From positions 1 to 60,031 of the forward strand of contig JAOUIA010000018.1 of the NCBI GenBank assembly GCA_029884335.1: DNA of 60,031 nt. The letters are read 5' to 3'. The notes beneath the pieces are model-generated. The model worked only from the letters and a program-made list of their open reading frames with translations. It was not told the origin of the DNA and did not search any database. Below are positions 1 to 60,031 of the stretch, one piece after another. The number at the start of each line of letters is the position of its first letter. Within the stretch, counting starts at the first letter, position 1. Made by a program: the position numbers and the translations under genes. The stretch comes from Betaproteobacteria bacterium. GTDB taxonomy: Bacteria > Pseudomonadota > Gammaproteobacteria > Burkholderiales > Casimicrobiaceae.

Positions 1-1
1 C

Positions 2-175
2 TGGTACCGCGGCATCGACGCGCAGCACGTGCAGTCCAAGATGGCCCCGGCGGACTGGAACAAGCTCTTCACCGACATCTCGCCGGCCGACCTGTCGAGC
101 AAGGGGCGCCCGTTCCCGCTGTCGCAGTACTTCACCGACATCGTCGAGGGCTACGAGCGGGTGGTCCTGAAGTAG
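2..175 (+). CDS. ABC transporter substrate-binding protein, C-terminal fragment (polyamine type)
   Basis: The reading frame is open from the window edge to a TAG stop and encodes the last 57 residues of a larger protein. The fragment starts WYRGIDAQHV and ends YERVVLK. It is too short to identify alone. Two PotB/PotC-like permease genes follow on the same strand, so it is read as the periplasmic solute-binding component of the same importer, probably for putrescine, spermidine or a related small solute. The start, signal peptide and binding-site residues lie outside the window. Confidence 0.55.
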   Translation, partial: WYRGIDAQHVQSKMAPADWNKLFTDISPADLSSKGRPFPLSQYFTDIVEGYERVVLK

Positions 176-180
176 CCGTG

Positions 181-300
181 CGCGATACGCGTCGAGGGGC
201 CCCGCGCGCGCAGCGCGCGGGGATCGACGCCAAATCGCGTCACGGCAGGCGGCCGACACGGAGTTCCCGCGACATGCACGATCGGTCCAAGGAGGCCGCG
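181..300 (+). repeat. Intergenic leader repeat, copy 1
   Basis: This spacer before the first permease contains a strong GC hairpin near 201-222. It resembles the spacer at 1200-1312 in the same order: GAGGGGC(C/T)CCGCG, then GCGCGCGGGGATCGACG, then GCCGACAC, then TGCACG, then a G-rich GGAGG patch before the start codon. The end, TCCAAGGAGGCCGC, also occurs in the spacer near 11060-11080. It appears to be a mobile or duplicated palindromic repeat that also supplies a Shine-Dalgarno-like sequence. Confidence 0.6.
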
Positions 301-308
301 GCGGCGCC

Positions 309-1193
309 ATGACCGACGCCGCCAAAGCGGCACCGCCCGCCGTCCCGCGCCGCCCGCTCGCCCGCGACGGCGCGCTCGGCGCGCTGCTCGTCGCGCCGGC
401 GCTCGCCATCATCGCGCTGTTCTTCGCGCTGCCGCTGTGGCTGTCGTTCGTCGGCGCGTTTCGCGACAAGGCCGGCGAGTACACGCTGGCCAACTTCGCG
501 AAGTCCTTCGAGCTCTACACGACCGACTTCCTCTTCACCGTCGGCATCGTCACGCTCTCGTCGCTGCTGATCGGCGCCATCGCGGTCGCGATCGCCGGCT
601 ACCTCACGCTCGGCGAGAACCCGCGGCTGGTCGCGGGCCTGCGCTGGCTGTACCGCTGGCCGCTGTTCATCCCGTTCATCGTGACCGCGCAGCTCATGCG
701 CGGCTTCCTCGCGAAGAACGGCACGCTCAACCACGTGCTGATCGCGGCCGACCTGATCGAGCCGATCGCCGCGCAGAGCCTGCTCGACTGGCGCGGCATC
801 GTGGTCGCCTTCGTCTGGAAGCAGGCGCCGTTCGTGACGCTGCTGCTCGCCGGCGCGATGGCCTCGATCGACCGCCAGCACGTCGAGGCGGCGCGCAACC
901 TCGGCGCCTCGCGCCTGCGCGCGCTGTTCGAGATCGTGCTGCCGCAGGTGAAGGGCACGCTGCTGGTCGGCGTCGTGCTGTCGTTCGTGACGATGCTGTC
1001 GGTGCTGTCGGTGCCGCTGATGATCAACCCGAACTCGCCGACGATGATCACGGTGGACATCGCCTACCGCATCAACACGCACGCCGACTACGGCGTCGCG
1101 AACGCGCTGTGCCTCGCCTCGCTGGCGCTGGCCGCCGGCGGCGCGTGGTTCTACCTGCGCCACGCGGTGGCGAAGGCGGAGGGGGCCGCGTGA
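309..1193 (+). CDS. ABC transporter permease, spermidine/putrescine type (PotB-like)
   Basis: This 294-residue inner-membrane protein has about six hydrophobic segments. The first is close to the N-terminus (GALLVAPALAIIALFFALPL). The cytoplasmic EAA loop that docks the ATPase is clear in the C-terminal half: EAARNLGASRLRALFEIVLPQ. Length and layout fit the BPD_transp_1 permeases of polyamine/Fe3+-type importers. It lies between a binding-protein gene and a second permease, the standard order. The ATPase gene is not in the window and is presumably upstream. The ATG start follows GGAGG at a rather long spacing, inside a repeat. The substrate cannot be decided from the sequence. Confidence 0.8.
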   Translation: MTDAAKAAPPAVPRRPLARDGALGALLVAPALAIIALFFALPLWLSFVGAFRDKAGEYTLANFAKSFELYTTDFLFTVGIVTLSSLLIGAIAVAIAGYLTLGENPRLVAGLRWLYRWPLFIPFIVTAQLMRGFLAKNGTLNHVLIAADLIEPIAAQSLLDWRGIVVAFVWKQAPFVTLLLAGAMASIDRQHVEAARNLGASRLRALFEIVLPQVKGTLLVGVVLSFVTMLSVLSVPLMINPNSPTMITVDIAYRINTHADYGVANALCLASLALAAGGAWFYLRHAVAKAEGAA

Positions 1194-1199
1194 GCTGCC

Positions 1200-1312
1200 C
1201 GGCGAGGGGCTCCGCGACGCGAAGCGCGCGGGGATCGACGGCAAGGCGGATCGCGGCCCGGGCGCCGACACTGCGCGGTTGCGCTGCACGTCGGACGACC
1301 GGGGAGGCGCCG
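1200..1312 (+). repeat. Intergenic leader repeat, copy 2
   Basis: This spacer between the two permease genes is a degenerate second copy of the one at 181-300, with the same block order and a similar GC hairpin around 1210-1232. It ends GGGGAGGCGCC directly before the GTG start at 1315. The similarity suggests duplication of a palindromic element instead of independent evolution of two leaders. Confidence 0.6.
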
Positions 1313-1314
1313 TC

Positions 1315-2130
1315 GTGACGGCCGGCCGCAGCTGGATGGGAACGCTCGGCGTCGCAACCGTGCTCGGCGTGCTCGCGTTCGCGATCTTCGGGCCGCTGGT
1401 CAATCTCGGCCTGTGGGCGTTCGCGGAGCGCTGGTACTTCCCGAACAAGATGCCGTCGGACTTCGGCTTCGCGTTCTGGGCGCGCGTGTTCAGCGAGCGC
1501 GGCGGCGCGTGGGGCGCGCTCGGCACGAGCGTCTGGATCGCGCTGCTCACCGTGGCGCTCTCGCTGCTCGTCGCGATTCCCGCGGGCTACGCGCTCGCCC
1601 GCCTCAAGCTGCGCTGGCGGGGGCTCATCCTGCTCGCATTCCTGCTGCCGCAGGCGGTGCCGAACATCCCCGTCTACGTCAACATCGCCCGCGTGTTCTA
1701 TGAACTGGGCCTCGCCGGCACGATCACCGGCGTCGTGCTGGTGCACGCCTCGCACGGCCTCGTGCTCGCCGTGTGGATCGCCTCGGCCGCGTTCGCTGCC
1801 GTCGATCCCGCGCTCGAGGAGGCCGCGCGCAACATGGGCGCCTCGCCGATGGCCTGCTTCCGCGACATCACGCTGCCGCTCGCCGCGCCCGGCCTGATGG
1901 CGAGCGCGATCTTCGTATTCCTCGAGTCGCTCGACGAGTTCACCGGCACCTACTTCGTCGGCGTGCCCGACGTGATGACGCTGCCGCTGCTCATGTTCAA
2001 CGCCAGCATGGGCGGCAACTACCAGATCGCGTCGATCACCGCGCTGCTGCTGCTGATCCCGTCGGTCGGCTTCATGCTGGTCGTCGAGCGGTTCCTCAAG
2101 TCCGACGTGCTGGCGATGGTCGGCCGCTAG
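1315..2130 (+). CDS. ABC transporter permease, spermidine/putrescine type (PotC-like)
   Basis: This is a 271-residue membrane protein with six predicted segments. Its EAA loop reads EEAARNMGASPMACFRDITLPLAAPG. It is the partner of the preceding permease and completes the heterodimeric membrane channel. The GTG at 1315 is chosen because GGGGAGG lies just upstream and the first hydrophobic segment (WMGTLGVATVLGVLAF) follows at once. The frame is open further upstream to a TTG at 1279, inside the repeat, which is unlikely to be used. The last 35 bases overlap the 3' end of the convergent cbbR gene. Confidence 0.8.
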   Translation: MTAGRSWMGTLGVATVLGVLAFAIFGPLVNLGLWAFAERWYFPNKMPSDFGFAFWARVFSERGGAWGALGTSVWIALLTVALSLLVAIPAGYALARLKLRWRGLILLAFLLPQAVPNIPVYVNIARVFYELGLAGTITGVVLVHASHGLVLAVWIASAAFAAVDPALEEAARNMGASPMACFRDITLPLAAPGLMASAIFVFLESLDEFTGTYFVGVPDVMTLPLLMFNASMGGNYQIASITALLLLIPSVGFMLVVERFLKSDVLAMVGR

Positions 2131-3076
2131 GCCGCTCCGGCGCCGCGACCACGAGCTGCGGGAAGAGCCGCGCGAGCAGTGCCTCGCCCTCCTCGAGGAC
2201 GTAGTAGCGCAGCGCCTCGGCCGGCGGGGAAAGCAGCTTGGCGGACAGCCTCACGAGCTGCCAGCGCCGCACCATCGGCAGGCCCGGCACCTCGAGGACG
2301 CGCAGCAGGCCCGACGCGACCTCGAGCGCGGTCGTGTGCAGCGAGAGGAACGCGAGGCCCAGGTTCGCCACCACCGCCTGCTTGATCGTCTCGTTGCTGC
2401 GCAGCTCCATCGCGCGCACGGGCGCGATGCGCTGCGACTCGAAGTAGCGCTCCATCGACGCGCGCGTGCCCGAGCCCGCCTCGCGCACGAGGAAGCGTTC
2501 GCGGGCGAGCAGCGCGCTCGGCACTTCGGAGAGCGCCGCGTAGGGATGCTCCGGCGCGGCGACGATGCCGAGCGGGTGCGCAGCGAACGGCTCCGAGCGC
2601 GTGTCGAGGTCCTTCGGCGGCGTGCCCATCACCGCGAGGTCGACCTCGTTGCGGTGGAGCAGGTCGATCAGGCCGTCGCGGTTGGATTCCGCGAGCTCGA
2701 TTTCGACGCCCGGATGGTCGCGCAGGAAGCCGGCGAGCAGCCGCGGCAGGAAGAACTTCGCCGTGCTGACCATGCCGACCGTGACCTTGCCCGCACGCAC
2801 GCCCTTGAGCCGGGCGATGGTGTCTTCCGCGTCCTTGAGCGAGCCCAGCACGCGGCGCGCGTGCAGCAGGAAGTACTCGCCGCCGGTGGTGAGCGAGATG
2901 CGCTTGCCGCCGCGGTCGAACAGCTGCATGCCAACCGCCGTCTCCAGCTCGCGCACCTGCATGGAGACGGCCGGCGGAGTCAGGTGGAGCTCCTCGGCCG
3001 CCCGGGCGAACGAGAGGTTGCGGGCAACCGCGGCGAACACCCTCAGCTGGCGGACCGAGACGTTCAACATAAGCAT
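2096..3076 (-). CDS. cbbR: LysR-type regulator CbbR of the Calvin-cycle operon
   Basis: This 326-residue LysR-family protein has an N-terminal winged helix-turn-helix (about residues 6-65; VRQLRVFAAVARNLSFARAA, then LHLTPPAVSMQVREL). A two-lobed effector domain follows. Divergent position next to cbbL is the classic CbbR arrangement. In this family the protein binds T-N11-A motifs in the shared promoter and activates cbb transcription in response to metabolites such as RuBP, PEP or NADPH. The first ATG (3076) or the third codon, also ATG, could be the start. The 3' end overlaps the convergent permease gene by 35 bases, so no terminator separates them. Confidence 0.88.
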   Translation of the reverse strand: MLMLNVSVRQLRVFAAVARNLSFARAAEELHLTPPAVSMQVRELETAVGMQLFDRGGKRISLTTGGEYFLLHARRVLGSLKDAEDTIARLKGVRAGKVTVGMVSTAKFFLPRLLAGFLRDHPGVEIELAESNRDGLIDLLHRNEVDLAVMGTPPKDLDTRSEPFAAHPLGIVAAPEHPYAALSEVPSALLARERFLVREAGSGTRASMERYFESQRIAPVRAMELRSNETIKQAVVANLGLAFLSLHTTALEVASGLLRVLEVPGLPMVRRWQLVRLSAKLLSPPAEALRYYVLEEGEALLARLFPQLVVAAPERPSGRPSPARRT

Positions 3077-4650
<1,574 letters not shown>

Positions 4651-4658
4651 CCCCTCAC

Positions 4659-4707
4659 CCCCGCCCCTCACCCCCAACCCCTCTCCCGGCCGACGCCGGG
4701 AGAGGGG
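4659..4707. repeat. Palindromic repeat between cbbL and cbbS
   Basis: A run of CCCCTCACCCCC-type sequence leads into a perfect 13-bp stem: CCCCTCTCCCGGC at 4678-4690 and GCCGGGAGAGGGG at 4695-4707, with a 4-base loop. The same family occurs at 29911-30006. In this position it could form a stable mRNA hairpin just after the cbbL stop codon. Confidence 0.85.
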
Positions 4708-4724
4708 AGAGAAGGACATGACGC

Positions 4725-5141
4725 ATGAGACTCACGCAAGGCACGTTCTCGTTCCTTCCCGACCTCACCGACGCGGAGATCGCCGCGCAGGTCGCCTACG
4801 CGCTGTCGCGCGGCTGGGCGTGCTCCGTCGAGCACACCGACGACCCGCACCCGCGCAACACCTACTGGACGATGTGGGGCCCGCCGATGTTCGACCTGCC
4901 GGATGCGGCCGGCGTGATGCTCGAGGTGAACGCGTGCCGCAAGGCGTTCCCGAGGCACTACGTCAAGGTCAACGCTTTCGACAACTCGAAGGGCGTCGAG
5001 TCGATCCAGCTGTCGTTCATCGTCCAGCGCCCGGCGGAGGAGCCCGGCTTCGGGCTCGCGCGGAGCGAGGACGCGGGCCGCACGCTCCGCTATCGCGTGC
5101 ACAGCTACGCGACCGACCGCCCCGAGGGACAGCGCTACTGA
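4725..5141 (+). CDS. cbbS: RuBisCO small subunit, red type
   Basis: This 138-residue small subunit caps the L8 core. It starts [19 protein letters not shown], with [23 protein letters not shown] in the middle. It carries the extended C-terminus ([32 protein letters not shown]) that forms the extra hairpin of red-type enzymes. It lies 74 bases after cbbL, the gap being mostly a palindromic repeat. GAGAGAAGGACATGACGC precedes the ATG. A nearby upstream ATG (4718) is in another frame. Confidence 0.96.
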
Positions 5142-5150
5142 TTGATGGAT

Positions 5151-5178
5151 CGTCGTTCCCGCCTGCGCGGGAACGACG
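5151..5178. repeat. Short palindromic repeat between cbbS and cbbX
   Basis: CGTCGTTCCCGC and GCGGGAACGACG form a nearly perfect stem around CTGC. It is a single-hairpin version of the paired repeats at 11923-12001 and 14541-14618. It ends 11 bases before the cbbX ATG. An in-frame extension of cbbX upstream would translate this repeat, which argues for the ATG at 5190. Confidence 0.8.
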
Positions 5179-5189
5179 AATCTGAAACC

Positions 5190-6071
5190 ATGAAGAACGA
5201 CGCCCCCGCCACCGTCGACCTCGCCGCGCTGCTTGCCGAGGCGAACGTCACCGACGTGCTCGACCGCCTCGACCGCGAGCTGGTCGGCCTCGCGCCGGTC
5301 AAGCAGCGGCTGCGCGAGATCGCCGCGTTCCTCGCCGTGTCGAAGGCGCGCGGCGCACTGGGCCTCGCCGGCACGCCGCCGTCGCTGCACATGAGCTTCA
5401 CCGGCAATCCCGGCACCGGCAAGACGACCGTCGCCGTGCGGATGGCGGAGATCCTGCACCGGCTGGGCTACCTGCGCAAAGGCCACCTGGTCGCGGTGAC
5501 GCGCGACGACCTCGTCGGCCAGTACATCGGCCACACCGCGCCGAAGACGAAGGAAGTGCTGAAGCGCGCGATGGGCGGCGTGCTGTTCATCGACGAGGCG
5601 TACTACCTCTACCGGCCCGAGAACGAGCGCGACTACGGCCAGGAGGCCATCGAGATCCTGCTGCAGGTGATGGAGAACCAGCGCGACGACCTCGTGGTCA
5701 TCCTCGCCGGGTACAGGGACCGCATGGAGACGTTCTTCCAGGCGAATCCCGGCTTCAAGTCGCGCGTCGCCCACCACATCGACTTCCCCGACTACGCCGA
5801 CGACGAGCTCTTCGCCATCGCGCGGACGATGCTTGCGCAGGGCGACTACCGTCTCGACGAGGAGGGCGAGGCCGCGCTGCGCGAGTACATCGCGCGCCGC
5901 AAGGCGCAGCCGCACTTCGCCAACGCCCGCTCGATCCGCAATGCGCTCGACCGCGCGCGGCTGCGGCAGGCGAGCCGCCTGTTTGCGCGCGCCACGCCGG
6001 TCACCCGCGACGAGCTCGCCACCATCGCCGCCGCCGACCTCCGCGCGAGCCGCGTGTTCCAGGAGGCCTGA
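5190..6071 (+). CDS. cbbX: RuBisCO activase CbbX (AAA+ ATPase)
   Basis: This 293-residue AAA+ protein uses ATP to remodel inhibited red-type RuBisCO by pulling on the large-subunit C-terminus. Walker [10 protein letters not shown] lies at about residue 72. Walker [11 protein letters not shown] is followed by the CbbX-typical [22 protein letters not shown]. The substrate-binding pore segment ([13 protein letters not shown]) sits between them. The frame is open upstream to 5142, but those codons come from a palindromic repeat, so ATG 5190 is preferred. No strong ribosome-binding site is visible. The stop shares one base with the cbbF ATG, so the two are probably translationally coupled. Confidence 0.94.
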
Positions 6072-7147
6072 TGCCGTACCGCCGCACCACGCTGTCCAGG
6101 TACATCATCGAGGAGCAGCGCCGGCTCGATCGGGGCGCGGAGCTCATCGCGCTGGTCAACGACATCCAGACGGCCTGCAAGTACGTCGCCAACGCGGTCG
6201 CGAAGGGCGCCCTGACCGGCGCGCAAGGCGGCACCGGCCAGGTCAACGTCCAGGGCGAGGAGGTGAGGCCGCTCGACCTGATCGCGAACGACATCGTGCT
6301 GGGCAGCTGCGAGTGGGGCGGCCATCTCGCGGGCATGGCCTCCGAGGAGATGGAGGCCCTTCATCCGATTCCGCCGCAGCACCCGCGGGGGCGCTTCCTG
6401 CTCGTGTTCGACCCGCTCGACGGCTCGTCGAACCTCGACATCAACATGACCGTGGGGACGATCTTCTCGGTGCTGCGCGCGCCCGAAGGCGTCGCCGAGC
6501 CGAAGGTCGAGCACTTCCTCCAGCCCGGCACGCAGCAGGTGTGCGCCGGCTACGCGCTCTACGGGCCCTCCGCCATGATGGTGCTGACGCTCGGCAACGG
6601 CGTGCACGGCTTCACCCTCGACCCGGCGATCGGCGCGTACCTGCTCACGCACCCGAACCTCACGATCCCCGCCGACACCCAGGAGTTCGCCGTCAACGCG
6701 AGCAACCAGCGCTTCTGGGAGCCGCCGGTGCGGCGTTACGTCGAGGAGTGCGTGGCGGGCCGCAGCGGCGTGCGCGGCAAGGACTTCAACATGCGCTGGA
6801 TCGCATCGATGGTCGCCGAGGTCCACCGCATCCTGATGCGCGGCGGCCTGTTCATGTACCCGCGCGACACGAAGGACCCGGCCAAGCCCGGGCGCCTGCG
6901 CCTGCTCTACGAGGCGAACCCGATGGCGTGGCTGGTCGAGCAGGCCGGCGGGGCGGCGTCGACCGGTCGCGAGCGGCTGCTCGACGTGCAGCCGATCGCG
7001 CTGCACCAGCGCGTGCCGGTGATCCTCGGCTCGCGCAACGAGGTGGAGCGGCTCGACCGCTACCACGCCGCCTACGATCGGGGCGAGGACCAGCCGTTCT
7101 TCTCGCCGCTGTTCAAGGAACGATCGCTCTATTTCGGCGCTGCCTGA
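6071..7147 (+). CDS. cbbF: Fructose-1,6-bisphosphatase, class I
   Basis: This 358-residue enzyme hydrolyses fructose-1,6-bisphosphate, and in the Calvin cycle often sedoheptulose bisphosphate as well, during RuBP regeneration. The class I metal/phosphate motif [20 protein letters not shown] is intact. The sugar-phosphate region [20 protein letters not shown] and the later [15 protein letters not shown] are also typical. The length is normal for the cbb-encoded class. The ATG overlaps the cbbX TGA, and cbbP follows after 11 bases. Confidence 0.95.
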
Positions 7148-7158
7148 AGGGGAAGTCC

Positions 7159-8061
7159 ATGTCCGCCAAGCACCCGATCATCGCGGTCACCGGCTCCTCG
7201 GGCGCCGGAACGACGACGGTGATGCGCACGTTCCAGCACATCTTCCGCCGCGAAGGGTTCAAGGCCGCGTTCGTCGAGGGCGACGCGTTCCACCGCCACG
7301 ACCGCAAGGCGATGCGCGAGGAGATGAAGCGCCAGGCGGAAGCGGGCAACCACAACTTCAGCCACTTCGGCGCCGACGCCAACCTGCTCGCCGAGCTGGA
7401 GGCGCTGTTCCGCGACTACGGCGCACGCGGCACCGGGAAGGTGCGCAGGTACCTGCACGACGACGCCGAGGCCGCGCCGTTCAAGCAGGAGCCGGGCACG
7501 TTCACGCCGTGGACCGACCTTCCCGAGGGCTCGGACCTGCTGTTCTACGAGGGGCTGCACGGCGCCGCGCAGGCCGACGGCGTGGACGTCGGCCGGCACG
7601 CCGACCTGCTCGTCGGCGTCGTGCCGACGATCAACCTCGAGTGGATCCAGAAGCTTCACCGCGACAAGGCCGTGCGCGGCTACTCGCAGGAGGCCGTCGT
7701 CGACACGATCCTGCGCCGCATGCCCGACTACGTGAACTACATCGTGCCGCAGTTCGCGCGCACGCACGTCAACTTCCAGCGCGTGCCCGTCGTCGACACG
7801 TCGAACCCGTTCATCGCCCGCGACATTCCCACCGTCGACGAGAGCCTGCTGGTGATCCGCTTCGCCAATCCGAAGGGCATCGACTTCCCGTACCTGCTGT
7901 CGATGCTGCACGACTCGTTCATGTCGCGGCCGAACACGATCGTGTGCCCCGGCGGCAAGATGGGGCTCGCCATGCAGCTCGTCTTCACGCCGATGATCCT
8001 GCGCCTGATGGACGTCAGGCGCCGCGCCCACGAGGATTTCCGCGTCCCGCAGCACGCTTGA
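7159..8061 (+). CDS. cbbP: Phosphoribulokinase
   Basis: This 300-residue class I bacterial phosphoribulokinase phosphorylates ribulose-5-phosphate to RuBP, the RuBisCO substrate. The P-loop-like GSSGAGTTT is at residues 12-20. The substrate region with GDAFHRHDR and [14 protein letters not shown] follows, then FYEGLHG with the acidic catalytic position. GAAGGGGAAG precedes the ATG. It sits between cbbF and cbbT with spacers of 11 and 8 bases. Confidence 0.96.
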
Positions 8062-8069
8062 GAGGCGCC

Positions 8070-10100
8070 ATGACCGCCACGCAGACCTTCACGCCCGCCG
8101 GCGTCACCCCCGCGCGCCTCGCCGACGCACTGCGCATGCTCGCCGCCGACGCCGTCGAGGCGGCGCGCAGCGGCCACCCCGGCATGCCGCTCGGCATGGC
8201 CGACATCGCCGAGGCGCTGTGGCGCCGGCACCTGCGCCACAATCCCGCCGACCCGGCGTGGCCGGACCGCGACCGCTTCGTGCTCTCCAACGGCCACGGC
8301 TCGATGCTGCTCTACGCATTGCTGCATCTCACCGGCTACGACCTGCCGATCGACGAGATCAAGCGCTTCCGCCGCCTGCACGCGAGGACTCCGGGCCATC
8401 CCGAGGCCGGCGTCACGCCCGGCGTGGAGACGACGACCGGCCCGCTTGGCCAGGGGCTCGCCAACGCGGTGGGCATGGCGCTCGCCGAGAAGGTGCTCGC
8501 CGCGCGCTTCAACCGGCCCGGCCACGCGATCGTCGATCACCGCACCTACGCTTTCGTCGGCGACGGCTGCCTGATGGAGGGCGTCTCGCACGAAGCCTGC
8601 TCGCTCGCCGGCACGCTGGGCCTGAGCAAGCTCGTCGTGCTCTACGACGACAATGGCATCTCGATCGATGGCCAGGTGCAGGGCTGGTTCACCGACGACA
8701 CGGGCAAGCGCTTCGCGGCGTACGGATGGAACGTGATCGCCGGCGTCGACGGCCACGACGCGGAGGCCGTCGACGCCGCGCTCCGGGTCGCGCACCAAAG
8801 CGAGCGGCCTACGCTGATCTGCTGCCGCACGGTGATCGGGAGGGGCGCGCCGACGAAGGCCGGCACGCATGACGTGCACGGCGCGCCGCTCGGCGCGGAG
8901 GAAGTCGCCGCGCTGCGCGAGGCGCTGCGCTGGCCCCACGCGCCGTTCGAGATCCCCGGCGAGATCGCCGCCGCGTGGGACGCGCGCCCGCGCGGCACAG
9001 CGCTGCAGGGCGAGTGGCAGGGGCGCTTCGACGCCTACGCCGCCGAGCATCCGGCCCTCGCCGCGGAATTCATGCGCGTGACGCAAGGTCGCCTGCCGGC
9101 GACGTGGACGGCAACGCGCGAGCGACTGTTCGCGGCAGCGTCCTCCGCCAGCGCGCGTGCGACGCGCAAGGCCTCGCAGGACGCGCTCGACGTGCTGACG
9201 CGGGAAGTGCCCGAGCTCTTCGGCGGCTCGGCCGACCTCACCTGGTCGAACCTCACCTGGGGCAAGGGCTCGCAGGCGCTCGATGCGCAAGGCCGCGGCA
9301 ACTACCTGTCGTGGGGCGTGCGCGAGTTCGGCATGGCCGCGGCGATGAACGGCATGGCGCTGCACGGCGGCGCGATTCCGTACGGCGGCACGTTCGCCGT
9401 GTTCTCCGACTACATGCGCAGCGCGATCCGCATGAGCGCCCTCATGCGCCAGCGCGTCGTCTACGTGCTGACGCACGACTCGATCGGGCTGGGCGAGGAC
9501 GGTCCTACGCACCAGCCGGTCGAGCACGCGGCGAGCCTGCGGCTGATCCCGAACGTCGACGTGTGGCGCCCCTGCGATCCGCTCGAAACCGCGGTGGCGT
9601 GGTCCGCTGCGCTCGAGCGCAGCGACGGGCCGACCTGCCTCCTGCTCTCGCGCCAGTCGCTGCCCGTGCCGGCGCACGCGCCGGACGCCGTCGCTGCGAT
9701 CGCGCGCGGCGGCTACGTCCTCGCCGAGGCCGCCGGGACGCCGCGGGCCGTGCTGATCGCAACGGGCTCGGAAGTCGCGCTCGCGCTCGACGCGCAGCGG
9801 CTGCTCGCGGAGGGCGGCATCGCCGTCCGCGTCGTGTCGATGCCCTCGACCAACGTGTTCGATCGCCAGCCCGAGGGCTGGCGCGACGCCGTGCTGCCGC
9901 GCGGCCTGCCCTACGTGTCGATCGAGGCCGGCATCACCGGTTTCTGGCGCCAGTACGTCGGCCGCGCGGGGCTCACGGTCGGGCTCGACCGCTTCGGCGA
10001 GTCGGCGCCGGCGGGCGACCTCGCCGAGCACTTCGGGCTGACCGCGTCGCGCGTCGCGCGCGACGTGCGCGGGTGGCTGGCGAGGTGCACGCGGCGGTGA
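8070..10100 (+). CDS. cbbT: Transketolase
   Basis: This 676-residue thiamine-diphosphate enzyme moves two-carbon units in the regenerative part of the Calvin cycle. The first-domain motif [17 protein letters not shown], the ThDP motif [18 protein letters not shown]...DDNGISIDG, the middle-domain [10 protein letters not shown], and [18 protein letters not shown] are all present. It is the last gene of the visible cbb operon. The cycle's aldolase, GAPDH and PGK genes are not nearby. Only 18 bases separate it from the convergent ABC ATPase gene. Confidence 0.95.
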
Positions 10101-10118
10101 GGCTTCCCGCCGCGGCGC

Positions 10119-10943
<825 letters not shown>

Positions 10944-11131
10944 GTCAGTGGCGCCGGGCCGTCCCGGGACGCCCGTGCGAGCGGGGCGGCAGCCAGGCTC
11001 GAAGAGCGCGTCCGCTCGCACGGGCGGCGGCCGACGCGCACACATTGCGGATGGCGCGGCCGTCCAAGGAGGCCGCCTGACACGCCCCCTCCGGGGGCAG
11101 CGAGCAAAGCGAGCGCGGGGGTCGTTTCATC
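10944..11131. repeat. Composite Burkholderiales-type intergenic repeat
   Basis: This 188-base spacer is made of repeat blocks. GGGACGGCCCGGCGCCACTGAC (minus strand) abuts the ATPase ATG. Inverted GTGCGAGCGG / CCGCTCGCAC arms (10974-11022) form a hairpin. The TCCAAGGAGGCCGC block is shared with 181-300. The end is the GCCCCCTCCGGGGGC palindrome with a flanking AGCGAGC...GCGAGCGCGGGGGTCG. Related copies lie at 26554-26640, 32184-32270 and 48090-48170. Confidence 0.7.
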
Positions 11132-11911
11132 CTAGCGCCCGAGCTGCGCCCACGGGAACAGCGCGCGGTTGCCGGCCTTGAACGCGAGGTCGGACACGAG
11201 CCCGATCAGGCCGATCACGATGATGCCGAAGATGATCTGGTCGGTGGCGAGCAGCGCCTGGCTGTCGGTGATCATGTGGCCGATGCCGCTGGAGGCGCCG
11301 ATCAGCTCGGCGACGATCACGTAGGTCCACGCCCAGCCGAGCACCATGCGCAGGATCTCGGCGATCTCCGGCGCGGCGTTGGGGATCAGCACGCGGCGCA
11401 CGAGCGACCCCGACGACGAGCCGAGGGTGTACGCCGCCTCGACCAGGTCGCGCCGTACGTTGCCCACCGCGACCGCGATCATCAGCACCAGCTGGAAGAA
11501 CGAGCCGATGAAGATCACCGAGAGCTTCTGCGCCTCGCCGATGCCGGCCCACAGGATCAGCAGCGGGATGAACGCCGACGCGGGCAGGTAGCGCGCGAAC
11601 GAGACGAACGGCTCGAAGAACGCCTCGACCGGCTTCCACGCGCCCATCGCGACGCCGAGCGGCACCGCGAGCACCGCGGCGATGACGAAGCCGCCGAGCA
11701 CGCGCCACACGGTCATCCCGATGTCGTGCGCGAAGCCCATCTCCGTCAGCAGCGTCCACCCCGACCTCACCATCGTCACGGGGTCGGCGAGGAACGTCTT
11801 GCTGACGTAGCCGCCGAGCGTGGCGAACGCCCACACCGCGACGAACACCACGAAGAAGGCCACGCCCAGCACGATGCGGGCGGGGCGCGAGACGGGGACG
11901 AGAGGCCTCAT
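11132..11911 (-). CDS. ABC transporter permease, nitrate/sulfonate/taurine family
   Basis: This 259-residue inner-membrane protein belongs to the SsuC/TauC permeases. It has about six hydrophobic segments and the EAA loop VEAAYTLGSSSGSLVRRVLIPNAAPEI. It forms the channel used with the ATPase downstream and the binding protein upstream. Each of its flanking spacers holds a palindromic repeat. Nothing in the sequence fixes the substrate. Position behind hutU-hutH makes histidine, urocanate or a related imidazole plausible. Confidence 0.85.
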   Translation of the reverse strand: MRPLVPVSRPARIVLGVAFFVVFVAVWAFATLGGYVSKTFLADPVTMVRSGWTLLTEMGFAHDIGMTVWRVLGGFVIAAVLAVPLGVAMGAWKPVEAFFEPFVSFARYLPASAFIPLLILWAGIGEAQKLSVIFIGSFFQLVLMIAVAVGNVRRDLVEAAYTLGSSSGSLVRRVLIPNAAPEIAEILRMVLGWAWTYVIVAELIGASSGIGHMITDSQALLATDQIIFGIIVIGLIGLVSDLAFKAGNRALFPWAQLGR

Positions 11912-11922
11912 GCTAGCGTTGT

Positions 11923-12001
11923 TCGTCGTCCCCGCGGAAGCGGGGACCCAGTGTCCTGGTCGAATGAGACGCTGGATTCCCGCCTGCGCGGGAATGACGA
12001 C
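11923..12001. repeat. Paired palindromic repeat (double hairpin), copy A
   Basis: Two hairpins lie side by side: GTCGTCCCCGCGGAAGCGGGGACCCAG, then, after about 18 bases, CTGGATTCCCGCCTGCGCGGGAATGACGAC in two arms. The outer ends are also complementary. The element touches the stop codon of the binding-protein gene (12003). The copy at 14541-14618 has the same plan. Confidence 0.85.
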
Positions 12002-12002
12002 A

Positions 12003-12947
12003 TCAGTTGATGAAGCGGGTGTCGGCGAGCTTGCTCATGTCGGGCAGCTGCTTGATGATGCCCGCCTCCATCAGCAGCTCCGCGGCCTCCTTGCTGAACG
12101 CCGCGTGCTCGCCGGCGAAGAACTTCCTGTTGGCGTCGCGGTCCTGCCAGCGCAGGTACTTCTGCGAAGCCTCGAACTGCTCGCCGGTCTGCTTCACGTC
12201 CGCGCCCATGATCTCGAAGCTCTTCTTCGGGTCGCGCTTGATCATGTCGACGGCCTCGAAGTAGCTGTCGGCAAGCGCCTTCGCCGCCTTCGGGTTGTCG
12301 GCGAGGAACTTCGGCGTGCAGCCGAACGTGTCCATGATCATCGGGTAGTCGAGCGTGGTGGCGATGATCTTGCCCGCCTGCGGCTTCTCGCGCACCGCTC
12401 CGAGGTACGGCTCGTAGGTCATCGCGGCGTCGATGTCGGTGTTGCCGGCGATCATCGCGTTGGCGGCGGCCTGCGGCTCGAGGTTGACGACCTTGACGTC
12501 CTTCGTCGACAGCCCGTTCTTGCGCAGCATCCACGCCAGCGTGAAGTACGGCGCGGTGCCCGGCGCGCTCGCGGCGACGGTCTTGCCCTTGAGGTCGGCG
12601 ATCTTCTGGATCGACGGCTTCACCACCATGCCGTCGGCGCCGAAGCTCTTGTCGAGCTGGAAGATCTGCGTCGTGGCCACGCCGTTCGCGTTCCACACGA
12701 TCCACGTCTCGACGGTCGTCGCGGCGCACTGGATGTCGCCGGAGGCGATCGCGAGGTGGCGGTCCTTCTGCGGGATCTTGCGCAGCGTGACGTCGAGGCC
12801 GTTCTTCTTGAAGATGCCGGCCTCCTTGGCGAGCGTCAGCGGCGCGAAGCCGGTCCAGCCGGACAGGCCGACGGCGACCTTCATTTCCTGGGCGAACGAG
12901 CTCGACGCGACCGCGAGGCCGGCGACGAGGGCAATGGCGTGCTTCAT
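12003..12947 (-). CDS. ABC transporter substrate-binding protein, NMT1/SsuA-like
   Basis: This 314-residue periplasmic protein has a signal peptide (MKHAIALVAGLAVASSSFAQ, cleaved near residue 19-20). The NMT1/SsuA fold follows: VGLSGWTGFAPLTLAKEAGIFKKNGLDV, then AIASGDIQCAATT. A strong AAGGAGGAGT site precedes the ATG. It is 40 bases downstream of hutH on the same strand, so it is likely in the hutU-hutH transcript. Relatives bind sulfonates, nitrate, thiamine precursors and other small solutes. The hut context suggests histidine or urocanate, which is an inference. Confidence 0.85.
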   Translation of the reverse strand: MKHAIALVAGLAVASSSFAQEMKVAVGLSGWTGFAPLTLAKEAGIFKKNGLDVTLRKIPQKDRHLAIASGDIQCAATTVETWIVWNANGVATTQIFQLDKSFGADGMVVKPSIQKIADLKGKTVAASAPGTAPYFTLAWMLRKNGLSTKDVKVVNLEPQAAANAMIAGNTDIDAAMTYEPYLGAVREKPQAGKIIATTLDYPMIMDTFGCTPKFLADNPKAAKALADSYFEAVDMIKRDPKKSFEIMGADVKQTGEQFEASQKYLRWQDRDANRKFFAGEHAAFSKEAAELLMEAGIIKQLPDMSKLADTRFIN

Positions 12948-12987
12948 GGGACTCCTCCTTGGCGTGAAGCGGGGATGGCGGCGGGGT

Positions 12988-14526
12988 TCAGCCCGGTAAC
13001 GCCGCGAAGCCGGCGTGCTCGCGCGCGAGGCGCGCCAGCGAGCCGTCCTCGACCAGCGCGGTGGCGCGGGCGATCTCGGGGGCGAGCAGTCGGTCGGTGT
13101 GCATCGACGGGCAGCAGCTGCGCAGCAGGGCGTGCGCGCGCTCGAGGGCGACTGAGCTGGCGAGCGGGCGGAGGAATTCTATGCCTTGCGCGGCCGCCAG
13201 CAACTCGATGCCGATCACGTGCGCCGTGTTGTCGAGCATCGGGCCCAGCCGGCGGGCGGCGAAAGTCGCCATGCTGACGTGGTCTTCCTGGTTCGCCGAG
13301 GTCGGCAGGCTGTCCACGCTCGCCGGGTGCGCCAGCGACTTGTTTTCCGACGCCAGCGCGGCAGCCGTGACGTGCGCGATCATGAACCCGGAATTGAGGC
13401 CGGCGTCGGCGGTGAGGAACGGGGGGAGCCGCGAGACCGTGCTGTCGATCAGCATGGCGATGCGGCGCTCGGCGATCGCGCCCACCTCGGCGATCGCCAG
13501 CGCGAGCGCGTCGGCGGCGAGCGCGACCGGCTCGGCGTGGAAATTGCCTCCCGAGAGCAGCGTGCCGTCCGCGCCGTCCGCGAACACCAGCGGGTTGTCG
13601 GTGACCGCGTTCGCCTCGCGCAGCAGCACCTGCGCGGCGTGGCGCGCCGACTCGAGGCAGGCGCCCATCACCTGCGGCTGGCAGCGCAGGCTGTACGGGT
13701 CCTGCACGCGGTCGTCGCCCGCGAGGTGCGAGCGGCGGATCGCGCTGCCCGCGAGCAGCGTGCGGTAGACGCGCGCCGCCTCGATCTGTCCAGGGTGCCC
13801 GCGCACGGCGTGGATGCGCTCGTCGAACGGGCCGTCGCTGCCGCGCGCCGCGTCGAGCGTGAGCGCGCCGGCGACGAGCGCCGCGCAGAACACGTCGTCG
13901 AAGCGCAGCAGCGCGTCGATCGCCAGCGCCGTCGACACCTGCGTGCCGTTGATGAGCGCGAGCCCTTCCTTCGGGCCGAGCGCGAGCGGCGCGAGCCCGG
14001 CCCGCGCGAGCACCGGCCCCGCGGGGAGGGCGCGCCCGTCGACGACGAACTCGCCTTCGCCCATCAGCGCGGCGGTGAGGTGCGCGAGCGGCGCGAGGTC
14101 TCCCGATGCGCCCACCGACCCCTGCGCGGGAATGCGCGGCGTGAGGCCCGCGCGCAGCACGGCGAGCAGCGCGTCGACGACCTCCTCGCGCACGCCCGAG
14201 TGCCCGCGCGCGAGGCTCGCCGCCTTGAGCGCCACGACCAGTCGCACGACGTGCGCAGGCAGCGCCGGCCCCACGCCGACGCAGTGCGAGCGAATGAGGT
14301 TCTGCTGCAGCGTGGCGAGCTCGGCGGCCGGGATGTGCGTGGAGGCGAGCTTGCCGAAGCCCGTGTTCACGCCGTACACGGGCGCTTCCCCGCGCGCCGC
14401 GCGCGCGACGACGGCGGCGCCCGCGCGCAGGGCGCCGCGCCCCTCGTCGGGCAGCACCAGCGCCGCGCCGCCGGCGCGAATCGCGCGCAGGTCCGCGAGG
14501 GTCAGCGCGCCGGGACGAAGCTCCAC
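12988..14526 (-). CDS. hutH: Histidine ammonia-lyase
   Basis: This 512-residue enzyme deaminates L-histidine to trans-urocanate, the first hut step. The [10 protein letters not shown] motif that cyclises to the MIO electrophile is intact, as are [11 protein letters not shown] near the N-terminus, QNLIRSH, and the C-terminal [11 protein letters not shown]. The start is taken as GTG 14526 ([20 protein letters not shown]). No ATG is available, because the sequence just upstream is a double palindromic repeat. GGCGAG eight bases upstream is the only weak ribosome-binding site. The reading frame stays open through hutU on the other side of the repeat, but that is a shadow, not a fusion. Confidence 0.94.
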
Positions 14527-14540
14527 GTCAATCTCGCCTT

Positions 14541-14618
14541 GTCGTCCCCGCGCAGGCGGGGACCCAGCGTCGTGGTCCTTGCACGACACTGGATTCCCGC
14601 CTGCGCGGGAATGACGAC
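14541..14618. repeat. Paired palindromic repeat (double hairpin), copy B
   Basis: GTCGTCCCCGCGCAGGCGGGGACCCAG and then CTGGATTCCCGCCTGCGCGGGAATGACGAC occur as two hairpins separated by about 20 bases, as in copy A at 11923-12001. It fills the hutU-hutH spacer and ends 15 bases before the hutH start. Confidence 0.85.
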
Positions 14619-14642
14619 GGAGAGTGAAGGAGCGCCAACGCT

Positions 14643-16343
<1,701 letters not shown>

Positions 16344-16392
16344 CGTCGTCCTCCTGCCGGCCGGGGCGCACGGCTGCCGGCGATCCGGGGCG

Positions 16393-16421
16393 ACTCTACT
16401 TGTCTAGACAACAGGCGTCAA
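16393..16421 (-). promoter_or_regulatory. hutU promoter (-35 TTGACG, -10 TAGAGT)
   Basis: On the minus strand TTGACG (16421-16416) and TAGAGT (16398-16393) are separated by exactly 17 bases, a good sigma70 match. The spacer contains the palindrome TTGTCTAGACAA, so a repressor bound there would occlude RNA polymerase. The call rests on sequence pattern only. Confidence 0.6.
16400..16411. promoter_or_regulatory. Putative HutC operator O1
   Basis: TTGTCTAGACAA is a perfect 12-bp palindrome between the divergent hutU and hutC genes. GntR/HutC-family repressors bind such TTGT-N-ACAA dyads, and urocanate is the usual inducer. The near copy at 16447-16458 supports the call. Confidence 0.7.
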
Positions 16422-16446
16422 GGGGCCGCCGCGCGGCAGCGCCCGC

Positions 16447-16475
16447 TTGTCTAGACAGGCGGCGGCCGGTACGAT
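16447..16475 (+). promoter_or_regulatory. hutC promoter overlapping putative HutC operator O2
   Basis: TTGTCTAGACAG at 16447-16458 repeats the O1 dyad with one end mismatch. Read as a promoter, TTGTCT (16447-16452) and TACGAT (16470-16475) are spaced by 17 bases, so the operator covers the -35 hexamer. Transcription would start at about 16482-16484, at or next to the hutC ATG (16484). This predicts a very short or leaderless hutC message and autorepression. Confidence 0.5.
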
Positions 16476-16483
16476 GGCGCCCG

Positions 16484-17206
16484 ATGCCCCCCCGCAAGCC
16501 CAGGCCGGCCGTGCCGCCGTACGCGCGCATCAGGGACGATCTCAAGCGCGCGCTCGCGCGCGGCCGCTACCCTCCCGGCGCCCGCATGCCGTCCGAGGCC
16601 GAGCTGGTCCGGCGCTACGGCGTCAGCCGAATGACGGTCACCCGCGCGCTGCGCGAGCTCTCCGACGACGGCCTGGTGCAACGGGTGCAGGGCGCGGGCA
16701 CGTTCGCCGCGCAGCCGCATCGCGTCGCGTCGCAGCTCTGGATTCGCGACATCCACGAGGAGATCCTCGCCCGCGGCAACGCCCACGAGGCGCGGGTGCG
16801 CGTGAAGCGCGCGGAGCGCGCCGCGCCGGCGGTGGCGGAGCGCCTGGGGCTTGCCCCCGGCGGGCGCGTGTTCCACACGCTGATCGTCCACTGCGAGAAC
16901 GGCGTCCCGCTGCAGTGCGAGGACCGCTACGTGAATCCCGCGGCCGCGCCCGGCTACCTCGACGCCGACTTCGCGCAGGTGACGCCGACGCGCTACCTGC
17001 TCGACGTCGCGCCGCTGTGGGAGGCGCAGTACTCGATCGCCGCCGCGCGCCCCACGCGCGCCGAGGCGGCCCTCCTCGGGATCGACCCGCAGGAGCCGTG
17101 CCTGGTCGTCGTGCGCCGCACCGAGACGCAGCACTTGCCGATCACGGTCGCACGCCTCGTGCACCCCGGCTCGCGCTACCTGCTCGAGGGGAGCTTCAAG
17201 CCGTGA
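16484..17206 (+). CDS. hutC: Histidine utilisation repressor HutC (GntR/HutC family)
   Basis: This 240-residue regulator has an N-terminal winged helix ([47 protein letters not shown], split by the usual wing [12 protein letters not shown]). A C-terminal UTRA effector domain follows, which in HutC binds urocanate. The frame is open back to a TTG at 16400, but that would translate both operators, so ATG 16484 is chosen. It heads the rightward hut arm. Its TGA overlaps the hutD GTG (GTGA), so it is probably coupled to the genes it controls. Confidence 0.92.
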
Positions 17207-17778
17207 CGCTGGCCATCGTGCGCGCCGAAGGCGTGACCCCCGCTCCCTGGCGCAACGGCGGCGGCGTGACGCGGGAGCTGCTCGCGTGGCCGCGCGTCGA
17301 GGACTGGATCGTCCGGGTGAGCGTCGCGGACGTCGCCGCCGACGGCCCGTTCTCGTCCTTCCACGGCGTGGAGCGCTGGTTCGCCGTCGTCGACGGCGAG
17401 GGCGTCGAGCTGACGCACGATGGCGGCGCGCCGATCCGGCTGCGCGCCGGCGATGCGGTCCACCGCTTCCGCGGCGAGGCCGTCACCTACTGCCGCCTCG
17501 TCGCAGGCCCGACGCGCGACTTCAATCTGATGGTCCGGCGCGACCTGGCCGATGCGGTCGTCGCGCCCCTCGCCGCCGGGCCGGATGCGGGCGCGGCGTG
17601 GTCGGCCTGCTTCGCCGCCACGCCGCTGCGCGTTCGCCTCGCCGGAACGCAGAGCTGGCAGCTGCTGCCGGAGCGCTCGCTTGCGTGGACTGCCGCGCCA
17701 TCGGCGCTGGACGTCGACGCCCCGGCCGGCGCGCGCGGCTGGCGAATCGCAGCAATGCTCTCCGGAGGCGGCAGGTGA
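17203..17778 (+). CDS. hutD: HutD family protein
   Basis: This 191-residue cupin-like protein of the HutD family is found only in hut operons. The family pattern [15 protein letters not shown]...[37 protein letters not shown] is clear. In Pseudomonas HutD is thought to limit hut expression, perhaps by binding a pathway intermediate. No enzymatic role is established. The GTG start overlaps the hutC stop, and its TGA overlaps the hutI GTG. Confidence 0.9.
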
Positions 17779-18980
17779 TTCTCTGGCGCAACGCGCTCGT
17801 CACCACGATGGACGGGGCGTCGTCGTGGCCTGCCGTCGAAGACGGCGCCATCGTCACCGACGGCGCGTCGATCCGCTGGGTCGGAGCGCTCGCCGCGCTG
17901 CCGGCCGAGTTGCGCCGCTCCGTGCGCGAGGAGCGCGACCTCGGCGGCGGCTGCGTCACGCCGGGCCTCGTCGACTGCCACACGCACCTGGTCTACGGCG
18001 GGCAACGTGCCGACGAGTTCGAGATGCGGCTCGAAGGCGCGACCTACGAGTCGATCGCGAAGGCGGGCGGCGGGATCGCGTCCACCGTGAACGCCACGCG
18101 CCATGCGGATGACGATGCGCTGTTCGCCGCGACCGCTCAGCGCGCCCGCGCGCTGAGCGCCGAGGGCGTCACCACGCTGGAGATCAAGTCCGGCTACGGG
18201 CTCTCGCTCGAGCACGAGGCGCGCTGCCTGCGGGTGGCCCGGCGCGTCGGCCGCGAGCTGCCCGTCGACGTGCGCGCGACGTTCCTCGGCCTGCACGCGC
18301 TGCCGCCCGAGTTCGCCGGTCGCGCCGACGCCTATGCCGGCGCGGTCGCCGCGATGCTGCCGGCGCTGCACGCGGAAGGGCTCGTCGACGCGGTGGACGC
18401 GTTCTGCGAGCGCATCGCGTTCACGCCCGCCCAGACGCGCCGCGTGTTCGAGGCGGCGCGCTCGCTGGGCCTGCCGGTCAAGCTGCACGCCGAGCAGCTC
18501 TCCGATCAGTCGGGAACGCAGCTCGCGTGCGAGTTCGGCGCTCTCTCCTGCGACCACCTCGAGCACCTGTCGGATGCGGGCGTCGCGGCGATGGCGCGCG
18601 CGGGGACGGTCGCCGTGCTGCTGCCCGGCGCGTTCTATTTCCTGCGCGAGACGAAGCTGCCGCCGGTGGCGGCCCTGCGCGCGGCGGGCGTGCCGATCGC
18701 CGTGGCCACCGACCACAATCCCGGCTCGTCGCCCATGCTCTCGCCGCTGCTGGCGCTCAACATGGCCTGCACGCTGTTCCGCCTGACGCCGCAGGAGGCG
18801 CTCGCCGGGATGACCGCGCACGCCGCGCGCGCGCTGGGACTCGCCGACCGCGGCGTGCTGCGCGCCGGCGCGCGCGCCGACTTCGTCGCGTGGGACGTCG
18901 ACCGCCCGAACGAGCTGGCCTACTGGATCGGCGGCAATCCGCGGCGATTCACGGTGCGCGGCGGCGCGAGGCTGCCGTGA
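17775..18980 (+). CDS. hutI: Imidazolonepropionase
   Basis: This 401-residue metal-dependent amidohydrolase opens imidazolone propionate to N-formimino-L-glutamate. The metal-binding motif CHTHLVYGG is present, as are [40 protein letters not shown] and [17 protein letters not shown] 17775 is used and overlaps the hutD stop. The gene is in a run of four stop-start overlaps (hutC-D-I-G-F), typical of one polycistronic unit. Confidence 0.95.
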
Positions 18981-19768
18981 CGGACGTGTTCGCCCTTCAT
19001 CGCGGCACCGCCCCGCTGCTCGTCAGCGTTCCGCACTGCGGCACCGCGCTGCCCGACGAGGTCCGCGACGCGCTGGTCGCGCGCGCGCACGCCGTGGAAG
19101 ATGCCGACTGGCACCTCGACCGGCTCTACGCGTTCGCGCGCGAGCTGGGCGCGAGCTTCATCGTGCCTCGCTTCGCGCGCTACGCGATCGACCTCAATCG
19201 CCCGCCCGACGACACGCCGATGTACCCCGGCGCGTCGAACACGGGCCTCGTGCCGACGACGTTCTTCGACGGCGCGCCGCTGTATCGCGACGGCCGCGCG
19301 CCCGACGCCGCGGAGATCGCGCGCCGGCGCGAGCGTTGGTGGCAGCCCTACCACGACGCGCTCGCCGCGGAGCTCGCCGCGATCCGCGCGCGGCACGGCT
19401 ACGCGCTGCTGCTCGACGGCCACAGCATCCGCAGCCGCATCGAGTGGCTGTTCGAGGGCAAGCTGCCCGACTTCAACCTCGGCACCGCGTCCGGCGCGAG
19501 CTGCGCGAGCAGCTTGCGCGAGGCTGCGACGCGCGCGCTGACCGTGCCGGAGCACACGCTCGCCGTCGACGGCCGCTTCAAGGGCGGCTACATCACGCGC
19601 CACTACGGCCGGCCCGACGAGCGCATCCACACGGTGCAGCTCGAGATGTGCCAGTCGACCTACATGGACGAGGCGCCGCCGTGGGCCTGGGACGCCGCGC
19701 GCGCCGCGCGCCTCGCGCCGCACCTGCGCCGGCTCGTCGACGCTCTGCTGCAGTGGCGCCCCGCATGA
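18977..19768 (+). CDS. hutG: N-formylglutamate deformylase
   Basis: This 263-residue enzyme hydrolyses N-formyl-L-glutamate to glutamate and formate, the last step of the five-enzyme hut route. The family motifs [61 protein letters not shown] and [18 protein letters not shown] are present. It belongs to the FGase family and not to the arginase-like HutG. That fits the neighbouring hutF. The GTG start overlaps the hutI TGA. Confidence 0.94.
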
Positions 19769-21135
19769 CTTCGTTCTGGGCCGCGCACGCGTTCGTCGAC
19801 GGCGCCTGGCGCGAGCGCGTCGAGCTGCGCGCCGGCGCGGACGGGCACTGGACGTCGATACGCGTCGGGGTCGAAAAGGCCCCCGACGTCGTGGAGATCG
19901 ACGGCCCGGTCGTGCCTTCGCTCGTCGACGCGCACAGCCACGCGTTCCAGCGCGCGATGGCGGGACTGGCCGAGCGTCGCAACGCCGGCGAGGACGACTT
20001 CTGGTCGTGGCGCGACCGCATGTACGCCGTCGCGCTTCGCGTCGACCCCGACCAGCTGCGCGCGATCGCTGCGCAGCTCTACGTCGAGCTGCTGCGCGGC
20101 GGTTACACGCAGGTGTGCGAGTTCCACTACCTGAAGCGCGCGCCCGACGGCGGCGACTACGCCGACCCGCTGGCGCTCGCGCACGCGCTCGGCGATGCGG
20201 CGGCGAACGCCGGCATCGGCCTCACTACCTTGCCTGTGCTCTATCGCCGCGCGGGTTTCGGGCAGGACTCGCTGCGCGACGACCAGCGGCGCTTCCGTCT
20301 CGACGCGGAAGGCGCGTGGGCGGACTGCGCGGCGCTCAACGCGGCGCGCCGGCCGCTGCAGAACGCCGGGGTGGCGATCCACTCGCTGCGCGCGGCGTCG
20401 CGCGAGGACGTCGCGCGGCTGCTGGCGAACGCGGGCGACGCCGACGTGCCGGTCCACATCCACGTCGCCGAGCAGGTGCGCGAGGTCGAGGACTGCGTCG
20501 CAGCGACGGGCCGGCGGCCGATCGCGTGGCTGTGCTCCGCGTTCCCGCTCGACGAGCGCTGGCACCTAGTGCACGCCACGCACGCGACGCACGACGAGAT
20601 CGCCGCGGTCGCCCGTTCCGGCGCGGGTGTCGTGCTCTGCCCCGGCACCGAGGCGAACCTCGGCGACGGCGTGCCCGACCTGCCGGGATGGCTCGCCGCC
20701 GGCGTGCCGTGGTCGCTCGGCTCCGACAGCCAGGTCACGCGCGCCTGGCCCGAGGAGTTGCGCTGGCTGGAGTACGCGCAGCGCCTGACGCGCGGCGAGC
20801 GCAATGTCGCGGCGGATCCGGATCGTTCGCCTTCGACGGCACAGCGGCTGTTCGAGGCCGCGCGACGCGGGGGCGCGCGGGCCGCGGGCCTCCCCGCCTG
20901 GGGCCTGCAGGCAGGCGCGCGCGCCGACTTCCTCGTGCTCGACCCGCAAAGCGACGCGCTGCTCGGCGTGCCGCCCGAGCGGGCCCTCGACGCGCTGGTC
21001 TTCTCCTCGCCTTCCGCGGCGATCCGCGACGTCTACGTTGGGGGCCGGAGGGTGATACACGACGGTGCGCACGAGCGCGGCGTTGCCGTCGCCTCCGAGT
21101 TCGCCGCCGCGATGCGCGAGGTCTCCGCGGAGTAG
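19765..21135 (+). CDS. hutF: Formiminoglutamate deiminase
   Basis: This 456-residue amidohydrolase converts N-formimino-L-glutamate to N-formyl-L-glutamate plus ammonia. The metal site DAHSHAFQRAMAGLAE is intact, as are the substrate region DDFWSWRDRMY, the HIHVAEQ metal histidines, HATHATHDEI and GSDSQVTRAWPEELRWLEYAQRL. The ATG overlaps the hutG TGA (ATGA). Together with HutG it shows this organism uses the deiminase/deformylase route, which releases formate and not formamide. Confidence 0.95.
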   Translation: MTSFWAAHAFVDGAWRERVELRAGADGHWTSIRVGVEKAPDVVEIDGPVVPSLVDAHSHAFQRAMAGLAERRNAGEDDFWSWRDRMYAVALRVDPDQLRAIAAQLYVELLRGGYTQVCEFHYLKRAPDGGDYADPLALAHALGDAAANAGIGLTTLPVLYRRAGFGQDSLRDDQRRFRLDAEGAWADCAALNAARRPLQNAGVAIHSLRAASREDVARLLANAGDADVPVHIHVAEQVREVEDCVAATGRRPIAWLCSAFPLDERWHLVHATHATHDEIAAVARSGAGVVLCPGTEANLGDGVPDLPGWLAAGVPWSLGSDSQVTRAWPEELRWLEYAQRLTRGERNVAADPDRSPSTAQRLFEAARRGGARAAGLPAWGLQAGARADFLVLDPQSDALLGVPPERALDALVFSSPSAAIRDVYVGGRRVIHDGAHERGVAVASEFAAAMREVSAE

Positions 21136-21145
21136 CGCCGGACTC

Positions 21146-21173
21146 CATGGCTGCGTCGCGTAACGCGGCCATG
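21146..21173. terminator. Hairpin between convergent hutF and mscS-like genes
   Basis: CATGGCTGCG and CGCGGCCATG form a 10-base stem with one mismatch around an 8-base loop, in the 51-base gap between the convergent genes. No T-tract follows on either strand, so it is a weak candidate for a bidirectional terminator. Confidence 0.35.
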
Positions 21174-21186
21174 ACGTCCAGGACGG

Positions 21187-23544
21187 CTACGGCCCGGCGA
21201 CCGGGGCGCGAGTCACTTCGACGCGCAGCGGCGCGCTCGCGTCGAGGTGCACGTCGCGCTGGGGGAAGGGGATCGCGATGCCGGCCTCGGCGAGCCCCTT
21301 CGCGATCATGAAGCGCAGGTCGCTGGCAACCTGCATGGCATTGACGCCGGGCCTCAGCTCGACCCAGAAGTACAGCGCGAACACCTGCGAATCCGCACCG
21401 AAGTCCTCGAGGATCACCTGCGGCGCGGGATCGTCCAGCACCACGCCATGCCGCCTCGCGCAGTCCTCCAGCACGGCGGCCGTCTCGCGCAAGGGCGAGC
21501 CATACGCGACTCCGACCTTCAGGGACCGCCGCACGCGCCGATCAGTCTGCGTCCAGTTGGTGACCTTGTTCTCCAGCAGCACGGAGTTGGGCACCGAGGT
21601 CTCCACGCCGTCGAAGCCCAGCACGGTAGACGAGCGCAGATCGACCGATGTGACCGTGCCGGTGACTCCGTCGACTTCGATGATGTCGCCGATCTGGATG
21701 CGCCGCTCGGCGAGCAGGATCAGGCCGCTGATGAAGTTGCGTATGATCGTCTGCGTGCCGAAGCCCACGCCGATCGCCAGCGCGCCGCCGAGGAAGGCGA
21801 AGACCGTGAGCGGGATGCGCGCGACGTTGAGCGTGAACAGCGCGAGCAGCGTGGCCACGGCGGTGAGCGCCCAGCGGCGGTAGTTGCGCACGCGCCGCGC
21901 ATCGAACCCGCGCGTGACCAGCCCCCGCTCGACGCGCCGTCCGAGGATGGCCGCGAGCCAGTAGCCGATGATGAAGACGAGGAAGGCGCCGATGCTCTTG
22001 CCGACGGTGATGCCGCGCGAAATCTTGACCTCGTGGCCGTCGACCACGGCGGTGTCCTCGACTGCGAACAGCTCGAAGTTCCAGACGTCGCGCACGCCGG
22101 CCTTCAGCGCCGACCAGCCGTCGGCCGCGCGAGCGGCGAAGCTGCGCGTGCCCTGCCGCGCCTCGACGTCGGCGACCCAGCGGTCGAGCGTGCGCAACGT
22201 GGTCGCGAGCACGTCCTGCGCGCGCTCGACCGCCGCGTTCCCCCGGCGCAGCGCGGCGGCAGCGTCCTGGTCGTAGCGCACGGTGCCCGGCAGCGCGTCG
22301 GAGCGCCGCGCGCCGCCCTCGACGTCGATCAGTCGCGCGCGCTGCGTCTCCGCCAGGGTTTCGATGTAGCCGCGCCACCGGGCGAAGCGCGACGTGGACG
22401 CGCGCAGCCGCTCGACCGCGGCGAAGCGCGCGTCGGCGTCCGTCGAAGTCGCCGCGATGCGCCGTGCCTCCCAGTTCCGCGCGAATTCCTCGGTGAGCGA
22501 CTCCAGGCCTTCCAGCAGGTCGCGCTCCACCCGCAGCATCGTGACCCAGGTTTCCGCCGCCTGCAGCCGGGCCCCCGCGATCCGGACGGCCTCGGCGGGC
22601 GCATCCGCCCGCCCGCGGAGTTGATCGAGGTCGCGCTGGGCGTGCTCCCGCTCCTGCTCGCGCGACGGGATGCGCGACACTGCTGCCGCCCGCTCGGCTC
22701 GGAGGCCGGCGCCCAGCGCGGCCAGCCGCTGCTTCGCCTTCGCGAGGTCCTCCTCGCTGAACGTGGCGGCGGGAGCGGCGATCTCGAGCTTGCGCCGCAG
22801 CAGTGCGAGCTCCGCCCTGCGCGTGGCGGCTTCCTCGGCCTGCGCCTGGGTCAGGAGCTGCGCGACCGAGGCGCGGCTCGCCACTGCCCGCAGGCGCAGC
22901 TGCGCGAGGTCGCGCCGCCACGTCGCGCGGGCGCGCTCGTCGGCCTGCGCGGCGTCATCGACGGCCTCCTGGATGCGGCGCAGCGTCTCCTCCGCGCGGC
23001 GGAGCTCGGCGGCGTAGCGCTCGCCGTCCGCCTTGAGATGCATGGTCGATCGCTCGATGGCCGCGATGCGCGCACGCACCGCGTCGGCGGCGTCGCGCAG
23101 CTCGTCGACCAGCAGGATCGAGTACGGTGCCGGCTCCTCGAAGCCCTGCCACTTGCGTTCGACGGCCTCGGCAGCCTCGCGACCCGCACGCAACTTCTCG
23201 AGCTGCTCGAGCGCGTGCAGCTGCACCTCGTTGGCGGCGATCACCAGCGAACGCGCGTCGGCGAGGTCGGCGACTTCGTCGGGGCCGATGCCGGGCGGCG
23301 CCGACGGCGGCTTCGCCTGCTCCGCGCGCAGCTGGCCGATCTGCTGGCGCAGGCGCTCCTCCTGGCGCTCGCGCGGCTCCGTCGCCGCCGTCGACGGCGC
23401 GCCGGCCGCCGGCTTGGGCGCTTCGCCGAACGGCGACGGCAACCCCGGCAACTGGGCGGCCGCGAAACCGCCGCACGCCATCGCCGCGACGGCGAGGCCG
23501 AATCGGCCCAGCAAGCCGGTCCATGCCGCGTTCCGCCTCATCAT
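21187..23544 (-). CDS. MscS-family mechanosensitive channel with long periplasmic coiled-coil domain
   Basis: This 785-residue protein has a signal peptide (about residues 1-30, ending GGFAAAQ). A long charged alpha-helical domain rich in R/E/A heptads follows to about residue 470, and then the MscS core. In the core, TM segments include GAFLVFIIGYWLAAIL and the pore helix FAFLGGALAIGVGFGTQTIIRNFISGLILL. The beta domain follows (GDIIEVDGVTGTVTSVDLRSSTVLGFDGVETSVPNSVLLENKVTNW). The plan resembles MscK/YbdG-type large channels that relieve osmotic stress. The pore helix is intact. The gene is convergent with hut and divergent from the ABC exporter. Confidence 0.85.
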   Translation of the reverse strand: MMRRNAAWTGLLGRFGLAVAAMACGGFAAAQLPGLPSPFGEAPKPAAGAPSTAATEPRERQEERLRQQIGQLRAEQAKPPSAPPGIGPDEVADLADARSLVIAANEVQLHALEQLEKLRAGREAAEAVERKWQGFEEPAPYSILLVDELRDAADAVRARIAAIERSTMHLKADGERYAAELRRAEETLRRIQEAVDDAAQADERARATWRRDLAQLRLRAVASRASVAQLLTQAQAEEAATRRAELALLRRKLEIAAPAATFSEEDLAKAKQRLAALGAGLRAERAAAVSRIPSREQEREHAQRDLDQLRGRADAPAEAVRIAGARLQAAETWVTMLRVERDLLEGLESLTEEFARNWEARRIAATSTDADARFAAVERLRASTSRFARWRGYIETLAETQRARLIDVEGGARRSDALPGTVRYDQDAAAALRRGNAAVERAQDVLATTLRTLDRWVADVEARQGTRSFAARAADGWSALKAGVRDVWNFELFAVEDTAVVDGHEVKISRGITVGKSIGAFLVFIIGYWLAAILGRRVERGLVTRGFDARRVRNYRRWALTAVATLLALFTLNVARIPLTVFAFLGGALAIGVGFGTQTIIRNFISGLILLAERRIQIGDIIEVDGVTGTVTSVDLRSSTVLGFDGVETSVPNSVLLENKVTNWTQTDRRVRRSLKVGVAYGSPLRETAAVLEDCARRHGVVLDDPAPQVILEDFGADSQVFALYFWVELRPGVNAMQVASDLRFMIAKGLAEAGIAIPFPQRDVHLDASAPLRVEVTRAPVAGP

Positions 23545-23618
23545 CTGCGCAAGTGTAGCGGGTCGCTTCCGCTGCCGCTTTCGGCTACGCTACCGACCCT
23601 CCCCGGCAGAGTGCCCGC

Positions 23619-25574
<1,956 letters not shown>

Positions 25575-25585
25575 GACCGGGGGAG

Positions 25586-25607
25586 TCGGGGCCTGTCCCC
25601 GATTTCT
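25586..25607. terminator. Terminator-like hairpin between convergent genes
   Basis: TCGGGG (25586-25591) and CCCCGA (25597-25602) pair around CCTGT and are followed by TTTCT. It lies in the 40-base gap between the ABC exporter (plus) and the cyclodeaminase-like gene (minus), a natural place for a terminator. Confidence 0.6.
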
Positions 25608-25614
25608 CGACTTC

Positions 25615-26553
25615 TCACTTCAAGCTTGCTGCGACGAGGCGCGCCGCGCAGAGGTCTTCCAGCGCCGTCCCGACGGACTTGAACAGCGTGACCTCGTCGT
25701 CGCGCGCGCGCCCGGGGTGACGCCCCGCGCACAGGTCGGCGAGCTCCGCGCGCACGCGCTCCGGCGCAAAGGCGCCCGCCGCCATCGGCTGCACGAGGTC
25801 GCCCGCCTCCTTCAGCGCTCCCGCGCAGGTGTCCACGAACACGCTCGCGCGCTGCACGAGCGCGTCGTCGCTCTCGCGCATGGCCGGCGTGAACGCGCCG
25901 ACCAGGTCGACGTGCGTTCCCGGGCGCACGCTTGCGCCGCGCACGATCGGCTCGGTCGACGTCGTCGCGCAGGTCACGATGTCCGCCTCCGCGAGCGCTG
26001 CGTCGAGGTCCGCGACCGCGCGCGCGGGAAGCCCCTGCGCGCGCAGCCGCGCCGAGGTCGCTTCCGCGCGAGCGGCCGAGCGGCCCCACACGTCGACGCG
26101 CCCGATCGGGCGCACCGCGCAGTGCGCGGCCGCCATCGTCGGCGCCAGCGCGCCGGTGCCGACGACGAGCAGCGTGCGGGCATCGCGCCGCGACAGGTAC
26201 GTCGAAGCGAGCGCGGAGGCCGCCCCGGTGCGCCGCAGCGTCAGCGCCTCGCCGTCGATCAGCGCCCGCGGGTGGCCGGTGGCGCCGTCCATCAGCACGT
26301 AGAGCGCCGCCACGCTGGCGAGGCCGCGCTCGCGGTTGCGCGGGAACACGGTGACGATCTTCACGCCGAGCCCGGCGCCGTCCCACGCCGGCATCAGCAG
26401 CAGGCGGTCGCCTTCCGGCGTCACGGCGTGGCTCGTGCGCACCGGCGCGGTCGCGCCCGCGACGAAAGCCTCGCGCAACGCGCCGACCAGCGCGCGATAG
26501 CCGAGGGCGGCGTCGACCGCCTCGGCGGCGATGTAGGGCAGGTTCACGGGCAT
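25615..26553 (-). CDS. Ornithine cyclodeaminase/mu-crystallin family protein
   Basis: This protein of about 312 residues has the OCD fold. The N-terminal substrate domain contains RTSHAVTPEGDRLLLMPAW and GVKIVTVFPRN. The Rossmann domain has LLVVGTGALAPTMAAAH for NAD(P). The C-terminal region reads ESDDALVQRASVFVDT, then DDEVTLFKSVGTALEDL. Family members deaminate ornithine or reduce cyclic imines and keto acids, so the reaction here is open. ATG 26553 is preferred. A GTG-type extension of eight codons would translate a repeat. It is divergent from a DAO-type flavoenzyme, and the two may handle the same amino or imino acid. Confidence 0.85.
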   Translation of the reverse strand: MPVNLPYIAAEAVDAALGYRALVGALREAFVAGATAPVRTSHAVTPEGDRLLLMPAWDGAGLGVKIVTVFPRNRERGLASVAALYVLMDGATGHPRALIDGEALTLRRTGAASALASTYLSRRDARTLLVVGTGALAPTMAAAHCAVRPIGRVDVWGRSAARAEATSARLRAQGLPARAVADLDAALAEADIVTCATTSTEPIVRGASVRPGTHVDLVGAFTPAMRESDDALVQRASVFVDTCAGALKEAGDLVQPMAAGAFAPERVRAELADLCAGRHPGRARDDEVTLFKSVGTALEDLCAARLVAASLK

Positions 26554-26640
26554 GTCAGTGGCGCCGGGCCGTCCCAAGCCACTGACCAGCCCCCTCCGGG
26601 GGCAGCGAACGCAGTGAGCGTGGGGGTCGTTCCATCAGCG
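26554..26640. repeat. Burkholderiales-type intergenic repeat
   Basis: On the minus strand the order is CGACCCCCACGCTCACTGCGTTCGCTG in two blocks, GCCCCCGGAGGGGGC, GGCTTGGGACGGCC and GGCGCCACTGAC, ending at the cyclodeaminase ATG. The last 25 bases, start codon included, equal those before the ATPase gene at 10943. It fills the divergent spacer and leaves only about 8 bases for the flavoenzyme gene's own leader. Confidence 0.75.
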
Positions 26641-26648
26641 GGAAGGTT

Positions 26649-27854
26649 ATGATCGCTGCCCACATCATGCCTCACGATCGCTCACCCCATGTCGTCGTCG
26701 TCGGCGGCGGCGTCATCGGCAGCGCGATCGCCTGCTTCACGCTGCGCGATCGGGCGTTCACCGGCCGCGTCACGGTGATCGAGCGCGACCCGACCTACGC
26801 GCGCGCGTCGTCCGCGCTGTCGGCGAGCTCGATACGCCAGCAGTTCGGCACTGCCGTCAACGTGGCGATCGGCCGCTACGGCATCGAGTTCCTGCGCGCC
26901 GCGGCCGAAGAGCTGGCCGTCGACGGCGACCGGCCGCAGCTCGGGCTGGTCGAGCCGGGCTATCTCTACCTCGCGGCGTCCGCGGAAGGCGCGGCCACGC
27001 TGCGCCGCAATCACGCGGTGCAGGCCGCGCAGGGCGCCGAGATCGCGCTGCTGGATCGCGCGGCGCTGCGTGCGCGCTTCCCCTGGCTGGCCGTCGACGA
27101 CCTCGTGCTCGGCGCGCACGGCGAGCGCGGAGAGGGCTGGTTCGACGGCTACAGCCTGCTGCAGGCGTTTCGCCGCAAGGCGCGCTCGCTCGGGGCGGAC
27201 TACGTCGCCGCGGAGGCGGGCGGCTTCGACGTGGCCGGCGAGCGCATCGTCGCGGTCGCGCTCGGCGACGGCACGCGCATCGCCGGCGACCTGTTCGTGA
27301 ACGCGGCAGGGCCGTGGGCGGCCGAGGTCGCGCGCTGGGCCGGCGTCGACCTGCCGGTGCGCGCACGTCGGCGCAGCGTGTTCGTGTTCGCGTGCCCGGC
27401 ACAACTGCCGGGCTGCCCGCTGGTCATCGACCCGACGGGCCTCTGGTTCCGTCCCGAAGGCGCGCAGTTCATCTGCGGGGTCTCGCCCGACGAGGCGGAC
27501 GACGCCGACGACGCGCCGCTGGAAGTCGACCACGCGCTGTTCGACGACCGCCTGTGGCCGGCGCTCGCCGCGCGCGTCCCCGCGTTCGAGGCGCTGCGCG
27601 TGACCGGCGGCTGGGCCGGCTACTACGAGTACAACACGTTCGACCAGAACGGCATCGTCGGCCCCCACCCGACGGTCGCCAACCTTCTCCTGGCCAACGG
27701 CTTCTCCGGCCACGGGATGCAGCAGGCGCCGGCAGTCGGCCGCGGCGTCGCGGAACTTATCGTCCACGGCCGCTATCGGACGCTGGATCTCTCGCCGCTG
27801 GCGTACGCGCGCATACCGGCGAACGCGCCGCTGGCCGAAGCCAACGTGATCTGA
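26649..27854 (+). CDS. FAD-dependent amine/D-amino-acid oxidoreductase (DAO family)
   Basis: This 401-residue flavoenzyme has an N-terminal FAD dinucleotide motif (HVVVVGGGVIGSAIACF). Next come SSALSASSIRQQFGTAVNVAIGRYGIEFL and, near the C-terminus, the FAD-contacting ANGFSGHGMQQAPAVGRGVAELIVHGRYRTLDLSPL, as in FOXRED1-like and sarcosine/D-amino-acid oxidases. ATG 26649 after GGGAAGG is used. The ATG at 26667 is the alternative. It is divergent from the cyclodeaminase-like gene. The substrate is not evident. Confidence 0.82.
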   Translation: MIAAHIMPHDRSPHVVVVGGGVIGSAIACFTLRDRAFTGRVTVIERDPTYARASSALSASSIRQQFGTAVNVAIGRYGIEFLRAAAEELAVDGDRPQLGLVEPGYLYLAASAEGAATLRRNHAVQAAQGAEIALLDRAALRARFPWLAVDDLVLGAHGERGEGWFDGYSLLQAFRRKARSLGADYVAAEAGGFDVAGERIVAVALGDGTRIAGDLFVNAAGPWAAEVARWAGVDLPVRARRRSVFVFACPAQLPGCPLVIDPTGLWFRPEGAQFICGVSPDEADDADDAPLEVDHALFDDRLWPALAARVPAFEALRVTGGWAGYYEYNTFDQNGIVGPHPTVANLLLANGFSGHGMQQAPAVGRGVAELIVHGRYRTLDLSPLAYARIPANAPLAEANVI

Positions 27855-27874
27855 CGCCCGCGCCATTGAATCCC

Positions 27875-29908
27875 ATGCCGTCGAAGACCCTCGCAGCCAT
27901 CGTCGCCGCCCTCCTGCTGGTTGCCGCGCAAGCTGCGCACGCCGCGCAGGAGGCCCGCGTGATCGTCAAGTTCAAGCCGGGCGTGGCCGCGACGTCGGCA
28001 GCGCCTGGTGCGGCCGGCGCCGCGCGCGCGCGGGCCGAAGCCCTCGGCACGCGCCTTGGCGTGGCGATGAGGGCCGGCGCCGAAGTGGGCGAGCGAGAAC
28101 AGGTCGTGCGCGCGGCGGGGCTCACTTCGCAGGAGCTCGCGCGGCGGCTCTCGCTCGAGGCCGACGTCGAGTACGCGGTGCCCGACGAGCGCAAGCGCAT
28201 CTCGATGGCGCCGAACGACCCGCTGTACGGCCCCGGCGTGCCCGGCACCGGCCCCGCGGCGGGCCAGTGGTACCTGCGCGCGCCGGGCGGCGAGATCGCC
28301 TCCGCGATCGACGCGGAGCGCGCGTGGCTCGTGACCTCCGGCGCGCCGTCGATCGTCGTGGCGGTGCTCGACACCGGCGTGCGCTTCGACCACCCCGACC
28401 TCGAGCGCGTCGACCGGGGCGGCAACCTGCTTCCCGGCTACGACATGATCTTCGACGCCGACGCCGCCAACGACGGCGACGGGCGCGACCCCGACGCGTC
28501 CGACCCGGGCGACTGGCTGACCCAGGCGGAGCTCGATCTGCCGGGCGGCCCGTTCGACGACTGCGAGGAGGACGCGTCGAACAGCAGCTGGCACGGGACG
28601 ATGGTCTCGGGCCTCGTCGCCGCGCTGACCGACAACCGCATCGGGATGGCTAGCGTGGGCCGCACGGTGCGCGTGCTGCCGGTGCGCGTGCTCGGCAAGT
28701 GCGGCGGCTGGGACTCCGACATCGTCGCCGGCATGCGCTGGGCCGCGGGCATCCCCGTTCCGGGCCTCCCTGCCAATCCGACGCCCGCACGCGTGCTGAA
28801 CCTGAGCCTGAGCGGTGGCGGCACCTGCTCGTTCGCCTACCGCAACGCGATCGCCGAAGTCAACGCGGTGGGCGCCGTGGTGGTTGCCTCCGCCGGCAAC
28901 ACCGCCGGCCACGCGGTGCGCACGCCCGCGAACTGCCCCGGCGCGATCGCGGTGGGGGCGGTGCGTCACGTCGGCACGAAGGTCGGCTTCTCGAACCTCG
29001 GCCCCGAGGTGGCGCTGATGGCGCCGGGCGGCAACTGCGTCAACGTCGAGCAGGGCTCGCCCTGCCTGTACCCGATCCTGACGACGACGAACGCCGGCGC
29101 GACCGTCCCCGCGGAGGCGGCGTACACCGACGCCTACCGCATCTCGGTGGGCACCAGCTTCTCCGCGCCGCTGGTTGCCGGCACGGCCGCGCTGATGCTC
29201 TCCGCGCGGCCGTCGCTGACGCCCGCGCAGGTCCGCTCTTTCCTGCAGGGCACGTCGCGCTTCTTCCCGGCGCGCCCGGCGAACGCGGCGGCGCCGCGCT
29301 GCGAGCCGCCGAAGTACGACGCGTCGAGCGCGCCCGTGGACCAGCTCGAGTGCCACTGCACGACCGCGACCTGCGGCGCGGGCATGCTCGACGCCGGCGC
29401 CGCCGTGGCTGCGGCGCAGGCCGGCCCGCAGGCGGCAGATGTCATAGAGTATTACAATTCGTCGCTCGACCACTACTTCGTCACCTGGCTGCCCGCCGAG
29501 ATCGCGGCGCTGGACGCCGGCACGGCGATCCGCGGCTGGACGCGCACCGGGCTCGCGTTCCGCGCCTGGACCACGCCCGAGGCCGGCACGGCGCCGGAGT
29601 GCCGCTACTACATCCCCCCCGCGCTGGGCAACTCGCACTTCTACGGGCGCAATGGCGCGGAGTGCGAGGCCGCGCGCAGCGACCACCCGAGCTTCGTGCT
29701 CGAGGAAGCGCGCTTCATGCACCTCGCGCTGCCGAGCCTCGGCGCCTGCCCCGCGGGCACGCTGCCCGTGTACAGGCTGTTCAGCAATCGCGCCGACGCG
29801 AACCACCGCTACACGATCGATCGCTCCGTGCGCGACGCGATGGTGGCGAGGGGCTGGGTCGCCGAGGGCGAAGGCGCGGACGTCGTGGCGATGTGCGCGC
29901 CGCGCTAG
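27875..29908 (+). CDS. Secreted S8 family serine protease (subtilase) with C-terminal DUF5648-like domain
   Basis: This 677-residue protein has a signal peptide (LAAIVAALLLVAAQAAHA), an inhibitor-like propeptide (EARVIVKFKPGV...) and a catalytic domain with an intact triad. The triad is Asp166 (VAVLDTGVRFDHPDL), His240 (SSWHGTMVSGLVA) and Ser428 (VGTSFSAPLVAG). An oxyanion-hole Asn fits ASAGNTAGH. Many cysteines suggest disulfides and extracellular action. The last 155 residues (from EYYNSSLDHYFVTWLPAEIAAL) resemble the DUF5648 repeats found C-terminally in secreted proteins, probably a binding module. ATG 27875 lies 21 bases after the upstream oxidase stop. Confidence 0.88.
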   Translation: MPSKTLAAIVAALLLVAAQAAHAAQEARVIVKFKPGVAATSAAPGAAGAARARAEALGTRLGVAMRAGAEVGEREQVVRAAGLTSQELARRLSLEADVEYAVPDERKRISMAPNDPLYGPGVPGTGPAAGQWYLRAPGGEIASAIDAERAWLVTSGAPSIVVAVLDTGVRFDHPDLERVDRGGNLLPGYDMIFDADAANDGDGRDPDASDPGDWLTQAELDLPGGPFDDCEEDASNSSWHGTMVSGLVAALTDNRIGMASVGRTVRVLPVRVLGKCGGWDSDIVAGMRWAAGIPVPGLPANPTPARVLNLSLSGGGTCSFAYRNAIAEVNAVGAVVVASAGNTAGHAVRTPANCPGAIAVGAVRHVGTKVGFSNLGPEVALMAPGGNCVNVEQGSPCLYPILTTTNAGATVPAEAAYTDAYRISVGTSFSAPLVAGTAALMLSARPSLTPAQVRSFLQGTSRFFPARPANAAAPRCEPPKYDASSAPVDQLECHCTTATCGAGMLDAGAAVAAAQAGPQAADVIEYYNSSLDHYFVTWLPAEIAALDAGTAIRGWTRTGLAFRAWTTPEAGTAPECRYYIPPALGNSHFYGRNGAECEAARSDHPSFVLEEARFMHLALPSLGACPAGTLPVYRLFSNRADANHRYTIDRSVRDAMVARGWVAEGEGADVVAMCAPR

Positions 29909-29910
29909 CC

Positions 29911-30006
29911 CCCACACCCCCGGCCCCTCTCCCACCTGACGGCGGGAGAGGGGGGCACTTCTCCCCTCGCCCCGCGCCAGCGGGGAGAGGGGCCGGGGGT
30001 GAGGGG
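29911..30006. repeat. Double palindromic repeat (CCCCTCTCCC family)
   Basis: CCCCTCTCCC...GGGAGAGGGG and CTCCCCTCGCCCCGC...GCGGGGAGAGG form two hairpins. The outer ACCCCCGGCCCC / GGGGCCGGGGGT arms enclose both. It lies between the convergent subtilase and YkgJ genes and is related to the repeat in the cbbL-cbbS gap. Confidence 0.8.
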
Positions 30007-30009
30007 CGG

Positions 30010-30276
30010 TCAGCCCGCCGGCCTCGTCGCCGCCTCCAGCCGCGCGAGGAACGCCAGCGCGTGCCCGCGCGAGTCGCCGCACATCTCGCTGGACGGCTTA
30101 AGCCCCGCGCAGAACGCCGGCCGCCGCGGGTCGCCGAAGAGGGCGCACGCGTCGTCGTCGGTGAGTTGCACGCAGCGCACGCCGGCGGGCTTCCCGTGCG
30201 GCATGCCGGGAATCGGGCTCGCGATCGACGGCGCGATGCAGCAGGCGCCGCAGCGCGGGCGGCAGGCTCTCGGCAC
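30010..30276 (-). CDS. YkgJ family cysteine-cluster protein
   Basis: This is an 88-residue protein with conserved cysteines in the pattern C-x3-C-x2-CC at the N-terminus (ACRPRCGACC). It goes on IPGMPHGKPAGVRCVQLTDDDACALFG and FCAGLKPSSEMCG. It matches the YkgJ/UPF0153 family, which is thought to bind zinc or an iron-sulfur cluster, with no defined function. The start is taken as GTG 30276, three bases after the upstream stop codon, so it is likely coupled to the BKACE gene. The frame is open further upstream but overlaps that gene. Confidence 0.8.
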   Translation of the reverse strand: MPRACRPRCGACCIAPSIASPIPGMPHGKPAGVRCVQLTDDDACALFGDPRRPAFCAGLKPSSEMCGDSRGHALAFLARLEAATRPAG

Positions 30277-30278
30277 CG

Positions 30279-31223
30279 TCAGAAATTCACGTTCTCGCCG
30301 CCCTTGAGCTTCAGCATCGCGCGCGCCTCGTCCGGCGTGGCGACCTCGTAGCCCAGGCCCTCGATCACCTGCCGCGCGGCACGCACCTGCTGCGCGTTCG
30401 ACTTCGCGAGCTCGCCGGGGGCGATCCACAGCGAGTCCTCGAGTCCCACGCGCACGTTGCCGCCGAGGGCCACCGACTGCGCGGCGATGGGCAGCTGGTT
30501 GCGGCCCGCGCCGAGCACGCTCCACAGGTAGTGGTCGCCGAACAGGCGGTCGGCCGTGCGCCGCATGTGCGCGACGTCCTCCGGGTGCCCGCCGATGCCC
30601 CCCAGGATCCCGAACACCGACTGGATGAAGAGCGGCGGCTTCACGATGCCGCGGTCGACGAAGTGGCGCAGCGTGTAGAGGTGCCCGATGTCGTAGCACT
30701 CGATCTCGAAGCGCGTGTTGTTGGCGTTGCACGTCGAGAGGATGAACTCGATGTCCTTGAACGTGTTCTTGAAGATGCGGTCGACCGATCCCTCGAGGTA
30801 GGGCCGCTCCCAGTCGTGCCTGAACTCCTTGAAGCGCTCGAGCATCGGGTAGAGGCCGAAGTTCATCGAGCCCATGTTGAGCGAGGCGACCTCGGGCCTG
30901 AAGTGCGCGCAGGGCTTCACGCGCTCGTCGACCAGCATCGTCGGCGCGCCGCCCGTGGTGATGTTGACCACGACGTCGCACGTCCGCTTGATGCGCGCGA
31001 GGAACGGCGCGAACGCCTCCGGCCGCTGGTCGGGGCGGCCGTCCTTCGGGTCGCGCGCGTGCAGGTGCACGATCGCCGCGCCCGCCTCCCACGCGCCGAT
31101 CGCGGCGTCGGCGATCTCGTCGGCCGTCACCGGCAGGTAGGGCGACATCGACGGCGTGTGGATCGCGCCGGTGACCGCGCAGGTGATGATGACCTTGCGG
31201 CGCGCTCGCTTCGTCTCGGCCAT
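30279..31223 (-). CDS. BKACE family beta-keto acid cleavage enzyme (DUF849)
   Basis: This 314-residue TIM-barrel enzyme is of the beta-keto acid cleavage (BKACE) family. It condenses a beta-keto acid with acetyl-CoA to give acetoacetate and a new CoA ester. The metal-binding HLHARDP (His53, His55) is intact, as are NITTGG, the LNMGSMNFG strand and FGILGGIGGHPE. Known members act on 3-keto-5-aminohexanoate or dehydrocarnitine. A hydroxyacyl/carnitine-type dehydrogenase is directly upstream, which would supply the keto acid. The exact substrate is not known. GGAGGCCACC precedes the ATG. Confidence 0.88.
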   Translation of the reverse strand: MAETKRARRKVIITCAVTGAIHTPSMSPYLPVTADEIADAAIGAWEAGAAIVHLHARDPKDGRPDQRPEAFAPFLARIKRTCDVVVNITTGGAPTMLVDERVKPCAHFRPEVASLNMGSMNFGLYPMLERFKEFRHDWERPYLEGSVDRIFKNTFKDIEFILSTCNANNTRFEIECYDIGHLYTLRHFVDRGIVKPPLFIQSVFGILGGIGGHPEDVAHMRRTADRLFGDHYLWSVLGAGRNQLPIAAQSVALGGNVRVGLEDSLWIAPGELAKSNAQQVRAARQVIEGLGYEVATPDEARAMLKLKGGENVNF

Positions 31224-31240
31224 GGTGGCCTCCTTGGGGA

Positions 31241-32179
31241 TCAGATGTCGGATCGCGGCTGCGCGCGCTTGTGCGCGACCAGCGCGGCGAGGCGCTCGTC
31301 GCGCCACAGCGTCTTGCCGGCGATGCGCGCGGCGTCGAGCGGCTTCGGCCACGCTTCGCTCACCTGCCGCCAGTTCGCCTCGTCCCACACGCTCGCGGGC
31401 GGCGGGTCGGCGAGGTAGCGGCGGAAGATGTCGACGTAGCGTCGGCAGTAGTCGGGAATCCCGCCGGGCGCGTTCATCTCGATGGTCTCGAACGGGCCCA
31501 TGAACGCCCAGCGCAGGCCCAGCCCGTCGGCGACCGTGCGGTCGAGGTCCTCGGGGTCGACGTAGCCCTCGTGCACGAGGCGGAAAGCCTCGGAGAGCAG
31601 CGCCGACTGCAGCCGGTTCAGGATGAAGCCGTCGACCTCGCGCTTGACGTCCACCGGCGCCTGCCCGATCGCGAGCATGACCTCGCGCGCGCGCCGGCGC
31701 GTCGCCTCGGACGTCCACGGCGCGCCGCACAGCTCGACGACGGGCACGAGGTGCGGCGGGTTGACCGGGTGCGCGACGATGCAGCGCTCGCGCCCGGCCA
31801 GCTCGCCGGTGAACCTCGACGCGACGATCGCGGAGGTCGACGACGCGAGGATCGCGCCCGCGGGCGCGGCGGCATCCAGCTCGGCGAACGTCGCGCGCTT
31901 GGCCTGAAGCGTCTCCGGGCCGCTCTCCTGCACGTAGTCGGCGCCCGCGACCGCCTCGGCGAGCGTGTCGCAGACGACGACGCGTGCCGCCGCCGCGTCC
32001 GGTTCGCGCACGAGGCCGTGCTGCGCGAGGTCGTGCAGCGACTGCGCGACGAGCCTCGCCGCCTGCTCGCGCTGCGCGACGACGGGGTCCCACAGGCGCA
32101 CGCGCCAGCCGGCGCGGGCGAACACGTTCGCCCACGAGCGGCCGATCAGCCCGGCGCCGACGATCGCTGCGTTGCTCAT
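31241..32179 (-). CDS. 3-hydroxyacyl-CoA dehydrogenase family protein (carnitine/gulonate dehydrogenase-like)
   Basis: This 312-residue NAD-dependent dehydrogenase begins with a Rossmann motif (AAIVGAGLIGRSWANVFARAGW). It contains VQESGPETLQAKRATFAEL, SSTSAI, the catalytic His in AHPVNPPHLVPVVEL, and DGFILNRLQSALLSEAFRLV. The size and the single-domain arrangement match lambda-crystallin/L-gulonate or L-carnitine dehydrogenases better than fatty-acid FadB. Paired with the BKACE enzyme 18 bases downstream, it would oxidise a beta-hydroxy acid for cleavage. Carnitine is one candidate, but no thioesterase partner is present. Confidence 0.82.
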   Translation of the reverse strand: MSNAAIVGAGLIGRSWANVFARAGWRVRLWDPVVAQREQAARLVAQSLHDLAQHGLVREPDAAAARVVVCDTLAEAVAGADYVQESGPETLQAKRATFAELDAAAPAGAILASSTSAIVASRFTGELAGRERCIVAHPVNPPHLVPVVELCGAPWTSEATRRRAREVMLAIGQAPVDVKREVDGFILNRLQSALLSEAFRLVHEGYVDPEDLDRTVADGLGLRWAFMGPFETIEMNAPGGIPDYCRRYVDIFRRYLADPPPASVWDEANWRQVSEAWPKPLDAARIAGKTLWRDERLAALVAHKRAQPRSDI

Positions 32180-32183
32180 TGGT

Positions 32184-32270
32184 GTACCCCCACGCTTGCC
32201 GCTTGCGCAACTGCGCTGCCCCCCGAGGGGGCGCCATGAGCGCCTTGGGACGGCCTGTCGGCGCTCATCG
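32184..32270. repeat. Burkholderiales-type intergenic repeat
   Basis: CCCCCACGCTTGCCGCTTGCG, then TGCGCTGCCCCCCGAGGGGGCGCC, then GCGCCTTGGGACGGCC and GGCGCTCATCGCC follow in order. The layout matches the copies at 48090-48170 and, inverted, 26554-26640. It occupies the spacer between the ABC fusion gene and the dehydrogenase gene. Confidence 0.75.
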
Positions 32271-32290
32271 CCTGCCTTCGTTGGTTGACG

Positions 32291-34804
32291 TCACAGCCAC
32301 AGCACCTTGCGCCGCAGCTCGAGATCGGTGGACAGCGCGGCCGACGGCCCGCGGTGCTGCACTTCGCCGCGCTCGAGCACGACCGTGCGGTCGGAGAGCG
32401 CCAGCGCCAGGTCGAGGTGGTGGTCGACGATCACGATCGACACCTCGCTGCGAAGCTTGTCGAACGCCTCGAACAGCTCCTCGACCACGGTGGGCGCGAG
32501 CCCCTCGAACGGCTCGTCGAGCAGGAGCAGCCGCGTGTCGCCGGTCAGCGCTCGCGCCACCGCGACCATCTGCTGCTCGCCGCCCGACAGGTAGTCCGCC
32601 GGCGAGCGCCAGCGCTGCCTGATGCGCGGGAAGAACGCGAAGATGCGCTCGTCGTCCCAGTGCACGCCCTGCCCGCCGCGGCGCTTGAGCCGCCCGAGCT
32701 CCATGTTCTCCGCGACGCTCATGCCGGCGAAGAGCCCGCGCCCCTGCGGCACGTACGCCACGCCGAGCCGCGCGATCGCCGCCGACGTCCGCTGCGCCAG
32801 GTCCTCGGCGCCGAGGCGGATGCCGCCCGAAGCGGGCCGCGCGATGCCGACGATCGACTTGAGCAGCGTCGACTTCCCCGCGCCGTTGCGCCCGAGCAGC
32901 GCGACGATCTCGCGCTCGCGCACGTCGAAGGCGACGTCGCGCAGGATGTGGCTCTTGCCGTAGAACGTGTTCACGCCCTCGACCGCCAGCAGGACGCCCT
33001 CGCCGGCCGCGCTCGTGCGCGCCCTGCCGGCGAGCGCGTGCGCCCCGGAGCCGATGTAGACGGCCTGCACCTGCGGCGAGCCGCGCGCGTCCTCGACGCT
33101 GCCGTCGACCAGCACCTCGCCCTCGTTCATCACGGTGACCGCGTCGGCCAGCTGGAACACGCGGTCGATGTCGTGCTCGACCAGCAGCACCGGCAGGTCG
33201 CGAGACACGTCCTTGATGAGCCGGCCGACGCGCTCGCGCTCGGCCTGCGCGAGTCCGGCGAGCGGTTCGTCGAGCAGCAGCACGCGCGGCTGCGTGCCGA
33301 GCGCGAGCGCCATGTCGAGCAGCCGCTGCCCGCCGTAGGAGAGCGATCCGGCCTCGGCGCGCTCCACGCCCGCGAGCCCCATCGTGCGCAGCACCTCCGC
33401 CGTGCGCGCCTCGACGTCGGCCAGCGCACCGGCGGGCCGCCAGAAGTCGAAGCGCAGGCGGTGCCGCGCCTGCACCGCCAGGCGCACGTTCTCCACGACG
33501 CTGAGCGTGGGGAACAGGTTCGTGATCTGGAACGAGCGCCCCACGCCGGCCTGCGTCACGGCCTCGGGCGGCAGCCCGGCGATCGGCCGGCCGGCGAGCT
33601 CCACCGTTCCGACGTCCGGCGCGTACATGCCCGAGATGACGTTGAACGCCGTCGTCTTGCCGGCGCCGTTGGGGCCGATCAGCGCGTGCAGCGCGCGGTC
33701 GCGCATTCTGAGCGAGAACTCGCGCACCGCGCGGATGCCGCCGAACGACAGCGCCAGCTTGCCGGCGACGAGGATGTGCTCGGCCGAGTGCTCGCTCGGC
33801 TTGAGGAACTCCGGCAACGTCACCGTGCCGGCCTGCCGCGCCGACATCGCGGCGTCCTCGGCGACGCGCGGCCGCCAGCGCGCGGTGAGCCGCTGCCACA
33901 GGCCGACGAGCCCGGTCGGCGAGTAGACGACGAAGACGACGAACAGCAGGCCGAAGAACAGGAGCCAGTTCTCCGTGTAGCGCGACAGCGCGTCGCGGAA
34001 CACCACGAAGAACAGCGCGCCGAGCGCGGGCCCGAGGAACGAGCGCATGCCGCCGATGATCACCATCGCCAGCAGCTCGCCGCTGAATGCGACCGAGATC
34101 GGCTCGGCGGAGGTCATCCGGTTGTTGAACAGCAGCAGCGTCCCGGCGAGCCCCGTGAGCCCCGCCGAGGCCGTGAACGCGACGAGCTTGTAGCGGTTCG
34201 TCGCGTAGCCGAGGAAGCGCGCGCGCTGCTCGTTCTCGCGGATCGCCACCAGCACGCTGCCGAGCGGCGAGCGGTGGAAGCGCCACAGCGCGACGATCGC
34301 GCAGAACCCGATCGCGGCGACCAGCGCGTAGTACGCCCAGGCGCTCTCGAACGACACGCCGAGGAACGCGGGCCGCACGATGCCGCCCAGGCCGTTCTCG
34401 CCGCCGGTCACCTCGGTCCAGCGAAACGCGACCGAGAACAGCATCGCGGAGAGCGCCAGCGTCAGCAGCGAGAAGTACACGCCGCGCCGGCGCAGGATCA
34501 GGAAGCCGAACGCGCACGAGGTCGCGAGCACGACGCCCAGCGCGAGCGCGAGCGGGAGAACGAAGCCGCCGGGGAAGAGCTCGCGCTGCGCGATCGCCGC
34601 GGCGTACGCCGCCAGGCCGAACCACGCGCCGTGACCGAACGACGTGAGCCCCGTATAGCCGACGAGGACGTTGAGCGCCATGCACGCGAGCGCGAAGACC
34701 ACCACCTCGGTAGCCGAGGTCACGCCCATGCCGAGCGCGCCGAGCGCGAACGGCAGGGCGCACAGCGCGAGCGCGGCGACGAGGAGGTCGCGGTTGCCGG
34801 GCAT
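32291..34804 (-). CDS. Branched-chain amino acid-type ABC transporter triple fusion: permease-ATPase-ATPase (LivM-LivG-LivF)
   Basis: This 837-residue single reading frame joins three normally separate subunits. Residues 1-about 335 are a LivM-like permease (LVGYTGLTSFGHGAWFGLAAYAA, then the EAA-like loop). A LivG-like ATPase follows with Walker A GPNGAGKTT near 375, LSYGGQRLLDMALAL and LLLDEPLAGL. A LivF-like ATPase follows with GRNGAGKST near 637, LSGGEQQMVAVARAL and LLLDEPFEGL. Linkers between the domains are short. With the LivH-like permease upstream this gives a full importer. ATG 34804 is chosen because sequence upstream belongs to an inserted element. The true start was probably coupled to the livH stop. 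Confidence 0.9.
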   Translation of the reverse strand: MPGNRDLLVAALALCALPFALGALGMGVTSATEVVVFALACMALNVLVGYTGLTSFGHGAWFGLAAYAAAIAQRELFPGGFVLPLALALGVVLATSCAFGFLILRRRGVYFSLLTLALSAMLFSVAFRWTEVTGGENGLGGIVRPAFLGVSFESAWAYYALVAAIGFCAIVALWRFHRSPLGSVLVAIRENEQRARFLGYATNRYKLVAFTASAGLTGLAGTLLLFNNRMTSAEPISVAFSGELLAMVIIGGMRSFLGPALGALFFVVFRDALSRYTENWLLFFGLLFVVFVVYSPTGLVGLWQRLTARWRPRVAEDAAMSARQAGTVTLPEFLKPSEHSAEHILVAGKLALSFGGIRAVREFSLRMRDRALHALIGPNGAGKTTAFNVISGMYAPDVGTVELAGRPIAGLPPEAVTQAGVGRSFQITNLFPTLSVVENVRLAVQARHRLRFDFWRPAGALADVEARTAEVLRTMGLAGVERAEAGSLSYGGQRLLDMALALGTQPRVLLLDEPLAGLAQAERERVGRLIKDVSRDLPVLLVEHDIDRVFQLADAVTVMNEGEVLVDGSVEDARGSPQVQAVYIGSGAHALAGRARTSAAGEGVLLAVEGVNTFYGKSHILRDVAFDVREREIVALLGRNGAGKSTLLKSIVGIARPASGGIRLGAEDLAQRTSAAIARLGVAYVPQGRGLFAGMSVAENMELGRLKRRGGQGVHWDDERIFAFFPRIRQRWRSPADYLSGGEQQMVAVARALTGDTRLLLLDEPFEGLAPTVVEELFEAFDKLRSEVSIVIVDHHLDLALALSDRTVVLERGEVQHRGPSAALSTDLELRRKVLWL

Positions 34805-34809
34805 CGCTA

Positions 34810-35076
34810 GGGCCTGTTCACGCCATGGCCGCGCGCGCGCGCGGGTCCATGGGCGTGTCCATCGCGACGCTCGCCGCAGCGAAGACCGGGCGTCTTCGCA
34901 AGGCGAGCAACAATGAGGGGCGCGCCCAGGGGCCCGCTCCCTCCGGGTTGCGGCCGGAAAGGCCATGCGCTAGGCGCAGAGCCGAAGGCGGGTCGGAAAC
35001 CCGGCGAGGCTTTGCAACACCGCGCATGGCCTTTCCGGCTTCGCAACGCGCACGTGTCCATGGCGTGAACAGGCCC
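34810..35076. mobile_element. MITE-like element with terminal inverted repeats, between livH-like gene and livMGF fusion
   Basis: This 267-base element is bounded by perfect 19-bp inverted repeats, GGGCCTGTTCACGCCATGG at 34810-34828 and its complement at 35058-35076. It is flanked by a CTA duplication (34807-34809 and 35077-35079). It contains a hairpin at 34869-34908 (GCTCGCC and GCGAAGAC arms). A second, larger one spans 34947-35047 (GCCGGAAAGGCCATGCGC arms). It has no credible gene. The right CTA copy is the complement of the TAG stop of the livH-like gene. Removing the element leaves TAG-CG-ATG. Confidence 0.85.
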
Positions 35077-35946
35077 CTACTCGAAGCGCTGGATGCGCTC
35101 GCCGAACAGCCCGCGCGGGCGCACGAGCAGCACGAGCAGCATGAGGAGGTAGATGGCCGCCTCCGAGTACTGCGGATAGCCCGCGGCGGTCACGGCGCCC
35201 TTCGTCACGCCGACGATCAGCGCAGCGATCACCGCGCCCCAGAACGAGCCCAGCCCGCCGATCACGACGACGACGAACGCGGATGTGATGATCTCGGCGC
35301 CCATCGCCGGGTGGATGGTGAAGATCGGCGCGAGCATCACGCCGGCCAGCCCCGCGAGCCCGATGCCGAGGAACGCCACCGCGGCCATGTACGGCTCGAG
35401 CGAGATACCGAGCGCGCCCACCATGTCGGGGTTCTGCACGCCGGCGCGCACGACGCGCCCGAACGGCGTGCGCTGCAGCAGGAACCACAGGCCCGCCACG
35501 CATCCGACGGCCACGGCCAGGATGAGGAGGCGGTAGCGCGGGTAGACGAAGTCGCCCACGATCACCTGCCCGCGCAGCTCCTGCGGGATCGACCACGACA
35601 GCGGTGGCGCGCCGAACACCATGCGCAGCGCCTGCTCGGCGACCATCGCCAGCCCGAACGTCAGCAGCAGCGACAGCGCCGGGTCGACCTTGTAGAAGCG
35701 GCGGAACAGGAAGCGCTCGATGACGAGCCCGAGCAGGCCCACGACGACCGGCGACAGCAGCGCCGCCCCGGTGAAGCCGAGCTGCTGGCCGATGGTGACC
35801 GCGAGGTACGCGCCGATCGCGTAGAACGCGCCGTGCGCGAGGTTGACGATGCCGCCGAGCGCGAAGATCAGCGACAGCCCGAGCGCGATGAGGAGGTAGT
35901 ACGCGCCGGCGAGCAGCCCGTTCAGCAGGTGCTGGAGGATCAGCAT
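35077..35946 (-). CDS. Branched-chain amino acid-type ABC transporter permease (LivH-like)
   Basis: This 289-residue membrane protein has eight or so hydrophobic segments. It begins MLILQHLLNGLLAGAYYLLIALGLSLIFALGGIVNLAHGAFYAIGAY, the standard LivH opening. The conserved GVQNPDMVGALGI loop and FVVVVIGGLGSFWGAVIAAL are present. It pairs with the permease domain of the fusion protein downstream. Its stop codon is formed by the target duplication of the inserted element. The binding-protein gene is about 194 bases upstream on the same strand. Confidence 0.88.
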   Translation of the reverse strand: MLILQHLLNGLLAGAYYLLIALGLSLIFALGGIVNLAHGAFYAIGAYLAVTIGQQLGFTGAALLSPVVVGLLGLVIERFLFRRFYKVDPALSLLLTFGLAMVAEQALRMVFGAPPLSWSIPQELRGQVIVGDFVYPRYRLLILAVAVGCVAGLWFLLQRTPFGRVVRAGVQNPDMVGALGISLEPYMAAVAFLGIGLAGLAGVMLAPIFTIHPAMGAEIITSAFVVVVIGGLGSFWGAVIAALIVGVTKGAVTAAGYPQYSEAAIYLLMLLVLLVRPRGLFGERIQRFE

Positions 35947-35982
35947 GAACTAGACGATGGGCAAGCCCGCGCGGCCACGACC

Positions 35983-36021
35983 GGCCGACCTGCTTCCTGC
36001 GGACAGGAGAGCAGGCCGGCC
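35983..36021 (-). terminator. Hairpin between binding-protein and livH-like genes
   Basis: GGCCGACCTGCT and AGCAGGCCGGCC pair (one offset) around an inner CCTG-CGGA-CAGG stem, giving a three-tier hairpin with no T-tract. In the 194-base gap after a binding-protein gene it may act as an mRNA stabiliser or partial terminator, favouring excess binding protein. No gene is visible in the gap. Confidence 0.45.
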
Positions 36022-36140
36022 ATGTCACGCTCGTTGTTTCGTTGCCTTTTCCAGCGGCGGCGCCGGGCCGCCCCAAGCCGCCGCCCTGACTCACCCTCGC
36101 GGGAAAACGCGAGCGCAGCTCGGCTTGCGTCCTTCCGCGA

Positions 36141-37388
36141 CTACAACTTGCATTCGATCTCGTCGCCCACCGTCGCGATGACCTCGAGCGACTCGCTCGG
36201 CCCCGGCACCGCCGCCGACGGCGTGAAGATGTCCCACTGGTTCTTGAGCTGCGCCGCCGGGATCGCCTGCACCGTGTACATCTCGTGCATCATCTGGTGG
36301 TCGGCCTTGCGGAAGTAGCCCTCGCGCGTCTTCATCAGCGGGAAGGTCGCGCCCTTCTCGAAGTGCTCGACGAGCCTCGTCGAGTCGATCGACTTCGTCT
36401 CTGCCATCGCCTGCGCGACCAGCTTGATCGCGTTGTAGTCGCCCCACGCCTGGTTCTCGGGCGGGCGGTTGTAGCGCTTGGTGAAGTCGGCGACGAATTT
36501 CTTCGACGCCGGGTTGTCGAGCAGGTGGTGCCACACCAGCGGCCAGGTGCCGAGGAAGTTGCCCTTGCCCGCGCCCCAGGCGACCGCAGTGTCGAAGCCG
36601 AAGCCCGCCACGGGGAACGGCAGGCCGAACTCGGAGTACTGCTTGAGGAAGTTCGTGATCTGGTTGCCCGCCAGGTTGCTGATCACGAGGTCGGGCTTCG
36701 CGTTGCGGATCTCGAGCAGCAGCGGCGAGAAGTCGGTGACGTCGGTCGGCACGAGCTTGTCGGCTGCGAACTCGCCGCCGTTGCCGGCCATGAACTTCTT
36801 CGCCACGCGCAGGAGGTCGTGGCCGAACGCGTAGTCGGCGGTGAGCGAGTACCACTTCTTGCCCTTGACCAGCCCCTGCGCGAGCAGCGCGCGGCCGCAG
36901 GTCTTCACGTACATCGAGTTCTGGCTCTCGATGTGGAACATGTACTTCTTGCAGCCCTTGCCGCGCAGCTCGTCGGAGTTGCAGCCGGTGTTGACGAACA
37001 GCGTCTTCGTGCGCTCGGCGACCTGGCTGATCGTGAGCCCGGCGGCCGACGAGATCTCCCCGATGATGCACGCGACCTTGTCGCGCTCGACCATGCGCTC
37101 GGCCTTCGTCGAGGCCGTCTGCGGGTTGACCGAGTCCTCCTTGAGCAGCTCGATCTTGCGGCCGTTCACGCCGCCCGCGGCGTTGATCTCGGCCACCGCC
37201 ATGTCCGCGGCCTGCACCGCGTACTCGCCGAGCGGGCCGAGGAAGCCGGTGCGCGGCGTCAGGTGCCCGATGCGGATCGCATCGGCCTGCGCGCGGCTGA
37301 TGAAGGGGAAGCCGGCCAGCCCTACCGCCGCCCCCGCGACCGCGCCCTTGACGACGGTGCGGCGGGAGACTCCCTTGCCTTCGCTCAT
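36141..37388 (-). CDS. ABC transporter substrate-binding protein, branched-chain amino acid/amide type (LivK-like)
   Basis: This 415-residue periplasmic binding protein has a twin-arginine-like signal (SRRTVVKGAVAGAAVGLAGFPFISRAQA). The Peripla_BP_6 fold follows: IRIGHLTPRTGFLGPLGEYAVQAADMAVAEINAAGGVNGRKIEL and CIIGEISSAAGLTISQVAE. A strong AAGGAGGAGAG site lies before ATG 37388. It supplies substrate to the permease/ATPase genes downstream. Such proteins bind branched-chain amino acids, amides, urea or aromatic acids. The adjacent BKACE/dehydrogenase genes hint at an amino or hydroxy acid. Confidence 0.88.
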   Translation of the reverse strand: MSEGKGVSRRTVVKGAVAGAAVGLAGFPFISRAQADAIRIGHLTPRTGFLGPLGEYAVQAADMAVAEINAAGGVNGRKIELLKEDSVNPQTASTKAERMVERDKVACIIGEISSAAGLTISQVAERTKTLFVNTGCNSDELRGKGCKKYMFHIESQNSMYVKTCGRALLAQGLVKGKKWYSLTADYAFGHDLLRVAKKFMAGNGGEFAADKLVPTDVTDFSPLLLEIRNAKPDLVISNLAGNQITNFLKQYSEFGLPFPVAGFGFDTAVAWGAGKGNFLGTWPLVWHHLLDNPASKKFVADFTKRYNRPPENQAWGDYNAIKLVAQAMAETKSIDSTRLVEHFEKGATFPLMKTREGYFRKADHQMMHEMYTVQAIPAAQLKNQWDIFTPSAAVPGPSESLEVIATVGDEIECKL

Positions 37389-37460
37389 CTCGCTCTCCTC
37401 CTTGTGCTGACGCCGGGTGAGACGGCCGCGAGCGCTCGCCGGCCGGTGCCGGGGCGCCGC

Positions 37461-37489
37461 TTGACCGCAATCCTGATCGCAGTTTACGG
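37461..37489 (+). promoter_or_regulatory. Candidate promoter for the SDR gene
   Basis: TTGACC (37461-37466) and TTACGG (37484-37489) are separated by 17 bases in the 207-base divergent gap between the binding-protein and SDR genes. The match to sigma70 is moderate. The rest of the gap is GC-rich with no other clear signal. Confidence 0.3.
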
Positions 37490-37595
37490 TAAGACTCGCG
37501 CCCGCGGATGTCAATCGAGCTGCGGCGGCGCGTCGTTGCGGATGGGCGGGTCGCGGCGGGGCCGCCGGGCGACGCAGCGTCAACAGGGGGCAGTC

Positions 37596-38372
37596 ATGGA
37601 CCTCGGCATTGGGGGCCTGCGCGTGCTGGTCACCGCCGGCGCGGGCGGCATCGGCCTCGAGATCGCGCGCGCGTTCGTGCGCGAAGGCGCGCGCGTGCAC
37701 GTGGGGGACGTCGACGCGGAAGCGATCGCGCACCTGCGCACCGGCGACCCGGCGATCGGCGCGAGCGCGTGCGACGTCGCCTCGCGCACCGACGTCGCGC
37801 GGCTGTTCGACGACGTCGCGCGCACGCTGGGCGGCCTCGACTGCCTGGTCAACAACGCCGGCGTCGCCGGGCCGACGGGGCGCGTCGAGGAGATTGCGCC
37901 CGAGGACTGGGACCGCTGCATCGCCGTGGATCTCACCGGCCAGTTCAACTGCGCGCGGCTCGCCGTGCCGCTGCTGCGACAGTCGCGCAACGCCAGCATG
38001 ATGAACGTGTCGTCGCTCGCCGGCCGGCTCGGTTTCCCGCTGCGCGCGCCCTACGCCGCGGCGAAGTGGGGCGTCGTCGGCTTGATGCGCTCGCTGGCGA
38101 TGGAGCTGGGCGGCGACGGCATCCGCGTCAACGCGCTGCTCCCCGGCATCGTCGCCGGCGAGCGGCAGGAACGCGTGCTGACGGCGAAGGCGAAGGCGCG
38201 CGGCATCGACTTCGCCGCGATGGAGCGCCTCGCGTTCTCGTTCACGTCGCTCAAGGAGTACGTGACCGCGCAGGAGCTCGCCGACCTCGTCGTGTTCGTG
38301 GCGAGCCCGCGCGGTCGCCACATCTCGGGACAGGCGCTGTCCGTGTGCGGCGACACGAACATGCTCGGCTGA
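37596..38372 (+). CDS. Short-chain dehydrogenase/reductase (SDR)
   Basis: This 258-residue classical SDR has the NAD(P) motif TAGAGGIG near residues 13-20 and NNAG at the beta-4 strand. The catalytic Ser is in MNVSSLAG and the Tyr/Lys pair in APYAAAKWG. An acidic residue after beta-2 (HVGDVDAEAI) points to NAD preference. It is divergent from the binding-protein gene and may act on the compound imported by that transporter. The substrate is unknown. GGGGGCAGTC precedes the ATG. The stop codon runs directly into an inverted repeat. Confidence 0.85.
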   Translation: MDLGIGGLRVLVTAGAGGIGLEIARAFVREGARVHVGDVDAEAIAHLRTGDPAIGASACDVASRTDVARLFDDVARTLGGLDCLVNNAGVAGPTGRVEEIAPEDWDRCIAVDLTGQFNCARLAVPLLRQSRNASMMNVSSLAGRLGFPLRAPYAAAKWGVVGLMRSLAMELGGDGIRVNALLPGIVAGERQERVLTAKAKARGIDFAAMERLAFSFTSLKEYVTAQELADLVVFVASPRGRHISGQALSVCGDTNMLG

Positions 38373-38503
38373 AAGTAGGGTCAGACTCGACTTTCCGCCG
38401 GTGCGCAATCGCACCACGAGCCGCGACCGGAAAGTCGAGTCTGACCCTACTTTTGCGACTTCCGCGCGAGCCGCGACCGGAAAGTCGAGCCTGGCCCTGC
38501 TTT
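38372..38503. repeat. Inverted plus direct repeat downstream of SDR gene
   Basis: A perfect 26-bp inverted repeat has arms at 38372-38397 and 38428-38453 (core GGGTCAGACTCGACTTTCC and its complement). A third, slightly diverged copy of the right arm lies at 38478-38503, in a 50-bp tandem unit beginning CGAGCCGCGACCGGAAAGTCGAG. It is probably a dispersed palindromic repeat family and could act as a terminator for the SDR gene. No gene lies within. Confidence 0.8.
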
Positions 38504-38533
38504 CGCGAACGGCACTGCCCCTGACTCCGGCGC

Positions 38534-38917
38534 TCAGCGCGAGAGCTGGAGCCGGAGCTTCGCCTCGCCCACGGACTTGTTCGCCCACATCCAGCAGTAG
38601 TCCTGCTCGACCGCGACGTCCAGCGTGCCCGAGGCCTTCGCGGTCGCGTCGCGCTTCGCCGGGTAGATCACGTCCTTGCCCGAGTGGTAGTGGACGTTGA
38701 AGTCGAGCGCGGCTCCGGCAGCGTACTGCCAGCGCACGCGCGCGCCTTTCGCGAGCTTGCCGCAGACCTCGACGAACTTGCCGGGAGGAACCGAGAGCGA
38801 GCGCTCGAAGCGCCCCCGCGCGCTCCAGTCGATGTCGACAACCTCGGCGAAGGCGGCGGGCGAGAGCGCCAACCACGCGCCGACAACCCCCGCGGCCAAT
38901 CGGCAGGCGCCGCTCAC
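38534..38917 (-). CDS. Small secreted protein of unknown function
   Basis: This 127-residue protein has a signal peptide (CRLAAGVVGAWLALSPAAFA). A short beta-rich domain follows with VPPGKFVEVCGKLAKGARVRWQYAAGAALDFNVHYHSGKDVIYPAKRDATAKASGTLDVAVEQDYCWMWAN. Two cysteines may pair. The pattern is faintly like GOLD (p24-type) beta sandwiches, but that is only an impression. The start is GTG 38917 with no clear ribosome-binding site. It lies 51 bases downstream of the SYLF gene on the same strand. Confidence 0.6.
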   Translation of the reverse strand: MSGACRLAAGVVGAWLALSPAAFAEVVDIDWSARGRFERSLSVPPGKFVEVCGKLAKGARVRWQYAAGAALDFNVHYHSGKDVIYPAKRDATAKASGTLDVAVEQDYCWMWANKSVGEAKLRLQLSR

Positions 38918-38968
38918 GTCGCGATCGCGCCCGCGCGATCGAGCACCGCCGACGCAGTCACGGCTGCG

Positions 38969-39544
38969 TCACTTCGCGGCGGCCGGCTTGAAGCTGAACT
39001 TCTGCCCGCTGACGCTCGCCTCGTACATCAGGCCGCCCTTCGCGACGGTGAACGTCGCCATGCCCTTGTAGTACCTGCCGGTGGTCTTCGCGTCGTGCTG
39101 GCCGCCGGAGGCGCCTGCCGACCCGCCGGTCGTCCCGGCCCTGGCCTGCGCGCCCGCGGTGACGGCCACTGCGCCGGCGTCGGCGCCGAACTCGAAGTTG
39201 CCGCCGATGAACTCGCGGAACGCGCGCTCGTCCTCGAAGAAGATGATCTGGCTGTAGCCCTGGCCGCCCAGCGCGAAGCCGATGGACAGCTGCGTCATCG
39301 ACGTGTCGCCGACGTAGTTGCCCCTCTGGTAGACGCGGCCCGTGCCGTACGCGCCGCCGACGCCGATGGCGCCCTTGCCGATGGTCGGAAACACCGCGTA
39401 GCCGTAGGCCGTGTCGAAGAACCTGCCGGACTCTCCGGCCTTCCTGAAGACGCCGATGGTGTCGGAGTACTCGTCGGCCCACGCCGGCGCCGCGACGAAA
39501 GCGAACGAGAACGCGGCGAGGAGCGACAGCAAGCGCTTGAACAT
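38969..39544 (-). CDS. Lipid-binding SYLF (YSC84) domain protein
   Basis: This 191-residue exported protein has a signal peptide (LLSLLAAFSFAFVAAPAWA). The SYLF domain follows: FDTAYGYAVFPTIGKGAIGVGGAYGTGRVYQRGNYVGDTSMTQLSIGFALGGQGYSQIIFFED. In this family the domain binds phosphoinositides or other lipids. Bacterial members sit in the envelope and have no proven role. A glycine/alanine-rich insertion (TTGGSAGASGG) lies in the C-terminal half. AAAGGACTC precedes the ATG. It may be transcribed together with the small secreted protein downstream. Confidence 0.85.
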   Translation of the reverse strand: MFKRLLSLLAAFSFAFVAAPAWADEYSDTIGVFRKAGESGRFFDTAYGYAVFPTIGKGAIGVGGAYGTGRVYQRGNYVGDTSMTQLSIGFALGGQGYSQIIFFEDERAFREFIGGNFEFGADAGAVAVTAGAQARAGTTGGSAGASGGQHDAKTTGRYYKGMATFTVAKGGLMYEASVSGQKFSFKPAAAK

Positions 39545-39624
39545 GATGAGTCCTTTGCAGAGAAGGCGCGAGCGCGCGGAGGAGCTGCCGGCAGCGAGGG
39601 CGCGCGGCGGTGGGTTGCTGTCCC

Positions 39625-39630
39625 AGTATA
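39625..39630 (-). promoter_or_regulatory. Candidate -10 element for the SYLF gene
   Basis: TATACT on the minus strand lies about 80 bases upstream of the SYLF ATG in a 150-base gap. No convincing -35 is seen at 16-18 bases. The gap otherwise holds only the glmS-end hairpin. Confidence 0.3.
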
Positions 39631-39677
39631 CAGCGCCGGTCGCAGCCAGGCGCTGTCTGCGGCTCGACAGTCGACAA

Positions 39678-39694
39678 CGGGGCGCGGCGCCCCG
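39678..39694. terminator. Palindrome abutting the glmS stop codon
   Basis: CGGGGCGCGGCGCCCCG is a perfect 17-base palindrome directly after the glmS TAG on the minus strand, followed by TTGTCG. It is a plausible terminator or 3' stabiliser for glmS, but the T-tract is poor. Confidence 0.45.
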
Positions 39695-41533
39695 CTATTC
39701 GACGGTGACGCTCTTCGCGAGGTTGCGCGGCTTGTCGACGTCGGTCCCGCGGATCACGGCAGCGTGGTACGCCAGCAGCTGCAGCGGCACGACGTGCACG
39801 ATCGGCGAGAGCAGCCCCGCGTGCTCGGGAAGTCGTATGACGTGGATGCCGTCGCCCGCCGCGATGTGGCTGTCGAGGTCGGCGACGACGTACAGCTCGC
39901 CGCCGCGCGCGCGCACCTCCTGCAGGTTGCTCTTGAGCTTCTCGAGCAGCGCGTCGTTGGGCGCGATCGCCACGACCGGCATGTCGCGGTCGACGAGCGC
40001 CAGCGGGCCGTGCTTGAGCTCGCCGGCCGGGTAGGCCTCGGCGTGGATGTACGAGATTTCCTTGAGCTTGAGCGCGCCTTCCAGCGCGATCGGGTAGTGC
40101 AGCCCGCGGCCCAGGAACAGCGCGTGCTGCTTGCGCGCGAACTTCTCCGACCAGGCGATGATCGCCGGCTCCAGCGCGAGGGCCGCCTGCAGCGCGGCCG
40201 GCAGGTGCCGCAACCCGCGCAGCCAGTACGCCTCCTCCTCGGCCGATAAGCGCCCGCGCAGCTTCGCCAGCGCGCAGGCGAGCAGGAACAGCGCGGTCAG
40301 CTGCGTGGTGAACGCCTTGGTCGACGCGACCCCCACCTCCACGCCGGCCCGCGTCAGGTACGTGAGCTCGGTCTGGCGCACCATCGTGGACGTGGCCACG
40401 TTGCAGATCGCCATCGTGTGCTTGTGGCCGAGGTCCTTCGCGTGCTTGAGCGCGGCGAGCGTGTCCGCGGTCTCGCCCGACTGCGAGATCACCAGGACCA
40501 GTGCATTCGGGTTCGGCACGCTGTCGCGGTAGCGGTACTCGCTCGCGATCTCCACGTTGCACGGGATGCCGGCGACCGTCTCGATCCACTGGCGCCCCAC
40601 CGACCCGGCGTAGTAGCTGGTGCCGCAGGCGAGGATCAGCACGCCGTCGATCGCGCGCAGCACCTCCTCGGCGCGCGCTCCGAACAGCGCGGTGTCGATG
40701 CGCGCCACGCCCTCGAGCGTGTCCGACACGGCGCGCGGCTGCTCGAAGATCTCCTTCTGCATGAAGTGGCGGTACGGCCCCAGCTCCGCCTGCCCGCCGC
40801 TCGCCTCGACGATCGTCGCCGGGCGGTCGGCCGGCTCGCCGCGCGCGTCGAAGATCGTGTAGCCCTCGCGCCTCACGTCGGCGACGTCGCCTTCCTCGAG
40901 GTAGACCACGCGGCGCGTCACCGGCAGCAGCGCGGCGGCATCCGATGCGAGGTAGTGGTCGCCGTCGCCCAGCCCCACGACGAGCGGGCTGCCGGCGCGC
41001 GCGCCGACGATGCGCCCGGGCTCGCGCGTGCTGATCACCGCGATCGCGTACGCGCCCTTGAAGCGCGCGACGGCCGCGGTGACCGCGCGCAGCAGGTCGC
41101 CGCCGCCGGGTGCGTGCCACTCGCGGTGCACGAGGTGCGCGATCACCTCGGTGTCGGTCTGCGTGCGGAACTCGTAGCCGGCTGCGGCGAGCTCGTCGCG
41201 CAGCGGCTCGAAGTTCTCGATGATGCCGTTGTGCACGACCGCGACCTCGCCGTGCGACGTGTGCGGGTGCGCGTTGTCCTCGGTCGGCGCGCCGTGCGTC
41301 GCCCAGCGCGTGTGCGAGATGCCCACCGTGCCCTCGAGGCCGCGCGCAGTCGCCTGCCTCGCGAGGTCGGCCACGCGCGCGACGCTCACGCAACGCTCCA
41401 GCGCCGGCTTCGCGCCGCCGTTGATGACGCACAGTCCCGAGCTGTCGTAGCCGCGGTACTCGAGCCGGCGGATGCCGTCGATCAGGACCGGGACCACGTT
41501 GTGGCGCGACGCCGCGCCCACGATGCCGCACAT
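39695..41533 (-). CDS. glmS: Glutamine-fructose-6-phosphate aminotransferase (isomerising)
   Basis: This 612-residue enzyme makes glucosamine-6-phosphate, the first step to UDP-GlcNAc for peptidoglycan and LPS. The N-terminal nucleophile Cys follows Met1 ([12 protein letters not shown]). The glutaminase domain has [11 protein letters not shown] and [11 protein letters not shown]. Two SIS domains follow with [10 protein letters not shown] and [14 protein letters not shown]. The C-terminal VTVE tail is standard. It is downstream of glmU on the same strand, but a 160-base element is inserted between them. AGGA in the element end lies about 10 bases before the ATG and may serve as ribosome-binding site. 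Confidence 0.96.
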
Positions 41534-41540
41534 CGGCTAG

Positions 41541-41700
41541 TGTCCTGTCCCGTGAGTTCCGAAGATAAAGGAGCGGATGAAATCGGCCGCCAGGCTAGGC
41601 GCTCGGCCGACATCGTAGCCCGTGCTACGGTGAGGCCGAGCAACACCGCATGGCGGCCGATTTCGCCGCGAACTATCGAGCGAACTTGCGGGACAGGACA
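41541..41700. mobile_element. MITE-like element inserted at the glmU stop codon
   Basis: This 160-base element has inverted ends (TGTCCTGTCCCG at 41541-41552, complement at 41689-41700, extended by AGTTC/GAACT). It is flanked by a 4-base duplication CTAG (41537-41540 and 41701-41704). Nested arms allow one long hairpin: GAAATCGGCCGCCA with TGGCGGCCGATTTC, GCTCGGCC with GGCCGAGC, and CGTAGC with GCTACG. It has no gene. The CTAG at 41701 holds the glmU TAG stop. Removal leaves CTAG-CCG-ATG, with glmS starting three bases after the stop. It shares an internal module with 34810-35076. Confidence 0.88.
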
Positions 41701-43074
41701 CTAGCCCTTCGCCTTCTTGACCGGCCGCTTCCAGTCGCCGATCGTCAGCGCCTTCGGACGCGCGAGCGTGAGCCCGCCCGGCGGCACGTCCTCGGACAGC
41801 GCGCTGCCGGCGCCGACGGTCGCGCCCGCGCCGACGGTCAGCGGCGCGACGAGCACGCAGTTCGAGCCGATGTGGACGTTGTCGCCGATCACCGTGCGGT
41901 GCTTGTTCGCGCCGTCGTAGTTCGCCGTGATCGAGCCGGCGCCGTAGTTGACGTTGGCGCCCACCTCCGCGTCGCCGAGGTAGGCGAGATGGTTCGCCTT
42001 CGCGCCCCTGCCCATGCGCGTGGCCTTCACCTCGACGAAGTTGCCGATGTGCACCTCGTCGGCCAGCTCCGCCCCCGGCCGCAGGCGCGCGTACGGGCCG
42101 ATGCGGCAGTCGCGGCCCACGCTCGCGCTCTCGAGGTGCGAGAACGGCGCCACCGTCGTTCCCGCGCCGATCGTCACGTCGGCGAGCACGCAGTGCGCCC
42201 CGATCGTCACGCCGTCGCCCAGCTTCACGTCGCCTTCGAGGATGCAGCCGGCGTCGATGCGCACGTCGCGGCCGCAGCGAAGCGTGCCGCGCAGGTCGAA
42301 GCGGTCCGGGTCGGCGATCCACGTGCCCGCCTCGAGCAGCGCCTCGGCGCGGCGACGCTGCAGGACGCGCTCGGCCCGCGCGAGCTGCAGGCGGTCGTTG
42401 ATGCCGAGCACGTCGTCCTCGTCGCCGTGCATCACGCCCTCGACCGGCACGCCGTCCGCGACGGCCATCGCGATCGCATCGGTCAGGTAGAACTCGCGCT
42501 GCGTGTTGTCGTCCTTCAGGCGCGCGACCCACGAGGCGAGCTTCGCCGTCGGGGCGGCCATGACGCCGGTGTTGATCTCGTCGATGCGCTTCTGCGCGGC
42601 GGTCGCGTCGCGCTCCTCGACGATCGCCTGCACGCGCCCCTTCGCGTCGCGCACGACGCGCCCGAGGCCGTGCGGGCGGCGCACACGCGCGGTCAGCACC
42701 GCGAGCGCGCCCGCGTCGGCCCTGCGCACGAGCTTCGCCAGCGCGTCGGCAGGCACCAGCGGCACGTCGCCGAGCAGGATCAGCGTCGTGCCGCGGGCGG
42801 GCAGCGCCGGCAGCGCCTTGCGCACGGCGTCGCCGGTGCCGCGCGGCGGGTCCTGCAGCACGAACGCGAGGCCGTCGGCGGCGAGCCGCTTGCGCACCTC
42901 GTCGCCGCCGTGGCCGTAGACGAGCGCGATTGCGCGTGGCGCGAGCCCGCGCGCGACGTCGATCACGTGGGCGGCGATCGGCTTCCCGGCGAGCAGGTGC
43001 AGGACCTTCGGCAGCGCGGAGCGCATGCGCTTGCCCTGGCCCGCTGCGAGGATGACGACCGAAAGCGACGACAT
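41701..43074 (-). CDS. glmU: Bifunctional GlcNAc-1-P uridyltransferase / GlcN-1-P acetyltransferase
   Basis: This 457-residue enzyme performs the last two steps to UDP-GlcNAc. The N-terminal pyrophosphorylase domain has LAAGQGKRMRSALPKVLH, QDPPRGTGDAV and LLGDVPL. The C-terminal left-handed beta-helix has repeated I/V-G hexads (GDGVTIGAHCVLADVTIGAGTTV, NFVEVKATRMGRGAKANHLAYLGDAEVG). ATG 43074 is the start. The frame runs to a TTG at 43101 without better signals. Its TAG stop overlaps the target duplication of the inserted element, so the glmU-glmS pair was probably tightly coupled before insertion. Confidence 0.95.
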   Translation of the reverse strand: MSSLSVVILAAGQGKRMRSALPKVLHLLAGKPIAAHVIDVARGLAPRAIALVYGHGGDEVRKRLAADGLAFVLQDPPRGTGDAVRKALPALPARGTTLILLGDVPLVPADALAKLVRRADAGALAVLTARVRRPHGLGRVVRDAKGRVQAIVEERDATAAQKRIDEINTGVMAAPTAKLASWVARLKDDNTQREFYLTDAIAMAVADGVPVEGVMHGDEDDVLGINDRLQLARAERVLQRRRAEALLEAGTWIADPDRFDLRGTLRCGRDVRIDAGCILEGDVKLGDGVTIGAHCVLADVTIGAGTTVAPFSHLESASVGRDCRIGPYARLRPGAELADEVHIGNFVEVKATRMGRGAKANHLAYLGDAEVGANVNYGAGSITANYDGANKHRTVIGDNVHIGSNCVLVAPLTVGAGATVGAGSALSEDVPPGGLTLARPKALTIGDWKRPVKKAKG

Positions 43075-43181
43075 GGAGGATAGGATGCTGCGGAACTGCA
43101 AATGATACCCGCCCGCGTCGTCCTCGCGCCCGCGGCAGGCGATCGATGGCCGCTGTACGCTTCAAACGGTATCCTTCGGGC

Positions 43182-43946
43182 ATGGCGATCATCGCCGTGT
43201 TCAACCAGAAGGGCGGCGTGGGCAAGACGACCACGGCGCTCAACCTGCTGGCCGGCATCGCCCTGCGCGGCGCGAGGCCGCTCGGCATCGACCTCGACCC
43301 CCAGGCGCACCTCTCGCACATCTTCGGCGTGCAGCCGCGGCTGGCCGACGACTCGGTGTTCAGCTTCTTCGTGCGCCAGCGCCCGCTCGGCGACCTCGCG
43401 GTGATCACCCGCAGCGGCGTCGCGCTGTGCCCGTCGCACCTCGAGCTCTCGAAGCTCGACTCGGTGCTGGGCAAGGGGGTCAACGTGGTCACGCGGCTGC
43501 GCACGGCGCTGCGCGGCGCCGAGCGCCAGGACGCGCCGGTGGTCATCGACTGCTGCCCGCTGCTCAACGTGCTGTCGCTCAACGCCGTGTTCGCCTGCGA
43601 CCTGCTGCTGGTGCCGGTGTCGGCCGACTACCTCGCGCTGCAGGGCGCGCAGGCCGTCGACCGCGCGCTCAACGCGCTGGAGCCGGTGTTCAGGCGGCGG
43701 CTGCCGCGGCGGTACGTGCTCACCCGCTACGACGGGCGACGGCGGATGAGCGGGGAGGTGGCGGAGCGGATGGCGGGGTCGCTCAGGCCCGAGGAGATCT
43801 GCTCGACGCGCGTGCGCGAGAGCGTGAAGCTGGCGGAGAGCCCGGCGGTGGAGCTCGACGTGTTCCGCCACGCCCCGGGCAGCCACGGCGCCCGGGACTA
43901 CGAGGCGCTCGTCGAGGAGCTAGTGGGTGCCGGCTTTCTGCAGTGA
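43182..43946 (+). CDS. ParA/MinD-family ATPase
   Basis: This 254-residue P-loop protein has the deviant Walker A KGGVGKTT at residues 10-17, the Walker A' IDLDPQAHLS, and VVIDCCPLLNVLSLNAV for Walker B. It resembles chromosomal ParA-like ATPases that position cargo by dynamic binding to nucleoid or membrane. No ParB or other cargo gene is next to it, so it is an orphan. ATG 43182 is chosen over an upstream in-frame ATG (43146) because the domain starts here. Its 3' end overlaps the convergent small gene by 27 bases. Confidence 0.82.
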   Translation: MAIIAVFNQKGGVGKTTTALNLLAGIALRGARPLGIDLDPQAHLSHIFGVQPRLADDSVFSFFVRQRPLGDLAVITRSGVALCPSHLELSKLDSVLGKGVNVVTRLRTALRGAERQDAPVVIDCCPLLNVLSLNAVFACDLLLVPVSADYLALQGAQAVDRALNALEPVFRRRLPRRYVLTRYDGRRRMSGEVAERMAGSLRPEEICSTRVRESVKLAESPAVELDVFRHAPGSHGARDYEALVEELVGAGFLQ

Positions 43947-44171
43947 CGGCAGCGCGCTCACCGAAGCGCCGCTGATGAGCCCGATCACGCCCTCGACGTC
44001 GAGCGTGTCCACGCGCCGCGGCACGGACTGCTCGCGGCACTCGAGCACCTCGCAGTTCATGTACATCTGGCGCAGCCGCCGCTCGGCGTCGTTCTGCGTG
44101 GCCGCCATGATCGAGATGTTGTCGACGCGCTGGCCGGTCTTGGTGCGGATGTGGAAGCCGTACCGGATCAT
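43920..44171 (-). CDS. Small protein of unknown function
   Basis: This is an 83-residue protein, MIRYGFHIRTKTGQRVDNI followed by AATQNDAERRLRQMYMNCEVLEC. It has no signal peptide or membrane segment. GGGGGAGATTCCG before ATG 44171 is a strong ribosome-binding site, which supports a real gene. The N-terminal half looks like a compact alpha/beta fold with a YMNCEVLEC strand. Its role is unknown. The 3' end overlaps parA head-on, so the two transcripts are complementary over 27 bases. Confidence 0.65.
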   Translation of the reverse strand: MIRYGFHIRTKTGQRVDNISIMAATQNDAERRLRQMYMNCEVLECREQSVPRRVDTLDVEGVIGLISGASVSALPSLQKAGTH

Positions 44172-44348
44172 CGGAATCTCCCCCGGGCTGCCGGCAATCG
44201 CCGGGCCCCGAAACTGCAGGTTGCCACGCAAGCCGTTGAATGGCAGGACGTCCTTCGATGCAAGGAGCGTTCCGCCGCGCGGGGGCAGGAAGTGACGTCC
44301 GCCGGACGGTCCCCCGAGGCGACGGGTTGCGCCCCTGTAGCCGACTGG

Positions 44349-45326
44349 ATGCACGGTCTTCTGCGCCAGATATCGCAAGGAAGCGCTTACTCACATACGA
44401 CGGCGGAAGCCCTTGCGGGAGGGGTGTCTTCCGACATCTACCGCGTGAAAACGCCCATTGCGACGTTCTGCGTCAAGCGGGCCCTGCCCAGGCTGAAGGT
44501 CGCGGCCGATTGGCGCGCCCCGGTCGGCCGCAACCGCTACGAGGTCGAGTGGATGCGCACGGCAGGAGCCGTCGTCCCCGGCGCGGTTCCGCGCGTGCTG
44601 GCCGAGGACCCGGAGGCCGGGGCGTTCGCGATGGAGTGGCTGCCGCCCGAGCGCTACCCGGTGTGGAAGGAGCAGCTCCGTCGCGGCGTGCTGGATCCCG
44701 GGACGGCCGCCGCTGTCGGCGACGTGCTGGGCCGCATCCACGCCGCTACCGCCGACCGGCCGGAGGTGGCGCGGCGCTTCCCGACCGACGAGGTCTTCCA
44801 CGCGATCCGCCTCGAACCCTACCTGATCGCCACCGGCCGGGCGCACCCCGATCGTGCGGCACAGCTCGAGGCTCTGGCCGCGAGGACCGCCGCCACGAAG
44901 CGCGTGCTCGTCCACGGCGACTTCAGCCCCAAGAACCTGCTCGTCGGACCGCAGGGGCCGGTCATCCTCGACGCCGAGTGCGCGTGGTTCGGCGATCCCG
45001 CGTTCGACCTCGCCTTCGTGCTCAACCACCTGCTGCTCAAGGGCGTGTGGAAGCCGCATTGGCGCGGCGGCTACCTGCACCTCTACGCGACGCTGGTCGA
45101 CGCCTACCGCGGGCACGTCGCCTGGGAGGCCTGGGAAGCGCTCGACGCGCGCACCGCGACGCTGTTGCCGGGCCTGTTGCTCGGGCGCGTCGACGGCAAA
45201 TCGCCGGCCGAGTACCTGACCGCCGACGACGACAAGGATGAGGTGCGCGAATTCGCGCGGGCGCGGATCGTTGCGCCGCCGCCGTCGCTCGCTGCGATCG
45301 CCGCCGACTGGGAGGCGCGGCGGTGA
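44349..45326 (+). CDS. APH-like small-molecule kinase (phosphotransferase family)
   Basis: This 325-residue protein kinase-like fold enzyme has a nucleotide-binding lobe (TAEALAGGVSSDIYRVKTPIATFCVKRAL, with the Lys in CVKRA). The catalytic motif is HGDFSPKNLLVG (Asp and Asn) and the metal Asp is in VILDAECAWFGDPAFDLAF. The Brenner motif and AWFGDPAFDLA resemble methylthioribose kinase and other APH-family sugar/alcohol kinases more than resistance enzymes. Its TGA overlaps the GTG of the enolase-like gene, so the two products likely act on one pathway. ATG 44349 is a likely start, but longer forms are open. Confidence 0.75.
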   Translation: MHGLLRQISQGSAYSHTTAEALAGGVSSDIYRVKTPIATFCVKRALPRLKVAADWRAPVGRNRYEVEWMRTAGAVVPGAVPRVLAEDPEAGAFAMEWLPPERYPVWKEQLRRGVLDPGTAAAVGDVLGRIHAATADRPEVARRFPTDEVFHAIRLEPYLIATGRAHPDRAAQLEALAARTAATKRVLVHGDFSPKNLLVGPQGPVILDAECAWFGDPAFDLAFVLNHLLLKGVWKPHWRGGYLHLYATLVDAYRGHVAWEAWEALDARTATLLPGLLLGRVDGKSPAEYLTADDDKDEVREFARARIVAPPPSLAAIAADWEARR

Positions 45327-46615
45327 GCACGGCGATCGCAATCGTCCACGCGCGGCGCGTCTTCGACTCGCGCGGACGGCCCACAGTCGAGGCCGAGGTG
45401 ACGCTCGGGGGCGGCGCGGTCGGGCGCGCGATCGCCCCTGCGGGCGCCTCGCGCGGCTCGCGCGAGGCGGTCGACCTGCGCGACGGCGGGGCGCGCTTCG
45501 GCGGCCTCGACGTCGCCGGCGCAATCGCGAACGTGCGCGGCCCGATCGCGCGCGCGCTCGCCGGCTGCGACGCGCTCGACCAGCCGGCCTGCGACGCGCG
45601 CCTGATCGAACTCGACGGCACGCCGCAGAAGGCGACGCTCGGCGGCAACGCGACGGTCGCCGTGTCGATGGCGATCGCGCAAGCCGCCGCCGCCGCGCAG
45701 CGCGTGCCGCTGTTCCGTCACCTCGCGGGCGACCAGCCGGTCACGCTGCCGCTGCCCGAAGTGCAGGTGTTCGGCGGCGGCGCGCACGCCGGCCGGCGCA
45801 TCGACATCCAGGACCTGATGGTGATGCCCCTCGGCGCCTGGTCCTTCTCCGATGCGCTCGCCATCGTCGCCGAGGTCTATCGCGCCGCCGGCGACCTCAT
45901 GACCGAGTTGGGCCGTTTCGCAGGCGTGGCCGACGAGGGCGGGTACTGGCCGGCGTTCGACAGCAACGAGCAGGCGCTGGAGGCGCTGGTGCGCGCGATC
46001 GAGCGTGCCGGCCTGCAGCCGGGCGCCGACGTCGCCATCTCGCTCGACATCGCCGCTTCCGAGTTCGGCCGCGACGGCGTGTACTCGCTGGGGCTCGAAG
46101 GGCGCACGCTCGACCGCGACGCGCTCGCCGAGATGCTGCTCGGCTGGCTCGATCGCTACCCGATCGCCTCGATCGAGGACCCGTTCGCCGAGGACGACCG
46201 CGTCGGCTGGGTCGCGTTCATGCGCGCGTGCGCCGGCCGCGTGCAGGTGATCGGCGACGACTACCTGGTCACGCGCGCCGATCTCGTCGACGCCGCGGCG
46301 CTCGACTGCGCCTGCAACGCGGTGCTGGTCAAGCCGAACCAGGCCGGCACGCTGACCGAGGCGCTGGCCGCTGTCGAGGCGGCCCGGCGCCACGGCATGG
46401 CGACCATCGTCTCCGCGCGCTCGGGCGAGACCGAGGACGCGACGATCGCCCACCTCGCCGTCGGCTGGAGCGCGGGCCAGCTCAAGGTCGGCTCGTTCGC
46501 GCGCGGCGAGCGCACGGCGAAGTGGAACGAGGTGCTGCGAATCGAGGAGGCGCTGGGCGACACGGCGCGATTCGCCGGCGCGCAGGCGCTCGCCGTTCGC
46601 TGGCCGCGCCCCTGA
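45323..46615 (+). CDS. Enolase-family protein, non-canonical active site
   Basis: This 430-residue protein spans the whole enolase family fold: RRVFDSRGRPTVEAEV, GGGAHAGRRIDIQDLMVMPLGAW, VADEGGYWPAF, SIEDPFAEDD, VIGDDYLVTR, LVKPNQAGTLTEA and LKVGSFARGERTAKWNEVLRIEE. The catalytic base Lys (337), Glu (205) and His (155) are kept. The loop-1 motif PSGASTG has become PAGASRG (Ala40, Arg44). The QEF glutamate is Asp164, and SHRSGETED has become SARSGETED (Ala365). These changes argue against simple 2-phosphoglycerate dehydration. The pairing with a kinase suggests a phosphorylated 2,3-dihydroxy acid analogue as substrate, which is an inference. Confidence 0.8.
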   Translation: MSTAIAIVHARRVFDSRGRPTVEAEVTLGGGAVGRAIAPAGASRGSREAVDLRDGGARFGGLDVAGAIANVRGPIARALAGCDALDQPACDARLIELDGTPQKATLGGNATVAVSMAIAQAAAAAQRVPLFRHLAGDQPVTLPLPEVQVFGGGAHAGRRIDIQDLMVMPLGAWSFSDALAIVAEVYRAAGDLMTELGRFAGVADEGGYWPAFDSNEQALEALVRAIERAGLQPGADVAISLDIAASEFGRDGVYSLGLEGRTLDRDALAEMLLGWLDRYPIASIEDPFAEDDRVGWVAFMRACAGRVQVIGDDYLVTRADLVDAAALDCACNAVLVKPNQAGTLTEALAAVEAARRHGMATIVSARSGETEDATIAHLAVGWSAGQLKVGSFARGERTAKWNEVLRIEEALGDTARFAGAQALAVRWPRP

Positions 46616-46638
46616 CTCCGTCCGATTCCGGAGGATCC

Positions 46639-47220
46639 ATGCTTCGCCATGCGCTTCGCCTTGCCGTTGCCGCGCTGCTCGCGCAATCCGCCGCCGCGTT
46701 CGCGCAGCCCGATCCTGCGCAGGCCGAGGCGCTGCTCGGCGCGCAGCGCGCGGCGATGACCAGGCTTGCCGCGATGGACGGCGCGTGGCGCGGCACGGCG
46801 ACGTTCCTGCTGCCCGGCGGGCTCAGACGCTCCGTCACGCAGACCGAGAGGATCGGGCCGCTCCTCGGCGGCACCGTCAAGGTGATCGAGGGGCGCGGCT
46901 ACGACGACGCGGGCGGCGTCACGTTCAACGCACTGGGCGTCGTGTCTTTCGACTCCGCGACATCGCGCTACACGCTGCGTTCGTACGCGCATGGCCGCGC
47001 CGGCGACTTCGCGTTCGAGCCGACGGCGGACGGCTACCGCTGGCAGGCGCCCGCGCCGGGCGCGACGATCCGCTACGAGGCGACGATCCGCGACGGCGTG
47101 CTGCACGAGGTCGGCGACCGCGTCGTCGAAGGCGCGCCGCCACAGCGATTCTTCGAGATGACGCTGCGCCGCGTCGGCGATTCGTCCTGGCCCGCCGGAG
47201 ATCCGGTGCCGCCGAAGTGA
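46639..47220 (+). CDS. Putative exported protein of unknown function (DUF1579-like)
   Basis: This 193-residue protein has a signal peptide (LRLAVAALLAQSAAAFAQ). A lipocalin-like beta domain follows: LAAMDGAWRGTATFLLPGG, then TERIGPLLGGTVKVIEGRGYDD and FNALGVVSFDSATSRYTLRSYAHGRAGDF. The pattern recalls DUF1579-type proteins that are usually annotated only as hypothetical. CCGGAGGATCC precedes the ATG. It lies 23 bases after the enolase-like gene and could be in that operon. Confidence 0.65.
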   Translation: MLRHALRLAVAALLAQSAAAFAQPDPAQAEALLGAQRAAMTRLAAMDGAWRGTATFLLPGGLRRSVTQTERIGPLLGGTVKVIEGRGYDDAGGVTFNALGVVSFDSATSRYTLRSYAHGRAGDFAFEPTADGYRWQAPAPGATIRYEATIRDGVLHEVGDRVVEGAPPQRFFEMTLRRVGDSSWPAGDPVPPK

Positions 47221-47245
47221 CCCCGCGGCGGAACTCGGGGCAGGT

Positions 47246-47299
47246 CAGGGTCAGGGCGCTGCTTGCCGCAGGCTCGCGGCAAACGGCCCTCCGACCCTG
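47246..47299. terminator. Nested hairpin between convergent genes
   Basis: TTGCCGC (47263-47269) and GCGGCAA (47276-47282) pair around AGGCTC. Outside them CAGGGTC / GACCCTG and GGGC / GCCC arms extend the stem. It fills the gap between the exported protein (plus) and the HAD phosphatase (minus) and is a candidate bidirectional terminator or a dispersed repeat. Confidence 0.5.
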
Positions 47300-47303
47300 G
47301 CGG

Positions 47304-48086
47304 TCACTCGCGGAGCAGGTGGCTGGCGAGTTCGACGAAGCCGGCGCCGGCGCGCTCGCGCGTGACGAACGCGGGCGGCGTGGCGATGCGGTCGATCTGG
47401 TCGCGCACGTTGGCCACGCCCACCGAACGCGGGAAGAACGCGAACATCGGCGCGTCGTTCGGCGAATCGCCGGCGAACACGAAGCGCGGCGCCTCCGCGT
47501 CGAGATCGACGCCGCAGGCCTCGGCGAGAAACGTGCGCGTCATGCCCAGCTTGTCGTAGCGGCCGAACCAGCCGTTGACGTGGATCGAGCTGACCCTGGC
47601 CGTCATGCCCTCGGCCTCCATCAGCGCGACGATGCGGTCGATCGCCTCGCGCGGCAGCGGCGCCACGTCCTCGCGGAAGTCGATCGCGACGTCGGCCTCG
47701 CGGTAGCGCTGGTCGGAGGCGAGCGCGCAGCCCGGCACCTCGCGCAGGATGCGCTGCGCGATCGCGTCGAGCCGTGCGCGCTGCGCAGCGCGTTCCGCGT
47801 CAGGGACGAGGAAGCGGCGAACGAGCTTGCGCGCACCCTCGTCGTAGCGCATCCAGAACGCGCCGTTCTCGCCCACGACCCCCGTGACCGGCCACATGCG
47901 CGCAATGTGGTCGCACCACCCCGCCGGCCGGCCGGTGATCGGCACGACGATCTTCCCCGCGTCGCGCAAGCGCCCCAGAGCCGCGTACGCCTGCGGCGTG
48001 AGCCGCCCGTCGGTGGTCAGCGTGTCGTCGATGTCGCAGAGCACGCCGGCGACGTCGCCGCGCGGCATCTCCGCCAATGCTCGCAT
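47304..48086 (-). CDS. HAD-superfamily phosphatase (Cof/MPGP-like)
   Basis: This 260-residue hydrolase has motif I CDIDDTLTTDG, motif II VPITGRPAGW and motif IV GDSPNDAPMF. A cap is inserted between motifs II and III, as in Cof-type and sugar-phosphate phosphatases. The likely substrate is a phosphorylated sugar or metabolite and is not identified. ATG 48086 is used. Four codons upstream, a GTG would be inside a repeat. The LOG-family gene lies 88 bases upstream on the same strand, separated by that repeat. Confidence 0.82.
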   Translation of the reverse strand: MRALAEMPRGDVAGVLCDIDDTLTTDGRLTPQAYAALGRLRDAGKIVVPITGRPAGWCDHIARMWPVTGVVGENGAFWMRYDEGARKLVRRFLVPDAERAAQRARLDAIAQRILREVPGCALASDQRYREADVAIDFREDVAPLPREAIDRIVALMEAEGMTARVSSIHVNGWFGRYDKLGMTRTFLAEACGVDLDAEAPRFVFAGDSPNDAPMFAFFPRSVGVANVRDQIDRIATPPAFVTRERAGAGFVELASHLLRE

Positions 48087-48089
48087 CAC

Positions 48090-48170
48090 GGCCCCCACGC
48101 TTGCGGCTGACGCCGCTGCGCTGCCCCCAGCGGGGGCGCAGCGAGCGCCTTGGGACGGCCCGGCGGCGCT
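48090..48170. repeat. Burkholderiales-type intergenic repeat
   Basis: CCCCCACGCTTGCGGCTGACG, then GCGCTGCCCCCAGCGGGGGCGC, then GCGCCTTGGGACGGCCCGGCGGCGCTC follow in order, closely matching 32184-32270. It fills the gap between the LOG and HAD genes. Confidence 0.8.
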
Positions 48171-48174
48171 CGCA

Positions 48175-48789
48175 TCACGGCTGCGGCACCGGATCGCGGA
48201 ACCACTTGGGCGCCGGCGGAGGCGCCCGCCAGCGCAGCATCGCGTCGATCGCGCCGTCGACGTTCGCCGCGACGTCGAGCATCGCCCGGTTGGCCGGCGT
48301 GAGCAGGCGGTCCTCCACCGCGCGGTCGAGCTGAGCGAGGAAGCCGTCGAAGAAGCCCTCGACGTTGGCCAGCACGACGGGCTTCTCGTGGATGCCGAGC
48401 TGGTCCCACGTGAGCATCTCGCACAGCTCGTCGAACGTGCCGAAGCCGCCGGGCAGTGCGACGAACGCGTCGGCGAGACTCGCCATCAGCGCCTTGCGCT
48501 CGTGCATCGTCTCGACGACGTGCATGCGCGTCAGGCCCGCGTGACCCACCTCGCGCGCCATCAGCTCGCGCGTGATCACGCCGATCACTTCGCCGCCGGC
48601 AGCGAGCGCGGAGTTCGCCGCCTCGTTCATCAGGCCCACGCTGCCGCCGCCGTAGACCAGCGCCAGTCCGCGGGCAGCGAGGACTTCCCCGAGGCGCCGC
48701 GCCGACTGCGCGTAGCTCGCGCGAGCGCCGACGTTGGCGCCGCAGAACAGGCACACGCGCGCGACGGGCCTCGCGTGCTGCGCGCCCAC
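48175..48789 (-). CDS. LOG family protein (TIGR00730-type, lysine decarboxylase-like fold)
   Basis: This 204-residue Rossmann-like protein has VCLFCGANVG, VYGGGSVGLMNEAANSAL, MHERKALM and the hallmark PGGFGTFDELCEMLTW. The family releases free cytokinin-type bases from nucleoside monophosphates in plants. Many bacterial members hydrolyse AMP or related nucleotides, so the label lysine decarboxylase is misleading. The start is taken as GTG 48789, which overlaps the glpD stop region. The frame stays open far upstream only as a shadow of other genes. Confidence 0.85.
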   Translation of the reverse strand: MGAQHARPVARVCLFCGANVGARASYAQSARRLGEVLAARGLALVYGGGSVGLMNEAANSALAAGGEVIGVITRELMAREVGHAGLTRMHVVETMHERKALMASLADAFVALPGGFGTFDELCEMLTWDQLGIHEKPVVLANVEGFFDGFLAQLDRAVEDRLLTPANRAMLDVAANVDGAIDAMLRWRAPPPAPKWFRDPVPQP

Positions 48790-48791
48790 GC

Positions 48792-50291
48792 TCAGGCCCC
48801 CATGCGCGCGGCCACCGCGGCGCGCTGCCGCTCGTCCATGCGCAGCCCGCACTTCGTGCGGCGCCACAGCACGTCCTCCGCGCTCGCCGCCCACTCGTTG
48901 CGCACGAAGTGGTCGACCTCTCGCTCGGTGAGCCCCGCGCCGTAGTCGGCGCCGAGGTCGGAAGCGGTCTTCGCGTCGCCGAGCACCTCGAGCGCCCGCG
49001 TGCCGTGGCGGCGGCCGATCCCGCGCACGACGTCTTCGGGAAGCCGCGGATAGCGCCGCGCGAGTTCGGCCACCCACGCGTCGCGGTCGCGCTGCGGCAG
49101 GTCGCCGCCAGGCAGCGTGTCGCCTTGCGTCCACGCGGGCTTCATCGCCGGGAACCACGGCCGCAGCGCCTGCAGCGCGGCCTCGGCGAGCTTGCGGTAC
49201 GTCGTGAGCTTGCCGCCGTAGATCGACAGCACCGGCGCATCGCGTCCGCCCTCGCCGGCATCGGTCTTGAGCACGTAGTCGCGCGTGATCGACGAGGGGT
49301 CGGACTTGCCGTCGTCGTACAGCGGCCGCACGCCGGAGAACGACCACACGACGTCGGCGCGCGAGAGCGGCTTCGCGAGGTAGGCGTTGGCCAGCTCGAG
49401 CAGGTAGTCGGTCTCCTGCGGCGAGATCGCCGGCTTCTCGTAGTCGTCGACCGGCACGTCGGTGGTGCCGATCAGCGTGTAGCGGTCCTGCCAGGGGATG
49501 ACGAAGACGATGCGCTTGTCGGCGTTCTGCAGGATGTAGGCGTGCGCCTCCTCGTGCACGCGCGGCACGACGATGTGGCTGCCCTTCACGTGCCGCACCG
49601 ACGCGCCGGTCGGCAGGTGCGGCACGGTGTCGAGCACCTCGGCGACCCAGGGGCCGGCGACGTTGACGATCGCCTTCGCGCGCACCTCGCGCGTCCCCGC
49701 CGCGTCGCGCAGCGTGGCGCGCCACGCGCCACGCTCGCGCACCGCGCCGGTGAAGCGCGTGCGCGTGCGGACCTCGGCGCCGCGCTCTCGCGCCGCGACC
49801 GCGGTCAGGACGACGAGCCGCGCATCGTCGACGCGCGCATCGGCGTAGACGAAACCCTTGCGGAACTTCGGCTTGAGCCCGGCGCCCCAGCGGCTGCGCT
49901 CGAGGTCGACGCTGAACGAGCGCGGCAGGCTCATGCGCCCGCCGATGCGGTCGTAGAGGAGGAGGCCGGCGCGGATCATCCACGCCGGCCGCAGGTGCGG
50001 CTCGTGCGGCAGCACGAACGAGAGCGCCTCGATCAGGTGCGGCGCCTGGGCGATCAGCACCTCGCGCTCGGCCAGCGACTCGGCGACCAGGCGGAACTCG
50101 TAGTGCTCGAGATAGCGCAGGCCGCCGTGGATCAGCTTGGTGCTCCACTGCGACGTCGCCGAAGCGAGGTCGTCGCGCTCGACGAGCAGCGTGGCGAGCC
50201 CGCGGCCCGCGGCGTCGCGCGCGATCCCGACGCCGTTGATGCCGCCGCCGACGACGAGGAGGTCGACCTCGCCGGTAGGGTGCGTTGCCAT
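48792..50291 (-). CDS. glpD: Aerobic glycerol-3-phosphate dehydrogenase
   Basis: This 499-residue membrane-associated flavoprotein oxidises glycerol-3-phosphate to DHAP and passes electrons to quinone. The FAD motif DLLVVGGGINGVGIARDAAGRGL is followed by SSTKLIHGGLRYLE-type sequence (here SQWSTKLIHGGLRYLEHYEFRLV). VNVAGPWV, GSHIVVPR, FVIPWQDRYTLIGTTD and the C-terminal TKCGLRMDERQ domain are also present. No glpK, glpF or glpR is near. The start ATG 50291 lacks a clear Shine-Dalgarno. It is divergent from the M20 gene by 109 bases. Confidence 0.94.
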   Translation of the reverse strand: MATHPTGEVDLLVVGGGINGVGIARDAAGRGLATLLVERDDLASATSQWSTKLIHGGLRYLEHYEFRLVAESLAEREVLIAQAPHLIEALSFVLPHEPHLRPAWMIRAGLLLYDRIGGRMSLPRSFSVDLERSRWGAGLKPKFRKGFVYADARVDDARLVVLTAVAARERGAEVRTRTRFTGAVRERGAWRATLRDAAGTREVRAKAIVNVAGPWVAEVLDTVPHLPTGASVRHVKGSHIVVPRVHEEAHAYILQNADKRIVFVIPWQDRYTLIGTTDVPVDDYEKPAISPQETDYLLELANAYLAKPLSRADVVWSFSGVRPLYDDGKSDPSSITRDYVLKTDAGEGGRDAPVLSIYGGKLTTYRKLAEAALQALRPWFPAMKPAWTQGDTLPGGDLPQRDRDAWVAELARRYPRLPEDVVRGIGRRHGTRALEVLGDAKTASDLGADYGAGLTEREVDHFVRNEWAASAEDVLWRRTKCGLRMDERQRAAVAARMGA

Positions 50292-50400
50292 GGAAGGGGG
50301 GATTGTTACCGGAGGAACCGATTCTACCGTCCCGACCGCGTGCGCCGATCGACGCCGCTGGGGTACGATGCGCTTTCCCCGCCCGCCGCCGCCAGCCGCC

Positions 50401-51588
50401 ATGAATCTCGTCCCCGAAGCCGCCGCGATCGAGCCGCAGATGCGCGACTGGCGCCACCATCTGCACGCGCACCCCGAGACCGCGTTCGAGGAGCAGGCGA
50501 CCGCGGCGTACGTCGCCGAGCGTCTGCGCAGCTTCGGGCTCGAGGTGCACACGGGACTGGCGAAGACCGGGGTCGTCGGCGTGCTGCGCCAGGGCTCGTC
50601 GGAGCGCGCGATCGGCCTGCGCGCGGACCTCGACGCGCTGCACATCCAGGAGGCGAGCGGCGTCGCGTACGCATCGCGCCACGCGGGCCGTATGCACGCC
50701 TGCGGCCACGACGGGCACACGGCCATGCTGCTCGGCGCCGCGCTGGCGCTGGCGAAGCGCCGCGCGTTCGACGGTACCGTGTACTTCATCTTCCAGCCGG
50801 CCGAGGAGAACGAGGGCGGCGGGCGCGTCATGGTGGAGGAGGGGCTGTTCGACCGCTTCCCGATGGAGTCGGTGTACGGGCTGCACAACTGGCCGCTCAA
50901 GCCGTTCGGCACGTTCGCCACGCGCGCGGGCCCGCTGATGGGCGCCTACGACATCTTCGAGATCGCGGCGACGGGCAAGGGCGGCCACGCGGCGATGCCG
51001 AACCTCACGCACGACCCGATGCCGTTCGCCGCGGGGCTCATCAACGCGCTGCAGACGATCGTCGCGCGCAACCTCAACCCGCAGGATGCCGGCGTCGTGT
51101 CCGTCACGCAGGTGCACGGCGGCGACACGTGGAACGTCATCCCGGAGCACGTGGTCGTGCGCGGCACCGTGCGCTCGTTCAAGCCCGACGTTCAGGACAC
51201 GATCGAGCGCCGCATCCGCGAGATCGCCGCCGGCGTTGCCGCGACGTTCGGCGTCGAGGCGACGGTCCGCTACGAGCGCCGCTATCCCGCGACGGTCAAC
51301 ACCGAGGCCGAGACCGGCCACGCGGTGCGCGCCGCGCGCGCGGTCGTCGGCGACGAGCACGTCGACACCGATCCGGTGCCGAACATGGGCAGCGAGGACT
51401 TCTCGTTCATGCTGCAGGCCAAGCGCGGATGCTATGTCTGGATGGGCGCGGGCACCGGCGCGGCGACGGTCAACGTGCACAACCCCCGCTACGACTTCAA
51501 CGATGCCGCGCTGGTCGTCGGCGCGTCCTACTGGGTGACGCTGGCCGAGCAGCTGCTGCCCGCGGCGGCGCTGCGCCGCGCCGCCTGA
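50401..51588 (+). CDS. M20 family amidohydrolase (hippurate/IAA-amino-acid hydrolase type)
   Basis: This 395-residue metallopeptidase-like enzyme hydrolyses N-acyl amino acids. It contains WRHHLHAHPETAFEE, the metal-site Cys/His motif MHACGHDGHTAMLLGAA, and IFQPAEENEGGGRVMVEEGLF with its catalytic/metal glutamates. The dimerisation-domain His lies in GKGGHAAMPN, and the C-terminal metal site in NMGSEDFSFM. The protein lacks a signal peptide. TACGAT about 36 bases before the ATG could be a -10. The acyl substrate cannot be told from the sequence. Confidence 0.88.
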   Translation: MNLVPEAAAIEPQMRDWRHHLHAHPETAFEEQATAAYVAERLRSFGLEVHTGLAKTGVVGVLRQGSSERAIGLRADLDALHIQEASGVAYASRHAGRMHACGHDGHTAMLLGAALALAKRRAFDGTVYFIFQPAEENEGGGRVMVEEGLFDRFPMESVYGLHNWPLKPFGTFATRAGPLMGAYDIFEIAATGKGGHAAMPNLTHDPMPFAAGLINALQTIVARNLNPQDAGVVSVTQVHGGDTWNVIPEHVVVRGTVRSFKPDVQDTIERRIREIAAGVAATFGVEATVRYERRYPATVNTEAETGHAVRAARAVVGDEHVDTDPVPNMGSEDFSFMLQAKRGCYVWMGAGTGAATVNVHNPRYDFNDAALVVGASYWVTLAEQLLPAAALRRAA

Positions 51589-51613
51589 GCGCGGCGGCGC
51601 GACGGCTACGGTC

Positions 51614-52717
51614 ATGTCGATGCCTCCCGGATCCCGCGACCTCACCCGCATCGCGCTGGGAGTGCTCGTCATCGGCGGGCTGCTTGCCGGCGTGTTCGCG
51701 GTGCTGAAGCCGTTCCTGCCCGCGCTGCTGTGGGCGACGATGATCGTCGTGGCGACCTGGCCGCTGATGCGAGCGCTCGAGCGACGCCTCGGCGGCCGGC
51801 GGATCCTGGCGTCCGCGCTGATGGTCCTGGCGATGCTCGTCGTCGTGATAGCGCCGCTGGCCACCGCCGTCACGACGCTGATCGAGCAGGCGGCGCGGCT
51901 GCCCGAGATCAAGGTCGCGGAGCTGCACGTGCCCTCGCCGCCGGCGTGGGTCGCCGGCCTGCCGCTCGCGGGCGAGCGCCTCGCAGCCGAGTGGCAGGCG
52001 GTCGCCGCGGCCAAGCCCGACGAGCTGGCGTCGAAGGCCGCGCCCTACATCGCGCCGGTCGCGCGGTGGATCGCCGCCCAGGCGGGAACGATCGGCGCGT
52101 TCACCATTCACCTCGGGTTGACGCTGCTTCTGTCCGGCGTGCTCTACGCCACGGGCGACCAGGCCGCGAGCGGGCTCCGCCGCTTCGCGCGCCGCCTGCA
52201 CGGAACGCAGGGCGACAACGCAGTCGTGCTCGCCGCTGCGTCGGTCCGCGCGGTCGCGCTGGGCATCGTCGTGACCGCGGTCGTGCAGACCGCGCTCGGC
52301 GCGCTCGGCCTGCTGGTCGCCGGCGTGCCGTTCGTCTCGCTGCTCGCCGCGCTGATGTTCATCTTCTGCATCGCGCAGCTGGGCCCGGCGATTCCCCTGC
52401 TCGGCGGCGTGGCCTGGCTGTGGTTCACCGGCGCGCCGACGGCGGCCATCCTGCTCTTCGTCTGGATGACCGGCGTCGTCATGCTCGACAACGTGCTGCG
52501 CCCGCTGCTCATCAAGCGCGGCGCCGACCTGCCGCTGCTGCTCATCATGGCCGGCGTGATCGGCGGCCTGCTCTCCTTCGGGCTGGTCGGGCTGTTCGTC
52601 GGCCCGGTGCTGCTCGCGGTGGCCTACCGGCTGATCGGCGCGTGGGTCGCGGAGCAGGATTCCGACGCGTCCGCGGCGACGGATGCCGATCCGCACAACC
52701 GGGAAGCTTCGGCGTGA
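51614..52717 (+). CDS. AI-2E/PerM family transporter
   Basis: This 367-residue inner-membrane protein has about eight hydrophobic segments. It opens RIALGVLVIGGLLAGVFAVLKPFLPALLWATMIVVATWPL, the standard PerM/YdiK start. The C-terminal half has AALMFIFCIAQLGPAIPLLGGVAWLW and DNVLRPLLIKRGADLPLLLIMAGVIGGLLSFGLVGLFVGPVLLAV. Members export diverse small molecules or ions (AI-2, Na+/H+), and the specificity here is unknown. It lies 25 bases downstream of the M20 gene. Confidence 0.85.
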   Translation: MSMPPGSRDLTRIALGVLVIGGLLAGVFAVLKPFLPALLWATMIVVATWPLMRALERRLGGRRILASALMVLAMLVVVIAPLATAVTTLIEQAARLPEIKVAELHVPSPPAWVAGLPLAGERLAAEWQAVAAAKPDELASKAAPYIAPVARWIAAQAGTIGAFTIHLGLTLLLSGVLYATGDQAASGLRRFARRLHGTQGDNAVVLAAASVRAVALGIVVTAVVQTALGALGLLVAGVPFVSLLAALMFIFCIAQLGPAIPLLGGVAWLWFTGAPTAAILLFVWMTGVVMLDNVLRPLLIKRGADLPLLLIMAGVIGGLLSFGLVGLFVGPVLLAVAYRLIGAWVAEQDSDASAATDADPHNREASA

Positions 52718-52809
52718 CGCGCGAGCGCGCTCCGATGCCCGCCCCGTCTCGCGGTTCCAGCTGCCCCGGGGAAGCCGCCGGAAACCTCTCTCCTACAGGA
52801 GTCTTGACG

Positions 52810-53787
52810 ATGGAAACGCGCCTTCGCGGTATCGGACGCCTGATCGCGCTGGCCATGCTCGCCACCCTTTCGGGGAGCGCCCTGGCCCAGGCCTGGCCCG
52901 CGAAGCCGATGCGCATCGTCGTGCCTTTCGCGGCCGGCGGCGCGTCGGACGTCCTCGCGCGGCTGGTGGGGCAGAAGCTCTCGGAGCGGCTGGGACAGCC
53001 CGTGGTGGTGGAGAACAAGCCGGGCGCGACGACCACGCTGGGCGCCTCGGAGGTGGCGAAAGCGCCGGCGGACGGCTACACGCTGATGCTCGCCCCGGCG
53101 CCGTTCGTGATCGCGCCGCTCATGTACCAGAAGCTCACCTACGACACGGCCAAGGACTTCACGGGTGTCGCGCTGCTCGCTTCGTCGCCGCTCATCCTCA
53201 CCGTGCACCCGTCCGTGGGCGTGAGCACGCCGCAGGAATTGCTGGCGCTGGGCAAGGCGAAGCCGGGCGCCGTGGCGTACGGTTCGCCGGGCAGCGGCAG
53301 CGTGCCGCACCTCGCCACCGAGCTCTTCAAGCTGCGCACGGGAACCGACTTCACGCACGTCCCGTACAAGGGCGGCGGCCCTGCGGTGACGGACCTCGTC
53401 GCCGGTCACATCGGGATGATGTTTGCAAGCCCGATCGAGGTTTCGCAGCACGTGGCTGCCGGCAAGCTCAAATACCTCGTGACGAGCACCAAGGACCGCG
53501 TGCCCTCGCTGCCGAACGTGCCCACGGCCGGCGAGGTGGGCATCGCGGGGTTCGACGTGGTCGCGTGGTTCGGCATCGTGGCGCCCGCGGCCACGCCCAG
53601 GGACGTCGTCGGCCGGCTCTCGCAGGAGATCGGGCGCATCCTCGCGGCGTCCGACGTGAAGGAGAAGTTCGCTGCGCAGGGCGCGGAGATCACCTACCTC
53701 CCGGCGGACGAGTTCGATCGCTTCCTCGCTCGCGAACGCGAGCAGTGGGCGCAGGCGGTGAAGGTGTCGGGCGCCAAGCTCGACTGA
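52810..53787 (+). CDS. Bug-family (tripartite tricarboxylate) solute-binding receptor
   Basis: This 325-residue periplasmic protein has a signal peptide (LIALAMLATLSGSALAQ). The Bug fold follows: WPAKPMRIVVPFAAGGASDVLARLVGQKLSERLGQPVVVENKPGA, then GSPGSGSVPHLATELFK and HVPYKGGGPAVTDLVAGHIGMMF. Bug receptors bind carboxylated solutes for TctAB transporters or sensors. No tctA or tctB is present, so it is an orphan receptor. TACAGGAGTCTTGACG precedes the ATG. A sulfatase gene follows after 19 bases, implying a related substrate. Confidence 0.9.
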   Translation: METRLRGIGRLIALAMLATLSGSALAQAWPAKPMRIVVPFAAGGASDVLARLVGQKLSERLGQPVVVENKPGATTTLGASEVAKAPADGYTLMLAPAPFVIAPLMYQKLTYDTAKDFTGVALLASSPLILTVHPSVGVSTPQELLALGKAKPGAVAYGSPGSGSVPHLATELFKLRTGTDFTHVPYKGGGPAVTDLVAGHIGMMFASPIEVSQHVAAGKLKYLVTSTKDRVPSLPNVPTAGEVGIAGFDVVAWFGIVAPAATPRDVVGRLSQEIGRILAASDVKEKFAAQGAEITYLPADEFDRFLAREREQWAQAVKVSGAKLD

Positions 53788-53806
53788 CCGGACGGGAGGT
53801 TTCCCG

Positions 53807-55285
53807 GTGCCCGCCGCGCCGCCGCGCCCCAACATCCTCTGGTACTGCTCGGACCAGCAGCGCTACGACACGATCCGCGCGCTCGGACAGCCGCACATCG
53901 AAACGCCCCAGCTCGACGCGCTCTGCGCCGACGGCGTGGCGTTCCGCCGCGCGTACGCGCAGAGCCCGATCTGCACGCCGGCGCGAGCGACGTTCCTGAC
54001 CGGGCGCTATCCGGCGGCGCACCAGGTGCACCGCAACGGCAACGCGTACTTCCCGCCGCACGAGAAGCTGGTGACAAAGATGTTCGCGGAGGCCGGCTAC
54101 GACTGCGGCCTCGTCGGCAAGCTGCACCTGTCGGCGGCGAAGAGCTTCGAGGTCCGCCCGGACGACGGCTATCGCGCATTCTGGTGGAGCCACCACCCGA
54201 CGCCGGACGCCGCGCGCGGCCACGACTACGAGACATGGCTGCGGCACGAGAAGCGCGTGGATCCGGTGGAGCTCTATGCGCCGATCAACTACTTCTGCGG
54301 GCCCGGCGTGCCGGCGGAGCTGCACCAGACCACCTGGTGCAGCGAGATGGCGATCCGCTTCGTCACCGAGCAGCGCGACGGGCCGTGGCTGCTCTCGGTC
54401 AATCCTTTCGACCCGCACGCGCCGTTCGACGCACCGCCGGAGTACCTGGCCCGCGTGCGCGCGGCGGACCTGCCGCTGCCGCTGTTTCGCGATTCCGACC
54501 TCGTCCGGCAGAAGGCCTTTGCCGCGATCGACCAGCAGACGAAGGTCGCCGTCGATCCGCGCATCCGGAAGTCGATCCGGCCGGTGGCGGCCGGCGACCA
54601 CGACGCAATCGCCTCGCGGCCTCCGCGCGACTACGACGCGCTCGAGGTGAAGGCGAACTACTACGCGATGATCATGCTGATCGACGACCAGCTGCGGCGG
54701 ATCGTCGACACGCTTCGACAGACCGGGCAGCTCGACAACACGATCATCGTGTACATGAGCGACCACGGCGAGCTGCTGGGCGACCACGGGCTGATCCTCA
54801 AGGGCTGCCGTTTCTTCGAGGGGCTGGTGCGAGTGCCGCTCATCCTGTCGTGGCCGGGCCACTTTCTCCGCGGCGTGGCGAGCGACGCGCTGGTCGAGAC
54901 GATCGACGTCCCGCCCACGCTGCTCGAGGCCGCCGGGCTGCCCGTGCCCGAGGCGATGCAGGGGCGTTCGCTGCTGCCGCTGCTGACCGGCGCGCGGGAC
55001 CCGCACACGCACCGGCCGCACGTCGTCTCCGAGTACTTCGACGCGATGGGCGGCCACCCGGACCGCACGCACGGGTCCATGGTGTGCGACGGCCGCTACA
55101 AGACCGCGGTCTATCACGGCCACGCGATCGGCGAGCTCTACGACCTCGAGCGCGACCCCGGCGAGTTCGACAACCTCTGGGACGATCCGGCGCATCGGGA
55201 CCTCAAGGCGGACCGGCTGAAGTACCACCTCGACGCGATGATGGGCACGATCGGCATCGGGCCGCCGCGCTTCGTCAACTACTGA
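53807..55285 (+). CDS. Sulfatase, formylglycine-dependent (CTPAR type)
   Basis: This 492-residue alkaline-phosphatase-superfamily sulfatase hydrolyses a sulfate ester. The motif SPICTPARATFLTGRYP carries the Cys converted to formylglycine by FGE. Metal-binding residues appear as LWYCSDQQRYDT and YMSDHGELLGDHG. HVVSEY and a C-terminal DGRYKTAVYHG region follow. There is no signal peptide, suggesting a cytoplasmic enzyme, and so the substrate would have to be imported. GGGAGG precedes the GTG start. No formylglycine-generating enzyme gene is in the window. Confidence 0.88.
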   Translation: MPAAPPRPNILWYCSDQQRYDTIRALGQPHIETPQLDALCADGVAFRRAYAQSPICTPARATFLTGRYPAAHQVHRNGNAYFPPHEKLVTKMFAEAGYDCGLVGKLHLSAAKSFEVRPDDGYRAFWWSHHPTPDAARGHDYETWLRHEKRVDPVELYAPINYFCGPGVPAELHQTTWCSEMAIRFVTEQRDGPWLLSVNPFDPHAPFDAPPEYLARVRAADLPLPLFRDSDLVRQKAFAAIDQQTKVAVDPRIRKSIRPVAAGDHDAIASRPPRDYDALEVKANYYAMIMLIDDQLRRIVDTLRQTGQLDNTIIVYMSDHGELLGDHGLILKGCRFFEGLVRVPLILSWPGHFLRGVASDALVETIDVPPTLLEAAGLPVPEAMQGRSLLPLLTGARDPHTHRPHVVSEYFDAMGGHPDRTHGSMVCDGRYKTAVYHGHAIGELYDLERDPGEFDNLWDDPAHRDLKADRLKYHLDAMMGTIGIGPPRFVNY

Positions 55286-55370
55286 CGGCGCCGAGGCGGG
55301 CGCGCCGCGACGACGTCGGCAGCCTGAATGCGGTCGCGCGGCGTCGGGGCAACGCAGGCAGGGGAGCGCG

Positions 55371-57668
55371 ATGATGGAGCTGAAGACCTATCCGGAAGGA
55401 ACGCCATTCACCGGGACCATCGGCCGCACGGCCGGCGAATCGGACGCGGCGTGGCCGCTGCCGCCGCGGGCGCGAGCGGGCGCGCCCAACGTGCTGGTGC
55501 TCCTGCTCGACGACGTCGGCTTCGCCCAGCTCGGTTGCTTCGGGTCCGACATCCGCACGCCGACCTTCGACCGCCTCGCCGCAGGCGGCCTGCGCTATCG
55601 CGACTTTCACACGACCGCCATCTGCTCGCCGACGCGCGCATGCCTGCTCACCGGACGCAATCACCACTCCAACGGCGTCGGCATCATCCAGGAGATGGCC
55701 ACCGGCTTCCCCGGTTACAACGGCATGGTGCCGCGCGAGAACGGATTCCTGTCCGAGATGTTGCTGGCGGAAGGCTACGCGACGCTGGGCATCGGCAAGT
55801 GGCACCTCACGCTGGCGAGCGAGTACGCGTCCGGCGCATCGAAGGCGCGCTGGCCGCTGTCGCGCGGGTTCGAGCGGTTCTACGGCTTCATCGCCGGCAA
55901 GACCAACCAGTGGGTGCCCACGCTGGTGCACGACAACCACTACGTCGAGCCGCCGCGGCGGCCGGAGGAGGGCTATCACCTCAACGCGGACCTCGCCGAC
56001 CGCGCCATCGAGTACCTCACCGACCTGCGCACCATCGCGCCGGACAAGCCGTTCTTCATGTACTACTGCCTGGGCGCCGGGCACGCGCCGCATCACGTCG
56101 AGCCCGAGTGGATCGAGCGCTATCGCGGGCAGTTCGACCTGGGCTGGGACCGCTGGCGCGAGCAGGTGTTCGCGCGGCAGCTGGCGATGGGGATCGTGCC
56201 GCCGGGCACGAAGCTCTCGCCGCGGCCGCAGTGGGTCAAGGCGTGGGACACGCTGTCCGCCGACGCGCGGCGGCTCTACGCGCGGCAGATGGAGGTGTAT
56301 GCCGCGTTCCTCGAGCAGACCGACCACCACGTCGGGCGCGTGATCGACTTCCTCGAGCGCCTGGGCGAGCTCGACAACACGCTGATCCTGCTGGCCTCCG
56401 ACAACGGCGCGTCGGCCGAGGGCGGCGAGCACGGCTCGTTCAACGAGAACCAGTTCGCCAATCGCGTCGAACCGACGATCGAGCAGAATCTCGCGCGCCT
56501 CGACGACTGGGGCAGCGTCCGGTCCTTTCCCAACTACTCGTGGGGCTGGGCGTGGGCGGGCAACACGCCGTTGCGGCGCTGGAAGCGCTACCTGCACCAG
56601 GGCGGCATGAGCGACCCGCTGATCGTGCACTGGCCCAAGGGGATCGCCGCGCGCGGCGAGGTGCGTGGCCAGTACGTGCACGTCGTCGACGTCGCGCCGA
56701 CGATCCTGGACGCGCTCGGGCTCGAAGCGCCGGCGCAGCTGAACGGCGTCGCGCAGCGGCCGCTCGAGGGTGTCAGCTTCGCGCACACGTTCGACAACGC
56801 GACCGCCCCGACCCGAAAGCAAGTGCAGTACTACGAGATGATCGCCTCGCGTGCTCTGTGGGCCGACGGCTGGAAAGCAGTCGTCGAGCAGCCGCAGGGC
56901 GAGCCGCTGACCGACGCGATCCTCGCGCGGCAGAAGTGGGAGCTCTACCACGTCGAGCGCGACTTCTCCGAGTGCGACGATCTCGCGGAAAAGCATCCGG
57001 AGAAACTCGCCGAGCTGGTCGAGCGCTGGTGGGTCGAGGCGGGCAAGTACAACGTGCTGCCGCTGGATTCGCGGATGCAATTGCGCATGGGCGAGCGCAA
57101 GCCCGGCACGGCGCCGTCCGGCAACCGGTACGTGTATTACCCCGCCGGCGCGCCGCAGTTCCACTACACGGCGGTCGACGTCAAGAACCGCTCGCACACG
57201 ATCACCGCCGAGGTCGAGATTCCGGACGACGGCGCCGAGGGCGTGCTGCTCGCGCACGGCAGCTGGTTCGCCGGCTACTCGCTGTACGTGAAGGACCGGC
57301 GCCTCACCTACGTGCACAACCACCTGGGTCTCGCCGAGTACCGCATCGACTCCACCGAGGACGTGCCGGCGGGCAAGACGACGCTGCGTTTCCGCTTCAC
57401 GCGCACCGGAGAGCACTGCGGCCGCGGCCAGCTCTTCGTCGGCGAGCGGCTGGTCGGCGAGGGCGAGATTCCGCACACGGTGCCGCACGTGATCGAGACG
57501 TCGGGCGAGGGCCTCTGCTGCGGGTACGACAGCGGGCTGCCGGTCACTCCTGATTACCGCGCTCCGTTCCGCTTCACCGGGCGCATCGAGCGTGTCGTCG
57601 TCGAGATCGACGCCACGCCGCCCGCCGACGCCGAGGCGCAGCTGCGCACGGCCCTGACCGACCACTGA
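55371..57668 (+). CDS. Arylsulfatase, formylglycine-dependent (CSPTR type), large
   Basis: This 765-residue sulfatase has the catalytic motif TTAICSPTRACLLTGRNHHSNGVG, metal residues NVLVLLLDDVGFAQLGCFG, GIGKWHL and LILLASDNGAS. Large arylsulfatases of this type carry a C-terminal beta domain (here from about residue 590: HYTAVDVKNRSHTITAEVEIPDDGAEGVLLAHGSWFAGYSLYVKDRRLTYVHN). It has no signal peptide. It differs from the first sulfatase in length and motif, so the two are not a recent duplication. Two start codons (ATGATG) follow GGGGAGCGCG. Confidence 0.88.
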   Translation: MMELKTYPEGTPFTGTIGRTAGESDAAWPLPPRARAGAPNVLVLLLDDVGFAQLGCFGSDIRTPTFDRLAAGGLRYRDFHTTAICSPTRACLLTGRNHHSNGVGIIQEMATGFPGYNGMVPRENGFLSEMLLAEGYATLGIGKWHLTLASEYASGASKARWPLSRGFERFYGFIAGKTNQWVPTLVHDNHYVEPPRRPEEGYHLNADLADRAIEYLTDLRTIAPDKPFFMYYCLGAGHAPHHVEPEWIERYRGQFDLGWDRWREQVFARQLAMGIVPPGTKLSPRPQWVKAWDTLSADARRLYARQMEVYAAFLEQTDHHVGRVIDFLERLGELDNTLILLASDNGASAEGGEHGSFNENQFANRVEPTIEQNLARLDDWGSVRSFPNYSWGWAWAGNTPLRRWKRYLHQGGMSDPLIVHWPKGIAARGEVRGQYVHVVDVAPTILDALGLEAPAQLNGVAQRPLEGVSFAHTFDNATAPTRKQVQYYEMIASRALWADGWKAVVEQPQGEPLTDAILARQKWELYHVERDFSECDDLAEKHPEKLAELVERWWVEAGKYNVLPLDSRMQLRMGERKPGTAPSGNRYVYYPAGAPQFHYTAVDVKNRSHTITAEVEIPDDGAEGVLLAHGSWFAGYSLYVKDRRLTYVHNHLGLAEYRIDSTEDVPAGKTTLRFRFTRTGEHCGRGQLFVGERLVGEGEIPHTVPHVIETSGEGLCCGYDSGLPVTPDYRAPFRFTGRIERVVVEIDATPPADAEAQLRTALTDH

Positions 57669-57683
57669 ACGAGGGGAACGACG

Positions 57684-58643
57684 ATGACCCGAAAGCTGCT
57701 CCGCTGGCTGCTCCCGGCCTTCGCCGGCCTCTGCGCCGCCGCCGCCGTCGCGCAGACGTATCCGTCGCAGCCCATCAAGCTGATCGTGCCGTACCCGCCC
57801 GGCGGCAACACGGACATCGTCGCGCGCGTGTTCGGCCAGAAGCTCTCGGAGCGGATCGGCCAGCCGGTCGTGATCGACAACCGCGGCGGCGCTGCGGGCG
57901 CGCTGGGGATGGGCATCGCCGCGAAGTCCCCCAACGACGGCTATACGCTGGTGATCGGCGACCTCGGCTCGCTGGTCATCGGCCCCATCGCCAAGCCCGA
58001 CCTCGGCTACAACCCGCAGAAGGACTTGGCGCCGATCAGCCTCGTGACCTCGGTGTCGATCGTCGTCTCGGCCAACCCCAAGTCCCCGATCAGCTCGTTT
58101 CCGGACTTCCTGGCTCGCGCCCGGGCGCAGCCCGGCAAGCTGACGGTCGGAACGGCAGGCGTCGGAGGCCCGGGGCATCTCGCCCTGGAGCTGCTGCGCT
58201 CGATGACGGGCATCGATGTGCTTCACGTGCCGTTCAAGGGCGGCGCTCAAGCCATTGCCGGACTGCTCGGCGAACAGGTCGACCTGGTGATCGATGGCAC
58301 CGCCGTCGCGCAGGTCAAGGCGGGGCGGCTGAAGGCGATTGCCGTCACCGGCCCGCGCCTGCCTGCGCTGCCGGACACGCCCGGCATCGGCGAGACGGTC
58401 AATGGCTTCAACTTCACCAACTGGTGGGGCATCCTCGCGCCCGCCGGCGCGCCGGCCGCGGCCGTCAGTCGCCTCAACCAGGAACTGACGGCGATCGCCG
58501 CGCTTCCGGAAGTGCGCGAACGCCTGCTCGATCTCGGCCTGTCGGCGCAGAACAGCACGCCGCAGCAGTTCGCGGAGATGATCCGCAGCGAGACCGACAA
58601 GGTCGCGCGCATCGTCAAGGATGCGGCGATCAAGTTCGAGTAG
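57684..58643 (+). CDS. Bug-family solute-binding receptor
   Basis: This 319-residue periplasmic receptor has a signal peptide (LLPAFAGLCAAAAVAQ). The Bug motifs are YPSQPIKLIVPYPPGGNTDIVARVFGQKLSERIGQPVVIDNRGGA, GVGGPGHLALELLRSMTGIDVLHVPFKGGAQAIAGLLGEQVDLVIDG and NWWGILAPAGAP. It is 15 bases after the large sulfatase gene. GAGGGGAACG precedes the ATG. It is clearly diverged from the other two receptors here, so separate ligands are likely. Confidence 0.9.
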   Translation: MTRKLLRWLLPAFAGLCAAAAVAQTYPSQPIKLIVPYPPGGNTDIVARVFGQKLSERIGQPVVIDNRGGAAGALGMGIAAKSPNDGYTLVIGDLGSLVIGPIAKPDLGYNPQKDLAPISLVTSVSIVVSANPKSPISSFPDFLARARAQPGKLTVGTAGVGGPGHLALELLRSMTGIDVLHVPFKGGAQAIAGLLGEQVDLVIDGTAVAQVKAGRLKAIAVTGPRLPALPDTPGIGETVNGFNFTNWWGILAPAGAPAAAVSRLNQELTAIAALPEVRERLLDLGLSAQNSTPQQFAEMIRSETDKVARIVKDAAIKFE

Positions 58644-58694
58644 CCGGACCCGGCATCCGGGCGCATGCAGGTCCCGTCCTGTCGAAAGGCCAAC

Positions 58695-59678
58695 ATGATC
58701 TTCAGGCAACTTGTTCGAGCCGTCGCGAGCGTATGCATGGCGTCCGCGCTCCTCGTGTCGGCCTCCGCTGCCGAGGCGCAGGCATTTCCATCCAGACCGG
58801 TCACGCTCATCGTGCCGTTCGCTCCGGGAGCCACGACCGACATCCTCGCGCGCGCGGTGGCGCAGGAGCTGTCGGTCACCTGGCAACAGCCGGTCGTCGT
58901 CGAGAACAAGCCCGGCGCCTCCGGGAACATCGGCGCGGCGCAGGTGGCGGGCGCCGCGCCCGACGGGCACACCCTGCTCGTGACCGCGGCCGCCATCTCG
59001 GCTTCGCCGGCGCTCTACAAGGACCCCGGCTTCAGGCTCTTCGACACGTTGAAGCCCGTCACCGTCCTCGGCGTCGTCCCGCTGATGCTCATCGTCCACC
59101 CCGACGTGCCCGCGAAGTCCGTCGCCGAGTTCGTCGACTACGCGAAGAAGCACCCGGGCAAGCTCGCCCTGGGTTCGGGCGGGAACGGCACCATTCCGCA
59201 TCTCGGGGGCGAGCTGTTCAAGATGCGGGCCGGCGTCGACTTCGTCCACGTTCCGTACCGCGGCGGAAGCCAGGCGATGGCCGCGCTGATCGGTGGCCAG
59301 ATCCAGTTCACCATCGACGGCGGGCCGCACGTCGCTCCGCAGATGGCGGCGGGGAAGGTGCGCCTGCTCGCGGTGACAAGCGCGCAGCGGCTTCCGCAGT
59401 ACCCGTCGGTGCCGACGCTGGCCGAGTCGGGCTTCCCCGGCTACGAGGCGAGCGCGTGGACGATGGTGCTGGCTCCGGGAGCCACGCCGAAGCCGCTGAT
59501 CGACAGGATCCAGGCCGACATGACGCGAGCGCTGCAGGCGCCGGGCATGGCCGCGCGACTCGAGAAGCTGGACGTCCAGCCTCGCAGCGACACGCCGGCC
59601 GAAGCCGAGGCCTTCCTCCGGGGCGAGGTCGCGAAGTGGGGCGAGGTCGTCAAGGTGTCCGGCGCCCGGGTCGACTGA
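58695..59678 (+). CDS. Bug-family solute-binding receptor
   Basis: This 327-residue receptor has a signal peptide (RAVASVCMASALLVSASAAEA) and FPSRPVTLIVPFAPGATTDILARAVAQELSVTWQQPVVVENKPGASGNIG, then GSGGNGTIPHLGGELFKMRAGVDFVHVPYRGGSQAMAALIGGQIQFTIDG. ATG 58695 after GAAAGGCC places the signal peptide correctly. An upstream in-frame ATG at 58665 is less likely. It is the third receptor of the cluster and again has no transporter gene beside it. Confidence 0.9.
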   Translation: MIFRQLVRAVASVCMASALLVSASAAEAQAFPSRPVTLIVPFAPGATTDILARAVAQELSVTWQQPVVVENKPGASGNIGAAQVAGAAPDGHTLLVTAAAISASPALYKDPGFRLFDTLKPVTVLGVVPLMLIVHPDVPAKSVAEFVDYAKKHPGKLALGSGGNGTIPHLGGELFKMRAGVDFVHVPYRGGSQAMAALIGGQIQFTIDGGPHVAPQMAAGKVRLLAVTSAQRLPQYPSVPTLAESGFPGYEASAWTMVLAPGATPKPLIDRIQADMTRALQAPGMAARLEKLDVQPRSDTPAEAEAFLRGEVAKWGEVVKVSGARVD

Positions 59679-59700
59679 AGCGGGCGGGCAGCAGCGGGGA

Positions 59701-60031
59701 TCACTTCAACCTGACCTCGATGCCCGCCGCCTGCTCGCGCAACTTGAGCATCGCGGCGAGATCGTTCTCGCCATAGCCGGCGGCGAGGCACTCGGCCAGC
59801 GTGGCCACCGTGCCGTCGGCCACCGGCGTCTTCAGCCCGGACCGCTCGCTCATCGCCCTGGCGAGGCGGGCGTCCTTGAGGCCCAGTTTCAGCTTGAACC
59901 CCGGCGCGAAATTCCCCACGAGCCCGCGCTTGGGCATGCCGTTGGCGAGGCCGTTGTTCCAGGCCATCGTGGTCTTGAACACGCTCAGCATCAACTCCGG
60001 GGCGAGCCCCGCCGACACGCCCGCGACCAGC
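59701..60031 (-). CDS. NAD(P)-dependent beta-hydroxyacid dehydrogenase, C-terminal part
   Basis: The frame is open from the window edge to a TCA (TGA) stop and encodes the last 109 residues. GLVGNFAPGFKLKLGLKDARLARAMSERSGLKTPVADGTVATLAECLAAGYGENDLAAML matches the helical C-terminal domain of 3-hydroxyisobutyrate/tartronate-semialdehyde reductases, including the K-D pair that holds substrate (LKLGLKDARLA). The Rossmann half lies outside the window. It is convergent with the last Bug gene. Confidence 0.75.
   Translation of the reverse strand, partial: LVAGVSAGLAPELMLSVFKTTMAWNNGLANGMPKRGLVGNFAPGFKLKLGLKDARLARAMSERSGLKTPVADGTVATLAECLAAGYGENDLAAMLKLREQAAGIEVRLK

Follow-up and report, generated by a model that had tools for sequence, protein, structure and literature searches.

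A non-coding mobile hairpin, probably an IS630-type MITE, at the stop codon of glmU ahead of glmS

The stretch of DNA analysed here (the window, 60,031 nt) contains glmU and glmS on the minus strand, both with the Pfam domains expected of them, separated by an element of 168 bp (Table 1). Read along the minus strand, the order is glmU, its TAG within a first CTAG, a hairpin, a second CTAG, the trinucleotide CCG and the glmS ATG, which lies 3 nt past the distal CTAG. An initial annotation, made from the letters alone, had described inverted ends with two mismatches, folding of the whole element into one hairpin, and CTAG on either side, and each of these is borne out. The two ends, CTAGTGTCCTGTCCCGTGAGTT and CTAGTGTCCTGTCCCGCAAGTT (the latter reverse-complemented), agree at all but 2 of 22 positions, CTAG included, and the entire element forms a single near-perfect hairpin with a DNA folding energy of -65.7 kcal/mol, against -29.3 +/- 3.0 for 200 shuffled sequences, none of which folded equally well (z -12). 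The CTAG on both sides was taken for a duplication of all four bases; the flanks stand, and the duplicated unit may be either the TA within CTAG or the whole CTAG, as the sequence fits both. The TAG of glmU, said to have been kept, is indeed intact at the element's edge within the proximal CTAG, and the AGGA placed about 10 nt before the glmS start is present. The element carries no transposase gene and, at 168 bp, is too small for one.

Table 1. Features at the glmU-glmS junction and in the second element of the window
Feature	Position	Strand	Basis or remark
MITE including both flanking CTAG	41537..41704	.	Hairpin, ends, copies in genome and relatives
Terminal inverted repeat, glmS side, holding distal CTAG (41537-41540)	41537..41558	+	CTAGTG, as in IS630-family ends
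Terminal inverted repeat, glmU side, holding proximal CTAG (41701-41704)	41683..41704	-	End comparison
TAG stop of glmU, belonging to the element's CTAG end	41701..41703	-	Sequence, junction comparison
Conserved apical hairpin module	41581..41663	+	Model R2, 82.6 bits; covariation
AGGA in distal arm, ending 9 nt upstream of the glmS ATG; paired in free RNA fold	41543..41546	-	RNA model
glmS (SIS and glutamine amidotransferase domains)	39695..41533	-	Pfam
glmU (NTP transferase and hexapeptide repeats)	41701..43101	-	Pfam
Second MITE-like element with different inverted ends (GGGCCTGTTCACGCCATGG), bordered by CTA at each side, two apical modules	34807..35079	.	
Apical module in second element	34849..34930	+	R2, 55.3 bits
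Apical module in second element	34956..35037	+	R2, 62.6 bits

The element is mobile DNA. As the initial annotation had anticipated, it is present in multiple copies: the host genome (G000) holds four, on C7 (the glmU-glmS copy, 100%), C106 (96%), C73 (90%) and C39 (77%), and many more are found in relatives. A sequence search of 100 genomes, the host's own included, gave matches in 26 at E<=0.01, many of them short, and a covariance model built from 31 copies (R1) found matches at E<=1e-3 in 34 of 64 genomes of the family. Empty sites between glmU and glmS, also anticipated, were found as well. In 21 family genomes the two genes are at most 18 nt apart, without an insert (one pair overlaps by 1); G002 and G006 read C-TAG-CG-ATG there, and G015, the closest relative judged by glmS (92%), reads GAG-TAG-CGACG-ATG. 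In twelve others of the family the spacer is longer (48-941 nt), with no element there among the matches listed, and no glmU was found upstream of glmS in the 12 genus g2 genomes read or in G014. Among the junctions read, an element-type insert occurs in the host and in one other genome only, G034, and the sequence is not otherwise conserved at distant glmU-glmS junctions. The G034 copy is 82% identical to that of the host and in the same orientation. In the rest of the genus of G034, as far as read (five members), the junction is empty, and two separate insertions therefore seem likelier than a single old one. Comparison of ten joined sites with G015 gave a usable result in three (L003, L325 and L326), the far flanks being unalignable: here the genes that stop at the element's TAG end in G015 by TGA at the aligned position, where the element is absent.

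Variants of the element were seen at several loci. One copy (L083, 1000-1171) has its core inverted relative to the outer arms, and two copies of 85 bp (L066, 1644-1728; L067, 1498-1582) have no core hairpin at all; G058 carries 39-bp palindromes (C8, C220) with ends of the same kind as these coreless copies. Two different elements stand in tandem at L222 (1163-1491) with a single CTAG common to both. A family of 195-nt CTAG hairpins (L215-L221), whose copies are numerous and much alike within one genome, has the apical module in the opposite orientation. A closely similar 168-nt subfamily occurs in two genera (L223-L227 in G102, L242-L247 in G030), which suggests transfer between them, and a match to the right-arm pattern on a contig labelled Omnitrophota (L179) could be due to a binning error or to transfer. 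Finally, one copy (L070, 1011-1190, on C8 of G045) sits at the start of another gene, whose product begins MCGI and which we take from its appearance to be purF.

The ends of the element point to the enzyme that moved it. From the matches of the sequence, model and end-pattern searches we picked 109 copies by hand; 117 of their 218 ends are CTAG and 83 are CTAGTGT, with CTAG at both ends of 40 copies, an arrangement compatible with duplication of TA inside CTAG as well as of the whole CTAG, and at neither end of 32. A resident IS630 element of the relative G058 (L305, 916-2094) has CTAGTGTAGTG at both ends, and its transposase is a full-length IS630 match (IS630 equivalog) whose frame stops at the TAG of the element's own flanking CTAG. 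Among 12 plasmid relatives of this transposase, CTAGTG stands at either end of eight, and one more (L402) has TTAGTG/CTAATG; the other three (L403, L411, L412) have no such pair. Taken over the 20 ends of the ten elements with such a pair or its variant (L305 included), the opening six positions count C19 T20 A20 G19 T20 G20. Similarity of the MITE ends to IS630 is confined to the first ~6-7 bases; past these, the ends differ among subfamilies and the two arms nevertheless still pair with each other, a pattern not accounted for by a fixed transposase site. According to the portion of the literature accessible to us, IS630 prefers TA within CTAG as its target. Because the CTAGTG ends match autonomous IS630 elements with this preference, we consider it likely that the element is a non-coding IS630-type MITE, inserted at the TA of the CTAG formed by the glmU stop codon and the preceding C, and we infer that an IS630-family transposase moved it. 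Insertion would have copied TA (or CTAG) to both sides, leaving glmU to end at TAG as before and glmS whole. Pattern searches of six genomes, among them G000 (120 contigs, 95.6% complete), turned up no autonomous element carrying the longer end sequence of the MITE. The eight single ends inspected belong to small, cut-off or solitary copies with no good partner end 0.8-3.5 kb away. In G051, where three copies are nearly identical, neither a DDE_3 match nor an IS630 was found.

Several other origins were weighed against an IS630-type MITE. A native structured leader, or a riboswitch-like control of glmS, would fit the strong covarying hairpin, its position at the glmS start and the like-oriented insert in G034; we nevertheless regard it as highly improbable and reject it on account of the dispersed copies and the empty junctions of relatives, and the element has no match in Rfam at E<=1, which also disposes of a known Rfam RNA. 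A search of Rfam with 18 related loci returned two tRNAs and seven matches under the gathering scores. It is unlikely that the MITE was moved by an IS5-group transposase duplicating CTAG or YTAA, as for MITEPsy1: IS5-type (DUF4096) elements do lie at or beside CTAG in G035 and G051, but the CTAGTG ends fit IS630 and are unlike the ends of these IS5 elements, and DUF4096 is found in three of nine genomes, G000 not among them. The joint change of the two arms, together with Y1_Tnp matches in nine of ten genomes (one of them in G000), could speak for mobilization of a single-strand hairpin by a Y1 enzyme of the REP type (RAYT). At 22 Y1 loci, however, no such hairpin was seen; R2, the model of the apical module, has no match in them at E<=0.1, and R1 has one weak match (L341, 20.1 bits, E 0.003), on a GTAGGAGCGGC-type repeat pair. 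Moreover, the ends are CTAG and not GTAG, and G045 (73% complete) has copies but no Y1 match, leaving a Y1 mover quite improbable. Membership of the RAYT/REP class was rejected, the element being 168 bp with CTAG and not 20-40 bp with a GTAG tag, and none having been seen beside the 22 Y1 genes. The Y1 transposase loci L336 and L341 lie amid GTAGG-type inverted repeats of another kind.

The position at a stop codon raises the further possibility that the family is actively aimed at stops, beyond any preference for CTAG. The precision noted at glmU is real and general. Genes beside the 109 copies were called by a codon score trained on glmS and glmU, without curated annotation, and 91 flanks have a gene running toward the element. 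In 44 of these the gene stops at the first position inside (42 by TAG, 2 by TGA), the TAG cases being spread over 40 of the 109 copies; two others end by TAA one base earlier, 41 stop before the element and only four further in. Were genes broken at random, that TAG would account for no more than roughly one in three of the inside stops. R ends supply the stop in 28 flanks and L ends in 16, from which no orientation bias is claimed. CTAG itself is scarce: 59.6 would be expected in the window, which has 15 (3 within the element). Of 123 CTAGs outside elements in 444 kb of related DNA, 34 (~28%) already score as in-frame stops, a rough figure since 613 of 3,020 random positions satisfy the same frame rule. 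Given that CTAG is rare and often a stop, and that harmful insertions are lost, a preference for CTAG with loss of gene-breaking insertions largely explains the placement, and active targeting of stop codons, on a rough test, appears unlikely.

The feature of these elements that had not been foreseen lies in their interior. The core is an apical hairpin of ~82 nt in which certain loop bases are kept and the stems covary, and subfamilies with quite different stems have this apical domain in common. In the alignment of 31 copies, two-sided changes occur at 29 of 51 pairs (143 cells), compared with 14.0 pairs and 38.5 cells in shuffles, 0 of 500 of which were as high, and 8-13 pairs in slid structures. 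For 27 apex representatives (alignment A2, drawn from 38 apex segments), 88% of cells are paired compared with 65% after shuffling, and two-sided changes affect 19 of 21 pairs (122 cells compared with 39.8); again, 0 of 500 shuffles were as high on any measure, and slid structures were 28-46% paired. Some loop columns are nearly fixed (e.g. A66 100%, C29 96%, G30 93%), and the outer stem columns average 0.56. As mean conservation is alike in paired and unpaired columns (0.68 and 0.68 in A2; 0.86 and 0.82 in A1), the claim of conservation rests on single loop columns and on covariation. The members of A2 were found by R1, so their sequence conservation is partly selected for; R2 was in turn built from A2, and the structures were taken from the same alignments.

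The module extends well beyond the element. R2 matched 83 of 369 genomes of the host's class at E<=1e-5 (its own counted), many in multiple copies. We inspected 24 of 30 R2 loci, leaving aside the element's own copy and five that were too short: L351 has CTAG at both ends, L361 has CTAG and CTAA and L355 a degenerate pair, and most others are different palindromes, several of only 80-120 nt. Inverted pairs of apical modules, like REP dimers, were seen at L375 (1501-1684) and L392 (2503-2690). The window itself holds the second MITE-like element of Table 1, whose two modules share one orientation; a relative of it lies on C17 of G000 (L273). None of 16 IS630 loci, 8 loci of IS5 type and 22 Y1 loci gave a match to R2. 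L364, a related apical hairpin in a genome belonging to the same order, matches six plasmid records (four from Cupriavidus, one each from Comamonas and Mitsuaria), with no annotated feature under the matches in their incomplete gene tables, and gave no match in phages or E. coli. A literature search with the motif letters returned unrelated papers only. Nor was a published description of the module found, which is weak evidence, as most subscription papers and ISfinder lay beyond reach. Tentatively, and at slightly under even confidence, we propose that this hairpin represents a widespread kind of module that has yet to be described, and that a protein recognizes it in the form of folded RNA or of single-stranded DNA. 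On this view the module, with near-fixed internal-loop bases (around NAGGC opposite AACRC, and GNAG opposite CGAGG) and stems rewritten in compensation, has been taken up repeatedly by mini-transposons with unrelated ends and also occurs on its own, in shorter hairpins, throughout the host's class (Gammaproteobacteria as GTDB defines it, judging by record titles). Binding by a protein, a function of the RNA at 3' ends, or derivation from an older hairpin that IS630-type ends captured afterwards could each account for a structure shared by elements whose ends differ.

The initial annotation had also suggested that the element end might supply glmS with a ribosome-binding site or a regulatory hairpin. 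Models of the RNA leave this possible. In the free fold, AGGA is fully paired and the glmS ATG has an unpaired probability of 0.04. When -15 to +13 around the glmU stop is kept unpaired, mimicking a terminating ribosome, both the ATG and the A of AGGA reach 0.90, with GGA at only 0.16-0.25. The Shine-Dalgarno energy at the element end is modest, -4.4 kcal/mol, against -5.4 at the glmU end and -7.6 at the G015 junction, and ends of the GTCAG type have no Shine-Dalgarno match (+0.7). In this model, the hairpin in the mRNA would draw the start of glmS close to the glmU stop and conceal that start. A ribosome finishing at the glmU TAG would melt the 5' arm and thereby uncover the start, so that translation of glmS might become coupled to that of glmU.

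Elements with parts of these properties have been described. As far as the accessible parts of the sources go, IS630 elements targeting CTAG, MITEs in operons and MITEs inserting at CTAG are already known. The IS630 family (ISBmu8, ISAzs31, ISRjo2 and relatives; IS630 of Shigella sonnei) shares with our element the CTAGTG start and the CTAG on both sides, but its members are ~1.17 kb with a transposase, against 168 non-coding bp, and the apical module is absent from the IS630 loci checked. In IS870, according to the available text, the CTAG target provides the stop codon for the element's own ORF; here, too, the stop comes from CTAG, but for a host gene. MITEPsy1 of Pseudomonas syringae, as presented in the part of the source we could consult, is a 100-nt MITE inserting after CTAG or YTAA (marked IS5?) with a 4-nt duplication; that duplication and its ends, GGAAGGTCTGAAAAAGCC, distinguish it from the present element. 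The Chunjie MITE of Geobacter uraniireducens (178-235 bp) also resides in an operon, 'without disturbing' according to the title, while the review text that we could consult has it disrupting one operon copy (PMC10969869); it belongs to another host, and the likeness lies in the operon setting. GTAG/CGTC REPs, in the excerpt available, are palindromic repeats of 20-40 bp with a GTAG or CGTC tag and stems with alternative complementary residues (PMC3733652); like the element they are palindromes with compensating stems, but shorter and with a different tag.

CTAG-targeting MITEs offer a simple reason for mobile DNA to settle in tight operons, because genomes of high GC content have few CTAGs, and these are frequently stop codons. 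That a structured core is kept across elements with unrelated ends suggests a common binding partner. If the hairpin does couple glmU to glmS, an essential operon for cell-wall precursors would have been rewired by one insertion.
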